A stretch of DNA of 64,000 nucleotides from a virus (IMGVR_UViG_3300027759_000080:1-64000); one strand, 5' to 3'; numbered from the stretch's first letter, positions 1 through 64,000 are shown. Notes: a model not told the origin generated them from the letters alone. Program-made: numbers and translations.

Positions 1-157
1 CAAATATCTCTACAACCTCACGTTGAGTACACCTAAAATTTATTATGGAACTTCCGTTCTTAGAGTTATTAAGAACCTTTATGCATTGCTCACTTAGTTT
101 TTGACTAGGGAGGTTTGCAATTCTCTCTAATAACCTAATATCTATCGTTTTATCCAT
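1..157 (-). CDS. hypothetical protein, N-terminal part only
   Basis: This minus-strand reading frame starts with ATG at 157 and runs off the left edge of the window. About 52 residues are visible, beginning MDKTIDIRLLERIANLPSQK, without a recognisable domain. It is transcribed divergently from the scaffold/capsid genes. A good Bacteroidota-type promoter lies 27 bases upstream, which supports it as a real gene. It may be a small regulator at the boundary between packaging and capsid genes, but that is only a guess from position. Confidence 0.6.
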   Translation of the reverse strand, partial: MDKTIDIRLLERIANLPSQKLSEQCIKVLNNSKNGSSIINFRCTQREVVEIF

Positions 158-183
158 TAAATGTTTTACCTATATGTAAAACA

Positions 184-213
184 CAAAGGTAACTATAATT
201 TTATATAAACAAA
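184..213 (-). promoter_or_regulatory. promoter for the leftmost minus-strand gene
   Basis: Read on the minus strand this is TTTG, 18 bases, then TACCTTTG, which matches the Bacteroidota -33/-7 consensus. It points at the partial gene starting at 157. It lies between two divergent genes. Confidence 0.6.
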
Positions 214-262
214 TATAAATATAATCTTTGCAAGAGAAAAAAACATTAATACAATAAACATT

Positions 263-1315
263 ATGGAAGAAAGAGTATTAGACGCAATGGAGCAGTTGCG
301 CCATGACGAGCTAAACGCAGCACTAGGTGGTGCGAAGAAGCAAGAAGAACAAGATGCAGCAACTGAGTTATTAAACTCACAGAACGCAGAAGCAGAACAA
401 AAAAGATTAGACGCAGTAGCAGCTGAAAACTCAGAAGAAAATAAAACTGAAGGGGCAGAAGCAGAAGTCGTAGAATTATCGTTCATTGAAAAATTAAATA
501 CAGACCCAGCAGTAGAAGCTACTGAAACTGAAAATGTACCTGAATCTATCAAAGCTCAATTAGAGGCTTACGAAGCACTAAAGAAGCAAGTAGAAGAGCA
601 GGAGAACTCAGACGTAGCTAAACTATTAAAGAGTGGGTTAACATTGCAACAAATTGCAGACGGCATAAAGAAGATAGATTACTCTAGCCACTCTATAGAA
701 GACTTAATAAAGTTAGAATTAGAGAAGGAAGGAATAACAGGAGACGACTTAGAAACAGCTTTAGACGAAGAAGTTTCTAATTATAACTCACTATCAATAT
801 TAGCAAGAGCAAAGTATGATTCAGCCCTAAAGGCTAATTACAAATCAGAGGTTGTAGTTGACGATGCAATAAAGCTATTAAACGACAAACTAAATGAGAA
901 TGCTAGTGTATTAGACCCTAAACAAAAACAATTAGCGATTGAGGCAATGGCTAAAGAAGACTTAGGAGCTGTAGACCAAGTATTTGATACTTTAAGAAAG
1001 CAGAACTACGAAGTTAATAACGATGTAGTAGCAGCCATAAAAGAAAGATATAACCCTATAATGGCTGAGTTATATGTAACAAAAGAAGGTGGTTTTGACG
1101 TAAAGAAATTTATTGAAGAGAGCTATACTTTGAAGTATCATAAACAAGAAAAAGAATCGGCAGTAGCAGCCGCAGAGAAAAGAGCCTATGAGAAGGCTAA
1201 AAGAGAATTTGCTAACCCCGATATGAGTAGTAGAGGTGGAGGAGCAGCAGGAACTGGTAAATCAGTTGAACAACAACTTGAAGAACAGGAACTAAAAAGA
1301 TTAAAAGGAAAATAA
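263..1315 (+). CDS. probable capsid scaffold protein
   Basis: This 350-residue protein is very rich in Glu, Lys, Ala and Gln, is strongly charged, and has long predicted helices and likely coiled coils in its first 120 residues. It has no transmembrane segment. It ends in a basic tail after a Gly-rich linker (SRGGGAAGTGKS). It lies directly upstream of the major capsid gene, with 32 bases between them. Low-complexity acidic composition, this position and a basic C-terminus are the usual marks of phage scaffold proteins, whose tail contacts the capsid shell. The assignment rests on composition and context, not on a conserved motif. A minor head protein is the alternative. Confidence 0.65.
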   Translation: MEERVLDAMEQLRHDELNAALGGAKKQEEQDAATELLNSQNAEAEQKRLDAVAAENSEENKTEGAEAEVVELSFIEKLNTDPAVEATETENVPESIKAQLEAYEALKKQVEEQENSDVAKLLKSGLTLQQIADGIKKIDYSSHSIEDLIKLELEKEGITGDDLETALDEEVSNYNSLSILARAKYDSALKANYKSEVVVDDAIKLLNDKLNENASVLDPKQKQLAIEAMAKEDLGAVDQVFDTLRKQNYEVNNDVVAAIKERYNPIMAELYVTKEGGFDVKKFIEESYTLKYHKQEKESAVAAAEKRAYEKAKREFANPDMSSRGGGAAGTGKSVEQQLEEQELKRLKGK

Positions 1316-1347
1316 CAATAACAAATAAAATAAAATAAAAAAAAACA

Positions 1348-2673
1348 ATGAGCAATCAAACAATTATCAATGGTAATACCTCAAGTGTCAATATATTTGA
1401 TGCTTTGAATTTAACTCCACGTCAGATTGAACGCCAAACTGTTATGACACAGCCTGCGTACGCAATGGGACAAGCTAAAATTCCTTTAGCTATGAGCAAC
1501 TACGGTGAATCATCAGCTTTCAAATCTGGTAGCAGAACTTGGGATATCCCTCGTATGAACAACCAATTCAAAAAGGCTAATGTTCAAAGTGCTACAGGTT
1601 CAGGAACTTCTGTATTACAAGTAACTTTAACTGACCCTATTTTTAGTGCAATCCCTGCTGGAACTTTAGTTCAAGACCCTACAAGTGGTACTTACGCTAC
1701 AGTATCTAACACAGCTAACGGTCAATTAACTTTAGTTTATGATACAAACTCAAACTCTAGCGGAACTACTTTTGCTGCTACAGATTTTGCAACAGGTAAC
1801 TTAATCTCTCCTAGAGGTGTAGTAGGTAACATTTCAACTCGTCAAGAGGTAGAAGGTACTTACACAATTCCAGAAATTGATACTTACCAAATTGGTTCAT
1901 GGGACAAAACTTGTACAATGTCTTTAGAGGAATTAAAAACTCAAACTTACATTGCTTCAGTTGATGGAACAGACTACTACGCTAAGAACAAACAATTAGA
2001 AGTATTAAACGAGTTCTACACTTCGTACTATGCTTTCTTATATTCTGATGCAAAAGGTGTAACTAGTGCTACTAGCCCTCGCTCTCCTTCTTTAATCAAC
2101 CAAATCAAAACTTTTGCTCCTAACAACATCGTAATGAAGTCACAAGCTGACATCACATTATCAGAGTTTGAAAGCACTGCAAAAGAATTTGTTCGTAATG
2201 GTTCATTAAACTCAAACGAAATATTAGTATTTGGTGGTTTAGATTACTTATCTAATGTTTATAACATCTTACGTCCTTATATCTTAACAGCTGGTAAGGA
2301 TAACGTATTAGGTGGTGACTTAGTAAAAGGTTTGGACGTACAGTACTACCAAGCTTTCGGTTTAACTTTCAAATTCGTATTAGATATGTTTGTTGAAAAT
2401 CAAAACATCTGGGGCAGAACTCGTTCTAACTCAGCTATGTGGGTTGATTCTTCTAAAGTTCAATTACAAAACGGTTCTATGGCAGCTCCAATCTATAAAG
2501 TGTACAAAGCAGTAGACGGCTTACACGCTTGGAACATCAATGGCGGTAGCGATATCAACGGTAACTTGGTTAAAACAGGTTCTACTGGTCAGTTAGCTGC
2601 TTCTACTCAATTCCATATGGAAGGTTCTTATATCATTGCTAACCCTAAAGCAGCTTTATATCACTCATTTTAA
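1348..2673 (+). CDS. major capsid protein
   Basis: This 441-residue protein follows the scaffold-like gene and precedes the connector genes, the standard place for the HK97-fold shell protein. The sequence is soluble and mixed alpha/beta. Residues about 95-165 form a Gly/Ser/Thr-rich beta segment that looks like an inserted surface domain. An EEL-containing helix near residue 195 and the C-terminal region rich in aromatic and Asn residues fit the P and A domains of such proteins. Codon choice differs from neighbours, with many TCT, GGT and CGT codons, as expected of a highly expressed gene. Length and position are typical. The fold is inferred, since no catalytic motif exists to confirm it. 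Confidence 0.8.
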   Translation: MSNQTIINGNTSSVNIFDALNLTPRQIERQTVMTQPAYAMGQAKIPLAMSNYGESSAFKSGSRTWDIPRMNNQFKKANVQSATGSGTSVLQVTLTDPIFSAIPAGTLVQDPTSGTYATVSNTANGQLTLVYDTNSNSSGTTFAATDFATGNLISPRGVVGNISTRQEVEGTYTIPEIDTYQIGSWDKTCTMSLEELKTQTYIASVDGTDYYAKNKQLEVLNEFYTSYYAFLYSDAKGVTSATSPRSPSLINQIKTFAPNNIVMKSQADITLSEFESTAKEFVRNGSLNSNEILVFGGLDYLSNVYNILRPYILTAGKDNVLGGDLVKGLDVQYYQAFGLTFKFVLDMFVENQNIWGRTRSNSAMWVDSSKVQLQNGSMAAPIYKVYKAVDGLHAWNINGGSDINGNLVKTGSTGQLAASTQFHMEGSYIIANPKAALYHSF

Positions 2674-2684
2674 TTAAAAATAAT

Positions 2685-2715
2685 AATAGCACTTGGGTTC
2701 TTCCTGAGTGCTATT
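2685..2715 (+). terminator. hairpin after the capsid gene
   Basis: AATAGCACT at 2685-2693 pairs perfectly with AGTGCTATT at 2707-2715, giving a 9-bp stem 12 bases after the capsid stop codon. There is no strong T tract after it, so it may be a partial terminator or an mRNA 3'-end stabiliser that raises capsid transcript level relative to downstream genes. Confidence 0.65.
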
Positions 2716-2751
2716 TAATCAAATAAATAAAAAAAATAAACAAATAAAAAA

Positions 2752-3849
2752 ATGATATCAAATATTTCAGTTTTAAATACAGTCCAAGATAATGCATTAG
2801 ACGTTTTTGTTGATGCAAACGGATTCTTAAACGTAACAGGATGCCCTAGAGTAAAGGCTACAAGCCCGAAGGTTAATACAATCATCGGTGGCGATGCAAC
2901 CGCAGGTGTCTCTACTTTCGCTTTTACTGCACAAAATAACTACACTTATAACTTTAGAGTGACAGGTTATGATGCTGGTAACAACAGACTTACAATTAAT
3001 TTTAATTACACTACTGGTGCTTCTGGTGCTACAGCAACTACAATTGCTGACGGAGTAAGAGCTATGATTACAGCAAGTTCTATTGGTGCTCAGTTTGCTT
3101 CTATTGCAGGAACAACTACTGTTGTATTAACAGCAACAACTGCTAATCCTCTTATTTCTTTTGAAAACTATACCAGAGACCCTAATATGACTACTACCGC
3201 AGCAGCTGTTACAACTGCTGGTGTTGAAGCTACAGGTTATGGCGCAGATTTATTAGTTGCTTACGGTGGATTTGCAGGTTCAAGCGCAATTGTTTCTACT
3301 GGTTCTTATGACCAATATGAAATTACAGTTAATCCTCCAGTCATGTTTGGCGGTCAGGCAATCACAGAAGTTGGTTCAACTACTTATGTTGTGTTAATCA
3401 ACAAGGCTGCTACAACTGCAACTGGTTCTGTTAATAATGCAACATTTAATATAGCATTATTAAACGCTACTGATGATTTAGGTGTAGCTAAAACTATAGG
3501 TACTATTACAGGTCTTGCAAGAGGTCTTCGTGTAGTTGTACAAAGCTCATCTGTTTCAACCGCTACTGTTCCAACACCAATAGCAATAGGAGGAACAGCA
3601 ATAACAGTAACTATTACAGCAGCAACAGCGCCAGCATTAGGTAACGTAGTAACTTCTGCATCGTGCTTCACATTGTTTAAAGCTAGACAAGGAGATGTAA
3701 TAGTAGCAGCAGCAACTACTAACTTTGCAACACAGGCAGTAACAACATTAGTAGGTGTTACAAGCGTAACAGCAGCGTCAGGAGACAATGCAGTTGGTGC
3801 AAGTGCTGTTATCTTCAAATTGATTTCAGTAAGAAATATCCCTAACTAA
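2752..3849 (+). CDS. beta-rich head protein, possible decoration protein
   Basis: This 365-residue protein is dominated by Thr, Ala, Val, Gly and Ile in alternating patterns, as in all-beta structural proteins. It has very few charged residues and no signal peptide or membrane segment. The start MISNISVLNTVQDNALDVFV is followed by repeated TTxxTT/TAA-type strands. It sits between the capsid gene and the connector genes with terminators on both sides, so it is probably made at its own level. Position and composition suggest a capsid decoration or head-fibre protein. I do not recognise a specific family. Confidence 0.55.
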   Translation: MISNISVLNTVQDNALDVFVDANGFLNVTGCPRVKATSPKVNTIIGGDATAGVSTFAFTAQNNYTYNFRVTGYDAGNNRLTINFNYTTGASGATATTIADGVRAMITASSIGAQFASIAGTTTVVLTATTANPLISFENYTRDPNMTTTAAAVTTAGVEATGYGADLLVAYGGFAGSSAIVSTGSYDQYEITVNPPVMFGGQAITEVGSTTYVVLINKAATTATGSVNNATFNIALLNATDDLGVAKTIGTITGLARGLRVVVQSSSVSTATVPTPIAIGGTAITVTITAATAPALGNVVTSASCFTLFKARQGDVIVAAATTNFATQAVTTLVGVTSVTAASGDNAVGASAVIFKLISVRNIPN

Positions 3850-3899
3850 AAAAAATATAGTTAGATACAAGAAACTTTCCATGTGTTTTCTTCGCAATT

Positions 3900-3924
3900 A
3901 AGCCCCCTAAAAAGGGCTTTTTTG
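3900..3924 (+). terminator. intrinsic terminator
   Basis: AAGCCC at 3900-3905 pairs with GGGCTT at 3914-3919 and is followed by a T run to 3923. This separates the head protein unit from the connector/tail unit. Confidence 0.85.
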
Positions 3925-3948
3925 TTTTTATAAAATATAGTATATTTG
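3921..3948 (+). promoter_or_regulatory. promoter of the connector genes
   Basis: TTTG at 3921-3924, 16 bases, then TATATTTG at 3941-3948. The -7 motif ends only 5 bases before the ATG at 3954, so the transcript should be leaderless or nearly so. The -33 element overlaps the T tract of the preceding terminator. Confidence 0.65.
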
Positions 3949-3953
3949 TAACC

Positions 3954-4577
3954 ATGACTGGTGCAGATATTAAACGCATATTTTACTCAAAATATGATGA
4001 AATTACAAATGGTGTTATAAGCAATACAAGACTTAACGACCAATTCCTTCAGGCAACAACTGAATACTTTATGCCCTTACTAAGAGAGTACGGTAGAACT
4101 GGAGCGATAAATGATGAGTTAAGATGCTTACAAACAACTGTGACCGTAACAAGTCCTGCTAACTACTTAATTGCATTCTCATCAATGCCATCATACCAAA
4201 GTTTAACTAGTATCGAAACTACCTACACTGAAAATGGGCAAACATATGTAAAGACGGCTATTCAATTACCGTACAACGCTATGAACAAGAGTTATAGTGA
4301 CGGCAAGGTATATGCTCCTAGATATGAAATTATGGGAACTAATATAAGGATATATCCAAAAGCAGGAACTTTATCCAAGGTAGATATTGAGTATCTTACT
4401 ACTCCTCCTGTTATTGACGTGACAAGTGCTACCCAGTTGACATACAGTGACCAGAACGTATCAGGAATAATAGACAAGGTAATGAGTATATACGCAGCTT
4501 CTTTAGGAGATATGGAAGCGTATAACGTAGCAGAAAGAAGCGAAATTCAGAATACTAATACACAACCTAGGAGATAA
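3954..4577 (+). CDS. probable head-tail connector (ring/adaptor) protein
   Basis: This 207-residue protein has a helical N-terminal part (residues 1-60) and a beta-rich middle. It contains a RIYPKAGTLSKVDIEYL segment near residues 134-151 that resembles the common segment of phage adaptor/ring proteins. A helical C-terminal part follows (IIDKVMSIYAASLGDMEAYN). It is the first gene after the head module and overlaps no other gene. The next gene follows by 8 bases. Order (head, this gene, next gene, muzzle-like protein) matches the ring and hub genes of crAss-like podoviruses. Exact equivalence is inferred from order and size. Confidence 0.6.
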   Translation: MTGADIKRIFYSKYDEITNGVISNTRLNDQFLQATTEYFMPLLREYGRTGAINDELRCLQTTVTVTSPANYLIAFSSMPSYQSLTSIETTYTENGQTYVKTAIQLPYNAMNKSYSDGKVYAPRYEIMGTNIRIYPKAGTLSKVDIEYLTTPPVIDVTSATQLTYSDQNVSGIIDKVMSIYAASLGDMEAYNVAERSEIQNTNTQPRR

Positions 4578-4585
4578 TAAGCAAA

Positions 4586-5230
4586 ATGACTTTATACGAA
4601 ATAACAGAAACTCTAATAAGAGCAGCAAACGGAGGTAATTTCTCCTCAGATATGAAATGGGATATTCCCTACATCGAAAGTGTAGTACATCAAGTTAGGG
4701 AGCAGGCTATAATAATTTCTTATAATGGAAATCAAGCTACAGGAGCTAATAAGACTATATCTCCAGATTGGTTGCAGAAGAATACTTACACAACTTTTAC
4801 TAAAGTGGATAATGAAAAAGAGCCATCTTACTTAACTACATCAGCACTACCTGTAATAAGAGTAAACTCTAACCAAACAGGGGTAGCATACCAAGGAACA
4901 GCAGGAGCAACACAGAAATTCTACGAGGCACTTACTAAAGGACAAATCAACACTTGGTACACACAAGGATTCTTTAAAAATAATAAGAGAGTAGCTATAC
5001 TAAGAACAGGTGAAAAGATGGAAATATATGGCAACACCTTACTATCTTCTATAAGCGAGGAAGCTATGTACCAAAGACCTGATTTAGTTGCTGGATGGAA
5101 CTACGATACAAGCAGATACCCGATAAACGAAGGTTTAGTACCAATGATGAAGATGTTATTTGTACAACAAGTTAGACCTGAGATGATGATAGCTAAAGAT
5201 TCTGTATCGGATAGAGCTGTAACTCTGTAA
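4586..5230 (+). CDS. structural protein, probable tail ring or hub
   Basis: This 214-residue soluble protein is co-transcribed with the preceding connector gene. It has an N-terminal helix (MTLYEITETLIRAANGG), a central beta region and a C-terminal stretch rich in Met and Gln. It contains no enzymatic motif. Lying between the connector and the muzzle-like protein, it most likely forms part of the neck or tail hub. I do not recognise the family directly from its sequence. Confidence 0.5.
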   Translation: MTLYEITETLIRAANGGNFSSDMKWDIPYIESVVHQVREQAIIISYNGNQATGANKTISPDWLQKNTYTTFTKVDNEKEPSYLTTSALPVIRVNSNQTGVAYQGTAGATQKFYEALTKGQINTWYTQGFFKNNKRVAILRTGEKMEIYGNTLLSSISEEAMYQRPDLVAGWNYDTSRYPINEGLVPMMKMLFVQQVRPEMMIAKDSVSDRAVTL

Positions 5231-5235
5231 AATCC

Positions 5236-5269
5236 TTGAGCATAATATCAAAATAAAATAGTATTTTTG
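5236..5269 (+). promoter_or_regulatory. promoter of the muzzle-like gene
   Basis: TATTTTTG at 5262-5269 matches the -7 consensus and ends 5 bases before the ATG at 5275. A TTG lies at 5236-5238 with a rather long spacing of 23 bases, so the -33 part is weak. The short distance predicts a leaderless transcript. Confidence 0.5.
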
Positions 5270-5274
5270 TGCGT

Positions 5275-8200
5275 ATGGCACAGGACACCACAATTAACTC
5301 TTTTGAGGGCGGCTTAAATAAAGACGTAGCCCTAGTATCTTTACCCTCTAATCAATATGACGAGGCTAATGATGTAGAATTTATATCTGATGAATTAGGT
5401 AAATTAACGACTTTAGAAGCTAAGAGAGGCACAGGACTAGCTAAGGTTACTGTTCCTAATGCTACTCCTCAAACAATTATGTTTAGAGTAAGGACATATG
5501 CTGATACTGCACAAATATTAGGACAATACTATACCAATCAAAAGTTTGAATTTAAAGATGCTAATGGAGTTGTAGTAACAGGAGGCACAATTACAATAAC
5601 AAACAGTAATCCTTATGTTACTAATTATGTTTTTGCATCAGACTTAACAACTGCTTTAGGTGGCAAGGGAACTGTTGCTGACAATGGTAATAATGATTTA
5701 TTATATACAACAATTACATTAACATCTTCTAGTTACAATTCAGTAGTTAGCTGTACTCAAACTGCAACTTTAAATGGAGTTGCCAACAACAAAATTAATG
5801 AACTTATTTTAATTAGAGAATTAATAACTACAGAAACTCAATTAGAGCCTATAGCTTATGTTAATAGTCAGAATCTAGGCTTTGTATTAAGTGTAAGCGA
5901 TGACAATACTATTACAGAAATTGGCGTAGCAGATGAAGATAACAACTGGGCTTACACAAGATTATTAAGAACAAAGAGCTTTGTAGTAAGTAAAACACAG
6001 CCTATTAAATTTATAGTAGAGCAGCAAAATGATGGAGTATATGCCCTGTACTTTACTGATAATACTATAAAAGATAAATGTATATATGTTCCACCTGTCT
6101 TAACTCAGGATTGCTGTTTAGCATATAGTCCTACAAATATTCAAGTAGCAGGAAAGGGAATATATAATTTAGTTCAAACAAACGCACAAACTAATAGTCA
6201 ATTAGTGAACAATATTGGATATGTCACTTATAAAAATACGCTACAAAGCGGTGGTGGCTTGCTTACAGGAGGAAAAAGATATGTGTGCAGGTTCGGGATA
6301 AATGGTTCTAATATAACTACTCAGTGGAGTATATTAAGCAATATTGTTCCTGTTATCTCTGCAAGTGCTGATAGTGGACTTGCATGGGTAAATACACAGG
6401 GAACACCTAACGGAATTCCTACAAGCAAACAAAATATATTAACAATTAACAATGCACAAGCAGATGTTTTTAATTTTGTAGAATTAGGGGTAGTAAATTA
6501 CGCAGGAGAAAACGCTACGTCTGGAGAATTGATAGGAAGGTTTGATGTATTGGCTGAAAGCTTTGATATTACACACACAGGATTAGAGCAAACAACATTA
6601 TTAGACGTTGTAAGCCTTATAGAGGCAGAGCCTGTCTTACTTAAGGTTAGGGATATTGAAACCAAGAAAAATAGATTAAATAGAGCTAATACTGTAACCG
6701 CTAACGAAGATGCTAAGTGGCAATCAATAGCTGAAAATGCAGTTGTTACTACTCAAAGGTTTTCAGACAGCCTAAGCAATACTGGTTTACTGCCTACATC
6801 AGGTGGCAATAGAAGATTTTATGGATACGGAGACAGCGTAGCAATGGGCATTATACCAAGTAGCGATACAAGAAATATAGAGAGAAAAATAGAATATGTC
6901 TCTCAAGTATCAGTTCCTCCGATAGTATCTCCACCTACTTATGTGTCAGGAGTTTATACTGTAACTGCTACTGATAGCCCTTTATTACAAATAAATTTAA
7001 CAGGTAAAGTAATAATAAAAACTAGCCCAACTATAATAAGTACATTTCCAGCTATTTGGGCTTACTATGACACAACTTCTATTGTTTCTTTTAAGATAAG
7101 AAGGATAAGAGCAGGAGTTACTACTGATGTTATAAATGATGTTATTGACACAAGGTTAAGCACTCACGAATTTTTTGCATCAACAGATTTAAATAAAACT
7201 TATAATATTGAAACAAATGCTGGAGATTATATAGAATTTTGGTGGGGCGTTTATATAGGTAGTAACGAGATTGATGTTGTAGATTTTTCATATATAAATA
7301 TTAATCAGGCGGCAACAGCTTCTTCTACTCAATTTTCAGGCACACAAGTAGGAGAATATCAAATTCCATATAACGTGGCAAACAGAGCTGGTTATATGCT
7401 ATATGAGTACTACCTAACATATGTTAGATTTCATTTAAAGAATGGATATATAACAGCACCTTACCCTTTAGGAAAGTATTACATAGACAATGCTACTTAT
7501 AAACGAGGATTAGTACAAATATTGCCATTAGACCCTACAATGCCATTTACAGATACAAGCACATTAGCTAGTAGAAAAGTATATAACTATGCTTTAAGCG
7601 TAGCTAATTTAGACCTTTTTTACGTTAAAGATGAATTATTAGGAGTAAGTTTTGAAAGAAGTGAGCCATTAAATACAGTTATTGGAAGTGGTATATACCA
7701 TAATGCAAGAGTAATAGATGGAGATGTTTATACTTCGGGGTATAATACTACAACAGGAGCTCCTTCAATTACTGATGCCAGAAGAAAGTTTGGTATATTT
7801 ATTAGTAACGATTTAGATAACCAAGTTATAAAGTATAGCAAAGGCGATTATTTACAATTACTAGGAGTTCCAAGAACATTAGGTTCTAATGCTAATTATA
7901 AAAGTGGCAATAATAACATAGGGCTTATAAAAGAATTATTAGGAAGTGTAGAAATTGGAGGAGATGCAATGATAGCTACTAAATGGGTTATTGAAGATAG
8001 TACAAGTGTAGACTTTAATTCGGTAGGAGATGTTATTTATAATACAACTGCAAATTTGTATTACAAACCTAGTACCAGCATATTAAATAATGCTTATTCT
8101 AATTCTAAAGGAGTGGCGGTTTCAACAACAGGGTTTGTAAGAACTTCGGGTGGTACTAAGGAGGAAATAAATACTTTCGTAGCGTTTTATATTAGACCTA

Positions 8201-9867
8201 TTGATTTAAATACAGTAGATTATAAGAACTATAAGCCAGTTCCAACTGGAGAAATAGTAAGAATAACTTCATCAACTCCAGCTGTATTACCTGCTACTAC
8301 AGTATATGGCGGAGATACTTATACTCAAAAAGTAATAAGAAAAGAGGCTGATTGGTATGTAGAGCCAAGTCCGTCAACTAAAATAGCGAGTAGTGTAATT
8401 ACGTTTTATGCACAAAACAGATTAAATAGTCAATTGTTTTATACAAATACTACAGCACCAAAAGCAACATGGAACTTGCAGGGAAGTAAAAGCTTGTATC
8501 AATACTTATTCCCATTTGCTAGTTCAAGCGAATTAGTAGATGAGCAACATAACTTTGACAAGTCTTACATAGGAGCAAATCAAGTAAATAGGATAGCCCC
8601 TTACAACCCTTTACTTCCATACCCTACAAGTAACCCAACAAGAATATATTACTCTGACGAGAAAGCTGTAGGAAGCTTGTACGATGCATACAGAAAGGTT
8701 AAACCATTAAACTTCGTAGACTTAGAATTACAGAACGGAGCTATATCAGCAATATATGATATTAGAGACGTGATGGTAGTAATACAGCCTACATTCGTAG
8801 GAGCTATTCCTTACGCAGCCGATACTTTAATTCAGAGCGATAGCACAGCTAAAATATTAGTTGGCACTGGAACTGTGTACAGTAATAGGGTATACCCATT
8901 ATCAAGCTTTGGAACTAGCTTAAAGACAATGAGCTGTAAAGGGTACAACTCTAATGGTAACCCTCAGGTATATTGGATGTCAGATGACTTTGCTAACTTT
9001 AATCGTTATGACTACAGTGGAGTTAAGATATTGAGTTCTGATAACAATATGAGAACTTGGTTTTTAAATAATACAGTTAATATCAAGAACGAGTTTGATG
9101 TAAATATATACTACAACACTAAGAAGGAAGATGTAGTATTAACATCAAGAGCAGTTAAGGCTTTCCCTACATGGAATCCTGCAACAACTTACACTCCTTT
9201 TACTTATGTTTCATACGGAGCAGTAGGAAGATGGAAAAACTTTGAGCAGATTCCTTCTATATACGTTTCTAATACGACCAATACAAACTCTAATCCTTTT
9301 GATAATCCTGCTAATTGGGCTTATGTAGACCCTGCTAGTAGTACATTTTACAATATGTGGAGCTTAATCTTTAACGAGAAAAGGAATAACTTCACTACAT
9401 TTATGAGCCCTTTACAGAAGAGATACTTCAAGCATAATAACTTAGTTCTAACTCCTAGAGGAGTAGACGTTAAGGGTAATATCTATCAAATGGATAATGT
9501 AAATGGTAATTATTTGCAATGGTTTCCTTTAGCAGGAAATACAGACTTTAAATTAGGTAATTTTATTTTATCAACCGTATTTAATAAGTTCGGAACAGAC
9601 AGAAAAATGATTAATGTCAATTTTGAAAGAGGAGATGATGTTGCGGTACAGCCAACAACTGTAACAGCTATAACACCAACACAAAGTGTAGATTTGCCAA
9701 TTAACGAAACTAGATTAGGAGTAACTTACTACCCATCTTATTACGATAGTAATGGCGATACTCCTTACGGACAGTTCATTAAGATACTTATTAAGAAGGC
9801 TTCTTATTTGAAAATAAGGACTATAGCAATGAAATTCAAAAATAAATTCCCATTGAGGATGAAATAG
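5275..9867 (+). CDS. large tail protein, crAss-like muzzle/stabilisation protein type
   Basis: This protein has about 1530 residues. I place the start at the ATG at 5275 rather than at the in-frame GTG at 5269, because the GTG overlaps the -7 promoter motif. The N-terminal motif SFEGGLNKDVALVSLPSNQY, followed by a YDEANDVEF stretch, is of the type seen at the start of the long tail 'stabilisation'/muzzle proteins of crAss-like phages. There, a Phe-x-Gly-Gly-x-Asn-Lys-Asp motif precedes a Gln-Tyr-x-x-Ala-x-Asn motif. The remainder is beta-rich with many Thr, Ser, Asn and Tyr residues and no membrane segment. It would form the tail extension of a short-tailed virion. The family link is by motif and gene order and was not tested by alignment. 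Confidence 0.65.
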   Translation: MAQDTTINSFEGGLNKDVALVSLPSNQYDEANDVEFISDELGKLTTLEAKRGTGLAKVTVPNATPQTIMFRVRTYADTAQILGQYYTNQKFEFKDANGVVVTGGTITITNSNPYVTNYVFASDLTTALGGKGTVADNGNNDLLYTTITLTSSSYNSVVSCTQTATLNGVANNKINELILIRELITTETQLEPIAYVNSQNLGFVLSVSDDNTITEIGVADEDNNWAYTRLLRTKSFVVSKTQPIKFIVEQQNDGVYALYFTDNTIKDKCIYVPPVLTQDCCLAYSPTNIQVAGKGIYNLVQTNAQTNSQLVNNIGYVTYKNTLQSGGGLLTGGKRYVCRFGINGSNITTQWSILSNIVPVISASADSGLAWVNTQGTPNGIPTSKQNILTINNAQADVFNFVELGVVNYAGENATSGELIGRFDVLAESFDITHTGLEQTTLLDVVSLIEAEPVLLKVRDIETKKNRLNRANTVTANEDAKWQSIAENAVVTTQRFSDSLSNTGLLPTSGGNRRFYGYGDSVAMGIIPSSDTRNIERKIEYVSQVSVPPIVSPPTYVSGVYTVTATDSPLLQINLTGKVIIKTSPTIISTFPAIWAYYDTTSIVSFKIRRIRAGVTTDVINDVIDTRLSTHEFFASTDLNKTYNIETNAGDYIEFWWGVYIGSNEIDVVDFSYININQAATASSTQFSGTQVGEYQIPYNVANRAGYMLYEYYLTYVRFHLKNGYITAPYPLGKYYIDNATYKRGLVQILPLDPTMPFTDTSTLASRKVYNYALSVANLDLFYVKDELLGVSFERSEPLNTVIGSGIYHNARVIDGDVYTSGYNTTTGAPSITDARRKFGIFISNDLDNQVIKYSKGDYLQLLGVPRTLGSNANYKSGNNNIGLIKELLGSVEIGGDAMIATKWVIEDSTSVDFNSVGDVIYNTTANLYYKPSTSILNNAYSNSKGVAVSTTGFVRTSGGTKEEINTFVAFYIRPIDLNTVDYKNYKPVPTGEIVRITSSTPAVLPATTVYGGDTYTQKVIRKEADWYVEPSPSTKIASSVITFYAQNRLNSQLFYTNTTAPKATWNLQGSKSLYQYLFPFASSSELVDEQHNFDKSYIGANQVNRIAPYNPLLPYPTSNPTRIYYSDEKAVGSLYDAYRKVKPLNFVDLELQNGAISAIYDIRDVMVVIQPTFVGAIPYAADTLIQSDSTAKILVGTGTVYSNRVYPLSSFGTSLKTMSCKGYNSNGNPQVYWMSDDFANFNRYDYSGVKILSSDNNMRTWFLNNTVNIKNEFDVNIYYNTKKEDVVLTSRAVKAFPTWNPATTYTPFTYVSYGAVGRWKNFEQIPSIYVSNTTNTNSNPFDNPANWAYVDPASSTFYNMWSLIFNEKRNNFTTFMSPLQKRYFKHNNLVLTPRGVDVKGNIYQMDNVNGNYLQWFPLAGNTDFKLGNFILSTVFNKFGTDRKMINVNFERGDDVAVQPTTVTAITPTQSVDLPINETRLGVTYYPSYYDSNGDTPYGQFIKILIKKASYLKIRTIAMKFKNKFPLRMK

Positions 9868-9899
9868 TTGTATAATCAACCAAAAAAAACTTAAATTTG
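9868..9899 (+). promoter_or_regulatory. promoter of the first tail-fibre cluster
   Basis: TTG at 9868-9870, 21 bases, TAAATTTG at 9892-9899. It precedes the small gene at 9934 by 34 bases, so this transcript has a short A-rich leader. Confidence 0.65.
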
Positions 9900-9933
9900 C
9901 AATACTAATAATATATAAAAAAAAAATACTACA

Positions 9934-10230
9934 ATGAGAGGCGATAATAACGAATCAATACTTTTAAATACTTTCCAGAGCGCATTTGGAGCACAAGCAG
10001 GTAACTTAAACCTTACAGGAACTTCTCCTTCAGGATTAGGCTCTTGGTCTTCTTTTCAAGTAATAAGCGATACAGCTACTATAGCATCTATCACTATGGA
10101 CGGAATTGTTAATACTTCTTGGAGTGGTTTCACATTGCCAGCAGGTATGATTGTTTACGGACAAATTACAAATATAACTCTTTCAACAGGTTATGTAAGA
10201 CTATACGGAACAAATCAAAACCCTCAATAA
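9934..10230 (+). CDS. small tail-associated protein
   Basis: This 98-residue protein is beta-rich with many Ser, Thr and Gly residues and no membrane segment. Its stop codon TAA overlaps the ATG of the next gene (TAATG), so translation of the two is coupled. It opens a tail-fibre cluster behind its own promoter. Probably a short tail-fibre or chaperone-like component. No family recognised. Confidence 0.6.
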   Translation: MRGDNNESILLNTFQSAFGAQAGNLNLTGTSPSGLGSWSSFQVISDTATIASITMDGIVNTSWSGFTLPAGMIVYGQITNITLSTGYVRLYGTNQNPQ

Positions 10231-11822
10231 TGTTAGGAATAGGATTAGGCATAAATAAATTAAGGTCATCAGGGCTCGCCAACTATCTCAAAGGAGCAAT
10301 GGTATGGGGCTTTAAATCCAAATTTAAGTGGAGTGACACCTCTACGGATATATGGGGATTTGCTAATCCTAATACTATAGACCCTGAAGCACAAGCAGTA
10401 TATGATAGAATTATTGCTGATGGTGGAGTGTCTAACTTGACTCGCCTAAATTATTTCGTAGTTGGTTTAAAAACTATTTACGGTTCACTTGCAAACGTGC
10501 CAGTGTGTTACGATGCTCATTGGATTGGTTACAAATTAGGTTCAGGAACAGGTGCAACAGCAGGACAAGCAGCAGCGAAATTATATTCACTTACAGTAGC
10601 AGGTGATGCAGTACAAGCAACAGCAGCAAGTCAGCCATTGTTATTGGCACATAATGGAGCAAGTAGTGATAATTATTGGTGGGGAAGTGGGGTTGCAGGA
10701 AATTATAATTCAACACCAAATGCAGCAGCTAATCAAATTACAGGTGATATTGAGATAATTGTAAAAGCTAATATTAACAACGATGCAACAAATCAGGCTT
10801 TTGTAGCAAAATACCTTTCATCAAGTCAATTCTTACTTAGAAAAAATTCATCAAACTTTATTCAGTTTATTGGTTCTAAAACATCAGGTGCAGAAGATAT
10901 AAACGGAACTTCAACAGCAACTATTTCAAGTGGTGTTAAATGGGTAAAAGTAACAAGGCAAGCTTCAAGTGGTAATATGTATTTTTATACCTCACCCGAT
11001 GGTGTTGCTTATACTCAATTAGGGTCAATGGTTTCTACAACATCAGGAAACTTAGTAAATGGAACAGACCCTATAAATGTGGGAGTTTTTAGTACAACGG
11101 GTAACCCGTATTTAGGGGGAATTTACAGACTTACAATAGCAAACTCAATCGGTGGCACACCTGTAGTAGACTTCAATCCTGCAACATACAACGCAAGTAC
11201 AAGTCAAACTGCTTGGACAAGTGCAACAGGTGAAGTTTGGACAATTAATACAGGAACAGCAACGACAGGGTATAAAGGTGTATTGGTTGATAGAACGATA
11301 GTAATGTACGATAGAACTGATGACAATTTATTAGCATCAAACAATGCAACATTAAATACAGTATTAGGTACAGACCATTCTTCAGTTTTAGTAGCTACAA
11401 GATACACAACAACAAACAATGAATTTTTAATTGAAGTGGGTGGTGATTATACTGATATAAATTCAACTCAATGGTGGTTAAGTGGTGGCTTACTTATTTT
11501 AATAAGAACTAATAAAGGAATAACTGCAGCAAATGCAAACACAACAAATAATTATGCACTTGCAAAATCATTTAGTTATGCAGATTCAGTAGTATTTGGT
11601 GGAACTTCAATACAATTAATTAATGCAAGTTCTAATAGTGGTTCTTATTGGAATAATACAACAAATAAACCAATACCAAATACAGGTTTATTATTAGGAA
11701 AATCGGCAGGTATTGGAAATTTTAACGGAATAATAAGCACAATAATAATTGGTAATGACCCTGCAAAATATTTACTTACTAAAGAATTAGCAAGAAGTTT
11801 AAACAATAATTTTGCACTATAA
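10230..11822 (+). CDS. tail fibre protein with concanavalin/LamG-like domain
   Basis: I place the start at the ATG at 10230, overlapping the previous stop codon, giving 530 residues. A longer in-frame ORF begins at 10119 but would run through the preceding gene. Residues about 110-300 show the strand pattern of a concanavalin-like lectin fold. It has motifs of the form WVKVTRQASSGNMYFYTSPDG, followed by a segment in which a strand, a Gly turn and a closing strand (GGIYRLTIANS) repeat. Such domains bind carbohydrate and fit a host-recognition fibre. The N-terminal 60 residues probably attach it to the tail. Function is inferred from fold-like features and context. Confidence 0.6.
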   Translation: MLGIGLGINKLRSSGLANYLKGAMVWGFKSKFKWSDTSTDIWGFANPNTIDPEAQAVYDRIIADGGVSNLTRLNYFVVGLKTIYGSLANVPVCYDAHWIGYKLGSGTGATAGQAAAKLYSLTVAGDAVQATAASQPLLLAHNGASSDNYWWGSGVAGNYNSTPNAAANQITGDIEIIVKANINNDATNQAFVAKYLSSSQFLLRKNSSNFIQFIGSKTSGAEDINGTSTATISSGVKWVKVTRQASSGNMYFYTSPDGVAYTQLGSMVSTTSGNLVNGTDPINVGVFSTTGNPYLGGIYRLTIANSIGGTPVVDFNPATYNASTSQTAWTSATGEVWTINTGTATTGYKGVLVDRTIVMYDRTDDNLLASNNATLNTVLGTDHSSVLVATRYTTTNNEFLIEVGGDYTDINSTQWWLSGGLLILIRTNKGITAANANTTNNYALAKSFSYADSVVFGGTSIQLINASSNSGSYWNNTTNKPIPNTGLLLGKSAGIGNFNGIISTIIIGNDPAKYLLTKELARSLNNNFAL

Positions 11823-11824
11823 TA

Positions 11825-12085
11825 ATGGAAAAAACTTTACTATACCCACGATTCTATAAATGCTTAACACTTGCTGAATTTAAAGAATTAGATGACAAAT
11901 GTTGCAAGTTATTAGGATTGCCTAATGATGAAGCAACTAATGATTACGCAAATCCAATAGTTGACGTTGATGGTAAAAACTGGCTAATTGTAAATCAAGA
12001 CACGAGTAGCTTGTTTAGTAAAAAAGAAATAGCTGAAATGATTCAGTATGATGAAATAATTTTACCAAGTAATAATGCATTATGA
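11825..12085 (+). CDS. small hypothetical protein in tail-fibre cluster
   Basis: This 86-residue acidic, soluble protein starts 2 bases after the fibre gene and overlaps the homing endonuclease start by 4 bases. It contains Cys residues near 30. It could be a fibre-assembly chaperone, since such genes often follow fibre genes, but no family is recognised. Confidence 0.6.
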   Translation: MEKTLLYPRFYKCLTLAEFKELDDKCCKLLGLPNDEATNDYANPIVDVDGKNWLIVNQDTSSLFSKKEIAEMIQYDEIILPSNNAL

Positions 12086-12927
12086 GTAAAGAAGAGCGTA
12101 TAATTTGTGTGTATAAAATCACAAGCCCTAGCGGTAAGATTTACATAGGCAGTTCAATTAATTACAAGAAAAGATTGACTCAATATAGAGGTGTGTCTTC
12201 TAAAAGCCAAACAATATTATATAATTCTTTTTTAAAATATGGAATAGAAAATCATATATTTGAAATAGTTGAAAATTGTACGAAAGAAAATTTATTAGAA
12301 AAAGAGTATTATTATGGTTGTCTATATGATGTTATAGGTGTCAATGGTATGAATTGCAAGCTTCCTAAGTTTGGAGATAAATATCAAGCAACAAGACAAG
12401 AAACAGTTGAAAAAATGAGGCAATGGAAGCCTACTGGAGAAACTATACAGAATATGAAGAACGCTCAACAAAAAAGAGCTAAAGAAAGTAAAGTATCGGA
12501 AGAAACAAAACAAAAACTTAGAAATGCTAATTTAGGGAAAAAAGCTTCGGAAGAAACTAAACTGAAAATGAGCATTAAAGGTAAAGGAAGAATAGTATCT
12601 GATGAAACTAAATTAAAAATGAAGGCATGGAAAAGAAAGCCTTTATCTGAAGAGCATAAAAATAAAATTAGTATTGCAAATGTTGGTCGAAAAATGTTAG
12701 AAAGCACTAAAATAGCTGTAATAGCTGCTAACACTGGAAGACCATGCTCTCAAAAAACAAAAGAAAGTGTTTCTAAAGCAAAGAGCAAAATAATATTTAA
12801 CCACATAAATGGAATATATTATAATTCTATAAAAGAGGCTTCTAAAATATATAATATAAAACGCACAACATTAACAGCAATGTTAGTAGGGCAAAATAAA
12901 AATAAAACTAATTTAATATACGCATAA
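12082..12927 (+). CDS. GIY-YIG homing endonuclease with NUMOD repeats
   Basis: This 281-residue protein carries the GIY-YIG nuclease core at residues 6-95. The strand pair is present as VYKITS and KIYIGSS, and an Arg (KKRLTQYR) and a Glu (LEKEYYY) lie at expected places. Residues about 120-235 hold four to five NUMOD3-like modules, each with a SEETKxKL or similar helix and a Gly-Lys turn. The C-terminal 50 residues (FNHINGIYYNSIKEASKIY) look like a NUMOD1 DNA-binding module. This architecture is typical of free-standing phage homing endonucleases, which cut a phage-lacking allele and spread by repair. It overlaps the preceding gene by 4 bases and the next gene starts 2 bases later, so it has been inserted neatly into a tail-fibre operon. 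Confidence 0.9.
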   Translation: MSKEERIICVYKITSPSGKIYIGSSINYKKRLTQYRGVSSKSQTILYNSFLKYGIENHIFEIVENCTKENLLEKEYYYGCLYDVIGVNGMNCKLPKFGDKYQATRQETVEKMRQWKPTGETIQNMKNAQQKRAKESKVSEETKQKLRNANLGKKASEETKLKMSIKGKGRIVSDETKLKMKAWKRKPLSEEHKNKISIANVGRKMLESTKIAVIAANTGRPCSQKTKESVSKAKSKIIFNHINGIYYNSIKEASKIYNIKRTTLTAMLVGQNKNKTNLIYA

Positions 12928-12929
12928 AT

Positions 12930-13901
12930 ATGAACATTTATAATCAAAATATAGGGCAAAATTATCGTGGGATACTTAACCTCGATGCGACAACAATTAA
13001 CACACCACTTGATGCTACACTTCGTGCAGTAACTGATGGAATGGGTACTTCTTCTTTGCTTCAACTAAGCACAGAGGCAGTAGGCTTATCAAGAACTGTT
13101 AACTTAGCAGCAGGAGCAACTACGCCAAGACTATTTAACGTAGCATATACTATTAATAACAGCGGTGCTCAAACAGGTACTTTAACAGGATTATTCTTAA
13201 ATGCAACCGAAACGGCATTAAATGGAATTATTCATAATTTAATAGATTTGCAAGTTGGTGGGGTTAGTAAGTTTAATGTATTAAAAGCCCAAACAAGAAT
13301 AGGCACTTATATAGCAATTGACCACGATAATAATAGAATAAGTAATTGGCAAGGCGGTTCAACTCCTATTGAAATTTGGAATAATAATTTTTCAACTAAA
13401 AATATTGGTTTTTCTAACGGAGTAGGAAATTATTATACAGTATTATTTCAAAGATTACAATTAGAAGGAGTTACAAGTTCTTTTCCAATGATTAAACGCA
13501 ACGGTGCGGCAATTGATTTTAGGTTGGCTGATGATAGCGGATATTGTGCGGTTAATGTTGGAACATTAACTACAAACGGAATTGCAAATATTAATACTGC
13601 AAGAATGTTTAATATAAATGATTCAAACAATTTTGTAACTGCATTAAATATTGCCGCTTCAACGGGAAACTTATCCTTTTTTACCTCTTCATTATTTGCC
13701 GCAAGTGGAACAATAAACGCAAGTGCAAGAGTGCAAATAGATAGCACAACACAAGGCTTTTTAATGCCACGAATGACCGAAGCGCAAATATTAGCAATAG
13801 CAGCACCAGCCAACGGCTTAATGGTTTATAATACTAATCAGTTAGCACCTTGTTTTTATGACGGTACGGGCTGGAAAAGAGTAGTACATTTAGCAATGTA
13901 A
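12930..13901 (+). CDS. tail fibre / receptor-binding protein
   Basis: This 323-residue beta-rich protein has a C-terminal block STTQGFLMPRMTEAQI...ANGLMVYNT...FYDGTGWKRV. That block closely follows the 'GFLPPRMTxxQ...GLxxYNT...FYxGTxW' block that ends many Bacteroidota phage and secreted fibre-like proteins. The remainder is Asn/Thr/Ser-rich with trimeric-fibre character. It lies just after the homing endonuclease gene. It is probably a second adhesin for the host surface. The C-terminal block is the strongest evidence. Confidence 0.7.
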   Translation: MNIYNQNIGQNYRGILNLDATTINTPLDATLRAVTDGMGTSSLLQLSTEAVGLSRTVNLAAGATTPRLFNVAYTINNSGAQTGTLTGLFLNATETALNGIIHNLIDLQVGGVSKFNVLKAQTRIGTYIAIDHDNNRISNWQGGSTPIEIWNNNFSTKNIGFSNGVGNYYTVLFQRLQLEGVTSSFPMIKRNGAAIDFRLADDSGYCAVNVGTLTTNGIANINTARMFNINDSNNFVTALNIAASTGNLSFFTSSLFAASGTINASARVQIDSTTQGFLMPRMTEAQILAIAAPANGLMVYNTNQLAPCFYDGTGWKRVVHLAM

Positions 13902-13924
13902 ATAATAATTAAATAAAAAATAAA

Positions 13925-14224
13925 ATGATAAAATTAAATCAAGCAAGTTTCATAGCTACAAGTAATGAAACACAGACAAGTACGAAAGTAAGTTTACTAA
14001 CTGTAAATTACAATGCTTTTTTAGGCACAAAAGAAGTTGATGGTGTAATTGTAAATCAAGGGTACATCCAATCATTTGTTTATAACGAAACAATGAATTC
14101 AATAATGAATGATGTTCAAGAAGATACATTATTTATTGGAAATATTTTAGCAGATTTACACGATATGTATATCAGTAAGTTGCAAATATTAAATCCAAGT
14201 ATTACTTTTACAAGCACATTATAA
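13925..14224 (+). CDS. hypothetical protein downstream of tail fibre
   Basis: This 99-residue soluble protein contains an N-terminal beta region and a short helical end with an NILADLHDMYISKLQ stretch. It sits between the fibre gene and a 50-residue gene. Position suggests a tail-related or fibre-assembly role, but nothing in the sequence proves it. Confidence 0.6.
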   Translation: MIKLNQASFIATSNETQTSTKVSLLTVNYNAFLGTKEVDGVIVNQGYIQSFVYNETMNSIMNDVQEDTLFIGNILADLHDMYISKLQILNPSITFTSTL

Positions 14225-14229
14225 AAATT

Positions 14230-14382
14230 ATGATTACATTAAGCGAAGAAAAACTGAAAGAATTGGATATGTTTATCCAAGAGCTGCCAACTAAATTTGG
14301 TTTACCGTTATTGCAATTTATTAATAAAATAATTGAAGAGCAAAAACCCAAAGACGTAGAAGAGGCGGAAGTAGTAAACTAA
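14230..14382 (+). CDS. small helical protein, 50 residues
   Basis: The reading frame starts with ATG 5 bases after the previous stop and encodes about 50 residues. It has a charged helical N-terminus (MITLSEEKLKELDMFIQELP) and an acidic tail ending DVEEAEVVN. A strong terminator follows 8 bases after the stop. It is too short for a family call, but spacing and coding pattern support it as a gene. Confidence 0.6.
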   Translation: MITLSEEKLKELDMFIQELPTKFGLPLLQFINKIIEEQKPKDVEEAEVVN

Positions 14383-14389
14383 TTAATAG

Positions 14390-14416
14390 AAAAAGGGGGT
14401 TAATAGCCCTTTTTTT
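14390..14416 (+). terminator. intrinsic terminator ending the tail-fibre operon
   Basis: AAAAAGGG at 14390-14397 pairs with CCCTTTTT at 14407-14414 with a T tract. It separates the tail-fibre cluster from the lysis genes. Confidence 0.85.
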
Positions 14417-14436
14417 ACTATTTTAAAATTTAACCA

Positions 14437-14805
14437 ATGAAAGAAATATTTCAAAAATACTCACTACCGTTAGCTGCATATTTTATCAGCTATTTCAGCC
14501 CAGCTTTTCCTATGATGTTGGCTATAGGTTTTATTTTAATTGCAGATTTTGTAACAGGAATATTGGCAGCTCAAAAAAGAGGAGAAGAAATATTAAGCAA
14601 AAAGATGCGACCAACAGTTACTAAAGGAATAGGTTACATGATAGCTATTTTAGTGGCTCATGTATTCCAAAAGAATTTCTTAGTTGACATAGAGGTACTA
14701 AAGATAGTAAGTGGATTAATAGCTTTTATTGAAGTTAAGAGTTTAGACGAAAATTTTAGAGATATTACAGGTAAGAGTTTGTTTAAACAATTTTTAAAGA
14801 AGTAG
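14437..14805 (+). CDS. holin
   Basis: This 122-residue protein has two or three hydrophobic helices (residues about 10-50 and 68-90) and a basic C-terminus KSLFKQFLKK. The motif AIGFILIADFVTGILAAQKR matches the 'DxxTGxxAAxK' signature of the Bacteroidota/Firmicutes phage holin family (Phage_holin_4 type). Holins form timed holes in the inner membrane that let endolysin or its signal act. It is the first gene of the lysis cassette and follows a terminator. Confidence 0.8.
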   Translation: MKEIFQKYSLPLAAYFISYFSPAFPMMLAIGFILIADFVTGILAAQKRGEEILSKKMRPTVTKGIGYMIAILVAHVFQKNFLVDIEVLKIVSGLIAFIEVKSLDENFRDITGKSLFKQFLKK

Positions 14806-14810
14806 CAATA

Positions 14811-14918
14811 GTGGAAGAGATTCCATCAACTAATAAGGAGATAGTTAAAGTTGTACTAATCCTCACAGCGTTGTGGTCAATTGCTTTTTACATAATATAT
14901 TTATATGAAAGTAAATAA
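14811..14918 (+). CDS. tiny membrane peptide with GTG start
   Basis: A GTG-started frame 5 bases after the holin stop encodes 35 residues: a short acidic N-terminus (MEEIPSTNKEI) and then one hydrophobic helix ending in YLYESK. Its last 14 bases overlap the endolysin start. There is no internal Met, so GTG is the only possible start. Position between holin and endolysin suggests a holin regulator or a second membrane lysis factor. The small size keeps confidence moderate. Confidence 0.5.
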   Translation: MEEIPSTNKEIVKVVLILTALWSIAFYIIYLYESK

Positions 14919-15375
14919 AATAAATAAGGCAGGATTAGACTTAATTAAATCTTTTGAAGGATTTAGCGCAAAGGCTTATGTAGACCCAGCAACAGGTGGA
15001 CTACCAATAACTATAGGCTACGGTTCAACAAGATACAGCGATGGTAGTAAGGTGAAGATGACTGACCCTGTTTTGTCAATGGAGGCAGCAGAGAAGTTAT
15101 TAGCCGATACTATGGGGCAGTACGAGTTAGCAGTTGATGCTATGGCAGTTGATACACTTAATGCTAATCAATTCTCAGCATTGGTATCTTTCTGTTATAA
15201 CTGTGGAGCAGGTAACTTAAAGAGTTCTACACTATTAAAGAAGGTAAATATTAACCCTAACGACCCTACTATTGCAGCAGAATTTAGCCGTTGGAATAAA
15301 GGTGCAGGAAATGTTTTGGCAGGCTTGACTCGCAGAAGAAAAGCAGAGCACGAACTTTATTTTAAACCTTGCTAA
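14905..15375 (+). CDS. endolysin, GH24 lysozyme
   Basis: This 156-residue protein belongs to the T4/P22-type muramidase family, which cuts the beta-1,4 bond between N-acetylmuramate and N-acetylglucosamine in peptidoglycan. The catalytic block is visible: E18 in KSFEGFSAKAYVDP, D27 and a Thr at 36 in PITIGYGST. Family segments such as NANQFSALVSFCYNCG and a C-terminal GLTRRRKAEHELY are also present. It has no cleavable signal peptide, so release should depend on the holin encoded upstream. Its start overlaps the tiny membrane peptide. Confidence 0.93.
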   Translation: MKVNKINKAGLDLIKSFEGFSAKAYVDPATGGLPITIGYGSTRYSDGSKVKMTDPVLSMEAAEKLLADTMGQYELAVDAMAVDTLNANQFSALVSFCYNCGAGNLKSSTLLKKVNINPNDPTIAAEFSRWNKGAGNVLAGLTRRRKAEHELYFKPC

Positions 15376-15436
15376 TAATTAAATTATGGCACTTCGTAAA
15401 TGGAACTGCTAACAAAAAACAAAAAACAATAAAACT

Positions 15437-15736
15437 ATGATAGTATTTGCAATCTTATTATTACTACAGACTTGCTTAAATGCAATGTCGGATTCAATAG
15501 TGCATCATGATGCTTACAAGAACTACGGATACTTCTTTTCAAAGGAGGCAGCAGAAGCACCTAAGTTTGATTGGTTTCATAGATACTTTCCAATGTTCCA
15601 TGATTTTTGGCACTTATCAAAGGTATTACAAACCTTATGTACTGTAGGAGTGATTTATATTGCTACAGGTTCATTTATATTTGTTATTGCCATACTTGTG
15701 GCTAGAGGCTTACTATTTAATATCGTATACAAATGA
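15437..15736 (+). CDS. membrane protein of the lysis cassette
   Basis: This 99-residue protein has a hydrophobic N-terminal segment (MIVFAILLLLQTCLN) and another near residues 68-95. A His-rich central part (HHDAYKN, FHRYF, FHDFWH) lies between them. It overlaps the spanin-like gene by 4 bases. Similar small membrane proteins accompany endolysins in Bacteroidota phages. The role is unknown. An additional holin or antiholin is possible. Confidence 0.65.
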   Translation: MIVFAILLLLQTCLNAMSDSIVHHDAYKNYGYFFSKEAAEAPKFDWFHRYFPMFHDFWHLSKVLQTLCTVGVIYIATGSFIFVIAILVARGLLFNIVYK

Positions 15737-16227
15737 GAATCAAACTAATTCTATTACTGTTAGTAATATCGTCATGCTCAAGCCAATACCATTTACGCAT
15801 GGCACTGAAGAAAAATCCTAAGTTAGGAGACTCAACAACTGTTTTAGTTCCTTACTACAAGGACACTACGATTACATTTACTATTGTAGGGGATACTTCT
15901 GACCAAGCAAAGAAGTTTAAGGAATGGTACAAACAGGCATCGGATTCAATGACTATAGCTTTTAATGATAGCTTTGTACAGGTGAGCCAAGTAATTGACT
16001 CTCTTGGTAATTTAAAGACTAAGGTGATTAGAAAACCTTTTGTATCTTATATTAGGGTAACTATAAACGAAACAGTGAAAATGAAAGTGCCACCGAGAAT
16101 TGTATTAAAAGAAAAACAAACCATGTGGCAAAAGATTAAATCCTATGCTATTGACTGGCTTGCTTTTCTTGGTATTATTTTTATTGTTATTTTACTATTT
16201 AGAAAATTAGTTAGTATGCTTAGCTAG
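15733..16227 (+). CDS. unimolecular-spanin-like lipoprotein
   Basis: The 164-residue protein starts with a short basic N-terminus and a hydrophobic segment ending in the lipobox VISSC, with the lipidated Cys at residue 15. A charged periplasmic part of about 125 residues follows, then a single transmembrane helix at about 142-157 near the C-terminus (WLAFLGIIFIVILLF) and a basic tail. An N-terminal lipid anchor plus a C-terminal inner-membrane helix is the topology of u-spanins such as T1 gp11, which fuse outer and inner membranes in the last lysis step. The place after holin and endolysin agrees. Its 3' end overlaps the convergent minus-strand gene by 8 bases. Confidence 0.7.
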   Translation: MRIKLILLLLVISSCSSQYHLRMALKKNPKLGDSTTVLVPYYKDTTITFTIVGDTSDQAKKFKEWYKQASDSMTIAFNDSFVQVSQVIDSLGNLKTKVIRKPFVSYIRVTINETVKMKVPPRIVLKEKQTMWQKIKSYAIDWLAFLGIIFIVILLFRKLVSMLS

Positions 16228-16495
16228 TCCTATTAGTAGCATTAGTCCTATCCACCAAGAACTTCCACATAGCCTGTAGCTTTGCTAATTTGTCTGCGAA
16301 TGGGAGCTCTTTAGCTTCTGTCCTTACCTTACTATCGTCATACCTTTTAAATGAGCTACAATGCTCTTGTAAGTGGTAAAAAGATATAGATGTGTGTTCT
16401 TTTTGATTCTTCATGAATCTTGCACATTCGTGTCTATCCTTGCACAATCTTCTTGTGTCGTGGTCTTCTGCGTTACATGGTTTGAGTTTTCCCAT
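16220..16495 (-). CDS. Cys/His-rich hypothetical protein
   Basis: This 91-residue basic protein has Cys at 7, 18, 24 and 46 and several His residues near them, so a zinc-binding fold is possible. It is the last gene of the long minus-strand transcription unit and ends tail-to-tail with the lysis cassette. No known family recognised. Confidence 0.65.
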   Translation of the reverse strand: MGKLKPCNAEDHDTRRLCKDRHECARFMKNQKEHTSISFYHLQEHCSSFKRYDDSKVRTEAKELPFADKLAKLQAMWKFLVDRTNATNRTS

Positions 16496-16760
16496 AGTTG
16501 TTTTTTGGTTTTAATATGTTTACTGGTTCTTGTCCTTTTTCTATTAACTTTATATCAACAGACTTGGCAGCCTCTTTTTCAGTAAGGAAGAACACAGCCC
16601 AATTATACTTACTTATCTGAGCCTTATAGTATATCTCGCCCTTGTAATCAAACAAAGAAACATGGGCATACTCATCCGACTTGCGTACATACTTCTTTTC
16701 CTTTTTTGTTCTTACAATTAAGACTACGTCCTCTCTCTTCTCTAATTTTTTAATTCCCAT
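16473..16760 (-). CDS. hypothetical protein
   Basis: This 95-residue basic protein begins with the charged segment MGIKKLEKREDVVLIVRTKK. It overlaps the next gene by 23 bases. It is co-directional with the recombination genes upstream. No domain recognised. Confidence 0.6.
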   Translation of the reverse strand: MGIKKLEKREDVVLIVRTKKEKKYVRKSDEYAHVSLFDYKGEIYYKAQISKYNWAVFFLTEKEAAKSVDIKLIEKGQEPVNILKPKNNYGKTQTM

Positions 16761-16764
16761 GTTT

Positions 16765-16962
16765 TTACTCCTCCTCCATTTCTACTTCATCTATTGAATG
16801 TGATAGCACTAAGAACTTTTCTCCTGTCTCAAGGTTCATTAGCACTATATCATATATTGGTCTTAACTCCTTCATTGTTGCGCCTACTCTTGTGGCATCT
16901 ATCAGAACCTTCATATCGGGATGTTCGTCCTTTAGTACTTGTATTAGTTGTGTAACATCCAT
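16765..16962 (-). CDS. small hypothetical protein
   Basis: This 65-residue acidic protein resembles the short 'MDVTQLIQVLKDEHPDMKV' type proteins of phage early operons, in which a helix is followed by a strand pair. Its start codon overlaps the stop of the exonuclease gene upstream. Function unknown. Confidence 0.6.
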   Translation of the reverse strand: MDVTQLIQVLKDEHPDMKVLIDATRVGATMKELRPIYDIVLMNLETGEKFLVLSHSIDEVEMEEE

Positions 16963-17648
16963 TACAGTATAGGTCTGACAAAGATTGATATTAATAAATC
17001 TCTTTGCTCTACAGCCTTCTCTATCTCTTCCATCATCTTCTTCTGAACAGCAGCATCCCTTTTAATTAGCTTGTAGAATATTCTAGCTTCTAGGGGTAAA
17101 TTTATTTCAATCTTGTTTCCATCATCATCATACTGAGTGCTTGTCAAGTAGCGCACTAGGTAATGCTCTTCTACAGGAGGATGTCCTAGTGCCTCATTAG
17201 ACTTAGACAGAGCCATCATCTGACACTGTGCTTGGTAGAAGTATTCCTTAGGTACGTCTTGGTACTCAGAATTCTTATCATCAAACATCATCATCTTCTG
17301 CTCAAAGAACTTCTCTGTAGGACACTTGATATCTCCACTAGCTATGATAACATCTCCATCCATAACTGCGAAGTCGGGTGTAGCTCCACTATTCTCATTG
17401 ATAGGGTAGTAACGCTCCTCTAGGTATACGGCATTGATTCCTGTTGTTGCTACAAAGTTCTCTAGAGCCTCTGACTCATTTAGAATACCATGGTCGGTGT
17501 GCCTGCTGCTGAAAGACTTGGAGTAGCCCTTAACACTCTCCTCTGCTTTATTAAATATGTACTTATCCTTGGTAGCACCCTTGCCACCTATGAATAAATT
17601 GTAGATACCTGATGCGGTAAATTTACCTCGTCTCTCTTTGCTTAGCAT
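16962..17648 (-). CDS. YqaJ/lambda-exonuclease-like recombination nuclease
   Basis: This 228-residue protein matches the PD-(D/E)XK core of YqaJ and lambda exonuclease: HGILNESEALENF at 53-65 (Glu ligand helix), PDF with D92, GDIKCPT with D106 and K108, and FYQAQCQMM with Gln at about 139-143. These enzymes digest one strand of double-stranded DNA from an end, so that a single-strand annealing partner can pair the exposed strand. Asp instead of the more usual Glu is used at position 106. The neighbouring SSB-like gene and the RusA-like resolvase form a recombination set. Start ATG is followed by the usual LSKERRGKF N-terminus of the family. Confidence 0.85.
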   Translation of the reverse strand: MLSKERRGKFTASGIYNLFIGGKGATKDKYIFNKAEESVKGYSKSFSSRHTDHGILNESEALENFVATTGINAVYLEERYYPINENSGATPDFAVMDGDVIIASGDIKCPTEKFFEQKMMMFDDKNSEYQDVPKEYFYQAQCQMMALSKSNEALGHPPVEEHYLVRYLTSTQYDDDGNKIEINLPLEARIFYKLIKRDAAVQKKMMEEIEKAVEQRDLLISIFVRPIL

Positions 17649-17684
17649 ATATATATTATTTAATTATTTTGGCTTGTTTTTATG

Positions 17685-17810
17685 TTAATAGACTGGACAA
17701 AATTCTTGTATTTGTTCCTCTGTTATTCTTTGCTTTATTAAAGCTACTTCTTCTTTGGGCAAGGAAGCTATCTCTAACTCCCTTGCTTGTCCAAATAAAT
17801 CTTTACTCAT
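17685..17810 (-). CDS. small hypothetical protein between exonuclease and SSB-like genes
   Basis: The frame encodes 41 residues, MSKDLFGQARELEIASLPKE then a helical, charged tail ending FCPVY. It starts 1 base after the stop of the SSB-like gene, so it is translationally coupled to it. Short, helical and conserved in position within the recombination set. It may be an accessory factor, but this is not shown. Confidence 0.6.
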   Translation of the reverse strand: MSKDLFGQARELEIASLPKEEVALIKQRITEEQIQEFCPVY

Positions 17811-17811
17811 G

Positions 17812-18486
17812 CTAGAACGGAAGATTATCGTTCTCCTCATCATCAGACACTTTAGTAGGTGCTACTGCTTTTGTATCTTCTACTTTTGACGCATACTCAG
17901 GAGCAGGTGCTCCACCTAACTTAGGAACGATGGTAGTCATAATTAAATTCTCTAACCACTCCATTTGTTTTGTGTCATCCCACTGCAAAGAACCCTTAAC
18001 TTTAATCTGCTCCATAGGAGGTAAGCCATTAGGATTCTCCTTAGGGAATGCGGTCTCAACCTTATGTCCTTTAGTCATTCCACCTTGGTACACTACTAAG
18101 TAATCCTTGTCCTTCTTACTAACCTCGTTAAAGATTCTAAAAACCTTTAAGATAACGTCCTTAGAGAAGTCAATGTTTGGTAACTTATTTAGTAAGCCCA
18201 TTGTTGTTCCACCCGAGTACGATAGGTGTAGGTAATAGAAGTCGATACCATCACGAATTGTTACTACCCATACCTTAGGTGCGTAAGGAGAAGGCTCTAT
18301 GTGTATGTTAACGATTTGACCCGATAATGTATCAAAGTGTAGTTCATGCACCTCTACGCCCATCTTATTGGTTCTAGTTACTGCACCTTCTGTGCCTGCC
18401 TTAACCTTCTGAGTGATTTTACCACCTGTAATGTTAAGGTAGTTCTTGATTGAGCCATTAGGCTCTTCTGTTGTTGATAATCCCAT
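17812..18486 (-). CDS. ssb-like: single-strand DNA-binding-like protein
   Basis: This 224-residue protein ends in the acidic tip DDEENDNLPF. An acidic tail closing with a hydrophobic Pro-Phe is the signature of SSB proteins that recruit replication and repair partners. The body is beta-rich (residues 25-160), as expected for an OB-fold, then a low-complexity linker rich in Ala/Pro/Lys. It lies next to the YqaJ-type exonuclease. It could also be a recombination annealing protein. Tip and context support DNA-strand binding. No alignment was possible. Confidence 0.7.
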   Translation of the reverse strand: MGLSTTEEPNGSIKNYLNITGGKITQKVKAGTEGAVTRTNKMGVEVHELHFDTLSGQIVNIHIEPSPYAPKVWVVTIRDGIDFYYLHLSYSGGTTMGLLNKLPNIDFSKDVILKVFRIFNEVSKKDKDYLVVYQGGMTKGHKVETAFPKENPNGLPPMEQIKVKGSLQWDDTKQMEWLENLIMTTIVPKLGGAPAPEYASKVEDTKAVAPTKVSDDEENDNLPF

Positions 18487-18510
18487 CTGTTTTATTTATT
18501 ATTTGTTTAT

Positions 18511-18690
18511 TTAATCTTTAAATGTTTCGTTGTAGTAATCTTCTGCGTTAACTAATTGAATATCTCCTTCATTGTAAGCATCAATTATTTGTTGCTTTTC
18601 CATTTCTTTGGCTTGTTCAATATGTTTTGGTTGAAATCCATTAAGGCTAATTTGTCCTAATAACCATTCTACTGCTGTTTGTTTGCTCAT
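18511..18690 (-). CDS. small 'MSKQTAVEWL' family protein
   Basis: The frame encodes 59 residues. It starts MSKQTAVEWLLGQIS, continues with an IEQAKEMEKQQII helix, and ends DYYNETFKD. The same plan (Thr-Glu/Ala-Glu-Trp-Leu, then Gln-Ala-Lys-Glu-Met-Glu helix, then Tyr-x-Glu-Thr-Phe end) is shared with genes at 18687-18950 and 34093-34299. It starts inside the upstream gene's end. This family is common in Bacteroidota phage early regions and has no known role. Confidence 0.7.
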   Translation of the reverse strand: MSKQTAVEWLLGQISLNGFQPKHIEQAKEMEKQQIIDAYNEGDIQLVNAEDYYNETFKD

Positions 18691-18950
18691 TTCTTTTCGT
18701 TTTTAAGTTTTGTTTTATAAATTTGCAATAGTTCTTCACCATCACCATAAATTATTTGATTTTCATCCAAACACCATTCAGAAAAACCAATTGCTAATTC
18801 ATCTTGCTGTTTTTGTTCCATTTCTTTTGCTTGTTCAAGAATTTTATGTTTTATTTCAATATATTCTAAATTTTCTATTTGCTCTAAAGCATAATTCATA
18901 TTAACTCTTTGAAGTTCGTAGAATAACCATTCTGTTGATGTATTTTTCAT
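18687..18950 (-). CDS. second 'STEWLFYEL' family protein
   Basis: This 87-residue protein has the N-terminal motif STEWLFYEL and a HKILEQAKEMEQKQQDELA helix near residues 54-72. It is a paralogue of the genes at 18511 and 34093. Its stop codon overlaps the next gene's start, so the pair is translationally coupled. Function unknown. Confidence 0.7.
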   Translation of the reverse strand: MKNTSTEWLFYELQRVNMNYALEQIENLEYIEIKHKILEQAKEMEQKQQDELAIGFSEWCLDENQIIYGDGEELLQIYKTKLKNEKK

Positions 18951-19315
18951 TTTATTTTTATCATTTTTTTATTTTTACTAATATGAATCCAATCATACAA
19001 TTCACTATTATGATATACTTTTTGTTTGGTAGTATTGTTTAATTTAACAAATTCACTGACCATTAAATATCCGTACAGGTTAAAATTAATTTCAAACTTA
19101 TAGTGACCACCTCTTGTTGATTGATGCCAATGAAAATGCCAAAATATACTATTCTTTAATTCTTCAATTATTGTTTCGTTATTAGAATGACCATAAGTAC
19201 TTAAGTTTAAATTTAGTATCATACAACCATTTTTATTAACCCATTCTTTAGAAATATCATATAACCAATTATTTTCTAAATAACCAATTATTTGTACTGC
19301 TGTTTGTTTGCTCAT
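18947..19315 (-). CDS. hypothetical protein with 'MSKQTAV' start
   Basis: This 122-residue protein shares only its first eight residues with the MSKQTA family (MSKQTAVQIIGYLE). The rest is rich in His, Trp and aromatic residues, with HWHQSTRGGHYKFE in the middle. It may be a fusion of the family N-terminus to a different body, or share a targeting signal. It is co-transcribed with its neighbours. Confidence 0.65.
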   Translation of the reverse strand: MSKQTAVQIIGYLENNWLYDISKEWVNKNGCMILNLNLSTYGHSNNETIIEELKNSIFWHFHWHQSTRGGHYKFEINFNLYGYLMVSEFVKLNNTTKQKVYHNSELYDWIHISKNKKMIKIK

Positions 19316-19321
19316 TTCTTT

Positions 19322-19651
19322 TTATTTTTTAATTGTTAATATTTCAAAGAGTATAAACTCGCCACCCTTGATAGTCTTCTCCTTCTTTACGTTTAGCTCT
19401 ACAATATCCTTATCGTTAAACTCGTACCTTTTCTGAAGGATGTCAATGAATGGTTTCAGCCCATTGTCTATATCTGCTAGAGGTGAGGACAATCCAAAGA
19501 CTATATTCAATAAGTACGGAGGCACACCAACTTTTATGTTTGGCAGTAAGAGTATGCACCTCTTCTCGTATGAAATATATTCCTTTGTCTTGAACCTTTT
19601 GCCTTGCCAACACTTATTGACACTGAGCGGTTTTATATCTAATCTCTTCAC
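19322..19651 (-). CDS. RusA-like Holliday junction resolvase
   Basis: This 109-residue protein starts with the MKRLDIKPLSVNKCWQG segment common to RusA. The active-site block SPLADIDNGLKPFIDILQ contains D60, D62, N63 and K66. A further acidic cluster NDKDI lies at 79-83. These match the Asp-x-Asp-Asn-x-x-Lys plus distal Asp arrangement of E. coli RusA (D70, D72, N73, K76, D91). RusA dimers cut four-way DNA junctions symmetrically, producing nicked duplexes. It lies in the recombination set with exonuclease and SSB-like genes. Confidence 0.87.
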   Translation of the reverse strand: MKRLDIKPLSVNKCWQGKRFKTKEYISYEKRCILLLPNIKVGVPPYLLNIVFGLSSPLADIDNGLKPFIDILQKRYEFNDKDIVELNVKKEKTIKGGEFILFEILTIKK

Positions 19652-19866
19652 TAACGATTGAATTCAATTGGTACTATGTTTATACTATCAAATCCTTCAC
19701 CTTCATAATCGAGTTCAATGTCAATCTTAAAAGTAAAAGATTTTTCTGATATTCTTGCGTCACACCAATCTCTTAGGCTTCTTACTGTAATATGGTCTCC
19801 ATATGTATGAGCCATATCAATAATTTTTTCTTGAGGATTTATTTCTGCTAGCATATTAGTTACCAT
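19651..19866 (-). CDS. small hypothetical protein
   Basis: This 71-residue acidic protein overlaps the RusA-like gene by one base and the upstream gene by 11 bases. It contains a TYGDHITVRSLRDWC segment near its middle. No family recognised. Tight coupling suggests a shared function with neighbouring genes. Confidence 0.6.
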   Translation of the reverse strand: MVTNMLAEINPQEKIIDMAHTYGDHITVRSLRDWCDARISEKSFTFKIDIELDYEGEGFDSINIVPIEFNR

Positions 19867-20149
19867 TAAACCATAAGTAATCTAGAATGTATATAGGATA
19901 CCCTTCTCCTTTACTACCTTGGATATTGTAGTCAAAGAACTCGATTGCTTCCTCCCAAGTCATCTCACTATCCTTAACTAGCTTCTCTAGTATAAGTTGT
20001 GTGGAGTAGACTAGGATAGTGTCACCTGTACTTTCTACACCTACGATACAATCATCAAAACCATCAGCCTTGATAATGTCTTCCTCGTTGAACATCTCTA
20101 GTATGTCATCAAGGGAAATTGTTGTTGTTGTTTTTTCTGTTTTTTTCAT
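19856..20149 (-). CDS. hypothetical protein, first gene of its operon
   Basis: I take the ATG at 20149 as start because the minus-strand -7 motif lies at 20177-20184, and a longer frame from 20200 would begin inside the promoter. The 97-residue product starts MKKTEKTTTTISLDDILEMF and is acidic. It is the first gene of the unit that continues through the RusA-like and recombination genes. Function unknown. Confidence 0.65.
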   Translation of the reverse strand: MKKTEKTTTTISLDDILEMFNEEDIIKADGFDDCIVGVESTGDTILVYSTQLILEKLVKDSEMTWEEAIEFFDYNIQGSKGEGYPIYILDYLWFNGN

Positions 20150-20176
20150 GTGTTTTTTTTTATTATTATTGTTCTG

Positions 20177-20206
20177 CAAAGATAATATTTCATATCGCAA
20201 TACAAA
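20177..20206 (-). promoter_or_regulatory. promoter of the recombination operon
   Basis: On the minus strand: TTTG (20206-20203), 18 bases, TATCTTTG (20184-20177). The spacing and both elements fit the Bacteroidota consensus. It is back-to-back with the plus-strand promoter at 20218-20247. Confidence 0.75.
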
Positions 20207-20217
20207 ATATATTATTC

Positions 20218-20247
20218 TTGTTTTGTGGATTTATTTAAATATATTTG
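20218..20247 (+). promoter_or_regulatory. promoter of the RepL-like/HNH island
   Basis: TTG at 20218-20220, 19 bases, TATATTTG at 20240-20247. It drives the gene starting at 20267 with a 19-base leader. Together with the opposite promoter at 20177-20206 it forms a compact divergent switch. Confidence 0.7.
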
Positions 20248-20266
20248 CAACTATAGTTTATATAAT

Positions 20267-20602
20267 ATGAAAATAAGTAATTTTGAATCTTATAGGGAGA
20301 ACCCTATGAATAGTGATAGTAAGAGCAGTGCTAAGGATAGCATTAGAATAAATAAGAGAGCATTTGCAATTATCAAGGACTTTAGTACATCTTCTTTTAA
20401 AGTTTGGTGCTACATAGCATCGGTTAAGGAGCATAATAATGATGAGGTGCATATTAGTATAGATGACTGCGCTGAGTTCTGTAATTACAGTTCCAAGGTA
20501 GCTGTGTATAAAGGAATAATTGAATTACTAGAGGCTAACTTTATCTTCAGGAAGACTGGGTCTAACTCTCTTTACTTTGTTAACATTGAAAAGTTGTTCT
20601 GA
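20267..20602 (+). CDS. winged-helix RepL-like protein
   Basis: The 111-residue product starts at the ATG at 20267. An earlier in-frame ATG at 20225 overlaps the promoter. Residues about 35-110 follow the winged-helix pattern of plasmid/phage RepL-like proteins: FKVWCYIASVKEHNNDEVHI, then a recognition-helix region (SIDDCAEFCNYSSKVAVYKG), then IIELLEANFIFRK with a Tyr-Phe-Val-Asn end. RepL proteins initiate plasmid or phage replication, but a transcription regulator is equally possible. Together with the next gene it forms a plus-strand island in a minus-strand block, behind its own promoter. Confidence 0.55.
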   Translation: MKISNFESYRENPMNSDSKSSAKDSIRINKRAFAIIKDFSTSSFKVWCYIASVKEHNNDEVHISIDDCAEFCNYSSKVAVYKGIIELLEANFIFRKTGSNSLYFVNIEKLF

Positions 20603-20604
20603 AA

Positions 20605-21057
20605 ATGAGCCTAATTATACCAAAGAAAAAACTATGCAAGTGCGGATGCGGTGAACTAGGATACATATGGGCTAGAGGCTTCATTAAAGGACACGAGAAT
20701 AAAGGTAGTGTAAAAAGGATAAAGAAGATAAGCGATAAGCAAAAGAATCGTATAGTAGCAAATAAAAGCTATTATGCTCAAGAGATTGCTCGTCACCAAG
20801 AGGAGAACAAAGGACAGTGCCCATGTGAGAACTGCGGTGTTGAGATAATTAATCCTAGTGGAAGGAACGTGAGCCACATCATAGCAGGCTCGTCAAACAG
20901 TGCCTTGTACCACCATCCCTTGAATAGATTCATCCTATGTCACGACTGCGAAAGGATATGGACTAACGAAGATAAGACAAAACTAAAAATCTACCATAGC
21001 TCCGAGGAACGTATGATAGATTTAAAGAATTTCTACTACACCACAATGATGGTCTAA
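20605..21057 (+). CDS. HNH-like/zinc-binding nuclease candidate
   Basis: This 150-residue basic protein has an N-terminal Cys cluster (C11, C13, C15). A second metal-binding block has C72, C74, C77, H91 and C112, C115, and a VSHIIAGSSNSALYHHPLNR segment lies between the pairs. This arrangement resembles the zinc-stapled HNH/NinG-like folds found in phage recombination regions. A complete catalytic His-Asn-His set is not certain. The junction with the gene upstream is TGA-AA-ATG, and it meets the convergent gene at 21054-21221 with a 4-base overlap. DNA nuclease or binding is inferred. Confidence 0.55.
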   Translation: MSLIIPKKKLCKCGCGELGYIWARGFIKGHENKGSVKRIKKISDKQKNRIVANKSYYAQEIARHQEENKGQCPCENCGVEIINPSGRNVSHIIAGSSNSALYHHPLNRFILCHDCERIWTNEDKTKLKIYHSSEERMIDLKNFYYTTMMV

Positions 21058-21221
21058 CTTCCACAGGCTATGCACTCATCGTCATCCAATTCGGGACGTA
21101 GTGCAATCTCAGGATTTAACTTTAGCTTTAGTTTGTATATCTCATCGTGGATTTCACTATCAATGAATAGGTTACCAACGAGTTTTGTTTTAAGTTCTGC
21201 TATCTGCTCTTGTATTGTCAT
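21054..21221 (-). CDS. small acidic protein with CxxC end
   Basis: The frame encodes 55 residues: MTIQEQIAELKTKLVG, an acidic region (PELDDDECIACGS) and a terminal CIAC. It overlaps the convergent HNH-like gene by 4 bases and precedes the DnaA-like gene's 3' end by a few bases. The CxxC could bind metal. Role unknown. Confidence 0.6.
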   Translation of the reverse strand: MTIQEQIAELKTKLVGNLFIDSEIHDEIYKLKLKLNPEIALRPELDDDECIACGS

Positions 21222-21228
21222 ATTATTA

Positions 21229-21609
21229 TTACCTCCATTTTGTTATTAAGTTATACTTATCTTGAATCTCCATCCAAACTTTATACTTCACATCCCTTGA
21301 ACCAAGGTCTTCTATATTCTCAATATTCTTACATTGAGCCAATATACTAGTATGGTCGTATGCCTTTAAGAATAGTTCTCCTATAGCTTTTAAACTTAGC
21401 TTAGTATGTTTTCTTACTAGTGAAGTGAAGCACTGCCTAGCAAATGTTAAATCATGTTTCCTACATACTCTATCATACTCCTCAAAACTAATACCTAGCA
21501 CCATTCTAACGGCATCTTTAGAAGCATCTATGGTTTGCACTTCACTTAATTTAATTCTATTTGTTAGTGGGACGTGCGTATTCCACCATATTGCGTAAAC
21601 TCCTCTCAT
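21229..21609 (-). CDS. free-standing DnaA domain IV-like DNA-binding protein
   Basis: This 126-residue protein carries in residues about 45-105 the pattern of DnaA domain IV. The elements are a helix with FARQCFTSLVRKHTKLSL, then KAIGELFLKAYDHTSILAQC, corresponding to the DnaA 'RQ...ARELT..SLPEIG...GRDHTTVLHAC' sequence that binds DnaA boxes. The ATPase domain III is missing. A stand-alone domain IV can bind DnaA boxes without forming a helix on its own, so it might recruit or block host initiator, or bind the phage origin. It lies in the minus-strand early block. The resemblance is strong but no alignment was computed. Confidence 0.7.
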   Translation of the reverse strand: MRGVYAIWWNTHVPLTNRIKLSEVQTIDASKDAVRMVLGISFEEYDRVCRKHDLTFARQCFTSLVRKHTKLSLKAIGELFLKAYDHTSILAQCKNIENIEDLGSRDVKYKVWMEIQDKYNLITKWR

Positions 21610-21610
21610 A

Positions 21611-21850
21611 CTAACTTAAATCCTCCTCATGTTCTGGGTTTATTGGTTTATAAATGTGCTTGGTCTTCGTGTTTTTAGGTGGCATTATAGTATCTACTAT
21701 ATCTCTTGCCATTGCTATAGCCATCCTTTCTAGGCTCTTACCACCAAGTCCACCGCTATTGTTTAGTGCATACAAGCAACTAGGGATGTAAAAAGTTACT
21801 AGGTATTCTCTATAACTCTCTTCTGATACAAAATCATTCTTTGCTTTCAT
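21611..21850 (-). CDS. hypothetical protein
   Basis: This 79-residue protein begins MKAKNDFVSEESYREYLVTF and contains a helix LERMAIAMARDIVDTIM. It is one base away from the DnaA domain IV-like gene and in the same transcription unit. A short helical partner is plausible. No family recognised. Confidence 0.6.
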   Translation of the reverse strand: MKAKNDFVSEESYREYLVTFYIPSCLYALNNSGGLGGKSLERMAIAMARDIVDTIMPPKNTKTKHIYKPINPEHEEDLS

Positions 21851-21859
21851 ATTTTTTTA

Positions 21860-22036
21860 TTATTTTTTTAACTGTTGCCAATAGAATTTATCTAGCTCTA
21901 ACTTGTTAACCACCTCTATGTCGTTCTCGTTGCAGTAATGGATAGCCTTCTGAATACTAGTGAACCTAACACTCTCTCCCTTACCGACAGGAAATGTTAA
22001 ACATGATACACCGTTGGTTGATAATTTAACTTTCAT
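21860..22036 (-). CDS. small basic protein, 58 residues
   Basis: The frame encodes MKVKLSTNGVSCLTFPVGKG and then a helix FTSIQKAIHYCNENDIEVV. Its start codon overlaps the stop codon of the upstream gene at 22036. Small, conserved-looking and coupled to neighbours. Function unknown. Confidence 0.55.
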   Translation of the reverse strand: MKVKLSTNGVSCLTFPVGKGESVRFTSIQKAIHYCNENDIEVVNKLELDKFYWQQLKK

Positions 22037-22242
22037 TATCCAATTCCTCCTATACTCTTTTTAGGGCTCTCTAATAGCTTAACTTTCATTCTATCTGATA
22101 TGAATAACACTTGTCTATCTAAAGGGCTTAAATCAACGTAAAAATCTGCCGTATGGCTAACCATTGGCTTAGGATATTCTGCTCTCAAGATATCACTAGC
22201 TACTTTCAACTGTTCTGATGTTGCAAATTTAATCATTCTCAT
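22036..22242 (-). CDS. small hypothetical protein
   Basis: This 68-residue basic protein has a helix EQLKVASDILRAEYPKPM at residues 9-26. It is overlapped at both ends by neighbouring frames. No family recognised. Confidence 0.55.
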   Translation of the reverse strand: MRMIKFATSEQLKVASDILRAEYPKPMVSHTADFYVDLSPLDRQVLFISDRMKVKLLESPKKSIGGIG

Positions 22243-22399
22243 ATAATTTAATTATTAATTTTTTGACTTGTTTCTTGAATTCTTCGTGGTGCTTGGTTCT
22301 CACACTTATTGTCACCCCTTTGACCTCGAACCCGAAGCCCTTGCGCCCCGAGTTCTCTCTTTTACCACCCCAACTACCTTTGCTCTTATTTATTTCCAT
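22229..22399 (-). CDS. small basic protein with GGKRENSGRKG motif
   Basis: The 56-residue product, MEINKSKGSWGGKRENSGRK and then a VTISVRTKHHEEFKKQVKKL segment, resembles small phage proteins with a Gly-Arg-rich start followed by a ribbon-helix-helix-like strand and helix. DNA binding is likely. Its start codon overlaps the stop of the upstream gene. Confidence 0.6.
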   Translation of the reverse strand: MEINKSKGSWGGKRENSGRKGFGFEVKGVTISVRTKHHEEFKKQVKKLIIKLYEND

Positions 22400-22662
22400 T
22401 ACGATACTTTGTCTTTAAAATATTCTGATACTTTATAAAATGCGGTCTCAAACTCTTCTTCAGTGCTCACCTCCCAATTACCATGCAAGGCAACATTTAC
22501 TGACACCTCGGTAATACTATTATTACCAAACTTTGATTGGCACACTTGAATAACCTCACCTTCACTTATTATTTTGTAAAAATGAATAGCACTATTCCTT
22601 ACATACATTGGGAGACTCATCTCAACCATTTCCGTTACTGTTTTTCTTATTTCTACTTTCAT
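22399..22662 (-). CDS. hypothetical protein
   Basis: This 87-residue mostly beta protein contains a KIISEGEVIQVCQSKFG stretch and a helical end. It is coupled to the gene at 22229 by stop/start overlap. No family recognised. Confidence 0.55.
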   Translation of the reverse strand: MKVEIRKTVTEMVEMSLPMYVRNSAIHFYKIISEGEVIQVCQSKFGNNSITEVSVNVALHGNWEVSTEEEFETAFYKVSEYFKDKVS

Positions 22663-22669
22663 ATTGTTA

Positions 22670-22900
22670 TTATTGTTTTAAACTGATTAAATTATCCTCG
22701 TACCATCCGTACCACATATTAAAACTATCTTGGATGAAGTCCTTGTATACTAGGAGTTCGGTATCATCCTCAGATATCTGATACATATTACCCTCCTCGT
22801 CTTCTAGAACATCCCTTAGCTCATCAAATGTTCTAGCATGGGCAAGTTCACAAGCCACTTCCATCACACTTATTGTTATTAATTTATCTGCTGATTCCAT
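22670..22900 (-). CDS. acidic hypothetical protein
   Basis: This 76-residue, very acidic protein contains helices ACELAHARTFDELRDVLEDE and a Trp-rich tail (MWYGWYEDN). Its composition is like DNA-mimic or inhibitor proteins of phage early regions, but no evidence beyond composition exists. Confidence 0.55.
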   Translation of the reverse strand: MESADKLITISVMEVACELAHARTFDELRDVLEDEEGNMYQISEDDTELLVYKDFIQDSFNMWYGWYEDNLISLKQ

Positions 22901-22989
22901 TATTTATTATTATCGTTAATTGTTTTGATTAATGTTCCTACCATAACCGCTAGGATTATGAATAGGCTAAACTTAATTATTTCTTCCAC
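22900..22989 (-). CDS. possible GTG-started membrane peptide
   Basis: A GTG-started frame of 29 residues carries one hydrophobic helix (FSLFIILAVMVGTLI). It fills the gap between two genes. Small size and rare start codon make it uncertain. Confidence 0.35.
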   Translation of the reverse strand: MEEIIKFSLFIILAVMVGTLIKTINDNNK

Positions 22990-22993
22990 AATA

Positions 22994-23197
22994 CTATTCT
23001 ATTGTATGTATTCTACTTGAGTCAGGAACTTCAGTGGCAAACAACTTGTTGTCACACCTTCTGAATAGTTCGTCATAACTAAACTCGTATTCTTTCATCC
23101 TCTTGATATCTTCTTCACTTTTAGCATAGAAGAATTGTGTTCCCATGTAGTCTCCATTGCAAATATGAACGACTGCGAATAATTTATTATTTTCCAT
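22994..23197 (-). CDS. small hypothetical protein
   Basis: This 67-residue protein starts MENNKLFAVVHICNGDYMGT and has a helical KSEEDIKRMKEYEFSYDELF region. The N-terminal beta hairpin and following helix suggest a small alpha/beta fold. Function unknown. Confidence 0.55.
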   Translation of the reverse strand: MENNKLFAVVHICNGDYMGTQFFYAKSEEDIKRMKEYEFSYDELFRRCDNKLFATEVPDSSRIHTIE

Positions 23198-23229
23198 ATT
23201 ATTTATTTCTCCTTTTTTTTATTATTTTA

Positions 23230-23673
23230 TTAAATTGTTGATGGTGTTCTTTGAGCTAGTTTGTCGCACTCTTCTTTGGTTATAAATCCATACCTACAAA
23301 AAGAATGCATGATAGAGTAGTTAGTGTGGAATATCATATCCATCCCACATCCACTTATTGTAAAGTAGCCATAACTATTTTTGCTTTCTTTGTACCCTAG
23401 GGCTCTGAATAGGCACGAATAATTTCTTTGGTAGTATTCGTTATCGTTGTATGCGTATTTCTCACAACTAGTAAACTTAATCTTTCTACTCATGCCACTT
23501 GAAGACACCGACCCGATTACGTTAATCATCCTATTTTCTCTGACTGCCTTAACGTATGCCTCTGCATCAGATATAAAAGTATCTACACTGTAGTAAGGCA
23601 CGTTGTTTATGTCCTTAACTAAAGAAGTGTCAGACATAATTTTTTCTTTGATTTTTTCAATTTGATTTTCCAT
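23230..23673 (-). CDS. hypothetical protein with SSSGMSRKI motif
   Basis: This 147-residue protein contains SVSSSGMSRKIKF near residues 55-67, a motif seen in several uncharacterised phage and plasmid proteins. It also has a Cys-Gly-rich FTISGCGMDMIFH segment at 102-114. The repeated Ser-Gly and Gly-Cys-Gly motifs suggest a compact catalytic or nucleotide-binding fold, but no function is known to me. It is in the unknown early block. Confidence 0.6.
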   Translation of the reverse strand: MENQIEKIKEKIMSDTSLVKDINNVPYYSVDTFISDAEAYVKAVRENRMINVIGSVSSSGMSRKIKFTSCEKYAYNDNEYYQRNYSCLFRALGYKESKNSYGYFTISGCGMDMIFHTNYSIMHSFCRYGFITKEECDKLAQRTPSTI

Positions 23674-23695
23674 GTGTTTTTTTTGTTGTTTTTTT

Positions 23696-23851
23696 TTAAA
23701 CTAGTTCCTCAATAATTCCTATAACTTCACTTGCTACTAATACCGAGACTGCTATCTCAATATCTACTACCAATAGTATGTAACCTACTATTCTTATTAC
23801 TGATTTAAATAGGCTTATTTGTAAGTGCCTCTTTGCGTTTGGATGATTCAT
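23696..23851 (-). CDS. small membrane protein
   Basis: I use the ATG at 23851. The upstream frame from 23902 overlaps the neighbouring gene with a basic, low-quality extension. The 51-residue product starts MNHPNAKRHLQISLFKSVIR and has a hydrophobic segment YILLVVDIEIAVSVLVASEV. Short membrane proteins with this HLQISLFKS start are common in Bacteroidota phages. They may alter the host membrane. Function unknown. Confidence 0.6.
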   Translation of the reverse strand: MNHPNAKRHLQISLFKSVIRIVGYILLVVDIEIAVSVLVASEVIGIIEELV

Positions 23852-24033
23852 ATTTTTTCTCCTTTTTCTTTTATTAAATAAATGTTGTTTTCTTCTATCC
23901 ACTCATCGACTATTCTCTCTGATTCGTCTCTGCATGAACCCATTTCTCCTAGTCCAAAGTCCTCGTTGGACATCAGTGTTTCGTATATTTTATATACTAA
24001 ACTGTTGTAACTTTTTTGCGTTATTGTATCCAT
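23848..24033 (-). CDS. small acidic protein
   Basis: This 61-residue helical protein (MDTITQKSYNSLVYKIYETL and an acidic DESERIVDEWIEENN helix) overlaps the next gene by 4 bases. No family recognised. Confidence 0.55.
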   Translation of the reverse strand: MDTITQKSYNSLVYKIYETLMSNEDFGLGEMGSCRDESERIVDEWIEENNIYLIKEKGEKI

Positions 24034-24041
24034 ACTTTCTA

Positions 24042-24851
24042 CTATAATTTTGGTTCTAAATCTTTGTTTACTTTACTAAATGGCAGTGCTGATATTAACT
24101 CACTGTATCCCACCTCTACTAGCTCCTCAATAAAGTCAGTGCCTAGTAAGATTGACTTTGCCCTAGCCTCATCAGACAATACCTTTAAGTAGCCATAGTC
24201 CAAGTCAATGTCATCGACATTGTCTCTGATTAACTTGATTCTATCATCACTACCTAGCTCCTCGATATCAATGTAGTTTATGGTAGCAAATTCATCTATA
24301 CAAACATTGCTAATCACGTCTTCATAAAAATCATGCTCACTTAAATCCTCATTTACTAAGGCAAAGTCTAGTATAGTACCTAGTACATGACCATCTTTAT
24401 CTAGCACACTGAAATTTAAGGTGTTTTCAGCCCATTCTATTGCGTTATTAGGATAGAATGATATAAAGCCATCCCTAGAGGTGTATCTTTGTTTTAAATA
24501 GCTATTAAAAGCATCGTAATTACTATGTATGTACGAGACAATGTTGTCTACTATAGGAATAATCTCGACATCTATAGAATCATTCACAAAGTTATAGTAG
24601 TTAGGAGATGTAATGTGTTGATATGTTATTGACTCAATTAAGCCTAGCTCAACTAACTTACTCTCTATCTCAGATGTTATTGACACTGCTATTTTGTGCC
24701 TATAGCCTAGCCAATCTACTTCTACCTCATCTGAGGAAACCTCGTTGTATTCACAAAAACTTTCTAGCTCACTGTCTCCATCCCATATTGTACAGTAGAA
24801 CCCCTTGAACAATGGCAACCATGTATAGATTGCTTTAGCTTGACTATCCAT
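24042..24851 (-). CDS. hypothetical protein
   Basis: This 269-residue acidic protein is rich in Asp, Glu, Ile and Tyr. It has a beta-rich first half (residues 1-140) and a second half in which segments such as DDIDLDYGYLKVLSDEARAK follow. No signal peptide, membrane segment or catalytic motif is visible. It overlaps the upstream gene by 8 bases. Strong acidity is common in host-takeover proteins, but no function can be named. Confidence 0.6.
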   Translation of the reverse strand: MDSQAKAIYTWLPLFKGFYCTIWDGDSELESFCEYNEVSSDEVEVDWLGYRHKIAVSITSEIESKLVELGLIESITYQHITSPNYYNFVNDSIDVEIIPIVDNIVSYIHSNYDAFNSYLKQRYTSRDGFISFYPNNAIEWAENTLNFSVLDKDGHVLGTILDFALVNEDLSEHDFYEDVISNVCIDEFATINYIDIEELGSDDRIKLIRDNVDDIDLDYGYLKVLSDEARAKSILLGTDFIEELVEVGYSELISALPFSKVNKDLEPKL

Positions 24852-25239
24852 ATACCACCTCCCCTAAAACTATGTACTGAAAAACAACATCACTACTACT
24901 AGCATCTCCATCTTCCTTTAGCTCATTCTCTAGAGCCCAAGCATCAGAACTGTTAGCTAGTAGCTCTAACCTTTCAATTAACGTATCTCTAGTGATTACT
25001 CCTAGCACTTCTTCCTCATCCTCGGCATCGTTTATCTCCACCTCTACTCCATGCTCTAGGACTGCCTCTAAAATGGCTGATGCAATGTAAGGATTACTTG
25101 ACTTGGGCACTGCTTGTCTTACCTTCTGAACTTGCTCATCGGTTATGTAGTACCAATAGTTACTTCCACCTTCTAAGGCAGTGGTAAAGATGTTATCTAA
25201 AACATCCTTGCTGATTTTTCTTTTGATTGTAATTTCCAT
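24844..25239 (-). CDS. hypothetical protein
   Basis: This 131-residue acidic protein begins with a strand MEITIKRKISKDVLDNIFTT and has a Tyr/Trp pair (SNYWYYIT) near residue 28. Tyr, Trp and Gly residues near positions 25-35 resemble those in small phage proteins that bind proteins or nucleic acid, but it is unassigned. It is translationally coupled to the gene at 24042. Confidence 0.6.
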   Translation of the reverse strand: MEITIKRKISKDVLDNIFTTALEGGSNYWYYITDEQVQKVRQAVPKSSNPYIASAILEAVLEHGVEVEINDAEDEEEVLGVITRDTLIERLELLANSSDAWALENELKEDGDASSSDVVFQYIVLGEVVYG

Positions 25240-25268
25240 GATTATTTATCTCCTATTTTTTATTTAAA

Positions 25269-25856
25269 TTATGATTTTAAGTCCCAAGCAAGTGATTCAT
25301 TACTATTTAAATCACAAGCAATCTCTATGTTGTTTAAGTGTGTTATTGCAGTATCACACTGAATAGTTGGCTTGTTAAATATGTCGAATGCATTGATATT
25401 AATAAAATCTCTTATAAATACTTGGTCTTCTAGGATAAGTCCTAATCTATATTTTAAAGACTCATTCTCTACTCTTAAAATGTATCCTAACTGCGAAAGC
25501 ATTTGGTCTTCCATGTTTAGATTCTTAATAATAAACTCCATGGTTTCGCCATCGATGTCTATAGTCTTTAACTCATCAATTGCATTGTGCACAATATCCC
25601 TAACTCGTTTGTCATCCATGATGTATGTGCCACTCTTTAAGAACTTTTGCCTAGCTTGATAGTCTTTATAGAATAACTGCATACACTCTAGTTCATGCAT
25701 TGTATCTACATTAAACTTGCTCTCTAGGAATAGGTTGTAGACTTTAACTGCCTCGTCCCACATGATGTCTAGCTCTCTATCGTTAATGCCAATGATGTGT
25801 GCCATACAAAATACACGATAGTAAAACTCTTGGTTTTTAATTTGATTGTTTGTCAT
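25269..25856 (-). CDS. hypothetical helical protein
   Basis: This 195-residue protein is mostly helical, begins with a polar NNQIKNQEFYYRVFC segment, and has no membrane segment. Its leader carries the repeated sequence discussed for the early block (CAATCAATCATTATG at the start codon). No domain recognised. Confidence 0.55.
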   Translation of the reverse strand: MTNNQIKNQEFYYRVFCMAHIIGINDRELDIMWDEAVKVYNLFLESKFNVDTMHELECMQLFYKDYQARQKFLKSGTYIMDDKRVRDIVHNAIDELKTIDIDGETMEFIIKNLNMEDQMLSQLGYILRVENESLKYRLGLILEDQVFIRDFININAFDIFNKPTIQCDTAITHLNNIEIACDLNSNESLAWDLKS

Positions 25857-25889
25857 AATGATTGATTGTTTTTTTTAAATTGTGATTGA

Positions 25890-26120
25890 TTAATTAATTT
25901 CTTCCTCAACTATGATATCATCAACGTAACAATTTACATTGTATTTGCCAATGTTTAAATGGTCAATGATAGCTTGAATTTGGGAGCAGTCGTCTTCTGC
26001 GCTCCATCCCTTGCCTAGAACAATTTCTGCTACATCCTCTAGATTGTTGCCATTCACGAATGCGTAAGTTGAAAAGTAATTACCTTCGATTGATTTTTTA
26101 ATTTGATTTTTTGATTTCAT
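25890..26120 (-). CDS. small acidic protein
   Basis: I use the ATG at 26120. The longer frame from 26180 runs through the T-arm-like element. The 76-residue protein starts MKSKNQIKKSIEGNYFSTYA and ends with acidic VDDIIVEEEIN. Its leader, between 26121 and 26175, contains the same CAATCAATCATTATG sequence as several neighbours. Confidence 0.6.
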   Translation of the reverse strand: MKSKNQIKKSIEGNYFSTYAFVNGNNLEDVAEIVLGKGWSAEDDCSQIQAIIDHLNIGKYNVNCYVDDIIVEEEIN

Positions 26121-26175
26121 AATGATTGATTGTTTTTTTTTAAATTGTGATTGATTAGTTATTATTAATTGTTTG

Positions 26176-26221
26176 AACATATGAGGGGAATCGAACCCCT
26201 CACTAGAACCATTTTTATGCT
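26176..26221 (-). ncRNA. tRNA-like minihelix element A (acceptor-like stem plus T-arm)
   Basis: On the minus strand, AGCATA (26221-26216) pairs with TATGTT (26081 region not involved; 26181-26176), five Watson-Crick pairs and one G-U. Directly inside, TGAGGGG (26202-26196) pairs with CCCCTCA (26188-26182) around the loop TTCGATT, the canonical tRNA T-loop. A 13-base linker AAAATGGTTCTAG takes the place of the D and anticodon arms and includes a TGG like the D-loop GG. The T-stem 3' strand runs straight into the outer-stem 3' strand, so the helices would stack as in tRNA. The outer stem includes the stop codon of the DUF932 gene. Folding is exact by hand. Function is inferred. Confidence 0.65.
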
Positions 26222-27122
26222 ATGCAAATGTGAATATTTTATTATCCACAGTATTCTCGGTAACAAACTTCATTACCTCATCGAATGCTATGTTATTCAT
26301 GCGATAACCACCACCACTAACTAGGTAATGTAACTTATCATTCTCATCCTTTGGCGCACTAACGTGGTTTGTGTAACGTGTAACGGCATTAAATAATCCC
26401 CATATAGTCTTACCTTCCAAATTAATTTCAGTTTGTAAGGAATCAGCAAAAGCGGTCACTTGATTTAGCTTTCTACTGCTTACATCTTTCTTATTAGTGT
26501 TAACATCAATAGTGAATAGTTTTCTTATCACACGTTCCACCATCTCATCCTTTAGCTCGATGTCAGCCATCTTCTTGAAGTTACCCATCAATACTTCATC
26601 TAGATGCAAAGCCTTTCTTAAATCAGCCATGGCAGTCTCAATTCTACTCTTTGCTGATTCAGTGTGACGGAACTTATCTAAATCTTTGTATGCACGATGG
26701 AAAGTATTTTTGCATACTACTACTTGACTAGTTGACCCGAATCCGATTGATGCACTGCCATCATTAGAATTCAAGGCAGTAATCCATCTCATGATAGATG
26801 ACTTCCCGATGTACATACTAGGTAAAGCGGCTTGTAAGTATACCTTCTTACCTCCATCTAGTTCACCTCCTCTAGTAGTCTCTAAACCGATGCCCTCGGT
26901 AGCTCCTACGATGGTTTCTGCTAACTCCCAATTCTGCATTGGCACATAACGATTACCTACACTTCCTAACCATGCATCAGTATCGTTTCTGAAGATACCA
27001 AATGTCTCGGTGTTTTTACCATCTTTAGCAAATAACTCTTCTTTGCTTACTGACCAATTTAAATTAGTGCTTTCTAATAAATTAAAAGTCTTTTCTTGGA
27101 TTGATTGATTGTTGTTTTTCAT
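26220..27122 (-). CDS. DUF932 protein
   Basis: This 300-residue protein matches the DUF932 phage/plasmid-like family. Visible segments are FGIFRNDTDAWLGSVGNRY, PMQNWELAETIV, GGELDGGKKVYLQAALP and GSTSQVVVCKNTFHRAY, which occur in the same order in that family, and the length is typical. These proteins are common on phages and plasmids and their role is unknown. The gene's stop codon lies in the outer stem of element A. It is probably co-transcribed with the small genes at either side. Confidence 0.85.
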   Translation of the reverse strand: MKNNNQSIQEKTFNLLESTNLNWSVSKEELFAKDGKNTETFGIFRNDTDAWLGSVGNRYVPMQNWELAETIVGATEGIGLETTRGGELDGGKKVYLQAALPSMYIGKSSIMRWITALNSNDGSASIGFGSTSQVVVCKNTFHRAYKDLDKFRHTESAKSRIETAMADLRKALHLDEVLMGNFKKMADIELKDEMVERVIRKLFTIDVNTNKKDVSSRKLNQVTAFADSLQTEINLEGKTIWGLFNAVTRYTNHVSAPKDENDKLHYLVSGGGYRMNNIAFDEVMKFVTENTVDNKIFTFA

Positions 27123-27196
27123 GATTTTTGTTATTTAATTGTTTAAGACAAGGCTTTTTAAACCTTGTTTCGATTATTTAAATCTCGTCAGTTAAA

Positions 27197-27358
27197 CTAT
27201 TGTACATTGTCTCGATAATAGTTAGCTATGCTTATTACTTCCAATGCTAACTGCTCGTTAGACATCTTTGCCAAGCTAACTACATCTTGTACTGTTTCGA
27301 ATTCGTCAGATGCCAAATCCATGATGGCATCAATTAATTTTTCTCTGATTGTTTCCAT
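27197..27358 (-). CDS. small acidic helical protein
   Basis: The 53-residue frame starts METIREKLIDAIMDLASDEF and is helical throughout. It is followed by a hairpin-containing spacer (ACAAGG...CCTTGT near 27148-27168) before the DUF932 gene. No family recognised. Confidence 0.6.
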   Translation of the reverse strand: METIREKLIDAIMDLASDEFETVQDVVSLAKMSNEQLALEVISIANYYRDNVQ

Positions 27359-27363
27359 GGTGT

Positions 27364-27651
27364 TTATATGCTTTTTAAATCTTTGTGATACTTATATAAA
27401 ATTGCTTCGCTTGAATCGTAGCTAAGATGTGTGGCATCCTTATTTATCCTATCTCTTGATGATGGATAGTCATCTTCTCTTTTAATGCTTCTAATAGCAT
27501 TACGCATATCCTTTTTTGCATCTGCTACACTGCTATAATTTAGCCAAATGCAATTGAACATCCCATCCTTTTTACTTTCGTAATTTGACATCTTTGATAG
27601 TATCTTGAAGTTACCACCGATTTGACCCGTAATTAAAATTTGTGCTCTCAT
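27364..27651 (-). CDS. hypothetical protein
   Basis: This 95-residue basic protein begins with a beta segment (MRAQILITGQIGGNFKILSK) and has a helical middle with DAKKDMRNAIRSIKRED. A small alpha/beta fold. No family recognised. Confidence 0.6.
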   Translation of the reverse strand: MRAQILITGQIGGNFKILSKMSNYESKKDGMFNCIWLNYSSVADAKKDMRNAIRSIKREDDYPSSRDRINKDATHLSYDSSEAILYKYHKDLKSI

Positions 27652-27654
27652 GAT

Positions 27655-27819
27655 TTAATTGTCTCCTATTTTAATAATTGAATAATAACCATCAATGAAT
27701 TCATTGTTACATGAATCGAATTGATAGTACTCTTGTACTCTTGCTTGTGCCAATTCCAATGTAGGAAATGCGCTGATAATACTGCCATTTGCAGTGTTTT
27801 GAATGATGTAATTTGTCAT
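27655..27819 (-). CDS. small hypothetical protein
   Basis: The frame codes for 54 residues: MTNYIIQNTANGSIISAFPT, then LELAQARVQEYYQF and a C-terminal strand SIIKIGDN. It starts one base before the end of the upstream gene. A small alpha/beta fold like other early-block proteins. Function unknown. Confidence 0.6.
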   Translation of the reverse strand: MTNYIIQNTANGSIISAFPTLELAQARVQEYYQFDSCNNEFIDGYYSIIKIGDN

Positions 27820-27820
27820 G

Positions 27821-28150
27821 CTATTTAATTGATTTTTTAGGTTTGATAAAATATGCTCCGTTTGGACTGTAGACTTCGTAATTCATAGCATCTGCTATTC
27901 TAGTTAAATCTAGCAGTCTCTGAGCAATCTGCTGAGGAAGAAATGAGTACTTCGTACCTACATTCCACTGCTCTTTTTTACTGCTCTGCTCCTCTAGGCA
28001 TTTGTACTTATTGAATTGCCATTCCAATTCACATTTTAATTCTCTAGCATTCTCGCAGTCATTTATTATACGTTCTGCAAACTTTGTTGATGCCAATGAT
28101 GGACTGTTTTTTAATCTTAAGAAAGATTCCTTTTGAGTGATTGTTTTCAT
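27821..28150 (-). CDS. hypothetical protein, paralogue of the 29118 gene
   Basis: This 109-residue basic protein has the pattern DCENARELKCELEWQFNKY and later DLTRIADAMNYEVY followed by YFIKPKK. The gene at 29118-29441 shows DCETLRDIKQTICWELNFA, then RLRDACYYVANKLGYKV, in the same spacing. They are probably tandem paralogues. The leader again carries a CAATCAATCAACATG-like start context. Confidence 0.65.
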   Translation of the reverse strand: MKTITQKESFLRLKNSPSLASTKFAERIINDCENARELKCELEWQFNKYKCLEEQSSKKEQWNVGTKYSFLPQQIAQRLLDLTRIADAMNYEVYSPNGAYFIKPKKSIK

Positions 28151-28188
28151 GTTGATTGATTGTTTTTTTTAGTGATTAATTAATTGAT

Positions 28189-28476
28189 TTATTGTGAGCA
28201 CAAGTCCCATGACTCTAGCTCGTTTACTCTTTTAACATTTAAGCCTAATTCCTTATAAATAAAATTAGCTAATTTAGTATTACCTACAGTGCCTTCAGCT
28301 ATCTGATTTGTGCCTATAGATGCTACAACGTCTGAAGTGCTCATGCCTAATATTCTACTGCAAAATTTAACATCTTGCCCTAAGAAGAATTGTTTGACAT
28401 ATTTTTTGTTTCTGACTACTAATGACCAATTATGACAAAAGCCATATTCCGTTGTGATTAAGATTGTTTTCTTCAT
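28189..28476 (-). CDS. hypothetical protein
   Basis: This 95-residue protein begins MKKTILITTEYGFCHNWSLV and has a central helix (FCSRILGMSTSDVVASIGTN) reminiscent of a helix-turn-helix. It follows element B by 24 bases. DNA binding is possible but unproven. Confidence 0.55.
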   Translation of the reverse strand: MKKTILITTEYGFCHNWSLVVRNKKYVKQFFLGQDVKFCSRILGMSTSDVVASIGTNQIAEGTVGNTKLANFIYKELGLNVKRVNELESWDLCSQ

Positions 28477-28500
28477 GATATTTATTTATTTAATTGTTTG

Positions 28501-28544
28501 AGCATAGCATGGGAATCGAACCCATGCCTTGAACCATTTATGCT
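28501..28544 (-). ncRNA. tRNA-like minihelix element B (acceptor-like stem plus T-arm)
   Basis: On the minus strand, AGCATA (28544-28539) pairs perfectly with TATGCT (28506-28501). Inside, GCATGGG (28527-28521) pairs with CCCATGC (28513-28507) around loop TTCGATT. The linker is AATGGTTCAAG, 11 bases, similar to that of element A (AAAATGGTTCTAG). Compared with A, most T-stem base pairs differ while pairing remains intact, which indicates selection on structure. The outer stem overlaps the stop codon of the upstream gene, and the next gene starts 24 bases after the element. Confidence 0.7.
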
Positions 28545-28954
28545 AGTGTTTGCTTATTCTTTACTTCTATTATAAACTGCGAATTAACATAAGAGACGTG
28601 CTCTTTTATGATTTTAGGAAGATGTTTGATATCGAATTCTTGATAGTTGTGAAAATTACCTTCGTAATTGCCATCACAAGCAGTAATTACACCATAATTA
28701 TTTAGCACTCTAAACGATTTTATATGTCTATAGCTTTGATAATTGCCATAGTCACTAGTATTAACGCATATGGTAATATCCTTGAATTTCTTTTTAGATA
28801 CTTTCACTGCATTCTTAAACGATTCTAGTATGTCATCTGCATCTATCAGATAACTGCTAGTTGTGAATAGCATATCAACTATTCTGACTACTGAAGTAGT
28901 GTTTCTATCAATCTCAGATTCGATTTCGATAGTAATTTTGATTGTTTTTTCCAT
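28538..28954 (-). CDS. hypothetical protein
   Basis: This 138-residue protein has a strand-rich first part (EKTIKITIEIESEIDRNTT) and a helix with DDILESFKNAVKVSKKKFKD. It has no recognisable catalytic residues. Its stop codon lies in the outer stem of element B. Confidence 0.55.
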   Translation of the reverse strand: MEKTIKITIEIESEIDRNTTSVVRIVDMLFTTSSYLIDADDILESFKNAVKVSKKKFKDITICVNTSDYGNYQSYRHIKSFRVLNNYGVITACDGNYEGNFHNYQEFDIKHLPKIIKEHVSYVNSQFIIEVKNKQTLA

Positions 28955-28958
28955 GTGA

Positions 28959-29084
28959 TTAGTGATTAATTAAGATTGTTGATAAAATAACGATTGTAAA
29001 GAAAGCAGTCATACCAATTAACTGCAAACTAGCTTGTTTTCTCATTTTTGATGCCCATGGGCAATTCTTTGATTGTTTTTTCAT
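28959..29084 (-). CDS. small membrane peptide
   Basis: The 41-residue frame has a basic N-terminus (MKKQSKNCPWASKMRKQA) and one hydrophobic helix (FFTIVILSTILI). The start has the CAATCAATCACATG-like leader. It may be a small membrane protein of the early block. Short length limits confidence. Confidence 0.55.
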   Translation of the reverse strand: MKKQSKNCPWASKMRKQASLQLIGMTAFFTIVILSTILINH

Positions 29085-29117
29085 GTGATTGATTGGTTTT
29101 TTAAATGTGATAATTGA

Positions 29118-29441
29118 TTAATATCTGCCTATGTTACCGATGTAATGGAAATGACTAGAAGTAGTAACTTTATAACCTAATTTATTAGCTACATAGTAAC
29201 AAGCATCTCTTAAGCGCTTGATATCATTGGTATCTTTGCTATATAATTCACCTAAATACCATTGTTGGTATAAATCACCTCGGTTAATCTGCTTTTCTAT
29301 GGTTTGAGCGAAGTTTAACTCCCAACATATAGTTTGCTTGATGTCTCGTAGTGTTTCGCAGTCCTTAAATACCATTCTAACTCTTGGATTCATTGGGAAT
29401 TCTGCTTGTAATTCTGCTAATAATTGATTTTTAGTTTTCAT
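29118..29441 (-). CDS. hypothetical protein, paralogue of the 27821 gene
   Basis: I use the ATG at 29441. The longer frame from 29507 would read through element C. The 107-residue product starts MKTKNQLLAELQAEFPMNPR, continues with the DCETLRDIKQTICWEL segment, and ends YHFxxYIGN-like. It is similar in spacing to the 27821 gene. It is the first gene after the noncoding leader region and so is likely the first of the early block. Confidence 0.6.
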   Translation of the reverse strand: MKTKNQLLAELQAEFPMNPRVRMVFKDCETLRDIKQTICWELNFAQTIEKQINRGDLYQQWYLGELYSKDTNDIKRLRDACYYVANKLGYKVTTSSHFHYIGNIGRY

Positions 29442-29470
29442 AATGATTGATTGGTTTTTTATGTGATTGG

Positions 29471-29520
29471 TTAGCCAATAGATGAATCGACATCTGATGA
29501 ATTCCAAATTAATTGGCTAA
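29471..29520 (-). ncRNA. tRNA-like minihelix element C (less regular)
   Basis: On the minus strand, TTAGCCAAT (29520-29512) pairs perfectly over 9 bp with ATTGGCTAA (29479-29471). Inside, AGATG (29495-29491) pairs with CATCT (29484-29480) around the six-base loop TCGATT. The linker contains TTGG. The 3' side is followed directly by CCA, so the end reads as a discriminator A-CCA end would. The inner stem and loop are shorter than in elements A and B, so it is related in plan but not proven to be the same element. It lies in the leader of the first early gene. Confidence 0.45.
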
Positions 29521-29541
29521 TATATTTTATTAATGGTCAAA

Positions 29542-29596
29542 ATAAGTTTATTGTTAGTAAACTTATAAAAACATCATGGTATATCCCCTCCATGAT
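29542..29596 (-). promoter_or_regulatory. tandem hairpins in the early-gene leader
   Basis: Two perfect inverted repeats lie upstream of element C. ATAAGTTTA (29542-29550) pairs with TAAACTTAT (29558-29566). ATCATGG (29573-29579) pairs with CCATGAT (29590-29596), and its minus-strand loop carries AGGGGAT. They may control early transcription or translation by attenuation. No matching promoter motif was found, so the transcript start is uncertain. Confidence 0.45.
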
Positions 29597-29864
29597 AGGT
29601 TTATTCGATTGATTCGTAGTCTATTATACGATATCAGTATCTGTTTTCAACTGTATTTCAGTGTTTATTGGTTTAGAGTCGTAAATGATTCACATTATAT
29701 AGATTCGGCAATGTTTCACAACAAACTAACTATATAAAACTACTCAATGATTAGTATCTTTATACATATACATACTAATTGACTAAAAGAACGATATTTT
29801 CGAGAATTTTTCGGCTTGAAAACATTGGCAATATACGAGCACATTTTATAAATGCAAGCACTAA

Positions 29865-30015
29865 TCAAGATGAAATTATAATTATTTTTCAAGTGATTGA
29901 TTATCAAGATGATTATTTTTAGTATAATTCAAGATAATAATGCAAGTGAATGATAATGAGGGGAATAAAATATACTGCTGATAATCAATGATATAGCAAG
30001 TAGTATTCAAGAATG
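29865..30015. repeat. cluster of TCAAGATGA-type repeats (possible iterons)
   Basis: Similar 8-10 base units occur at 29865 (TCAAGATGA), 29889 (TCAAGTGA), 29904 (TCAAGATGA), 29928 (TTCAAGATAA), 29942 (GCAAGTGAA) and 30005 (TTCAAGAATGA). Spacing is irregular. In an AT-rich noncoding region this resembles iteron arrays for initiator binding. No binding protein is proven. The DnaA domain IV-like and RepL-like proteins are candidates. Confidence 0.4.
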
Positions 30016-30106
30016 AAAACTAAATAGCTGAAAATGAGCACTATAAGTTAATAAACTGAATGTGAGATGTTTACATTACTGAAAATGAGCACAAAATATA
30101 AAGATA

Positions 30107-30403
30107 TTAGGCTAAAAAATCACTAAGGATAAAAGGATAATTATAATGCTTACTGATAAGAATAATAACATCTATAGTAACGGAATATTTATGATGACCA
30201 TGTTTAACATTAGATAGGAATGCATAAGGCAATTCACAGTCTTTAGCTATTCGATAGTATGTAATGCCTTTACTAACACATAGTGAGTCTATCCATCGAA
30301 TGAATAGCAAATGTGCCTTTAAACGATTGGCATTCCGTATTTCATATGTAGTATTATCGTTTTTGATGTGCAATGATAAGGATATTTTGACGTTATTAGT
30401 CAT
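30107..30403 (-). CDS. helix-turn-helix regulator candidate
   Basis: This 98-residue protein has in residues about 35-90 the five-helix pattern of XRE-like domains: FIRWIDSLCVSKGITYYRIA, then KDCELPYAFLSNVKHGHH and a closing VTIDVIILISKHYNY helix. The small size and position next to the noncoding control region fit a repressor or early regulator. The unusual Thr/Tyr-rich recognition helix makes the family placement uncertain. Confidence 0.6.
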   Translation of the reverse strand: MTNNVKISLSLHIKNDNTTYEIRNANRLKAHLLFIRWIDSLCVSKGITYYRIAKDCELPYAFLSNVKHGHHKYSVTIDVIILISKHYNYPFILSDFLA

Positions 30404-30474
30404 TTAAAGGGCTAAAAAAACTATGCTCTCAAAAACTTGTCTCCATCCCATGAGCAATTGGCATTTTGCATCTT

Positions 30475-30523
30475 ATAATCAGCAAGTTATATTTTGAAGA
30501 TGATTTTGTAAATAGCTGATTAT
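30475..30523. repeat. inverted repeat near the serine recombinase
   Basis: ATAATCAGC at 30475-30483 is the reverse complement of GCTGATTAT at 30515-30523, with 31 bases between. Spacing and place beside the recombinase fit a site for a dimeric serine recombinase or an operator. The core dinucleotide cannot be told from the sequence alone. Confidence 0.45.
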
Positions 30524-30861
30524 CATTCAACCATTTCATTGAGTCTTCGAGGATTGTATGCTAGTATTATTTACCCATGTGAAACGTTCGTTTCTGATAG
30601 TACAAAGCAAGGCAGTAAGCAATATGTTTATGCCTATTGCCTATTGGCTTTGCTCAGTTTCTTTGGTTTCTATTTACCAAATATTTATAAATTATATGTT
30701 GGATGTCATCGTAATACCTTTTAAATCAATGTGGTGGCAATGGTTCTCATGGGGTGGCGGATGTTTTTTTGAGCGACTCGGTGATGGCTTTTATTATGGT
30801 TACCGCACATTTTCACCGCCATACCTTCTTTGCACGACCTCCTTGCCGACCACCAATAAAA

Positions 30862-30905
30862 AAAACCCCACCGCCCTAGTTATCAGGGGGTGGGGCTATT
30901 TTTTA
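30862..30905. terminator. strong bidirectional terminator
   Basis: CCCCACC (30866-30872) pairs with GGTGGGG (30889-30895), and CCCT (30874-30877) with AGGG (30885-30888) inside it. One bulged G separates the two segments, and A and T tracts flank the hairpin on both sides. It would end transcripts from either direction, including the minus-strand recombinase unit. Confidence 0.85.
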
Positions 30906-30928
30906 AAAAATGGGGTGGTATGCGAACG

Positions 30929-31612
30929 CTAGTGAGCGTACTTGTATATAGACTTCAACGATAGCGATATGCCGTTCTCTAGCAGCCTCCTTTGTATCTC
31001 TGCCTTTGGAACATTATTCTGGCTGTACGCTTTGATTAGTTCTATACCTACGTTTGACTTCTTGACGTACACTCTTTTCTTGGCTATCTCTGCCATTAGT
31101 ATTTTAGCTTTATTTGGGTCTTGCATTTCAGGATTGCCTAGCGAGCTGATTATGCGTCCGTTCTTTGTTACATGGAATCCGTTCTTCTGTATACGAACCT
31201 TGATTGAGTTTAGTCCTGCTGCTGTTCTCTCTGATATCATTACTCTCTCTCTTTCTGCCATAGAGCCGAACAGGTGGATTGAGAAGTTGTCCATCTCTGG
31301 TGCATCAGCACACTTGAATTGTACCTTACTATCCATTAGGTTTGCTATGAAACTAATGCTACGAGACAGTCTATCTAACTTTGCCACGAGTAGTATTGCC
31401 TTCTTCTCCTTGCACAAATTTATTGCCTCTCTTAATTTAGGTCTATCGCTCTTCTTTCCTGACTCAATTTCAGTAAATGTTGCTACTACTATCCCCTTGT
31501 TTGTGATTGGTAATACCATTTGTTCTTGTGCCTCTAGTCCTAGTCCGCTATTGGCTTGCTTGTCTGTTGATACCCTGAAGTATGTGACGTAATTGTTGGT
31601 AGTTGTACTCAT
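30929..31612 (-). CDS. serine recombinase (resolvase/invertase family)
   Basis: This 227-residue protein has the catalytic N-terminal domain of serine recombinases: YFRVSTDKQ with the nucleophile Ser at 15, then ELEAQ-like GLGLEAQEQ, IESGKKSDRPKL, KLDRLSRS (Arg cluster) and a helix with MAERERVMISERTAAGL. A C-terminal KAEIQRRLLENGISLSLKSIYKY segment is helix-turn-helix-like. I place the start at the ATG at 31612, where the upstream gene's TGA is followed by AAATG (TGAAAATG). Size is that of resolvases/invertases, smaller than large serine integrases. A role in genome dimer resolution, inversion or integration is possible. No site was proven. Confidence 0.85.
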   Translation of the reverse strand: MSTTTNNYVTYFRVSTDKQANSGLGLEAQEQMVLPITNKGIVVATFTEIESGKKSDRPKLREAINLCKEKKAILLVAKLDRLSRSISFIANLMDSKVQFKCADAPEMDNFSIHLFGSMAERERVMISERTAAGLNSIKVRIQKNGFHVTKNGRIISSLGNPEMQDPNKAKILMAEIAKKRVYVKKSNVGIELIKAYSQNNVPKAEIQRRLLENGISLSLKSIYKYAH

Positions 31613-31614
31613 TT

Positions 31615-32310
31615 TCAGTTCCATTTTTGATTATACATTTTTCTCATATTCTCAAGCAGTTGCTCTTGGGTTTTTATGTACCCCATATCTATAGCGAATG
31701 CAAGCTTACCTTCTATTGTCTTCAACTCTTCCAATTGTTTAGCAGTAGCTAAGTTTCTTAAACCTGTTTCGTGTTTGTTAAATACTATCCAATTAAGTCC
31801 TTTTGCTATTGATATATAATCAGGATTGTTAAATCTAGTTATCGCCTTTGACAGGTCTCTGTAAAAATTACCTGCCTCAATCCTGTTTATAATTAGCGAG
31901 TCTGTCAACCATCCTATAACCTCTGCCTTAAATATAGGATTTAAGTCCATGGCTACCATAACAAAGATGTACGGATTTACCCATACTGCTCTTGTATCTC
32001 TAGCTCCAGTTGTCTTATAAACTCCTAGTGTCTTCATGTACTTTGCAAAGCCCTGTTTTTCAATGTTCTCTATAAAACTACACATAGGTATTTTTATAAC
32101 GCCTTGCTTCTCAAGTAAGTAATAAAGAACTTCTATATTGTCTGTCATTATCCTTGCTACATTCTTTTCTACCCAGCCGTTTTTTACCCTAGATACTGTG
32201 TAGGCTTCTTGAAGGTCTGACAAACTAAGAAAACCTTTTTGAGTTTGCTGCCTGATTTTAGTTCCGAATAGATTTCTATCTTCCGAAATGATTATTATGT
32301 TTGACTTCAT
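31615..32310 (-). CDS. KilA-N-like DNA-binding protein
   Basis: I use the ATG at 32310, which lies 5 bases after the -7 motif and so forms a leaderless start. The 231-residue product starts MKSNIIIISEDRNLFGTKIR. It contains a KilA-N-like segment VWVNPYIFVMVAMDLNPIFKAEVIGWLTD near residues 107-135 (Trp-Val-Asn-Pro...Met-Asp...Trp-Leu). The C-terminus is basic and helical. KilA-N proteins of phages and large DNA viruses bind DNA and regulate or inhibit cell growth. Its stop codon and the recombinase start form the TGA-AA-ATG junction, so the two are co-expressed. Confidence 0.6.
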   Translation of the reverse strand: MKSNIIIISEDRNLFGTKIRQQTQKGFLSLSDLQEAYTVSRVKNGWVEKNVARIMTDNIEVLYYLLEKQGVIKIPMCSFIENIEKQGFAKYMKTLGVYKTTGARDTRAVWVNPYIFVMVAMDLNPIFKAEVIGWLTDSLIINRIEAGNFYRDLSKAITRFNNPDYISIAKGLNWIVFNKHETGLRNLATAKQLEELKTIEGKLAFAIDMGYIKTQEQLLENMRKMYNQKWN

Positions 32311-32315
32311 AAGTG

Positions 32316-32345
32316 CAAATGTATATAAATATTTATAACAAACAA
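32316..32345 (-). promoter_or_regulatory. promoter of the KilA-N-like and recombinase genes
   Basis: Minus strand: TTG (32345-32343), 19 bases, TACATTTG (32323-32316), 5 bases before the ATG at 32310. The transcript should be leaderless or nearly so. Confidence 0.75.
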
Positions 32346-32360
32346 GTTTTATCGTAAAAT

Positions 32361-32390
32361 AAAAAAACCCTAGCAAATTAATAATAGGGC
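32361..32390 (-). terminator. intrinsic terminator of the 32404 gene
   Basis: On the minus strand, CCCTA (32389-32385) pairs with TAGGG (32372-32368), followed by a T tract. It ends the unit running into the nuclease-like gene at 32404. Confidence 0.75.
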
Positions 32391-32403
32391 TACTTGTACT
32401 TTT

Positions 32404-32763
32404 TTACAATAACTTTACCATCGGGACTAACACTCCTTTGCTTGTGTTGTTATCTCCTCCTAATGTATATTTTTGATTGTTTTTCAGAAAGCACTCTCTG
32501 ACTACCTCCTTTATAATCTTTGTTGGGACTATAATAGCAGTGCCATGCGCCTCTATTCTGTATATCCAAATGTCTGCGGTGGTAACAGATATTCCACTTG
32601 GCTTGCCTCTTGAAAATACTTCTATAAATAGGTTACCAGTCTTATGAGCCATTCTATCGCTCTTAACCTCTACCTTAAATGCTCCAGTAAATATTCCCTT
32701 TACCCAGTCTTCTGCCTCTTCGCCAAAAGCTAAGTCGTATGTAAATGAGTTTGAGTGCTTCAT
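32404..32763 (-). CDS. PD-(D/E)XK nuclease-like protein
   Basis: This 119-residue protein has the compact nuclease core: GEEAEDWVKGIF (acidic helix), VEVKSD with Glu-x-Lys, TGNLFIEVFSRGKPSGIS and a TADIWIY segment. The pattern of an acidic residue, Glu-x-Lys, then a Gly-Asn-Leu-Phe-Ile-Glu-Val strand is common in phage endonucleases of the archaeal Hjc/VRR type. It could process recombination junctions or degrade DNA. It is transcribed away from the dyads in the 32764-32905 region. Catalytic assignment is by motif only. Confidence 0.65.
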   Translation of the reverse strand: MKHSNSFTYDLAFGEEAEDWVKGIFTGAFKVEVKSDRMAHKTGNLFIEVFSRGKPSGISVTTADIWIYRIEAHGTAIIVPTKIIKEVVRECFLKNNQKYTLGGDNNTSKGVLVPMVKLL

Positions 32764-32799
32764 ATTATTTTCTATCTAAAGTTATGTTTTATATTTCAG

Positions 32800-32820
32800 A
32801 TATCAGGTTTAAGCTGATAT
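32800..32820. repeat. operator-like dyad upstream of the nuclease gene
   Basis: ATATCAG at 32800-32806 mirrors CTGATAT at 32814-32820 around a 7-base centre. A second dyad, AAATGTGA (32893-32900) and TCACATTT (32906-32913), lies at the stop codon of the neighbouring gene. Both lie in the leader of the gene at 32404. The first may be a repressor site. No -7 motif matching the consensus is obvious here. Confidence 0.45.
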
Positions 32821-32905
32821 GCTTGCTAAAATACCTAAAATATACCTTTCAGATGCCACTTTTGTGTAAAAATAGCACAAATACGGTACTTAAAATGTGA
32901 TTTTT

Positions 32906-33103
32906 TCACATTTGCCTGTCTAAAGATATATTCTTACAGAACCTAATTTCACGATTGCTAAGAGTCCAAATCTCTCCATTATCCATAGCGCAGGTAAATA
33001 GCAAGTCATGTTCTTGTGAGTAATCTATAACAAGGAAGGCATAGCCCTCCATGTTATCAGACACTCTAAATACTGGAATCATTGGATTTAACTGTAATAT
33101 CAT
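32906..33103 (-). CDS. small hypothetical protein
   Basis: This 65-residue protein begins with a strand-rich MILQLNPMIPVFRVSDN and ends NREIRFCKNISLDRQM. Its stop overlaps the dyad at 32893-32913. The fold is probably a small beta barrel. No family recognised. Confidence 0.55.
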   Translation of the reverse strand: MILQLNPMIPVFRVSDNMEGYAFLVIDYSQEHDLLFTCAMDNGEIWTLSNREIRFCKNISLDRQM

Positions 33104-33231
33104 CTGTTTGTTATTTTGTACAATTTACTTGGTTTTGTCTGACATATCATACACGTTACTACTGTAACTACTAGTTATTGAATGATTTGTAACGCAATTT
33201 GGTCACTTTTATTGCCAATTTTTGTGACGAG

Positions 33232-33408
33232 TTACCTCAAGAATACTTTAATAGTCCTACCACCATCTTGATACTGAACTTGAATCTCTTGGAAGTCATT
33301 TAACTCCTTGAACATACTTAATATCCTACCTATAGGCTTATCATTGCCTGCGTGATTTATAACCTCAAACCTTGTTACTTCTACTTCTTTTTTGTTTTCT
33401 TTTTCCAT
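33232..33408 (-). CDS. small basic protein, 58 residues
   Basis: The frame starts MEKENKKEVEVTRFEVINHA, continues GRILSMFKELNDFQEIQVQY and ends YQDGGRTIKVFLR. A beta-alpha-beta fold is likely. It is one base away from the peptidase gene, so probably coupled to it. Function unknown. Confidence 0.6.
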   Translation of the reverse strand: MEKENKKEVEVTRFEVINHAGNDKPIGRILSMFKELNDFQEIQVQYQDGGRTIKVFLR

Positions 33409-33409
33409 T

Positions 33410-33715
33410 TTATTTATTTGTTGTTAAGTACTGATGTAATAATCCTGCTATAGACTCTACTAGTTGTTCATTCATCCAATCTGGGTTTCCACTATGGTAA
33501 AGTATGCAATGTGCTAGCTCATGGCAAAAAGTCGATTCGACTATGCTCTGCTTGTACTTTCTCCAGCCTTTCTCTCCCTTATACTTGCTTGCTATTATGA
33601 TTATGTTGTCATAAGATATAAATCTTCCAAAGCATTCGTTCTCAGCACAGTACTTGTTATCGTACTTTACTACTATTGTTTGCCCTAGCATATTGAAGGA
33701 GGAAGGTATAATCAT
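33410..33715 (-). CDS. HExxH zinc metallopeptidase-like protein
   Basis: This 101-residue protein has the HELAH motif at residues 65-69 (STFCHELAHCILYHSG) and a downstream Glu-rich helix (NEQLVESIAGLLHQY) that can supply a third ligand. An HExxH plus distal Glu is the plan of compact Zn peptidases such as IrrE/SprT-like ones found in phages. They may cleave host regulators. It overlaps the upstream gene by one base. The lack of other motifs prevents a specific family name. Confidence 0.7.
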   Translation of the reverse strand: MIIPSSFNMLGQTIVVKYDNKYCAENECFGRFISYDNIIIIASKYKGEKGWRKYKQSIVESTFCHELAHCILYHSGNPDWMNEQLVESIAGLLHQYLTTNK

Positions 33716-34089
33716 TATTGTAAGAATGCTTTCTTCATCTCCTCTAATAGTTCTGCTCTCTGTTCATCTGTCATTGGAGCTGCTGGCTCGTAATCCTTTT
33801 TGCTCATTTTCAGTTCTTCGCAATAAGCCCACAACTCTTCATCATTATTTAATATTGCCTTATTATCCTTATCCCAAGCCCATTCATTATTATGGTCTTT
33901 CAAATCGTAAAGGTAAGAAGAAATCCATTCTGCTGCCTCTTCTCCATAATAACACTTCATCATCATCTCTATGACATTGATATACTCGTCCGTTACGCCA
34001 GTTACATCTACCATTGGGTACAGCACATTAACAACTGCATCTGCCTTTCTTATCCTATCAAGGATACTTTTAAATACTTCTACTTTCAT
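33715..34089 (-). CDS. hypothetical helical protein
   Basis: This 124-residue acidic protein begins MKVEVFKSILDRIRKADAVV and contains CYYGEEAAEWISSYLYDL and a KKDYEPAAPMTDEQRAELLE tail. It is of the type commonly seen in Bacteroidota phage early regions, with no known role. It is one base from the upstream gene's start and coupled to the peptidase downstream. Confidence 0.6.
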   Translation of the reverse strand: MKVEVFKSILDRIRKADAVVNVLYPMVDVTGVTDEYINVIEMMMKCYYGEEAAEWISSYLYDLKDHNNEWAWDKDNKAILNNDEELWAYCEELKMSKKDYEPAAPMTDEQRAELLEEMKKAFLQ

Positions 34090-34092
34090 AAT

Positions 34093-34299
34093 TTATTTGT
34101 TAAATGTTTCTGTTAAATATCTTTCGTATGCTTTTTGAACTTTATTTTCTTCCATTCCTGAGTACCATATTGCGAAATGAAACATTCTTTCCTTCTCCAT
34201 TTCTTCAGCCTGCTTCAATATAGCATACCAAGTTAATTTGTCCTTTGGCTTATCCCATAATTTCTTGAATAGCCACTCTGTTGATGTTTGTTTGCTCAT
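34093..34299 (-). CDS. third MSKQT(S/A)-type small protein
   Basis: The 68-residue product starts MSKQTSTEWLFKKLWDKPKD and has an ILKQAEEMEKERM helix with a terminal RYLTETFNK. It is a paralogue of the genes at 18511 and 18687. The neighbouring gene at 34308 has the related pattern MVKTAVSQLIDYM...NFFNENFIQ. Confidence 0.7.
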   Translation of the reverse strand: MSKQTSTEWLFKKLWDKPKDKLTWYAILKQAEEMEKERMFHFAIWYSGMEENKVQKAYERYLTETFNK

Positions 34300-34307
34300 T
34301 TTATTTA

Positions 34308-34517
34308 TTATTGTATAAAGTTTTCGTTAAAAAAATTCTCACAGTCCTCTTCTGTGTTTAATCCTCCCTCATCGTAAGTTCCCTGTGCATACGAGTTTAT
34401 TAAGCATTGCTTCTCTAATATCAAGAATCTCTGGAACTCTGTATTTAAGTCATTACCTATAAAGTGCCTATTTACTCTCATGTAATCTATTAGCTGTGAT
34501 ACTGCTGTCTTTACCAT
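34308..34517 (-). CDS. divergent member of the MSKQTA-type family
   Basis: This 69-residue protein, MVKTAVSQLIDYMRVNRHFI then an LILEKQCLINSYAQGTYDEG region, ends CENFFNENFIQ. Its layout matches the family (short N-terminal helix, central helix, Tyr/Phe-rich end), but the sequence is divergent. It starts 9 bases from the neighbouring member. Unknown role. Confidence 0.6.
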   Translation of the reverse strand: MVKTAVSQLIDYMRVNRHFIGNDLNTEFQRFLILEKQCLINSYAQGTYDEGGLNTEEDCENFFNENFIQ

Positions 34518-34525
34518 TACATTTA

Positions 34526-34669
34526 TTATTTATTTAATTTCTTAAAATACCTTCTTGCTGATAGTAGGCATAATAATTTTTCAACATTTGGTTTTATTCC
34601 TATTTCTGGAAAAACTTCCATCATTACCTTAATTGCTCTTGTTGTTTCTTTTCTTGTGTATGTTGTCAT
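34526..34669 (-). CDS. small basic protein, 47 residues
   Basis: The frame encodes MTTYTRKETTRAIKVMMEVF then EKLLCLLSARRYFKKLNK. It is basic and helical and follows the upstream gene with a 4-base overlap at its start. It may bind nucleic acid. No family recognised. Confidence 0.55.
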   Translation of the reverse strand: MTTYTRKETTRAIKVMMEVFPEIGIKPNVEKLLCLLSARRYFKKLNK

Positions 34670-34857
34670 TTTGTTTCTATGCTCTCTGCTAATTCTAATA
34701 AGTAATTGTCTATTGTTTCTTGATGAAAAGTCATACCTATCAGCATTGCGTTTACTGCGTTGTATATTTCTTCTAGTCCTACAGAGTCGCTCATTGTTGC
34801 ACTATATTCAGCACCATTTGACTCGAATGTTATTTTTAATTTTCCTTTTTCCATCAT
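34666..34857 (-). CDS. small hypothetical protein
   Basis: This 63-residue protein (MMEKGKLKITFESNGAEYSA and an acidic helical end) overlaps its neighbours by 4 bases on both sides. It may be a strand-helix type binding protein. Function unknown. Confidence 0.55.
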   Translation of the reverse strand: MMEKGKLKITFESNGAEYSATMSDSVGLEEIYNAVNAMLIGMTFHQETIDNYLLELAESIETK

Positions 34858-35009
34858 ATATTTATATTTCTTTTAAAAACTTCTATCCAAATATTTAGCC
34901 AACCAAATTGAATGTCAATAATTCCATAATAATTTGAATATTTCATTCCTTTAAATACTCTGAACATAATGCCAAAGTCTGACCAATCCCATATATAATT
35001 TATTTTCAT
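34854..35009 (-). CDS. small hydrophobic/aromatic protein
   Basis: I use the ATG at 35009. The earlier frame start at 35054 lies inside the upstream gene. The 51-residue product is rich in Ile, Phe, Tyr and Trp (MKINYIWDWSDFGIMFRVFK). It is coupled by overlap with both neighbours. Function unknown. Confidence 0.5.
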   Translation of the reverse strand: MKINYIWDWSDFGIMFRVFKGMKYSNYYGIIDIQFGWLNIWIEVFKRNINI

Positions 35010-35401
35010 ATTTTTAATTTTATTACTTCTTTTATAAACTCTGGTGATATCCATTTGTTAATTGCTACATAGTACTCGAATCCATCTTTATAGGCTAACA
35101 CAGTTTCTTCTTTTCCTTCAAATTCAGTTCTTACTTCATACTGATTATCAGGGTCATAACGTAAGTTAAACTTAATAGCATCCTCGTTATTCTTTTCTAT
35201 AGCGTGTTGCATAGATGGATTCCTATTCACCCATTCGTGTAATCTTGCTCTTTCTTCTGTCGTAAGTTCGTGGTAGTACTCGTTTATTACATTATCCCAG
35301 AACATTGCTCTTGCTATAGGTCTTGGCGGTATACACGCCTCTACGAGGAACGAAAATTCAAAGAAGTCAATCTTAAACCTTTGTTTGTTTTTCTTTGCCA
35401 T
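35006..35401 (-). CDS. hypothetical protein
   Basis: This 131-residue protein begins with a basic segment MAKKNKQRFKIDFFEFSFLV and contains AMFWDNVINEYYHELTTEER. It has a beta-rich second half. Its size and style are those of common phage early-region proteins, with no motif assigning a role. Confidence 0.6.
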   Translation of the reverse strand: MAKKNKQRFKIDFFEFSFLVEACIPPRPIARAMFWDNVINEYYHELTTEERARLHEWVNRNPSMQHAIEKNNEDAIKFNLRYDPDNQYEVRTEFEGKEETVLAYKDGFEYYVAINKWISPEFIKEVIKLKI

Positions 35402-35583
35402 TATAATTTATCTCCTTTTTCATTTTCAGGAAAGCTATCATAGAATTTTTTTACATATAATAGTCTATAGTTTCTTTGCACTTCTTCTACATCCCACTCT
35501 TTATTCTCCTCAACTATTCTGTCGTATTCTTTTTGTGATATGATTCTCTTAAGTGCTTCTTCTCTGCTTGTTGTTTTTGCCAT
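35401..35583 (-). CDS. small charged helical protein
   Basis: This 60-residue protein, MAKTTSREEALKRIISQKEY then helical DRIVEENKEWDVEEVQRNYR, overlaps the downstream gene by one base. Highly charged and helical. No family recognised. Confidence 0.55.
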   Translation of the reverse strand: MAKTTSREEALKRIISQKEYDRIVEENKEWDVEEVQRNYRLLYVKKFYDSFPENEKGDKL

Positions 35584-35601
35584 ATGATTATTTTTTATTT
35601 T

Positions 35602-35970
35602 TTATCTACTTACTACAACCCCATTATGCAAAAGTGTTACCTGACAAGGTACTTCCACATTCTCTATTTGTTTGTGCCTCTTTCTTAACCTTTTGCAGTA
35701 ATGCTCGTAACTCCACTGACAACTTTTTTCTTTTTTATTATAAGCTTCCCACTTGTAAATCAAACCTTTAGCGCATTTATTAGTTAAGTCGTACACTATA
35801 TCGCTGATGCTGAAGTAGTAATGCTCAAAGTACTTGACTACATCTCCTGATTGCTGTGCCATATTGTAGTCAAAATTAATTTTTTGCTTCTTTATAAACT
35901 CTTCTATATATCCTGTGCAGATGCGCTCGTATTGAAAGTTTAATGTGGATATGGTTTCTTTGCGTGTCAT
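35602..35970 (-). CDS. hypothetical protein
   Basis: This 122-residue helical protein contains several Cys (C18, C64 and C83/C90 region) and a KEKSCQWSYEHYCKRLRKRH segment that may bind nucleic acid. It lies 2 bases after the phosphoesterase gene. Function unknown. Confidence 0.55.
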   Translation of the reverse strand: MTRKETISTLNFQYERICTGYIEEFIKKQKINFDYNMAQQSGDVVKYFEHYYFSISDIVYDLTNKCAKGLIYKWEAYNKKEKSCQWSYEHYCKRLRKRHKQIENVEVPCQVTLLHNGVVVSR

Positions 35971-35972
35971 AA

Positions 35973-37196
35973 TTAAAAGATATAATCGTGATTACTAATT
36001 TGTCCGTTAATATAATAGTTTCTAAAGGTAAAGCCACTCATACTGTTCTGGAAGTTAGTCTTAACCCAATTACTAGGTGGAGCAAAGCTAGGGAAATTAT
36101 GGTATTGAAACTTGGTACTACAAGATTTATCTATCAACAATTGGTGACTATCTCCTTTATCAAACTCTATAACAACACCTTTCTTAGATAAGTAATTTTG
36201 GTCAATAAAATGAGAAATAGTCTTGATAATTTTGTCAGTAATCTGTGGTTTCATTCCAAACTTCATAGTTCCACCATCCTTGCCATGACACTCAATTATA
36301 CAGAACTTATCCATGACCATATAGTAATCCATAAATTTGCGTTGTATGTTAATTATCACGTTATTAGGATATTTAAGTTCTATATAAGTCTTAAATGCCG
36401 AGTTAACTATATAAGAGAAAGCTCCAGAGTGATTATCATCGGTAATATTATTACAAACAATTTTATTGTAAAAAGGAATTAAGCTATCAATCATTCTTAT
36501 TTTAAATCTAAGAGCCACGTCAAAAGATTTTTGATTGTCCATATTCTGTGGCAAGTGATGTTCTCTTCTTATTGTCATGCCGTCCCAACCGTCCATAAAG
36601 TCTCCTAAGTCACTGATATACAGAGTATCAAACTTTTTGTGGTTTAATATCCAATCAACAGCTATTTTAAGTCTCATATTCAATTCTTCTTCATCCCACT
36701 TGCCTTCGTATAATGCAAAACCATCCTTATTAACACACATACCAACGTGAACATCAGTATAAATAAACCTGTCAAAGCCATGAAGACTATCGAGTGAAGG
36801 TTCTAATATAATAGGCTCTATCTTATCTTTGAATATTGATAGAAAATCTATTTCCTTAAAATCTATCTCACCTTCCTCTGGTTTTATATAATTAGGGTTC
36901 TTTACAAATACTGAGAAGTCTTTATTTCTTTTATCCCAATAATGAGGGACATCTTGACTAGCCATATTTACAGCTTCAGATACTTCAAAATCTCCTTCGT
37001 GATTATCTAATATCCTTTTCTTATGTCTGTATATATACTTCCTGAATTCTCTTAGCTCATTAAAACTTAAAGTAAAATTTAGTTTCTGACAAACCTGTCT
37101 TGCAATTTCGGTATCTGATTCTAAATTTTTTTCAAGAATAACTTCTTTAATTACCTCCTCGTAAATTGCCCACCTCGATACTTTATTGTTTGCCAT
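35973..37196 (-). CDS. calcineurin-like metallophosphoesterase
   Basis: This 407-residue protein shows the metallophosphoesterase motif series: YTDVHVGM (Asp-x-His), SDLGDFMDG (Gly-Asp-x-x-Asp), CNNITDDNHSG (the Gly-Asn-His-Asp equivalent, here DDNHSG) and later IECHGKDGGTMKFG and GDSHQLL (His ligands). These proteins hydrolyse phosphodiesters in DNA, RNA or nucleotides. The first 100 residues look helical with an HTH-like ATEIARQVCQKLN-type segment and may bind DNA. It is the second gene transcribed leftwards from the 37.4 kb promoter, near the early-late switch. Substrate not known. The changed GNHD motif is worth noting. Confidence 0.8.
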   Translation of the reverse strand: MANNKVSRWAIYEEVIKEVILEKNLESDTEIARQVCQKLNFTLSFNELREFRKYIYRHKKRILDNHEGDFEVSEAVNMASQDVPHYWDKRNKDFSVFVKNPNYIKPEEGEIDFKEIDFLSIFKDKIEPIILEPSLDSLHGFDRFIYTDVHVGMCVNKDGFALYEGKWDEEELNMRLKIAVDWILNHKKFDTLYISDLGDFMDGWDGMTIRREHHLPQNMDNQKSFDVALRFKIRMIDSLIPFYNKIVCNNITDDNHSGAFSYIVNSAFKTYIELKYPNNVIINIQRKFMDYYMVMDKFCIIECHGKDGGTMKFGMKPQITDKIIKTISHFIDQNYLSKKGVVIEFDKGDSHQLLIDKSCSTKFQYHNFPSFAPPSNWVKTNFQNSMSGFTFRNYYINGQISNHDYIF

Positions 37197-37207
37197 ATAT
37201 GTTTTTA

Positions 37208-37399
37208 TTATAATCCAAATAAGTTTTTAATATTATCTAATACATCATCTTCAAAAATATTAGATTTAGTAATATCTTCTACGCTAATATAATTAAGTCT
37301 GTCATTTACTTTTTTTTTAGCATCTTCTATATTATAAGCTCTAACCTTGGTGGTCATCTTTCTGCCGTAAAACTCAAAACGTAATATGTAGTCTTTCAT
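37208..37399 (-). CDS. small hypothetical protein, first gene after the 37.4 kb promoter
   Basis: I use the ATG at 37399. The longer frame from 37450 starts inside the promoter. The 63-residue product starts MKDYILRFEFYGRKMTTKVR and contains an alpha-beta DAKKKVNDRLNYISVEDI region. It is the first gene of the leftward early unit. Role unknown. Confidence 0.6.
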   Translation of the reverse strand: MKDYILRFEFYGRKMTTKVRAYNIEDAKKKVNDRLNYISVEDITKSNIFEDDVLDNIKNLFGL

Positions 37400-37420
37400 A
37401 TTTTTCTGTAATTTATTTTG

Positions 37421-37451
37421 CAAATATATTTCATAAAATGAGAAAAACAAA
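37421..37451 (-). promoter_or_regulatory. leftward promoter at the replication/early divergence
   Basis: Minus strand: TTTG (37451-37448), 19 bases, TATATTTG (37428-37421), upstream of the ATG at 37399. It is back-to-back with the rightward promoter at 37589-37618, separated by about 140 AT-rich bases. Confidence 0.75.
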
Positions 37452-37588
37452 TTATTTATTTATTATTTTAAATTATTATTGTTTTGACTTATATATTGGC
37501 TAAATATTGTTTTTATATTCTGTATTAGATAATATATTGTCGAGTAAATTTTAATTGGCTGATTTTCATTAATTATTAAAAATAAAGC

Positions 37589-37618
37589 TTGCGTGTTTAA
37601 AATGCTAAACTACATTTG
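37589..37618 (+). promoter_or_regulatory. rightward promoter of the replication operon
   Basis: TTG at 37589-37591, 19 bases, TACATTTG at 37611-37618, followed 4 bases later by the ATG at 37623, so the transcript is leaderless or nearly so. Confidence 0.75.
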
Positions 37619-37622
37619 CGAC

Positions 37623-37766
37623 ATGGAAAACATAGAAAATTATAAGAGCGTATTAGAATACGCCAAGGAAAAGAGTATAAGCGTTCAAGCTGTATACCAA
37701 GCAATCTCAAGAAAAACCTTAGATTTTATTAAGCTAGGGAAAACTATTTTAGTAAAGGTTAAATAA
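37623..37766 (+). CDS. small helix-turn-helix protein
   Basis: The 47-residue frame, too short for an ORF cut-off, carries YAKEKSISVQAVYQAISR, the 'AKExGISxQAVYxAIxR' type helix-turn-helix of excisionase/MerR-like small proteins, followed by LGKTILVKV. It is the first gene of the replication operon behind a strong promoter. It may control the operon or assist replication. Small size and motif together make it convincing. Confidence 0.65.
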   Translation: MENIENYKSVLEYAKEKSISVQAVYQAISRKTLDFIKLGKTILVKVK

Positions 37767-37777
37767 AAAATCAAATC

Positions 37778-38440
37778 ATGGCGGAGAACAAAAAATCATT
37801 TATTGCATATTCTGATTGGCATGGAATGTTCCACGCACTTCCAGATGAAGTTGCAGGCAAATTAATTAAACATATATTCTCTTATGTAAATGACGAGAAT
37901 CCTTCTAGCGAAGATTTTATTATAAATGCTTTATTTGAGCAGATAAAAGCAACTCTTAAAAGGGATTTAATCAAATGGGATAAAGAGCGTAGCCAAAGAA
38001 GCGATGCTGGTAAAAAAAGTGCTGAATCTAGGTTAGCGAAATCCAACGAGCGTCCAACGGAAGATAACGAGCGTCAACGAAATTCAACTGTAAGTGTAAG
38101 TGTAAGTGATAATGAAATAGTAAATACCGATAAATCGGATATTATAAACTGGACTGAGCTTTTAAAGTTCTTTAATTCTAAAACTAATAAAAACTGCAAG
38201 GTTATACCAACAAAAGCTAAAACTGCTTTTACTGCTAGACTAAAAGAAGGTTACAGTAAACAAGATTTTGCTACAGCTATACAGAACTGTGCAGCTGACG
38301 AGTTTCACATAAACAACCCTCACCATCTAACTCTAGAGTTTATAAGCAGACAGGATAAACTAGATAAATACTTAAATATTGGAGATAAACCTAAAAACTC
38401 AGAAAAACAAAACCCTAAAAACCTAAGAGTAGTAATATGA
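37778..38440 (+). CDS. replication protein with phage C-terminal (Phg_2220_C-like) domain
   Basis: This 220-residue protein has an N-terminal region of DUF6291 type (residues 1-75, SFIAYSDWHGMFHALPDEVA, helical). A low-complexity Ser/Arg-rich linker follows, then a C-terminal domain at about 125-205. That domain reads ELLKFFNSKTNKNCKVIPTK, then ARLKEGYSKQDFATAIQNCA, HINNPHHLTLEFISRQDKLD and KYLN. The 'LNxKTxKxx...ARLxEGYxxxDFxxAIxN...LTPxTLFxxKFxxYL' series is the phage replication-protein C-terminal domain. It is likely the initiator or helicase loader for the next gene. It overlaps the helicase start by 4 bases. Confidence 0.75.
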   Translation: MAENKKSFIAYSDWHGMFHALPDEVAGKLIKHIFSYVNDENPSSEDFIINALFEQIKATLKRDLIKWDKERSQRSDAGKKSAESRLAKSNERPTEDNERQRNSTVSVSVSDNEIVNTDKSDIINWTELLKFFNSKTNKNCKVIPTKAKTAFTARLKEGYSKQDFATAIQNCAADEFHINNPHHLTLEFISRQDKLDKYLNIGDKPKNSEKQNPKNLRVVI

Positions 38441-39432
38441 AAGTTAAAAGAATTAACGATGTAACAGAACAACTGTTTGACTTACACAAAAACAATACAT
38501 CAAACTTACTAAGCACTGGTTTTAAAACTTTAGACGATTACTATCAGGTAAGACCTAGTAACACTACCATCATTTACGGATATCCTAGTGCAGGTAAGAG
38601 TGAGTTTGCTATGCAATTACTTATAGGACTTACAGTTAAGTACGGAAAGAAGCATTTAATCTATACACCTGAGACAGGAACAGCTGAGGAGATATTCTCT
38701 GAGATAGCACACGCACTAACAGGTAAAAGCTTTGACAAAAGATTCCCTAATTACATTACAGAGGCAGAAATTTATAGGGTACAGCCTTTTATTCAAGAAC
38801 ATTTTGCAGTTATTGAGGACGATGGTGTAAACGGACTAAGCTTAGACAATTATTTTGAGTTAGCTAGAGAAGTAAAGAGAGATAGGGGATTAGATTGTAC
38901 TTTGCTAGATAACTTTAACGATTTAGAACACAGTGCATCAGACTTAGCTAATATCGCATCGTACTTACCTGTCTTTCTTCCTAAATGGAATAAGTTTTCT
39001 AAGATAGAGAACCTACATTCTTTTATGATATGTCACGCAAGAAATCCTACAGGTGTTAAATCAGGAGAATTGCCAAAAGCACCTAGTGTATTTGAAATAA
39101 ACGGAGGTCAGGCTTGGTATGCAAAGGCTCAGAGCTTAATTTGCGTTGATAGACCCTACGAGGAGATAAACGGACTCATGCAACAGTCTAATACGGCAAA
39201 CATTGATGTCAAGAAGATTAAACCTAAGATTGTAGGCAAGAAAGGATTAGTTCCTTTGGAGTTTGAGTTCAGCAAGAAGTGCTATAATGAGACAGTTGAT
39301 GGTCGCATACTTAGGATTGACACTGGATTTAAGAATTCTTATCAAGTTCCAGAAGAAACTAAAAAGAAGATAGGCGAGAAGATAGCCACACAAGCAAGTT
39401 TTGATTTACCAGAAGATTACACACCTTTTTAA
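38437..39432 (+). CDS. replicative RecA/DnaB-type helicase-like ATPase
   Basis: This 331-residue protein has Walker A as GYPSAGKS at 48-55 and Walker B near LDCTLLDNFND at 144-154. Other RecA-fold blocks follow, such as FMICHARNPTGV (sensor-like) and QAWYAKAQSLICVDRPYEE. It lacks an N-terminal primase. It resembles the C-terminal helicase domain of DnaB/TWINKLE-type enzymes, which form hexameric rings and move 5'-3' on single-stranded DNA. It lies directly after the replication protein, as a loader-helicase pair would. A helicase-only form is unusual but known in small phages. Confidence 0.75.
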   Translation: MKVKRINDVTEQLFDLHKNNTSNLLSTGFKTLDDYYQVRPSNTTIIYGYPSAGKSEFAMQLLIGLTVKYGKKHLIYTPETGTAEEIFSEIAHALTGKSFDKRFPNYITEAEIYRVQPFIQEHFAVIEDDGVNGLSLDNYFELAREVKRDRGLDCTLLDNFNDLEHSASDLANIASYLPVFLPKWNKFSKIENLHSFMICHARNPTGVKSGELPKAPSVFEINGGQAWYAKAQSLICVDRPYEEINGLMQQSNTANIDVKKIKPKIVGKKGLVPLEFEFSKKCYNETVDGRILRIDTGFKNSYQVPEETKKKIGEKIATQASFDLPEDYTPF

Positions 39433-39434
39433 AT

Positions 39435-39830
39435 ATGGAAATAGAAGAATATAAAGAAATACAGAAGATTAGAACAGAAGAGTATAAGTTAATGGTCAAA
39501 AAAGTTGACGAGTACTTTGCCTTATTCTCAATAAATAACAGGAATGCTGAGCTATACGCAGAATTTTGGGAGTTCTATACTTTCATAGAGGAATTTGAGC
39601 TAAAAGCTATAAAATCACAGGGTAAACAAAAGGAAAATGCATTAGAACACTTAAAGATGCTTTATCGTATGCAACAGTTTAACGCAAAGGTGTTTGCTAG
39701 ATTTAATTACGAGAATGTAATACTAAGTGCCAAGGCTAAAAGACTACAAAAGGAGCAATTTATATTTCTAAATGAAATTAAAGAATTAAAAGAACAAATA
39801 GAACTTACAGAAAAAATAAATAATCTATAA
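39435..39830 (+). CDS. coiled-coil hypothetical protein
   Basis: This 131-residue, highly charged helical protein contains long heptad-like stretches at both ends (EYKEIQKIRTEEYKLMVKKV and FLNEIKELKEQIELTEKINN). It follows the helicase gene by 2 bases. It may be a replication accessory or scaffold protein. No family recognised. Confidence 0.6.
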   Translation: MEIEEYKEIQKIRTEEYKLMVKKVDEYFALFSINNRNAELYAEFWEFYTFIEEFELKAIKSQGKQKENALEHLKMLYRMQQFNAKVFARFNYENVILSAKAKRLQKEQFIFLNEIKELKEQIELTEKINNL

Positions 39831-39835
39831 AAAAC

Positions 39836-40276
39836 ATGAAAAAAAATCTAAATTACAAAGAATGCTCGTTCATATTGAACAGGAGTGAGGAGTATTGTCA
39901 AGGTCTTATGATGAAGGAGAATGGCAAGATGGGAATTCAAAAAGAATTGACCCCAAAAGAATTTAAAGAAGAGGCTGCATCTTGGTCAATATCAGTTGAA
40001 AGACTATCAGAGATAACAAAGATAGATGTAGCTCATTTACTAGAAGATATTAATAAAAACTTCTTCAGAAACGAGATTTGTGTAGAATATTTGATAAAGA
40101 AAGTAAATCAAAAGTTTAAGCCTAATGCCAAGACTGGTGCATATCCTATATCGATAGTTATTCCTGAAGAAATTACAGCACTTATGAACGAGGAAAATCA
40201 AAAGAAGTGCATAAAGGTATTAGAAGAAAGAGTAAGTAAAAATGTTAATTTTAAACTAGTAAATAAAAATATATGA
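39836..40276 (+). CDS. hypothetical protein in replication operon
   Basis: This 146-residue protein starts MKKNLNYKECSFILNRSEEY and has two Cys in the first 20 residues. It contains a helical SISVERLSEITKIDVAHLLE segment and YPISIVIPEEITALMNEENQ. It is co-transcribed with the helicase. Function unknown. Confidence 0.6.
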   Translation: MKKNLNYKECSFILNRSEEYCQGLMMKENGKMGIQKELTPKEFKEEAASWSISVERLSEITKIDVAHLLEDINKNFFRNEICVEYLIKKVNQKFKPNAKTGAYPISIVIPEEITALMNEENQKKCIKVLEERVSKNVNFKLVNKNI

Positions 40277-40494
40277 TAGACAAAATAATAGGAACAGTTT
40301 TTTATGATGGGCTAAACTATATGGTAATAGACCCATATTGCGGTTTAATATGTATAAATCAAAAAGATGCAAAACAATTTAAGAATAGAGATACTATATC
40401 TTATGAACGAAAAACTTGTTGGCTTGATAACAAAAAAGGAAAAACAATAGGATGGGAAAAATTTGCATATCAACCAAAATTAATAATAAAATAA
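40273..40494 (+). CDS. small hypothetical protein
   Basis: This 73-residue protein contains MIDKIIGTVFYDGLNYMVID and a central Cys-containing YCGLICINQKDAKQF. Its start overlaps the preceding stop by 4 bases. The two small Cys residues may bind metal. Role unknown. Confidence 0.55.
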   Translation: MIDKIIGTVFYDGLNYMVIDPYCGLICINQKDAKQFKNRDTISYERKTCWLDNKKGKTIGWEKFAYQPKLIIK

Positions 40495-40500
40495 AAATAT

Positions 40501-40875
40501 ATGATAACTAAATCACAATGGGCAGCAATGCCACAAGAAGAAAAAGATAACATCATGACTAATGTCAGAATTTCAATTATTGGTTTGCACGCAACCTTAA
40601 ATGCAGCCAAACACTACAAAGATTTTATCAAGGAGTACGAGGTTGGAATAAGTAATAAAAAGACTGTCAAGGTTTTAAAGGACGGATTTATTAGTTTAGA
40701 GTATTTATTGTCGTTTATTGATAGTGCTTTTAAGGTGAGCAAAGAAGTTAAGAAGGAAGATATGGATGCTGAGGAAGAGTTCACCTATAAGATTCTTGAG
40801 AACTTAGAAAACGAGTGCTTCCAGTTTGTTAATCACGAGATGGGTTTTAATATGATTAGAAAAGCTTTAGGATAA
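40501..40875 (+). CDS. hypothetical helical protein
   Basis: This 124-residue helical protein starts MITKSQWAAMPQEEKDNIMT and continues with a charged body. It is coupled to the next gene by overlap at 40875. No family recognised. Confidence 0.6.
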   Translation: MITKSQWAAMPQEEKDNIMTNVRISIIGLHATLNAAKHYKDFIKEYEVGISNKKTVKVLKDGFISLEYLLSFIDSAFKVSKEVKKEDMDAEEEFTYKILENLENECFQFVNHEMGFNMIRKALG

Positions 40876-41063
40876 TGGAAATTAGAATACTTAAACAGGG
40901 CGTTTACGAGACCGACAAAGGAGAAAAGATAAAGATTATTGAAATATGGTATGGGGCTAATCCTCGTATCGTATTCCAAATAGGCGATACAGTTTACACT
41001 AGAAGTAGGGAAATATTTGAGGAAGGAATTAGAAATAATAAAATAATTAAAAAACTTTTTTGA
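40875..41063 (+). CDS. small basic protein, end of replication operon
   Basis: This 62-residue protein, MEIRILKQGVYETDKGEKIK and then IEIWYGANPRIVFQIGDTVY, is a small beta-rich fold. Its stop codon lies at the -33 element of the next transcription unit. No function known. Confidence 0.55.
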   Translation: MEIRILKQGVYETDKGEKIKIIEIWYGANPRIVFQIGDTVYTRSREIFEEGIRNNKIIKKLF

Positions 41064-41088
41064 AATGAGAAAAATATTTCTATCTTCG
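41060..41088 (+). promoter_or_regulatory. promoter of the candidate small RNA
   Basis: TTG at 41060-41062 (overlapping the previous stop), 18 bases, TATCTTCG at 41081-41088. TTCG instead of TTTG is a variation of the -7 element. It is followed by a structured stretch ending in a terminator. Confidence 0.5.
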
Positions 41089-41089
41089 C

Positions 41090-41172
41090 ACTCGATTGTT
41101 GGGTCTGATTAACCCGAGTTTTTCATGTGATTCTTAAAAAAGCCTAGTAGTAATATTGGGCTTTTTTTTTGT
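41090..41172 (+). ncRNA. candidate small RNA
   Basis: The stretch begins a few bases after the promoter and contains two hairpins and no open reading frame. First, ACTC (41090-41093) and GGGT (41101-41104) pair with ACCC (41112-41115) and GAGT (41116-41119), followed by TTTTTC. Second is the terminator at 41136-41172. The likely transcript is about 75-80 bases. It may be a small regulatory RNA or simply a terminator region with an upstream pausing hairpin. Promoter, hairpins and T tract together are the evidence. Confidence 0.45.
41136..41172 (+). terminator. intrinsic terminator
   Basis: AAAAAAGCC at 41136-41144 pairs with GGCTTTTTT at 41159-41167, with a run of ten T in all. It closes the replication transcription unit and the candidate small RNA. 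Confidence 0.87.
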
Positions 41173-41184
41173 TTGATTATATAT

Positions 41185-41192
41185 TACATTTG
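41185..41192 (+). promoter_or_regulatory. -7 motif of the virion cargo operon
   Basis: TACATTTG at 41185-41192 precedes the gene at 41225 by 32 bases. A -33 TTG with normal spacing is not present (only a T run), so the promoter may be weak or need an activator. Confidence 0.5.
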
Positions 41193-41224
41193 CATAATAA
41201 AAAATAATTTAAAACAATATTTTT

Positions 41225-42244
41225 ATGATACCACAAATAATAGGAGCAGGATTACAAGCGTACAATATGTACAATTCTTGGCAAGACAAGAATAAGGCAG
41301 AAGCAGCAGCTGCTCAATTAGATAGACAGCCAGTTCCTCAATATACCCCAAATTCAAGATTAAATAGTTTCTATCAGCAAGCAGTTGCTGGTGTTGCTAG
41401 CCCACAAGGATACACAGGAGCAGAAACAGCAGGATACAACTCTCGTTTAGCTCAAATAATAGCCTCTAGAAATGCTAATGCTCAGAATATGGGTGGCGGT
41501 GGAATAGGAAGAGCTGTTGGAGCTATGGGTAACGCTGAAGCCTTAAATTCTTTAAATCAATTCAGCGGTAACGATGCTGCTTTAAGAAGAAGTGCATTTA
41601 ACGCTGCTATGGGTAGACAGCAAAGTGCTATGGGTCAGTACCAGAGCCTTGATAACATGAACACTCAAACAGCCTTACAAAGAAGATTAATGAAGGAGCA
41701 AGGTTTAGGTCAAGCTATTCAAAGTAATAAGGCTATGATAAGCAATAGTTTAAATAATCTGGGCGGAGATTTAATGGGATACGGTATGACTAAAGACCTT
41801 ATGGCACAAAGATTGGCTGGAGCAAATCCTACAGCTACAGCAGGAATGCCTAGTGCTGATTTAGCTAAAACCTACTACGGAGCAGGAGGAAAATTAGGTT
41901 TAAGCAATAGATTTAGCAACTACGCACAAAATGCGGTTGATAATTCAATGCAACCATTAACATCTCAGGGTGCAATAACAAATAATCAAACATTTTCATT
42001 AGGTAATAGGAATCCAGCATTTTCAAGTGCTTTTAACAATCCGACAATACTTTCGGGAGGAAGATTAGCAAGACAAGGAGGGATAGAAGGTAATCCTGTA
42101 ACTTCTTTTGGGAATAACGGATTTTTTAATAGCATGAGGAATGACGTAATTCCTTCTAGTAGAAGTATGTACGCACAAGATATTATAAATAATCCAATAG
42201 GAAGAAACTATAATAGAAGTTATAACGAATATAATATAGACTAA
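41225..42244 (+). CDS. virion protein with N-terminal hydrophobic stretch, possible internal/ejection protein
   Basis: This 339-residue protein starts MIPQIIGAGLQAYNMYNSWQ. It is rich in Ala, Asn, Gln and Gly with long low-complexity helical regions (QNMGGGGIGRAVGAMGNAEA). It overlaps the next gene by one base and begins the cargo operon. Ala/Gln-rich proteins with a glycine-rich start are typical of podovirus internal virion proteins that form or coat the ejection channel. The role is inferred from context. Confidence 0.5.
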   Translation: MIPQIIGAGLQAYNMYNSWQDKNKAEAAAAQLDRQPVPQYTPNSRLNSFYQQAVAGVASPQGYTGAETAGYNSRLAQIIASRNANAQNMGGGGIGRAVGAMGNAEALNSLNQFSGNDAALRRSAFNAAMGRQQSAMGQYQSLDNMNTQTALQRRLMKEQGLGQAIQSNKAMISNSLNNLGGDLMGYGMTKDLMAQRLAGANPTATAGMPSADLAKTYYGAGGKLGLSNRFSNYAQNAVDNSMQPLTSQGAITNNQTFSLGNRNPAFSSAFNNPTILSGGRLARQGGIEGNPVTSFGNNGFFNSMRNDVIPSSRSMYAQDIINNPIGRNYNRSYNEYNID

Positions 42245-43587
42245 TGGAAGATACTATAGGATTAGCAGGAAGCTTAGGCTTAATAAATAAGGGAAGCGCA
42301 GCTTTTGGCGGTAATGTGTTGACAAGAGCTTCTGACAAGGCACTTCAAATGGATGCAGCCGAAAAAAAGGCTGAGGCATTAAGATTAGCTAAACAGGCTC
42401 AGGAAGAGAAAGTGTTAGCTGGCAGAATGAAAGTTGGAGGTAAGTTTGATGAGTTAGCCAGAAAAGATGTAGAGAAGAGCACTAATGATATGCTTATGAA
42501 TAAAGGATATTTAGACCCTCAAAAGCTTGCTACATACAATTTAGATATGGGAAGATACGAGGAGGCAACTAAAGAGAGAGCTGCTGCTAAAGAGATTCTA
42601 AGCAAGAATAAATATTTAATACCAGAAGCAGATAGCAAGGCATTTCAAACTCACGATATTCCGTATTTAGCAGAAAGAGCAAAAGACCCTACAAGCGGAA
42701 TTACTCCAGACCCTAATTTACCAAATGTATATCGTTTAGCTACTGAGAAGCTAATTCCTAAAATTGATGTAGGAGAAGCTCTTAAAAAATCCAAAAGCCT
42801 TCTTTCAGAAGGAGATTATGATTATGGCAAAAAGACAACAGTAAACGTAAATGGCAAGGTAAAAGTTCAAGTTCCTCTAAAAGCACAATCTTTAATTAAT
42901 GCTGGGCAAATATTTTTACAGGACGAGATTAATTATAAAAACTTTGCAGACGCTTATAAACCAGATATATTAAAAGTTATGCAAGCTAATCCAGCTATGG
43001 AAGAGCCTACAGCTGCTTTAAAAGTATATACTGATAAGTTATCTCAAATAGGTAAAATAGAGAGAGATGTTACGCCTAGCAAAGGAGTAGTTATAAACAA
43101 TACCTTTACATCAAGCGGAAAGGGAAGTTTTGAAAATAAAAATATAAGAATAACTGAAGTTGAGCCAACACCAACAATTAAGCAAGGAGAATACCTTTAT
43201 ACTTATATTGGTAAAAAACCAGATGTAATAAACTTAAACGTAGGTGGAAAAGACGATACCATTAAGAAATTTAAAGATGTTACTTATGTGGGCAAAATAG
43301 ATAATAACAAGGGATATGTTCTAGGAACTAGAAAAGCTACTTTAAAAGAAATGGAAAGCCCAGAATTTACCGCTCATTTGCAAAATGGCGGAACTACGGA
43401 TAATTTCCCTGCAAAAGTAGAAGTGCCTTTATCTGTTATTAAAGGTGTTCTTCAAATAGATGAGGATACTTGGAATAAAATGAATTCTGTAGGCGGTAAT
43501 TCTAAGCCAGCGGTAAAGGCATCAGCAAATGCAGTTAAAGTAATGAATCCAGTAAAAAATCCGTTAATTACAAAAAAAGGAAGATAA
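42244..43587 (+). CDS. virion protein, probable internal protein
   Basis: This 447-residue soluble protein has a helical, charged first third (KKAEALRLAKQAQEEKVLAG) and a beta-rich second half, with no catalytic residues seen. It precedes the 2900-residue protein by two bases, so the two are made together. Probably an internal virion component that helps package or eject the giant protein. Basis is only context and composition. Confidence 0.5.
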   Translation: MEDTIGLAGSLGLINKGSAAFGGNVLTRASDKALQMDAAEKKAEALRLAKQAQEEKVLAGRMKVGGKFDELARKDVEKSTNDMLMNKGYLDPQKLATYNLDMGRYEEATKERAAAKEILSKNKYLIPEADSKAFQTHDIPYLAERAKDPTSGITPDPNLPNVYRLATEKLIPKIDVGEALKKSKSLLSEGDYDYGKKTTVNVNGKVKVQVPLKAQSLINAGQIFLQDEINYKNFADAYKPDILKVMQANPAMEEPTAALKVYTDKLSQIGKIERDVTPSKGVVINNTFTSSGKGSFENKNIRITEVEPTPTIKQGEYLYTYIGKKPDVINLNVGGKDDTIKKFKDVTYVGKIDNNKGYVLGTRKATLKEMESPEFTAHLQNGGTTDNFPAKVEVPLSVIKGVLQIDEDTWNKMNSVGGNSKPAVKASANAVKVMNPVKNPLITKKGR

Positions 43588-43589
43588 TT

Positions 43590-46500
43590 ATGCCAGAAGG
43601 AATAGACAAGGGATTATTAGAAGAATACATAGCAACTGCAAATAGCGGTAAATACAAATCAATGGCAGAAGTTAATGCCAAATTTCCAGAGCTAAAAGAC
43701 TACAGCCCAGATTTATTAGAGGAGTATGTTGCCACTGCAAATAGTGGTAAATATAAGACTCTTGACGAAGTAAATTCAAAATTTCCAGAATTTTCAACAT
43801 CAAAAACTCCTGCTGTTCCATCGTTCTCAACAGATATGTCAAATACAAATACATTACCTGTAATGAAGAACTCTCCTCTACAGGCAAATGTAGACAAACC
43901 TGTAAAAGTAGTAGCACCGACATACATTGACCCTACAAAAGTTTTAAAAACTAAAGACGTTGTAGATATAAATGCAGAAAAAGCTCCAAAGACAATGGCT
44001 CAAATTGACGAGGAGAGCAGGATTACTATGCAGAACAGAAATATCTTTACGCTTACGCAGAGAGGTTTAGACGAAAGTATTGAATACCAAAACTTATTAG
44101 TAAAAAAACTGGCAAAGGAATTAGGCTACACTGACGACAATTCCTTAAAAGGAACTACTGCTGTTCAAAAGTTAGCTAATGACAGACAAGAAGGATGGAA
44201 AGAAGATTATTTAGAACCAGAAGAACTAGCTCAAGTAAGAGCTTTTGAAGACTACGAAGTATTTAAAGAACAAGGGAGAGAAAAAGAATCAAACGAGGCT
44301 TTACAAAAATATTTAAACAGCAGGACTGAGTACAGAAAAAAAATAGACAACGATATAGTAGATTTAAAAGGAGAACTGGTTTCAGCAGAAGGTGATGATG
44401 CAGTATTAATAAGGGCAACCATTGCCGAGCTAGAGGCTAAAAAACTTCCTTTTTATGACCCTAAAAAGCAGATGGAATCATTTTTAACAGAAAATGAGAC
44501 AGATGTAGCAGCAGTGTCTAAACCTACAGAGACGGCTCAAGAAAAATTAAAAAAATATATACTTGCACAAGATAATCTTGTAACTAATTTAAGAAATAGA
44601 CTTGGAATTACTGGTAAAAACAATAGCTTTCAAAGGTTTACAGATGAATGGAAAGTACTACAAGGAGACAGAAGACAAAAAGATGATTTAGAACTTCTTC
44701 ATAATACAGAATTAAAAATAAAGAATGCTGTTCAGATACTTGAATTAAATAGAACCCCTTTAGACAAAGACAGTGCGTGGGGCGTACTTGCTAAAGAATT
44801 TGTTGGAGAACTGATTCCTATGAAGAAAGGTTTTAGTGGAGTAGACAATACGATAGCTGCAAATATTGGCAGTATAGTTAGGGACGCAGATATAACGTAT
44901 GCCGCAAATGAAAAGCAAGTACAAACAGCTGAATTTGCTAGTAATCAATATCAGTTTGGTAGTGCAAAGTGGGTTTCTCAAAATTTAGCCCCAACACTAG
45001 CTATTATGGTCGAAATGATACCAGCGACATTGCTTACGGAAGGCTTAGGGTCGACTGGATATTTATCAAGACTAAGTAGACCTTTAAAGATTTTAGCAGA
45101 AAGAGGTAGCCTAGGTAAAGCTGGAGGAACTTTTTTTAAAGTAATACAGGCAAATAAATATGGTCGTGGTTTATTAAAAGCTGCCGCCAGTGGTGTTAAT
45201 TACGGTATAGAAAGTCAAGCAGTTACAATGCTTGCTCCTCAATTAAAAGATGAGATGGGCTTTTCTAATGGTTTATTTGCAGGGACTGTTGGTTCGATAG
45301 CTGGTCAGCTTACTGGTAAGGTAATGGAGACTAGTTTAAAGTCTATCGCTACATTATTTGGCAATAAAGCTCCACAGGCAATTGCTGCAATAGAAAAATA
45401 CGGTTCGGTAATAGCTAAAGCTAAAGAATTTAGTAATACAGTTGCAGGGGAAACTGTTGAGGAGTATGGAGAGCAATTAATGAGTATATATAAAGAAAGT
45501 GATAACTATAAAAACTTTATATATAATCTTAAGAAGCACTACGAGACCACTGACGCTTTAGAAGAGTTTGCTACTATATTAATGATGTCGGTAGGAGCTC
45601 CAGCAGGTAGCACTTTAGGCAAAAGTTTATTTAGTGCAAGTAAAAAAGCATATAATAACCTTAGCAGAAAAGAAAGAGAAACAGCTAGTAGAATGGCGGA
45701 TGAAATTCATAATGAAGTTAATCTAGCTATGGATGATGCCGCTAATCAAACTATAAGAGACGAAAATATACAAGTTCCAACTAGAAGTAATGAAGAGCAA
45801 GACAACGCTATTCTTCAAAAGCAAAAAGATTTAAAACTTCCTACAGCTCCTGAAGTAGTATTATCTGATGTTAGTAAGGCTGCCATGGCTAAAATGGAGG
45901 GTGGAGAAGCTCTGACTATTGAGGAGCTAAAAGAACTTAGTAATGAGCTTTATCAAAGATATAACGGTATATCAGCAACAAAAGACCAAGATAATAGACA
46001 GTTTACTACAGAACAAATAAACGAAACTTTAATCAAGCTAGAAAATAATATTACTTTATTAGAAAATAGTAAAAATAAATTAGAAGAGTCTGGAGAGGCT
46101 AGTATTGTTGTAAATCCAAATGAGGCAGTTACACAGGACGCTAAACCTGTAACAAGTACACCTAATACTAAATTTTATCAAGGTGTTGATTTTAGAGCAC
46201 AAACAGGGTTACCTAACGGTGACTACACAGAAGAACAAGTAAAGGCAGCTAGAGAGGCTAAATTAAAGAAAGAAGGCGTAACGCCAGCAGAAATAGAAAC
46301 AATAAATGCAGAAGAAGAAATTATACCAGCAACTGAAACCCCTGCTGCACCAATTAGCGGTGTTAGTGGTGAGGTACAGGCATCTGGTGATGTAGAACAA
46401 ACAACAGCTAGCGAGAATGAGGTTAAAGCCGAAGAGATAAGAAACAAACTAGATAAACTTACAGAAGGATTTGTAAATGATGGCAAAACTGAAAAAGAAG

Positions 46501-49500
46501 CAGAAGACTTAGCTTTTAAATCTATATCAGAAGAAGAAAAGCAAGTATTAAGAGATAGTTATAACGAATCAAGAAACCAACCAAAAACTAAACAAAATGA
46601 TAAAGAAAACGGAACAGGGGTACAAAGTAACATCGGAGAAGGGCAAGAACCTATCAAAACCCAACCTATCGAAACCACAGGCGGAGAAAAGATTGAAGCA
46701 AGTGGAAATGTTCAAGCATCTGAAGAAGAAGTAGTTAAACCAATAGCAGACCAAATAGAAGAGTTAAGGGTTAAAGAGAAGGCAGAGTATGATGCTATGC
46801 CTAATCAAAAAGACGATGCTAAAAGAGAAAAGATTTATGAAAAGTACAACGCCTTAATCACTCCTTTACTAGAACAGCAAAAAGAAGAAATTAAGCAGGC
46901 TGAAAAAACCACAAGTGTGTATGTAGCTCCTTTTTACGATGCAACTGTCAAGGATATTAAAGAGGTTAAAGATATAGAAAAGTCTCCAGCGTATAAGAAA
47001 TACATAGAAACCATGTATTCTGCGGCAGAAGCTCTTGGAATTAAAATAAAGAAAACCGTTGGAAACCTAGGTAAATACACTCACGATACAACAGGAATAG
47101 AAATAAGTGAAATATCAACTTTAGTAGAATTAGAGACAGACGATATAGAAAAAGCTACAGAATTTGCTGTATTAATGGGAGCACTTGCTCCTGAGGTTCA
47201 AGAGTCTACAATTTCGGCACAGGTTTTGAGTGAAGATGAAATAACTCCAGATAGACATACAGCTGATTTCCATAACATAAAAGTTGACAATATAAAAGAA
47301 GCAGTAGAAATAGCAGCTTTATCAGGACTAGACCACACCATAATAGTAGCTGATAATGTTATTCAAATAATATCGTTTAAATACTGGAGTGTTGAAGAAA
47401 ATGACGAATTTGACCAAAAAGTAGAAAATTTAATACAAAAATTAAAAGAAAAAGGAATAAATTATGAAACAAACACAAAAGCAGTTGAATCAAGATTCAT
47501 TACAGCCAGCCCCTCAGAATTCACCCCTTATAACAGAGAGGACATCATCAGAAGAATGGAAGAAAAGGTCGGCAAGAACGATGGAGATACTGGGCTCGAA
47601 AAGGGACTTCTCAGACGCAGGCAAATGCTTCGTGATGCCATTCAAAATGCGAAGATAAGAAACAATGAATTTCTAAGACAGGAAAAGCTTGCTTCGGAAA
47701 GAGCCGAGTATGGCAAACTCAGAACAAAGCAAATTGAGCTAGAGAAAAATGGAGAAAGGCTATCAGACGAGGAAGTTAAAAGATTTACCGAGCTTCTTAA
47801 TATCCTTATCCCTTCTACTCAAGAAACCATTAGAAATGCATCAGAAGACTACGAAGAGGCAAGAAAAGAACTTGAAAAAGTTGCCGCTAAGGTGATAGGC
47901 GACTTAGGTTTTTTATCTACTTTTGGAATTAAAAGAGCCGAAAGAGCTGCTACTAAGATACTTAGATGGTATAAAGGTAAGGCACAATGGCTTGGTGATG
48001 GTGCTAGAACAAACTTAATTGCTTACAATGAGAAGGACGTAATGGTTCTTTATAAAAAATTACAAGCACAGTTTAAGGGCGGTATAATAAGACTTGAAAA
48101 AGACCCTACTGAATTAGGATACCCTAAAAAACTTCTTGAGGTAAGAACCTCAAACGGTAAAATCGCTGAGTTTCAAGTAATGACACCTGAAGGCTATTTA
48201 GCCAAGGATGGTATTAATGGTTTTCCAGAAGAAAAAAGAGATTTTGCTGCTAAAGAGTTAGCTAAAATACAAAAAAGATTAGGTTGGTTAATACCAGATG
48301 GTGTTGGACATTATTTTTACGAGATAGAAAGAGATTTTAATGTACCTACAGACCTAAGAGAAAGAGCCAAGGCTATTAGTTTAAAATACTACAATGCATT
48401 CCTTAAAGCTGATTCAAAGTATACTGAAAAAGAATTTTTAGATGAGATTTCTCAGTTTAAGAAAGATGTTGATGCTGCTGATAAGACAAATTGGGACAAG
48501 GGTAATAATGGAATATCTCCAGTAACTGTTAATGACTTTATAGAAGATACAAATAATCAATACGAGCCTATAACAGTATCAGACACTAGTCACGATACAT
48601 TTACCAAGGACAATGCTATAGACTACGAAGAAGATGAAAAGGAAGGTGATAACGGACGTTCTTATACCTATTTAGCATCGGTAACTGTAAGCTTAGTAGA
48701 TGACGTTAGTGGCGAAACTATAGGAAGTATTACCAAACTAAAAGATGAGTATGGGGATGTTACTTGGAGTGCTGAGGATTCTGATGGTAGCGAAGTAGCT
48801 GACAATGTCGGCACTAAAAACGAGGCTCAAAGAGCTCTTGTAGAACAACATAACAAGCAAAAAGCAAAGGAGTTTAATAAAGAAAAAGCTAGGGGCATTA
48901 AGGAAAGAACTAAGCAAAGAGCTATAGAAGCAGAAAAAGCTGCAAAAGCTAAGGAAAAAGCTGAGAAAGAATCTGAAAAAGAAAAGGCTGAAAAAGAAAA
49001 AGCTGAAAAAGAAACTGAAAAAGCTAAACCAGAGCAAACTGAAAAAGAAAAGGCTAAAGAAAAAGCCAAAGAGGCTCTAAGAGCTAAAGCTGCTGCGGTT
49101 AATGCTGAGGTTGTTAGTGCCGCACAAAGAGTTCAGCAGGCTTTAGAGGCAACAGGAATAACTGTAGAAGTAATTGATAACGAGAAAGATTTCCAAGATA
49201 AACTTGATGCTGAAGGAGTTAAAAGAGATAGCTCAGTTGGAGCTAGCGGAGTATTTATATCTAAGTCAGGTAAAATATTTATTAACGCAAGCAAGGTTGA
49301 TGCCAAGTGGGGTAGTGTAGATGTATGGCACGAGGGAACTCACCCTATTATTAACATAATAAGAAACACAAATCCTAAGTTATATAAGTCAATTATAGAC
49401 GGACTAAACGAGCTAGTTGCTAGTAATCCTGAAATAGCTGCTGTTGTTGAGTGGGCACAAAGTAATTACGAAGGCGAAAACACTTTAGAGGATGAAACTA

Positions 49501-52292
49501 TAACTGAAACCATAGCAAGAATAGCTAACGGAAATATAGACCTGTCAAAGATACCTACATCATTAAGAGACAAGATAATAGATTTCATTAACGGAATTGC
49601 CAAGTCTCTAGGATTAAAGCCCATGTTGAAAGGTTCTAATATCGCTACGTTCAAGAAGATGGCAAAAGAAATATCTGCCGCACTTAAAGAAGGTAAAGAT
49701 ATTAGTAGCATAGTTGGAATGGACAATGTTAAAAACTTTGAAAATTTAAGAAATGAAGACGGAAGTGATTTTGACCAATTTAAGATTTCAAATAAATTTA
49801 GAAATTTAATCAGTGGAATTACCTTTGAGTATGAATCTGATTCACAAAATTTTAAAGACTTAGTAAAGAAAGATAAGATTACAAATAATAAAGTACTAAG
49901 TGATTTTGAGGATATGTTCGTGATGCTCCATGTACCTGATAATGCGTTTACTGGTTTTATATATAAAGATGGAGAAATATTAGTTGAAGGCAAGGGAGGT
50001 GTTTATTTCCCAATTAAATTTAATAAGGAAGGGTATTTCTGGGCTTCAACAGAGGCTGGAGTAGATAAGCTTGTAGATGTATTAAACAAGACAAGAGCTG
50101 CTAATAAAGATAAAGATGGTAAGGTAAGACTTGCATTAATATCTTCTAGAGCTCAAAAAATAATGTCTTCAACAAATGCTTCAAATAATATGATTGAAAT
50201 ATTATTTTCTAAAGCATTTGACAAAAGAGCTAGACTAAGCGAGGCTCAAGTAAAGAGAGCTATATTTAATGCGTCAAATGAAATTCAGACATTATTTCAA
50301 GAAGATTATGATAAAAAAATAAAGGATTTAGAAAATAAAATAAAATCTGCTGACAATAAAATAAAGAAGAAGATAGAAGTTAGTAAAAACGAAAAAGAAA
50401 AACGCAGTGCAGAAAAAAGCTTAAAATCCGCAAAAGCAAGCGGTGCTGTGCAAGCTCCTGTATTTAATCTTAAAGAAAGTGCTGATTCTTACATGTCAAA
50501 ACTAGCTATTTTTAACAATGTAGACAACTCTTCTTTTGAAGAAAGAAAACTTTTTAATGAACTTACTTTAAAAAATATTAGAGATTTAATAAATGAAGAA
50601 GACGATAGATTAAATAAAGGAGACAAAAAGAAAGAAAGACAAGTTGCTCAAGAAATCCTTACATTTTTAGGTCAGGGTAAAGAAAGCATTAAGTTTAAAA
50701 CGTCTGGAGGAAGACTTTCTACAGCCAATTTAATTGCTGGGTTTTCTGATTTATTAGGAGAGCCTACGCTAAAAGGAGAAAATTCAAATAATATTTATGC
50801 TATACTAGAAATAGATACAGATGTAGAGAAGGTAAGAATAGATGATGCACATGGTTCTTATCCATTTGCAGTAAAAGGTAAAGAAGGTTCTAGTATTGTT
50901 TTGCATATATTGCAAGATAGAAGAAATTGGCAGCAAAGTGTGTTAGACCCTGAAACCAATAAGCCTATAGGTGAAGAGGAGATAATTGATGAAGAAACTG
51001 GAGAGCCTAAGACTTATGAAAAAAGAATAGCAGAAATACTGCCACCAACAGCTGGAATAACTTTTGAGCCTATAAAAATATCTACTAAGAGCCAACCTCA
51101 ATTATCAAAAGGTAATAGAGGCAAGACAGGTAAGCCTATTAATTGGGAGCAATCAAAAGAAGGTAAGGGCGACCCTAGTATATCTTCAAGAAATTCAATA
51201 GTACAAGAAGCTGCTAAAAACTTAAAAGAAGGTAAAATTACAAACGAAGAGTACAGGGCAACAGCTTCAGAAAATAGCCCAATCAGAGCTATAACTAGAT
51301 TTTTTAACCCAGCTACACTCCAAGAAATTAGAAATGCATTTGCTGCTGGTACAAAAAAAGATACAGAGGCGGAAAATATAAACAAGCCAGTTAAAGAAGG
51401 AACGAGAGTTGGATTAAGACTAGACATTCCAAGTTATAAGTTTAATAATACTTGGGTTGTTTCTATTCATGAGGGGTTTACAAAAGCTGGAAAAATTCTT
51501 TCATATAGCAATGTTGCTAAAATAAAAAATGTATCTTTTGAACCAGTTCCAGAAGCGGCATTAAACATAGCCACTGGTGATAAGACAAAATCTTCAGTAG
51601 CAAGAATGTATGGCGAATGGCAAAACATTCAAGGCGGAACAATGAAAGAGCGTGGTGAAAACGCCAAGAAAATGGTTCAGGATATTGTTAACGACCCTAA
51701 CTATGTACAGGTTGGAATGAATCCATTTAGACAGTCTTATTTTTACGATAGAAGCAGCGATATTGGTAGACCAATAAAGTCGGCAGATGAAGTAATTCAA
51801 ATTGGAGGTTTAGTATATGCTAAAAACCCTGTGTACGGCAACTGGACAGATGAGGCGTATAGAGTAAAAGGACTATTAGATGCAAATCAAAATCCTGTAC
51901 AATTCTCAAAAGGAGGCAGAGATGTTCAGCCTGTTGTTGATATGATTAAAGAATCTCAGAACGAAGGTGAGTTAACTGACAAAGAAATAGCTGAAACTTT
52001 AGAAGATTATTTTCCTAAGGAAGATATTCAGGCGGCATTTGATTTAATAAATAACCCAACTGAAAATGAATCGCCAACTACTACCACAGAGCAAGCAGAG
52101 TTTACTCCAAACGTCAAAGACATAGAATCATTTAAGAAGATACTAGGAACTACAAGTGGCGCTATTAGAAACAAGAACATAGCTGAAGCTGTTAAAGTAA
52201 ATCCTAAAGTTCAAGAAATCATGGATAACTTTGAAGAGCTAAAGAAACAATTGATGGCAAGCGTAGAGCTGACCGAAGATTGTAGTTGGTAA
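43590..52292 (+). CDS. giant polyvalent virion protein with HEGTH peptidase motif
   Basis: This protein of 2900 residues takes one seventh of the window. Residues 9-66 carry a tandem repeat (LLEEYIATANSGKYKS and LLEEYVATANSGKYKT). Residues about 466-684 are hydrophobic/amphipathic, as in membrane-inserting cargo. Residues 1440-1585 contain LGYPKKLLEVRTSNGKIAEF, which is RelA/SpoT-domain-like. Residues 1750-1830 are a Lys/Glu/Ala coiled coil. HEGTH with H1914, E1915 and H1918, then the ETITETIARIA helix, is a Zn-peptidase motif. Residues about 2604-2757 (RLDIPSYKFNNTWVVSIHEG to FYDRSSDIGRPIKSADEVIQ) match a 'large polyvalent protein-associated domain'. Such proteins are carried in virions and injected with the DNA to modify the host. 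Exact activities are inferred. Confidence 0.75.
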   Translation: MPEGIDKGLLEEYIATANSGKYKSMAEVNAKFPELKDYSPDLLEEYVATANSGKYKTLDEVNSKFPEFSTSKTPAVPSFSTDMSNTNTLPVMKNSPLQANVDKPVKVVAPTYIDPTKVLKTKDVVDINAEKAPKTMAQIDEESRITMQNRNIFTLTQRGLDESIEYQNLLVKKLAKELGYTDDNSLKGTTAVQKLANDRQEGWKEDYLEPEELAQVRAFEDYEVFKEQGREKESNEALQKYLNSRTEYRKKIDNDIVDLKGELVSAEGDDAVLIRATIAELEAKKLPFYDPKKQMESFLTENETDVAAVSKPTETAQEKLKKYILAQDNLVTNLRNRLGITGKNNSFQRFTDEWKVLQGDRRQKDDLELLHNTELKIKNAVQILELNRTPLDKDSAWGVLAKEFVGELIPMKKGFSGVDNTIAANIGSIVRDADITYAANEKQVQTAEFASNQYQFGSAKWVSQNLAPTLAIMVEMIPATLLTEGLGSTGYLSRLSRPLKILAERGSLGKAGGTFFKVIQANKYGRGLLKAAASGVNYGIESQAVTMLAPQLKDEMGFSNGLFAGTVGSIAGQLTGKVMETSLKSIATLFGNKAPQAIAAIEKYGSVIAKAKEFSNTVAGETVEEYGEQLMSIYKESDNYKNFIYNLKKHYETTDALEEFATILMMSVGAPAGSTLGKSLFSASKKAYNNLSRKERETASRMADEIHNEVNLAMDDAANQTIRDENIQVPTRSNEEQDNAILQKQKDLKLPTAPEVVLSDVSKAAMAKMEGGEALTIEELKELSNELYQRYNGISATKDQDNRQFTTEQINETLIKLENNITLLENSKNKLEESGEASIVVNPNEAVTQDAKPVTSTPNTKFYQGVDFRAQTGLPNGDYTEEQVKAAREAKLKKEGVTPAEIETINAEEEIIPATETPAAPISGVSGEVQASGDVEQTTASENEVKAEEIRNKLDKLTEGFVNDGKTEKEAEDLAFKSISEEEKQVLRDSYNESRNQPKTKQNDKENGTGVQSNIGEGQEPIKTQPIETTGGEKIEASGNVQASEEEVVKPIADQIEELRVKEKAEYDAMPNQKDDAKREKIYEKYNALITPLLEQQKEEIKQAEKTTSVYVAPFYDATVKDIKEVKDIEKSPAYKKYIETMYSAAEALGIKIKKTVGNLGKYTHDTTGIEISEISTLVELETDDIEKATEFAVLMGALAPEVQESTISAQVLSEDEITPDRHTADFHNIKVDNIKEAVEIAALSGLDHTIIVADNVIQIISFKYWSVEENDEFDQKVENLIQKLKEKGINYETNTKAVESRFITASPSEFTPYNREDIIRRMEEKVGKNDGDTGLEKGLLRRRQMLRDAIQNAKIRNNEFLRQEKLASERAEYGKLRTKQIELEKNGERLSDEEVKRFTELLNILIPSTQETIRNASEDYEEARKELEKVAAKVIGDLGFLSTFGIKRAERAATKILRWYKGKAQWLGDGARTNLIAYNEKDVMVLYKKLQAQFKGGIIRLEKDPTELGYPKKLLEVRTSNGKIAEFQVMTPEGYLAKDGINGFPEEKRDFAAKELAKIQKRLGWLIPDGVGHYFYEIERDFNVPTDLRERAKAISLKYYNAFLKADSKYTEKEFLDEISQFKKDVDAADKTNWDKGNNGISPVTVNDFIEDTNNQYEPITVSDTSHDTFTKDNAIDYEEDEKEGDNGRSYTYLASVTVSLVDDVSGETIGSITKLKDEYGDVTWSAEDSDGSEVADNVGTKNEAQRALVEQHNKQKAKEFNKEKARGIKERTKQRAIEAEKAAKAKEKAEKESEKEKAEKEKAEKETEKAKPEQTEKEKAKEKAKEALRAKAAAVNAEVVSAAQRVQQALEATGITVEVIDNEKDFQDKLDAEGVKRDSSVGASGVFISKSGKIFINASKVDAKWGSVDVWHEGTHPIINIIRNTNPKLYKSIIDGLNELVASNPEIAAVVEWAQSNYEGENTLEDETITETIARIANGNIDLSKIPTSLRDKIIDFINGIAKSLGLKPMLKGSNIATFKKMAKEISAALKEGKDISSIVGMDNVKNFENLRNEDGSDFDQFKISNKFRNLISGITFEYESDSQNFKDLVKKDKITNNKVLSDFEDMFVMLHVPDNAFTGFIYKDGEILVEGKGGVYFPIKFNKEGYFWASTEAGVDKLVDVLNKTRAANKDKDGKVRLALISSRAQKIMSSTNASNNMIEILFSKAFDKRARLSEAQVKRAIFNASNEIQTLFQEDYDKKIKDLENKIKSADNKIKKKIEVSKNEKEKRSAEKSLKSAKASGAVQAPVFNLKESADSYMSKLAIFNNVDNSSFEERKLFNELTLKNIRDLINEEDDRLNKGDKKKERQVAQEILTFLGQGKESIKFKTSGGRLSTANLIAGFSDLLGEPTLKGENSNNIYAILEIDTDVEKVRIDDAHGSYPFAVKGKEGSSIVLHILQDRRNWQQSVLDPETNKPIGEEEIIDEETGEPKTYEKRIAEILPPTAGITFEPIKISTKSQPQLSKGNRGKTGKPINWEQSKEGKGDPSISSRNSIVQEAAKNLKEGKITNEEYRATASENSPIRAITRFFNPATLQEIRNAFAAGTKKDTEAENINKPVKEGTRVGLRLDIPSYKFNNTWVVSIHEGFTKAGKILSYSNVAKIKNVSFEPVPEAALNIATGDKTKSSVARMYGEWQNIQGGTMKERGENAKKMVQDIVNDPNYVQVGMNPFRQSYFYDRSSDIGRPIKSADEVIQIGGLVYAKNPVYGNWTDEAYRVKGLLDANQNPVQFSKGGRDVQPVVDMIKESQNEGELTDKEIAETLEDYFPKEDIQAAFDLINNPTENESPTTTTEQAEFTPNVKDIESFKKILGTTSGAIRNKNIAEAVKVNPKVQEIMDNFEELKKQLMASVELTEDCSW

Positions 52293-52316
52293 TAAATATA
52301 TAAAAACTTAAATTTG
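52286..52316 (+). promoter_or_regulatory. promoter of the ferritin gene
   Basis: TTG at 52286-52288 (in the last codons of the giant gene), 20 bases, TAAATTTG at 52309-52316, eight bases before the ATG at 52325. Separate transcription of the ferritin gene is therefore likely. Confidence 0.75.
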
Positions 52317-52324
52317 TACACATT

Positions 52325-52819
52325 ATGAGTGAATACTATAAAATAAGTGACGAGGCTATGGAGATTATTTCTCCTTTAGCTGAAATAGAATTAGAACAGT
52401 CAACCTTCTATAATCAATTAGCTGTAACTGCTAATAGACTAGGATTTCTACGAGCACAAAAATATTTTAACCAAGAAGCTATAGAAGAGAAAGAACACTT
52501 TATGGGCTGGGTTGATTATATCTCTGGAAGGGGAAATGCTTACACTATTCCTGCTATTGGAGCAACTAAATGCAAGAGCAAGAGCTTGTATGAGCTAATA
52601 GAAATGGCATTAGCTAAAGAAACTGAGGTTAGTAAGTTATATGCAGAGCAAGGTATGAAGTTATTCAACGTAGACCAACTTGCATATCAGAAGTTAATTG
52701 GCTACTTACAAATTCAAAACGATGCGATAATATTCTACACTGACTTGTGTGCAGTATTTGAAGGACTAGATAAGAACGGTGAGATGAGTGCTGAGCATTC
52801 GTACTTCAAGAATAAATAA
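52325..52819 (+). CDS. phage-encoded ferritin-like iron storage protein
   Basis: This 164-residue protein matches bacterial ferritin. Helix A has E22 and Y29 (EIELEQSTFYNQ, as E17 and Y24 of E. coli FtnA). Helix B has E54, E55 and H58 (EEKEHFMGWVDYI, as EEMTH and DYL). Helix C has E99 (AKETEVSKLYAE, as E94). Family phrases such as YTIPAIGA also appear. Ferritin cages oxidise and store iron at a diiron site. The helix-D ligand (Gln/Glu in FtnA) is uncertain, with Q129, Q131 or D133 as candidates. Half of the usual 24-mer contacts cannot be judged here. It has its own promoter among virion genes. Why a phage keeps ferritin is open: iron supply, or protection of DNA from oxidants. Confidence 0.85.
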   Translation: MSEYYKISDEAMEIISPLAEIELEQSTFYNQLAVTANRLGFLRAQKYFNQEAIEEKEHFMGWVDYISGRGNAYTIPAIGATKCKSKSLYELIEMALAKETEVSKLYAEQGMKLFNVDQLAYQKLIGYLQIQNDAIIFYTDLCAVFEGLDKNGEMSAEHSYFKNK

Positions 52820-52829
52820 TAAAAATATT

Positions 52830-52910
52830 AAGTCAAGGGATGTAGTGTTTAATGGCAGCACGCTGTTCTCGGACAGAAGATGGAATTCGATTTTCTGCTC
52901 CCTATGACTT
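52830..52910 (+). ncRNA. tRNA-like cloverleaf with leader-trailer pairing
   Basis: No open frame is present. AAGTCA (52830-52835) pairs with TGACTT (52905-52910), and AGGGA (52836-52840) with TCCCT (52899-52903). Inside is a D-arm GTGT/GCAC (52845-52848/52858-52861) with loop TTAATGGCA containing GG. A short anticodon-like arm CTGT/ACAG (52863-52866/52873-52876) has a 6-base loop TTCTCGG-like, one base shorter than normal. A T-arm TGGAA/TTCTG (52881-52885/52893-52897) has loop TTCGATT. The acceptor is only five pairs with a T-C clash, and no CCA is encoded. It may be an atypical tRNA, a degenerate tRNA or a tRNA mimic. Anticodon uncertain. Confidence 0.55.
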
Positions 52911-52949
52911 TTGTCATTTGCTAATTAAAATAAAATAAGAATAAAAAAC

Positions 52950-55900
52950 ATGGCGTGTTTCGTAACATATAAAGGAAAGAGATATAGTGAGGCTGAATTC
53001 TTCGCATTGCTTTCAGCAGGTGAGTATGACAAACTAGTAGCTGACGGAAGTTTTGTTCCTAAAAAGATAACTTTGTCTACAGATGCACCTGCTCCAACAG
53101 GAGGCAAGATGAAAGAAAGAAGCCTTACAAAACAATTCTTAAAGGACAATCCTTCTTTACAAATGTCAGAAGGGGCTATAAATTACGAAGAGATATCTAA
53201 TAAAAGCACTGTAAAAGAAGTAATAAATCTTATTGACGAAATGGGTTTAGATGCTGCTATATACGCTGTTAATGATTTTAAGAACGGAATGAATCTTAGG
53301 ATTAGATTTACCATGGCACAGATAGCAATAAAGAAGCTTTCTGCTGAGGGAAGATTAGACGAGGCTAGTGATTTAAGAGAAAACTTAGTAGTTGCAGCTA
53401 CAGAGGCTGGACAAGGCGTACAGGCATTTGCGATGTTTCCTGCACTTACGCCTGAAGGCGAACTAAGAAAGATGTTAAAGATGATTAACAACATTAACAA
53501 GAAGAGAGAGGAAAAAGACAAGAAGCTAAAGAAGATAAAAGAAAAGTTTAAAGAAGCTAACGAAGATGCTATAAACGAGGCTGTTGAAAACTTAGGAGGT
53601 AAGCCTTCTGAAAAAAGAAAGAAAGCAGCAAGAACATATGCTGACTACGGTACTAAGAATAAGGTAATTACAAAAGAAAAGTACGAGGAGATGAAAAAAG
53701 CCCTTGCTAATAAATCTTTTGGATTAGTATTGCCTGTTCAATTAATTCCTGTTGGTGTATATCATTTAGAGGCTGGCTCAAGAAAGTTTAAAGAATTTAG
53801 CGAGGCACTTATAGAAGATTTTGGCGACAAGGTAAAACCATATTTAGCTGACCTTTATAAGAAAGCAGCAAAAGAATTAGATATTCCTGCATCGGAAATA
53901 GATAGTGAAGCAACTATCTTACAGGAGAACAAAGACAGAAGGGCTAGAGAAGCTAAGAAAAGTGTAAAAGGAGCTCTTAAAGACTTGAATAAATCTATTT
54001 CAGATATAGCTATAAAGCATTACACAGAAATAGAATCTACTAAAAAATCTTTAGTTGATAAGATAATGGAAGGTACAGATTTAACTGAAAATGAGGCTAA
54101 AGAATATGCTAAAGCTATAGAAGAAGAATTTGAAAGATTAGTTACAGAAAAGAAAAAGAAAATACTAGACACAGTATTTAATCCAAGAGAAAGAAAAAAA
54201 CCTGCGCTAAAAAACTTAGAATCAGACTTATTAAAATTAACAAATTTAGGAGCTTTTAAAGAAGAGGCTTTAGTAGAAGCATATGCTAAAAATATGGGAT
54301 GGAAAAAGCTTTCTAAAGAAGAAATTGCAGAAATAGAAAGATTGGCATCTGTAGTAGAAGAAACCTCAGAAGGGATAAAAAGAGCTCAGGCTGTTGAGGA
54401 TTTATTAGGATACGAGGCTAAGATAAAAGGCATTTCATTTATGGATATTTTAACATCTATATGGTATGCAAATGTTTTGTCTGGATTTACAACTCAGTTA
54501 GTTAACGTAGTAGCCAACGCAACACAATTACTATTCTCTCTTGCGGAAACTACAATAAGAAACCCTAAAACAGGAATATTTGCGGCTAGGGGTATTATAG
54601 ACGGTTTCAATAAAGGATTACTAGAAGCTGGCAGTTCTTTAAAGACTGGCTATAATCCAATCAGAGGAAGAGTAGAAATACCTTCTACCTTAGAACTTGT
54701 AACTTTTAAGGGAGGTAAATACAATCCATACAACTACCATAAGTATGTAAGAAGACTAATGGTAGCTTCAGATGTTATTATGTTTGAGGCTCAAAAGGAA
54801 ATGAGAGCTTATCAGTGGGCTAGAATGTTAGCCGCCAAGGAAAACAAGTTAGACCCTACTGTAAGAATTAAGCAAAGAGCTCTAGATATATTACACGCAA
54901 ATGATAATACTATTCCAGAAGCTAAAAAAACAGCGGCAATAGAAGCTCAAACAGAAATAAATGCATTAAATAGTCAAAACTTATCTAGTTCTGAAAAAGC
55001 AAAGAAAATAAAGAATATAAGAATAAATGAAAAAAGAAGAGTCTTTGAATTAGTTCAAGAAAGCAGGGGTTCTGAAATATTAGACGAATCAAACGCTTAT
55101 GCCGCTTGGAATACTTTTAATCATCCTGCTTCAGGTTTATTGGGATGGGGTACTGAGTTAATAAACAAAGGAATAGGTAAAAACGAAAAAACAAAATTAG
55201 GTAGATTTATAATTCCTTTTACAAACGTAATAGCAAACGTGGCTAACATGGGAATAAATTATACTCCATGGGGATACCTAAGAGTTGCCAAGTTAACTAT
55301 AGGTGGTAAAGAAATATTAAAAGGAGAAGGCTCTGTATTTGATAATCCTAGAAAAGAATGGGATTCTATGTCTGATATGCAAAAAGAACAGTACAGAGTA
55401 GAAATAATGACAAAAGCTACAGTTGGATTAGCATTGTCCGCAGCTTTATTAATGCTTACAATAAAAGGTGATGACGATGATGAGCCTTTATTAGAAGTGA
55501 CAGCAAATGCTACTGGAGACTGGAAAAAAAATGAACCGCTTAAAAAAGATGGATGGCAGCCATATTCATTTAGAGTTTACAATAAGAAAACTAAAGAATA
55601 TGGTGATTGGATTTCTTATCAGTACAGTCCTATGTTAGTAATGTTTAGTCTTATTGGAAATCTTGGAGATTACGATAGATATAGAAAAGAAAAAAATGAC
55701 GATTCACTTATAAATAGAATGACTTTTGCTATTATTAACGCTTCGAGAACATTTTTAGACGGAACTTTCTTAGTATCTTTAAATTCTACTCTTAAAGCTT
55801 TAACAGAAACCAAGGTAGATAGAGTTGCGGACGATTATATCAAATCTTTATTTAAAACCACTAAAGGATTTGTTTTGCCTGCTCTTGTAACTCAAACATC

Positions 55901-56678
55901 AAGAGAAGTTCAAAAAGCGTTTGATATTCCAGAAAAAAATGCTGGAAATAGTTTGTTAGCAGAAATAATAAAAGATATTCCTGTTGCTAGAAATATGCTA
56001 AACGATAAGTTAAATATATGGGGACAAAGGTCTATTGCAGATACGGATAAATTTACTTCTAAATCTGAAGACACCGACTTAACCACAACACTTAAAAATA
56101 AAAAAGTATTTTTAGAAGAACCAAATATTAAGAAAACAAATATTATAGATATAGAAAATGGTAAGTTTAGAGCAATAACTAATGATGAATTCTTTAATTA
56201 TGCAGAGGAAAGAGGTAAATACTTATACGAAACTTTAACAGATAGACTTGAAGACATCAAAGAAATGTCAAATGAGGATGCTCAAAAAGAAGTAAGCTCT
56301 ATTGTTTCAGATGCGTCAAAATTAGCTGAAGCTAAAGTTTCTTTGCCAAAAGACAGTTACGAAATGATTAAGCTAGAAATGGATATCAAAAACATAGGAG
56401 ATAATCAAAAAGCAAAAGAAAAAATGCTTTACAAACAAGCTATGGAATCCGCTTTAAATATAACTCCCGAGTACAAAAAAGAAATAGAAGATATTAAAAA
56501 TGATAATGTTAGTCAAATATCTAGATACATAGTTTCTAAATCTGAAAATGACATAAATATGCAAGAGATTATAAAATTATTACAATTAGGTAAGGTTAGC
56601 GAGGATAATATGTCAAAAGTAGTAATAGCCGCATCTCAATTATTAAAAGAAAGAGCAGTAAAACCAACAATAAAATAA
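52950..56678 (+). CDS. large polyvalent virion protein, membrane-associated
   Basis: This 1242-residue protein begins with MACFVTYKGKRYSEAEFFAL. Charged helical N-terminal parts follow, with many Lys/Glu-rich segments (REEKDKKLKKIKEKFKEANE). Hydrophobic segments appear later: WYANVLSGFTTQLVNVVANA near residue 505 and FIIPFTNVIANVANMGINYT near 757, with TVGLALSAALLMLTIKG near 824. These match the 'large polyvalent protein-associated' domain 38-type signature (Phe-Thr-Thr-Gln-Leu-Val-Asn, then Phe-x-Pro-Phe-x-Asn-x-x-Ala-Asn). It is likely a virion cargo protein that inserts into the host membrane during DNA entry. Activity not known. Confidence 0.65.
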   Translation: MACFVTYKGKRYSEAEFFALLSAGEYDKLVADGSFVPKKITLSTDAPAPTGGKMKERSLTKQFLKDNPSLQMSEGAINYEEISNKSTVKEVINLIDEMGLDAAIYAVNDFKNGMNLRIRFTMAQIAIKKLSAEGRLDEASDLRENLVVAATEAGQGVQAFAMFPALTPEGELRKMLKMINNINKKREEKDKKLKKIKEKFKEANEDAINEAVENLGGKPSEKRKKAARTYADYGTKNKVITKEKYEEMKKALANKSFGLVLPVQLIPVGVYHLEAGSRKFKEFSEALIEDFGDKVKPYLADLYKKAAKELDIPASEIDSEATILQENKDRRAREAKKSVKGALKDLNKSISDIAIKHYTEIESTKKSLVDKIMEGTDLTENEAKEYAKAIEEEFERLVTEKKKKILDTVFNPRERKKPALKNLESDLLKLTNLGAFKEEALVEAYAKNMGWKKLSKEEIAEIERLASVVEETSEGIKRAQAVEDLLGYEAKIKGISFMDILTSIWYANVLSGFTTQLVNVVANATQLLFSLAETTIRNPKTGIFAARGIIDGFNKGLLEAGSSLKTGYNPIRGRVEIPSTLELVTFKGGKYNPYNYHKYVRRLMVASDVIMFEAQKEMRAYQWARMLAAKENKLDPTVRIKQRALDILHANDNTIPEAKKTAAIEAQTEINALNSQNLSSSEKAKKIKNIRINEKRRVFELVQESRGSEILDESNAYAAWNTFNHPASGLLGWGTELINKGIGKNEKTKLGRFIIPFTNVIANVANMGINYTPWGYLRVAKLTIGGKEILKGEGSVFDNPRKEWDSMSDMQKEQYRVEIMTKATVGLALSAALLMLTIKGDDDDEPLLEVTANATGDWKKNEPLKKDGWQPYSFRVYNKKTKEYGDWISYQYSPMLVMFSLIGNLGDYDRYRKEKNDDSLINRMTFAIINASRTFLDGTFLVSLNSTLKALTETKVDRVADDYIKSLFKTTKGFVLPALVTQTSREVQKAFDIPEKNAGNSLLAEIIKDIPVARNMLNDKLNIWGQRSIADTDKFTSKSEDTDLTTTLKNKKVFLEEPNIKKTNIIDIENGKFRAITNDEFFNYAEERGKYLYETLTDRLEDIKEMSNEDAQKEVSSIVSDASKLAEAKVSLPKDSYEMIKLEMDIKNIGDNQKAKEKMLYKQAMESALNITPEYKKEIEDIKNDNVSQISRYIVSKSENDINMQEIIKLLQLGKVSEDNMSKVVIAASQLLKERAVKPTIK

Positions 56679-56684
56679 ATAAAC

Positions 56685-56692
56685 TATATTTG
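56685..56692 (+). promoter_or_regulatory. -7 motif before the second fibre cluster
   Basis: TATATTTG at 56685-56692 lies four bases before the ATG at 56697. The -33 element is unclear. A leaderless transcript is likely if the promoter is active. Confidence 0.5.
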
Positions 56693-56696
56693 CACT

Positions 56697-57617
56697 ATGA
56701 GCCTTTTACCAACAAATAACCTTGAGATTGTAGACCATTTCGGGGAGATAATTAACTTTACTGACACTACTGGCAGCTATGCCATAAGTAATACTGATGG
56801 ATACGGAAGTCCGAACCTAACATACGCACAGGTTGGCGGAATAAATTTACTAATAGGAAACTATGTAAATATAACTCCTTCAGCACTAGGTGCTGGAGCT
56901 GCTTTAGTACCTTACACTCAATATATTAAAACTAGCGGAGCTTCAAGAACCTACGATGGTAAAATATTAACAGTAGGCAACTACCTTGTCCCTCATACAA
57001 CAGGATTAGTAGTGGCAGCTGGAGATACATTTCAAACAACAGGATATTATAATCCGCTAATAACTCCATTAAGATGGTTACCAACAGCAGCAGGAACTCC
57101 TTTATACTTAAGCACACAAGACTTAGGCTATACCACACTTGGTATTATACCTGATAGCATACTAACTTTACAGTACGAGGTTTATGGAATTGTAAACACA
57201 TCATCACCATTTTCAGCAGTATTAGGCACTAAGTACTTAGTTACTGGTACTGGAAATGTTACATACTTAGGAAATACCTACAGACAAGGCGAAGTTTTTA
57301 CAGCATCAGGAACAACATCAGTAGCGATAGTTGCTGGAACTGGAACTTTTGGAGTTGCACCTTATAATAGCGGAGCAGTAAGTAACTTTCAAACTATTTA
57401 TAACCTAGAGACTAGTCTAGTAGAGTTGCAAACATCAAACATTTTAAGCCCTAAAACTCAAAGTAGAGAGTATAACTATCAAGTAGCCACCATATTTACA
57501 AACATATATACTATGCAGAATGCTGCAAACATAGGTTTAGTAAGTCTAGGTCAGGCGTATAATAATATTGTAAGTTTACAGCAAGAAGTTGATAATTTAA
57601 CCAACAATATTTACTAA
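56697..57617 (+). CDS. structural protein of the second tail/receptor cluster
   Basis: This 306-residue protein is beta-rich, with Gly/Thr/Ser/Asn-rich repeats such as KYLVTGTGNVTYLGNTYRQG, and ends in a helical coiled-coil segment with LGQAYNNIVSLQQEVDNLTN. The gene at 59182 has a similar motif plan (YIVITGTLTLEGVSYNSGDV, TYIVKGTPNAF) and a helical end, so they may be paralogues. Possibly a fibre or baseplate component. It overlaps the next gene by one base (TAATG). Confidence 0.6.
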   Translation: MSLLPTNNLEIVDHFGEIINFTDTTGSYAISNTDGYGSPNLTYAQVGGINLLIGNYVNITPSALGAGAALVPYTQYIKTSGASRTYDGKILTVGNYLVPHTTGLVVAAGDTFQTTGYYNPLITPLRWLPTAAGTPLYLSTQDLGYTTLGIIPDSILTLQYEVYGIVNTSSPFSAVLGTKYLVTGTGNVTYLGNTYRQGEVFTASGTTSVAIVAGTGTFGVAPYNSGAVSNFQTIYNLETSLVELQTSNILSPKTQSREYNYQVATIFTNIYTMQNAANIGLVSLGQAYNNIVSLQQEVDNLTNNIY

Positions 57618-57871
57618 TGGATTACAACAAACTAATATATCAATTAAGACTAGAGCAGGTTCGTTGTACACAATTAGGATTACCATTTGACGTAAGCGAT
57701 GATACTATTATATACTTGAGTAATCTTATTCACAGCTATAATTTTGTTGGAATTACTGATAGTCAGAGGATAATAATAAGAAACGAGATTAATAGTATAG
57801 TACAAGACACTAGCTACTACACCTCTTTCACTCAAGGACTATTTAATGGTTACTATAATTCACAAGTTTAA
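57617..57871 (+). CDS. small structural or chaperone protein
   Basis: This 84-residue soluble protein starts MDYNKLIYQLRLEQVRCTQL and is mainly helical, with Asn/Tyr-rich end. It is coupled to the preceding gene by TAATG overlap. No motif assigns a function. Confidence 0.55.
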   Translation: MDYNKLIYQLRLEQVRCTQLGLPFDVSDDTIIYLSNLIHSYNFVGITDSQRIIIRNEINSIVQDTSYYTSFTQGLFNGYYNSQV

Positions 57872-57873
57872 AC

Positions 57874-57905
57874 TTTGTAAATTACAAAGGAAAAGACTAA
57901 TTTTG
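57874..57905 (+). promoter_or_regulatory. promoter of the 57929 fibre gene
   Basis: TTTG at 57874-57877, 20 bases, TAATTTTG at 57898-57905, then a 23-base A/T leader before the ATG at 57929. Both elements and spacing fit. Confidence 0.75.
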
Positions 57906-57928
57906 CAATAGAATAATAATAATAATAA

Positions 57929-59179
57929 ATGTCAATACAGTTATCAAGAGCCAACTCAGGAACACCATTAACCACAGCAGATTACAATAGCGATAATCTA
58001 ATAGTGGAGACTGCTGTTAATGCATTACAAAGCGCATCTAGCAGTGGGGGAACAGTTACTGTTGTTTCTGAGGTAGATACAGACGTTGCTGAATTATTTA
58101 GTGCAAGTGTATCTAATCCAACTACAACACCAGAAATAACATTCTCAAGAATAAGTAAAGCAGCTAATCTCGTATATGCCTCTCCAGATGGAGCTTCAGG
58201 CAAACCTACAATGAGAGCTTTGGTATCAGGAGATTTGCCAGTAGTTCCTAATTCAAAAGGAGGTACAGGAATAACTGATATTATGCCTAATAATCAAGTT
58301 TTAAGTAAAAGAAGCGGCACAGTAAAGTATACAGGGATAATAGCAACAGGCGCAAGCAGAATAGTTGTAACACCAACAACTGACAACTTTGAAATAGATA
58401 TAGTTCCAGCAAACATAGAAATAAACACACTTGCGTCAACTACTCCTTTGACAATAGCTAAAGGGGGGACTAATGCAACTGATAGACAGGCGGCAATTAA
58501 TTCTTTAACAAGTACAGGAACAAATGGTCAAGTGTTTACGTTGGTTAGTGGCAACGGAACTTGGGCTAACGCTTCAACTGGAATTGTAACATTAAATGGA
58601 TTAACAGGAGCTACAGTAACTATAGGTGCTGACAATATTGTAGCAGGGGCTACTAACAAATGGAACGCTACTCACACAGGAGATGTTTTAGGCAGCGAAG
58701 CTTTAACCATAGCTGCAAATGCAGTTACTTATGCTAAAATGCAGGCAATAAGTGCTACAAAAAAAATATTAGGAAGAATTACAGCAGGTGCAGGTAATAC
58801 AGAAGAAATAGCAATTAGTGGTAACTTAGCAATGAGTGCTACTGATTTAATTGTTAGAACCTCTAAAATAAAGACAGTTACGGCAGATTATCCAGTTCCA
58901 ATAACAGAAGGAACTATTTTAGTAAACGCCTCTGGCAAAACAATAACATTACCTGATACTTCTACTGTATCAGTTGGGAATGAATTTATAATTACAAACG
59001 CATCGGCAGGAGCAAGCACTTTAATACTTCCATTTAATGCTACTAATGAAAGAATAAACAGTGCAACTAGTTATACTATTACTGCGGCATACGACTCTAT
59101 CACTCTTAAATATGGCGGACAAAATACAATTACAGGTTTTTATCATTGGTACATAATATCTAAAATAGCAACTCCATAA
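57929..59179 (+). CDS. tail fibre protein
   Basis: This 416-residue beta-rich protein has the PNSKGGTGITD and LTIAKGGTNATDRQAAINSL segments typical of phage fibres, where short 'Gly-Gly-Thr-(Gly/Asn)' turns join trimeric repeats. Its last quarter includes KTITLPDTSTVSVGNEFIIT, similar to the fibre knob-like domains of Bacteroidota phages. It lies behind its own promoter. Probably a host-receptor fibre, alternative to those at 10230 and 12930. Confidence 0.75.
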   Translation: MSIQLSRANSGTPLTTADYNSDNLIVETAVNALQSASSSGGTVTVVSEVDTDVAELFSASVSNPTTTPEITFSRISKAANLVYASPDGASGKPTMRALVSGDLPVVPNSKGGTGITDIMPNNQVLSKRSGTVKYTGIIATGASRIVVTPTTDNFEIDIVPANIEINTLASTTPLTIAKGGTNATDRQAAINSLTSTGTNGQVFTLVSGNGTWANASTGIVTLNGLTGATVTIGADNIVAGATNKWNATHTGDVLGSEALTIAANAVTYAKMQAISATKKILGRITAGAGNTEEIAISGNLAMSATDLIVRTSKIKTVTADYPVPITEGTILVNASGKTITLPDTSTVSVGNEFIITNASAGASTLILPFNATNERINSATSYTITAAYDSITLKYGGQNTITGFYHWYIISKIATP

Positions 59180-59181
59180 TT

Positions 59182-60039
59182 ATGGCAACAGATATAATTA
59201 TCTCAACAGACAATAGTACAAATACCACCTTAGGTATATACGATAGTACTGACTACACTGGACTAGGAATTAATATTTCTGATGTCAAGGCAGTTAGGTT
59301 CTTATTCTCTACTTACAATAGTGTGCTAAAATCTGGTATAGTTGGAGCGTTAATAGCTAATAATGAATATATTGTAATAACAGGAACTCTTACCTTAGAA
59401 GGTGTTAGCTATAATTCAGGAGATGTATTTGTAGCGCACTCAAATTATACCATACCAACAACCGCAGGTTTACTAGTAAGCTCTACAGGTTACTACAGCA
59501 CATATAATACACTAATACCAAGCACAATAACTAATTATAATTTTTACCCTTCTGATTTAAACGAGAACTCTACAACATTTGCAGACTCGGCAAGAACTGT
59601 TAATTACGAAATTTATACGACAGAAAGTGCAGCCGCAGCAGGAACAATAGCAGCAGGTACTTATATTGTAAAAGGAACTCCAAACGCTTTTATTACAGTA
59701 GCAGGAGGAAAGTATTATGTAGGTCAAGTGTTTACTAAATCAACTTCTTTTACATTCTCAGGAACTCCTACCGTAGTAAGAAGCTTTGATGAAAACTCTT
59801 TTGATTTTTGGACTAATGCAGCATCTAGTGTTATATACCAAAGCTATGTTAATAGTTTGTCAAACAGCACGCTAAACGCAAGCGAAGACTTTAAGGATAA
59901 CTTTATAAGAACCAATACTTTATACTCTTTGCCTTATGTACAGAGTGCGACTAGCATTGCTTATGACTTTAGTTCAGTACAATCATCACTTGATATTATT
60001 GTTAACTACTTAGGAACTAAAAACAAAAATGTAAAATAA
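59182..60039 (+). CDS. structural protein, paralogue of the 56697 protein
   Basis: This 285-residue beta-rich protein shows the YIVITGTLTLEGVSYNSGDV and YIVKGTPNAF pattern, like that in 56697, and a helical C-terminal part. It starts two bases after the fibre gene. Probably another fibre or baseplate component. No enzymatic motif. Confidence 0.6.
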   Translation: MATDIIISTDNSTNTTLGIYDSTDYTGLGINISDVKAVRFLFSTYNSVLKSGIVGALIANNEYIVITGTLTLEGVSYNSGDVFVAHSNYTIPTTAGLLVSSTGYYSTYNTLIPSTITNYNFYPSDLNENSTTFADSARTVNYEIYTTESAAAAGTIAAGTYIVKGTPNAFITVAGGKYYVGQVFTKSTSFTFSGTPTVVRSFDENSFDFWTNAASSVIYQSYVNSLSNSTLNASEDFKDNFIRTNTLYSLPYVQSATSIAYDFSSVQSSLDIIVNYLGTKNKNVK

Positions 60040-60054
60040 TAAATAAATAATAAA

Positions 60055-60291
60055 ATGTTAAGACCTAATTTCAATTCAATGTTCACAAGAAGCTGTAAGA
60101 AGATATCTGACAAACAGATTTCTAATATTGCAGACTTCAAGAAAGGAAGAACAACACTAATGGGCTCTCAGTTTGTTAATTACAATTCTTTTGTAACAAC
60201 TCAAACTCAAGATAACTTAATGAATGGAAATACAGATACTAACAGCATGAATATTAACTTAGACTACTTACTACAAAAATGGGACTACTAA
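60055..60291 (+). CDS. small structural protein
   Basis: This 78-residue protein starts MLRPNFNSMFTRSCKKISDK and overlaps the next gene by 13 bases. Basic and Asn/Thr-rich, with no known motif. Probably part of the same structural set. Confidence 0.55.
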   Translation: MLRPNFNSMFTRSCKKISDKQISNIADFKKGRTTLMGSQFVNYNSFVTTQTQDNLMNGNTDTNSMNINLDYLLQKWDY

Positions 60292-61079
60292 CACCAATAA
60301 ACACAAACATAATTACAAGCTTAATTAACTATCTTAAAAACACAGTTATTACTATAAATATAGCAACTCAAGCAGAAGCAGAATCAGCAGCTAGCGGAGT
60401 TCTTGCTAGTATTGACAATACAAAAATAATAACCCCTAAAGGATGGAGATATGCATGGAATAAAGCTTTAACTTTAGCATGGACATTTATTAGTAAAATA
60501 ACTTTTACAAGCGGAATAAATGTTGCAGCAGCATCTATTCCAGCCTCGCCAATACAAGGAGATATTTATTATAGTAATGATGGAGCGTTGGGTTCTGGAT
60601 ATTATGTAAGTAGTGAAGATTATACCAATGCTAAAATTATTACAACTTTTAATCAAGCAACAGAATTACTAAAAGGAATAGCAGAAATAGCAACACAAGC
60701 AGAAGTTACAACAGGAACAGATGACACAAGATTTGTTACTCCTTTAAAATTAAAAACAAATCAATTTAATACCGCTAGCGTTACTGCGGTTATTGCAACT
60801 CCATACGCTGTTACACTAAATAGTATTGCAGGCAATATTGTTATTCCAGCAGGTATTGGGTGTAATATAGTATCTGGTACTTCTCAGGTAATTACACTAA
60901 ATAACAACAAATTAACAACAACGTCTGTTATTGAATACACTGTTAGAGGTTACGGAAAGTCTATATTACAAGGAGGATACAATGTAACTACTAATCAGGC
61001 TCAAATAAGTTTATTTAACGCAGACGTTAGTGCGGTTACGCAGCTTGATATTTATTTTAAAATATTAAATACTTTATAA
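60279..61079 (+). CDS. structural protein, probable fibre
   Basis: This 266-residue beta-rich protein contains the repeated segment IATQAEAESAASGVLASIDN and IATQAEVTTGTDDTRFVTPL, the 'ATQAEAxxGTDDxxxxTPL' unit found in many phage tail fibres. It belongs to the tail-fibre/receptor cluster and precedes the terminase genes by a 60-base spacer. Confidence 0.75.
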   Translation: MGLLTPINTNIITSLINYLKNTVITINIATQAEAESAASGVLASIDNTKIITPKGWRYAWNKALTLAWTFISKITFTSGINVAAASIPASPIQGDIYYSNDGALGSGYYVSSEDYTNAKIITTFNQATELLKGIAEIATQAEVTTGTDDTRFVTPLKLKTNQFNTASVTAVIATPYAVTLNSIAGNIVIPAGIGCNIVSGTSQVITLNNNKLTTTSVIEYTVRGYGKSILQGGYNVTTNQAQISLFNADVSAVTQLDIYFKILNTL

Positions 61080-61140
61080 CAAACTAACAAAAATCATTTT
61101 TAGCGTGAAGAACTGAAAATGAATATAAATAAAAACACAT

Positions 61141-61533
61141 ATGGCACTAACAGAAAAGGAAAGTAAAGAACTGTCCAAGTTATCTATGGACTTACAGATT
61201 AAGATAAAGGAGTGGAGTAAACTTTTTGACACAGTTAAGAAGAGTCATTCCTTAAGTACCTACCTAACCATCTTTAGACAAAGAAAGTCTTGGCAGGATG
61301 AGATAGACGAATCTCCATTCACTATCAGAGCTCAGAACGAAGATGAGGATGCAAGAGCACAGTCCGAGACAGCAATGAAGATAATTAAGTTACTACCTGA
61401 CTTAGATAGCGACTTAGAAAAGCTATACATCAAGATGACTACTGATGAGAAAACAGAAGTAGAAAGAGTAAAGGCAGGAGAGGCAGAAAACATTTTAGCT
61501 AAACACTTAGAAGCTAATGGCAAAAAAGCATAG
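61141..61533 (+). CDS. terS-like: probable small terminase subunit
   Basis: This 130-residue charged helical protein has long helices with Glu/Lys/Asp-rich patches and no beta segment. It lies directly upstream of the large terminase gene and overlaps it by 17 bases, which is the classic terS-terL order. Small terminases form rings that bind the packaging site and stimulate the large subunit. The N-terminal helix (SKLSMDLQIKIKEWSKLFDT) could be the DNA-binding part. No clear HTH. The call rests on position and size. Confidence 0.6.
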   Translation: MALTEKESKELSKLSMDLQIKIKEWSKLFDTVKKSHSLSTYLTIFRQRKSWQDEIDESPFTIRAQNEDEDARAQSETAMKIIKLLPDLDSDLEKLYIKMTTDEKTEVERVKAGEAENILAKHLEANGKKA

Positions 61534-63532
61534 TATAGAGTTATTTGGAACAAGTGGAGAGCCTGATGATAATGGGAATATAAAAAACTTATTCTACGAG
61601 TGTCCAGAACCATTTGAACCTGTATATAATAAAGACTTACCAAAGAAACAACAAAAGTGGGAAAGACCTAAAGACCCAAACTTTAGTCACATGACTGTTG
61701 AGGAAAAGCAGAATTATCAGCTAAAAGAATTATTTAGACTAGAGAACGGTTATCATTTTTATAACAACGGTGAGTTAGTTTATATTACTGGTTCTCATTA
61801 CGGATTCTTAAAGCACTGGGATTTAGGAGGAGGAGTTTACCCTAACTACAGATGGGCTCACGCTCAAATGGCTCTAATGCAAGACCTTTGCAAAAAGGAT
61901 AACAACTGTTATGGACTAGTTGCCTACACACAAAAGCGTTACGGTAAGTCGGAAATGATTCCTTCACGAATGTTATTCGATAGTTTACTAAGACCAAAGG
62001 CTAGTTACTTTTTACAGGCTACAAAAGATGATAAGGCTCAGGCTTTGTTTCAAAGAACATTAAATGCATTCCTATCATTAAACAATTCACTTCCATATAT
62101 TTATCAGCACACTTACAAGAACGATAGTATATTCTTTAAACAGAATCAAACTATTAAAAGAAGTTCAGACAAGGTTACATTTAAAGACGGTAACTTTACA
62201 AGGATAGAAGCACTACCCAGTAAGATAACAAGTATACAGGGGGAGAGAGTAACAGAGTTTTTCTTAGATGAGTTTGCTAGTCAGGAACTTATGGATATGG
62301 AACAGTTATTTGGAACGCTAATAGCACAGTGCACCGAGGGAACTAGAGACATTATAGGTAAGATTTGGTTAGTGTCAACTGTTGAGAACGGCACAGCCAA
62401 GGCAGTTCCATTTAGCAAAGAGCTATGGTACGACAGTAATCCTTTTGAAAGAGATTTAAACGGCAGGACAAAAAGCGGACTGTATAGGATGTTAATTCCT
62501 TATTATAAATCTGACCCTTCTTTTATTGACGAATATGGAAACCCTAAAGAAGAAGAAGCTATACAGTTCTTTACCAATATGTGTGCTGGAGCAAGTGACT
62601 CAAAAAAGGCATTGCTAAAGAGACAGTTTCCTGAGAAGATAGACGATATCTTTGATGTAAATAGAGGCGGAGGATTAGAAATAGATGTAATTGAGATACT
62701 TAGACAAAGAGAGAAGCAACTTAAGGGAACTCCTCAGCCAATGTATAAAATTCTCAAGAACTCAGCTACTAAAGAAGTTGATGTAACGCCAATGGCTAAA
62801 GGAGAAAATGAAAATGAGCTAGCTGTACAAATATTTGAGCATCCACAGGAACACCACTTATATCGTGCAGGTCTAGATGCTACTAGTACGGATACTAACA
62901 GTACAAATAAGAATAACGATGGCTCTGAAAAGGGAAAGGCTAAGTCTAGGTATTCGCTAGTAATACAAAGAATAACAGGAGCTAATCAATATATAGACGT
63001 TGCCAATATTTTTATACGTCCAGACAAAAGAGCCATGGTAGAGAAGGCTGCACTATGGCTATGTATGTATTATAATAAGTTTGGTGGTCTTAGAGCCTAC
63101 CCTGAAAGGAATGCAAGTGCTGGTAGTACCATATCAGATTTATTTGAGACCGAGGGTCAGCAAAGATTATTGATTCGTCAGTTAACAAAACACAATACAG
63201 AGAAGCTACTAGAAAAATCTACTAATGCGTATGGTATATACATAGATGGAAACAACAAAGTATACAGAACATCCGTAATGAATAAGTACTTAAGATTGTA
63301 CGGACATCAAATCAACTCACTGAGACTAGTTCAGGATTTATTAATCTATGGTTCAGCCAACTCGGATTTGAGTGATGCTTACGGAGTGTGTTGTATGGCG
63401 TGTGGAAACTTTGACCCAGAGACTAGACAAGAACTAAAAGAGAAGCCTAAAAGAAAAACTATACTAAGTAAAATAGAAAATGGTGTAACTATTTGGTACG
63501 AACTAGAAAGCGGTAAACCTATAGAAGCCTAA
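61517..63532 (+). CDS. terL: large terminase subunit
   Basis: This 671-residue ATPase-nuclease packages DNA into the capsid. A Walker A-like segment YTQKRYGKSEM lies at about residues 137-147 (Lys-Arg-x-Gly-Lys-Ser instead of the more usual Gly-rich loop). Walker B is VTEFFLDEFASQ near 245-256, with the coupling motif later (KIWLVSTVENGTAK). Nuclease Asp residues include YRAGLDATSTDTNST near 447 and NSDLSDAYGVC near the C-terminus. Length and order fit. The unusual Walker A sequence should be noted. The start overlaps terS. Confidence 0.85.
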   Translation: MAKKHSIELFGTSGEPDDNGNIKNLFYECPEPFEPVYNKDLPKKQQKWERPKDPNFSHMTVEEKQNYQLKELFRLENGYHFYNNGELVYITGSHYGFLKHWDLGGGVYPNYRWAHAQMALMQDLCKKDNNCYGLVAYTQKRYGKSEMIPSRMLFDSLLRPKASYFLQATKDDKAQALFQRTLNAFLSLNNSLPYIYQHTYKNDSIFFKQNQTIKRSSDKVTFKDGNFTRIEALPSKITSIQGERVTEFFLDEFASQELMDMEQLFGTLIAQCTEGTRDIIGKIWLVSTVENGTAKAVPFSKELWYDSNPFERDLNGRTKSGLYRMLIPYYKSDPSFIDEYGNPKEEEAIQFFTNMCAGASDSKKALLKRQFPEKIDDIFDVNRGGGLEIDVIEILRQREKQLKGTPQPMYKILKNSATKEVDVTPMAKGENENELAVQIFEHPQEHHLYRAGLDATSTDTNSTNKNNDGSEKGKAKSRYSLVIQRITGANQYIDVANIFIRPDKRAMVEKAALWLCMYYNKFGGLRAYPERNASAGSTISDLFETEGQQRLLIRQLTKHNTEKLLEKSTNAYGIYIDGNNKVYRTSVMNKYLRLYGHQINSLRLVQDLLIYGSANSDLSDAYGVCCMACGNFDPETRQELKEKPKRKTILSKIENGVTIWYELESGKPIEA

Positions 63533-63539
63533 AAAAATT

Positions 63540-63568
63540 TTGTAATTCATTTAAATATGTTAATTTTG
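63540..63568 (+). promoter_or_regulatory. promoter of the portal gene
   Basis: TTG at 63540-63542, 18 bases, TAATTTTG at 63561-63568, then 8 bases to the ATG at 63577. Both elements match well, and the short distance predicts a near-leaderless transcript. Confidence 0.78.
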
Positions 63569-63576
63569 TAGTATAT

Positions 63577-64000
63577 ATGCAATTAGATATTAATACATAC
63601 CCTGCGGTTCAACCCTTACAAACAGTTGAAAACGAAAAGTGGGACGAGGATAATTACTGGAAACAGAATGTCCGTTGGGTTTGTTCTATGTATAATCAAT
63701 TAGTAGTAACACCTCAATTAGTGGGACTTCCTAACCAAGACCCTTTCTACGGTCTTCAAAATAGATATGTTCCACAATATGTAAAGTTTGCTAGATACGT
63801 TTTTGGATGGCAGTACGGAACTTCTTACGAGCTAACAGCAAAGGACGGAAACAATAACAACACTCAAATACCTTTGTATAGAGGTAAGGATATTATAGCT
63901 TTATTTAATTACTTTAGAGGAAAGTTCGGATATTTAATTAAGCCTATTCCAGATATTATGCAGGCTGGTTGTATAGCTGGTGATGCATTAAGCAGAAAGA
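63577..64000 (+). CDS. probable portal protein, N-terminal part
   Basis: The reading frame begins at 63577 and remains open to the window end (about 141 residues). It starts MQLDINTYPAVQPLQTVENE and includes NYFRGKFGYLIKPIPDIMQA, features that occur in portal N-terminal regions of crAss-like phages (charged helix followed by a clip/crown segment). Position directly after terL, behind its own promoter, is standard for the portal. A portal makes the 12-mer ring through which DNA enters and leaves. Only the N-terminus is visible, so confidence is moderate. Confidence 0.55.
   Translation, partial: MQLDINTYPAVQPLQTVENEKWDEDNYWKQNVRWVCSMYNQLVVTPQLVGLPNQDPFYGLQNRYVPQYVKFARYVFGWQYGTSYELTAKDGNNNNTQIPLYRGKDIIALFNYFRGKFGYLIKPIPDIMQAGCIAGDALSRK

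Follow-up and report, generated by a model that had tools for sequence, protein, structure and literature searches.

Between mitochondrial genes, tRNAs that punctuate the transcript, and the t-elements of plant mitochondria, are tRNA or tRNA-like folds that mark where tRNA-end nucleases cut. The early region of phage T7 carries structured RNase III sites between its genes, at which the polycistronic mRNA is cut, and the tRNA-like domain of tmRNA combines an acceptor stem, a T-arm and a stem-less D-loop with no anticodon. RNase P cleaves model substrates that consist of acceptor stem, T-stem and T-loop, and processes the phage RNAs M3 and C4 (PMC11143913). RNase P, RNase Z and CCA-adding enzymes gauge the size of a tRNA from the elbow along the acceptor/T stack, CCA is an antideterminant for RNase Z, and the tRNA-like folds of MALAT1 mascRNA and of the 3′ ends of plant-virus RNAs are substrates of tRNA-end enzymes within long or viral RNAs (PMC4919913). 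On a non-tRNA substrate, E. coli RNase P RNA required a 3′ RCC motif (PMC12710915).

The window analysed here, a stretch of 64,000 nucleotides from a virus record of 67,873 bases, contains two elements, A and B, with the same minimal acceptor/T-arm fold as the RNase P model substrates. They differ from the model substrates in being natural and repeated, in carrying a D-loop-like linker and, for most copies of the family, in lacking RCC. Whereas mitochondrial punctuation relies mostly on real organelle tRNAs, the phage elements are anticodon-less and have their own stem sequence in each gap, and their cutting is predicted. Likewise, mascRNA and the plant-virus structures occupy the 3′ end of one RNA, whereas the elements are internal and number up to 13 per phage. 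The resemblance to tmRNA is reflected in weak Rfam tmRNA matches near some elements that lie far under the gathering score; tmRNA (RF00023) was rejected as an identity, as its best match reached 22.7 bits against a cut-off of 47, and the elements lack an mRNA-like tag region, a long linking helix and a conserved CCA. The T7 sites, in contrast, are RNase III hairpins and not tRNA-like, and model R2 has no match in the T7 genome.

Elements A and B and their genes

Both elements lie on the minus strand, each between co-directional genes, and are arranged as follows.

26220–27122, minus strand: gene upstream of element A, DUF932 protein of 300 aa (PF06067, E 8e-30)
26222–26220, minus strand: stop codon TAG of the DUF932 gene, overlapping the first outer-stem bases of element A
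26176–26221, minus strand: element A
26221–26216/26181–26176, minus strand: outer stem of element A, AGCATA with TATGTT
26215–26203, minus strand: linker of element A, AAAATGGTTCTAG, 13 nt
26202–26196/26188–26182, minus strand: T-stem of element A, TGAGGGG with CCCCTCA
26195–26189, minus strand: T-loop of element A, TTCGATT
26175–26173, minus strand: CAA directly 3′ of element A
25890–26120, minus strand: gene downstream of element A
28538–28954, minus strand: gene upstream of element B, 138 aa, no family match
28540–28538, minus strand: stop codon TAA of the 138-aa gene, within the outer-stem 5′ strand and the first linker base of element B
28501–28544, minus strand: element B
28544–28539/28506–28501, minus strand: outer stem of element B, AGCATA with TATGCT
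28538–28528, minus strand: linker of element B, AATGGTTCAAG, 11 nt
28527–28521/28513–28507, minus strand: T-stem of element B, GCATGGG with CCCATGC
28520–28514, minus strand: T-loop of element B, TTCGATT
28500–28498, minus strand: CAA directly 3′ of element B
28189–28476, minus strand: gene downstream of element B, 95 aa, no family match

On re-reading of the sequence, the coordinates, loops, stems, linker lengths and stop-codon overlaps given for both elements in the preliminary description proved correct. The T-stem hairpin is stable by itself. Element A has a weak outer stem, with one G-U pair, mostly A-U pairs and a 13-nt interruption, and this stem is not part of the minimum-energy structure when the element is folded alone; it is accepted because of comparative support, being kept in the relatives L032 and L108. 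Homologous copies of element B occur in L022 and L108. Both window copies are without a downstream hairpin.

A mechanical call places the start of the gene downstream of element A at 26180, inside the element; the start at 26120 was judged from the sequence and from L108. The 95-aa gene begins 24 nt past the outer stem of element B. The order of a DUF932 gene and then an element is found in the window (26220–27122), in Microbacterium phage Appa (NC_047972.1, 30821–31873), and in L032, L074 and L108. A gene for a serine resolvase/invertase (30929–31624) adjoins the minus-strand block that holds the elements, and the genes nearby suggest the designation of this block as early. The host of the virus is probably a member of the Bacteroidota, because the terminase encoded in the window is distant kin of the terminases of Flavobacterium, Cellulophaga and Maribacter phages.

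ARAGORN found 0 tRNAs in the window, and none of the 4227 families of Rfam 15 reached its gathering score there. RF00005 gave no match to the elements of the window or of the 16 loci scanned, in which the sole gathering-score match of Rfam 15 was a true tRNA elsewhere in L117. A tRNA gene was therefore rejected as an identity, since neither ARAGORN nor RF00005 recognises an anticodon arm or cloverleaf in the window elements, and so was an intrinsic terminator, the sequence past the stack being A-rich and without a T run. On one phage contig, a true tRNA gene is situated between two elements (L117, 1927–1998).

A covarying RNA family in phages

Elements A and B are real members of a large covarying RNA family. 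A DNA similarity search of a phage collection with the window and with the L164 and L042 operons gave no matches, so the family is reached by pattern and covariance model. A scan of IMG/VR with the pattern ATGGTTC-N6..10-GGTTCGANTCC, whose T-arm consensus GGTTCGANTCC is that of tRNAs, returned at least 119 stretches. Among the matches listed, 78 of 103 distinct sequences were element-like, with an outer stem of at least 5 bp, and 3 of 103 were tRNAs according to ARAGORN; the control pattern with a permuted linker gave 42 distinct matches, comprising 13 tRNAs and 2 element-like sequences. A second linker variant, GAACGGTT, was element-like in 58 of its 72 distinct matches. Again among the matches listed, an outer stem of at least 5 bp was present in 80 of 105 cases, against about 11 of 105 after the 3′ partners had been redealt.

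The pairing is held in 97% of the pair cells of 21 seed sequences and, over 101 distinct copies, in 96% of 1260 cells; changes on both sides of the pair occur in 482 cells. The covariation score of the 101 copies is 0.914 compared to 0.172 after shuffling, and controls slid along the sequence are about 50% paired. The covariance model R3, which was built leaving out the window and its near kin, detects element B with 64.1 bits (E 9e-15) and element A with 53.1 bits (E 8e-12), the next-best match in the 64-kb window scoring 14.5 bits. Two sets of copies were picked up by the model independently of the seed pattern: 12 from genomes of the Dysgonomonas family, which are 93% paired with a covariation score of 0.889 against 0.210, and 29 distinct ones from mycobacteriophages, which are 92.6% paired with 0.704 against 0.147. 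Chance or artefact is ruled out by the leave-out model R3 together with the permuted-linker control, and DNA-level repeats or recombination sites by stems that vary among copies yet remain complementary. The proposed architecture of an acceptor-like stem and a T-arm, with a linker substituting for the D arm and the anticodon arm, is thus strongly supported by covariation as conserved RNA structure, and covarying homologues, the lack of which would have spoken against it, were looked for and found in quantity.

The elements display what defines a tRNA-like structure, namely an acceptor-like stem on a T-arm, a tRNA T-loop and covariation. An acceptor-like stem of 5–7 bp and a T-stem of 5–8 bp form a stack of 11–13 bp in total, the 3′ strand of which is continuous apart from a single bulge at most, much like that of tRNA. 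TTCGATT forms the T-loop of 86 of 104 copies and TTCRANT that of the others, and GG is invariant in the linker, including 25 of 25 copies without ATGGTTC; the searches that yielded all copies, by pattern or profile, were themselves biased towards GG and the T-loop. On the 5′ side, the linker mostly measures 9–12 nt, and some linkers, such as GTTTGGAATTT in L020 and ACTGGCAGAG in phage Predator, look like tRNA D-loops; their D-loop-like GG could mimic G18G19 at the elbow with the T-loop. On the 3′ side of the stack, a single base (usually A or T) is left unpaired, and the next base is C in 66–75% of copies. CAA, CTA and CGA are common at this place, CCA is rare (5 of 95 copies), and an RCC tail is absent from most copies. 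At position +1, G is the commonest base (53%). In one class, the base 5′ of the stem and the discriminator-like base form a pair (68 of 101 cells), which is mostly not formed in the Dysgonomonas-family (10 of 12 unpaired) and mycobacteriophage (23 of 27 unpaired) copies.

In mycobacteriophage Cuke (NC_048696.1), three gaps (locus L358, locus positions 6528–6724, 9975–10095 and 10871–10970) contain larger family members, whose GG linker and T-arm are separated by an additional arm. They resemble intermediates from a tRNA to the minimal element, and one of them ends in ACCA. Two further Cuke gaps hold forms that read as diverged.

Among cultured mycobacteriophages, Predator, Konstantine, Damien, Cuke, Fowlmouth, MrMiyagi and Indlulamithi have 7–13 matches per genome, most with E <1e-3 and all on one strand; M. 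smegmatis mc2 155 is a culture host of phages that have copies. Phage Appa has a single copy, behind its DUF932 gene, in a stretch shared by eight near-identical relatives. In the Dysgonomonas family, 7 of 61 genomes have matches with E <=1e-6, one to three each, and a Methylococcaceae MAG has one strong match. The named hosts belong to the Bacteroidota, the Actinomycetota (Mycobacterium, Microbacterium, Amycolatopsis) and the Bacillota (Lachnospiraceae). The family is mainly a phage family, because a strict pattern returned 18 stretches only from bacterial and archaeal genomes totalling 257 billion bases. The genomes of T4, T7, lambda, P1, Mu, crAss001 and phi14:2 are without a full copy, phi14:2 having one weak match to the T-arm alone. 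The matches in Maribacter phage Panino and the crAss-like phage cr3_1 are true tRNAs and were discarded. In 16 phage records, no phage-encoded CCA-adding enzyme was found.

No description of the family was found in the open-access literature; it may be listed there, at least in part, as an unexplained motif, for example among the thousands of structured-RNA candidates of PMC8040213. tRNA-like processing signals are already known, and it is the anticodon-less version, repeated between the genes of tailed phages, that appears new.

Placement between genes and the second hairpin

The elements are closely fitted to gene boundaries, ORFs of at least 50 codons being counted. An ORF stop is found within −25 to +6 of the element 5′ end in 86 of 104 copies, compared to 8.4% of random positions, and in 100 of 116 copies another such ORF begins no more than 120 nt past the element. 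The upstream stop ends before the element 3′ end in 107 of 108 cases. In 29 to 30 cases it touches or falls within the outer-stem 5′ strand, and in 30 of the 108 (28%) it coincides with the predicted 5′ cut or extends past it. In L164, a contig of a Lachnospiraceae MAG, about ten copies separate successive genes within 7 kb in the order stop, element, short hairpin, GGAG and ATG, and in Cuke most gaps of 80–120 nt contain one element. The flanking ORFs are mostly unrelated (n = 173; the largest cluster, of 5, is DUF932). Named neighbours are DUF932, ArdC anti-restriction, SprT-like and ParB-like proteins, and in Appa a DnaB/SSB/Mom block. A cis-regulator of one gene family was rejected on these grounds, DUF932 being present in five loci only.

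A second hairpin of at least 5 bp is present in the 40 nt past the element in 42% of copies, against 10% of shuffled sequences, and in the mycobacteriophages in 28 of 28 copies tested, against 14%. Its stem sequence varies among copies, and it may be a separate RNA motif. Among the mycobacteriophage hairpins (L357, L358 and L360–L362), several in Cuke share a loop like GATCCCC.

Some annotated gene starts fall inside or upstream of an element, namely those of Cuke gp043 and gp044 (L358, 4430 and 4662) and Predator gp49 (L357, 5669), and probably also that of Cuke gp052 (L358, 8065). These four annotated starts are probably wrong, the true starts being situated past the element.

Predicted processing by tRNA-end nucleases

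On balance, anatomy and placement slightly favour a role of the elements as cis-acting, tRNA-like punctuation of polycistronic phage mRNA that is cut by host tRNA-end-processing endonucleases. The fold would offer these enzymes a tRNA elbow and an acceptor end, and the transcript would be cut beside the element, the likeliest site being 3′ of it, immediately past the discriminator-like base, by RNase Z or an equivalent enzyme; a cut on the 5′ side by RNase P may occur in addition. The upstream mRNA would thereby gain a compact tRNA-like 3′ end and the downstream mRNA a short hairpin at or near its 5′ end, so that the genes of one early transcript would become separate units with lifetimes of their own. 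The predicted role fits the placement between genes and the presence of the downstream hairpin; the lack of this hairpin in both window copies, and a stack that does not keep strictly to 12 bp, speak against it.

A 3′ cut is favoured over a 5′ cut because CCA is rare and RNase P RNA needs RCC on a non-tRNA substrate, because a 5′ cut would harm the upstream stop in 28% of copies where a 3′ cut would spare it in 107 of 108, and because the second hairpin would then be close to the 5′ end that the cut creates on the mRNA downstream. Judged on anatomy alone, the elements have the features of an RNase Z substrate: an acceptor/T-arm, a 3′ trailer and only rarely the CCA antideterminant. An RNase P substrate is expected to combine a stack of about 12 bp with N73 and RCC(A); the stack of the elements ranges from 11 to 13 bp and most copies have C next to the unpaired base, but the tail is mostly missing. 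The elements would accordingly suit an RNase Z-type 3′ cut better than RNase P. The suggestion of the preliminary description that they are processing signals is thus retained in modified form, RNase P as the cutter being weakened by the absence of RCC from most copies and by the stops at or beyond the predicted 5′ cut.

Were the functional event strictly a 5′ cut by RNase P at the acceptor end, as first proposed, the elements would join a known class of acceptor/T-stem/T-loop substrates with natural phage representatives in M3 and C4 (PMC11143913), the enzyme reads elbow and stack (PMC4919913), and the prevalence of G at +1 would be in keeping with it. The lack of RCC in most copies, the overlap of the stop codon with the predicted cut in over a quarter of them, and the frequent pairing of N-1 with the discriminator position in one class argue to the contrary, and we regard this account as very unlikely. 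Degenerate tRNA genes, tRNA-derived att sites or chance T-arm hairpins might be suspected from the T-arm consensus shared with tRNAs and from the three extra-arm forms of Cuke; this origin is refuted by covariation, with compensatory changes at nearly every pair in unrelated phages, and is hardly credible given several differing copies per genome and the permuted-linker control.

An action in trans is also conceivable, in which excised RNAs of about 45–50 nt would bind host factors such as EF-Tu, tRNA-maturation or tRNA-modifying enzymes, or stress or defence proteins, and alter host metabolism, the position in gaps being their mode of expression. A mimic read by its shape would keep the T-loop, the elbow GG and the acceptor-like end while leaving the stems free to vary, as is seen here, and many copies per genome would increase the dose. 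Such a mimic would, however, not need the tight placement from stop to next start, one element per gap, or the attached hairpin; without an anticodon arm it could not be a decoy for anticodon nucleases, and most copies do not encode CCA. This function is unlikely. Alternatively, the elements could remain uncut and serve in cis, the stable fold past the stop blocking 3′ exonucleases or separating the translation of neighbouring genes. The location directly after the stop codon in most copies and the autonomous stability of the T-stem hairpin agree with this explanation, but a plain hairpin would suffice, and it would leave unexplained why the T-loop hardly varies, why the linker has GG, why an unpaired base and C come next and why a second hairpin is added, which makes this explanation quite unlikely.

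Beyond the window, we tentatively propose that this anticodon-less tRNA-like class, found in phages of several phyla and missing from Rfam, is a general punctuation by which tailed phages would let host tRNA maturation cut early mRNAs into single-gene units with tRNA-like 3′ ends and hairpin 5′ ends. Although common in phages, this family of RNAs lacks annotation even in the long-published genomes of Predator and Konstantine. If the elements do mark cuts, phages would set mRNA boundaries through indispensable tRNA-processing enzymes of the cell, in parallel to the use of RNase III sites by T7. The origin of separate mRNAs from dense operons of small phage genes would then be explained, and phage annotation would gain a new boundary mark.
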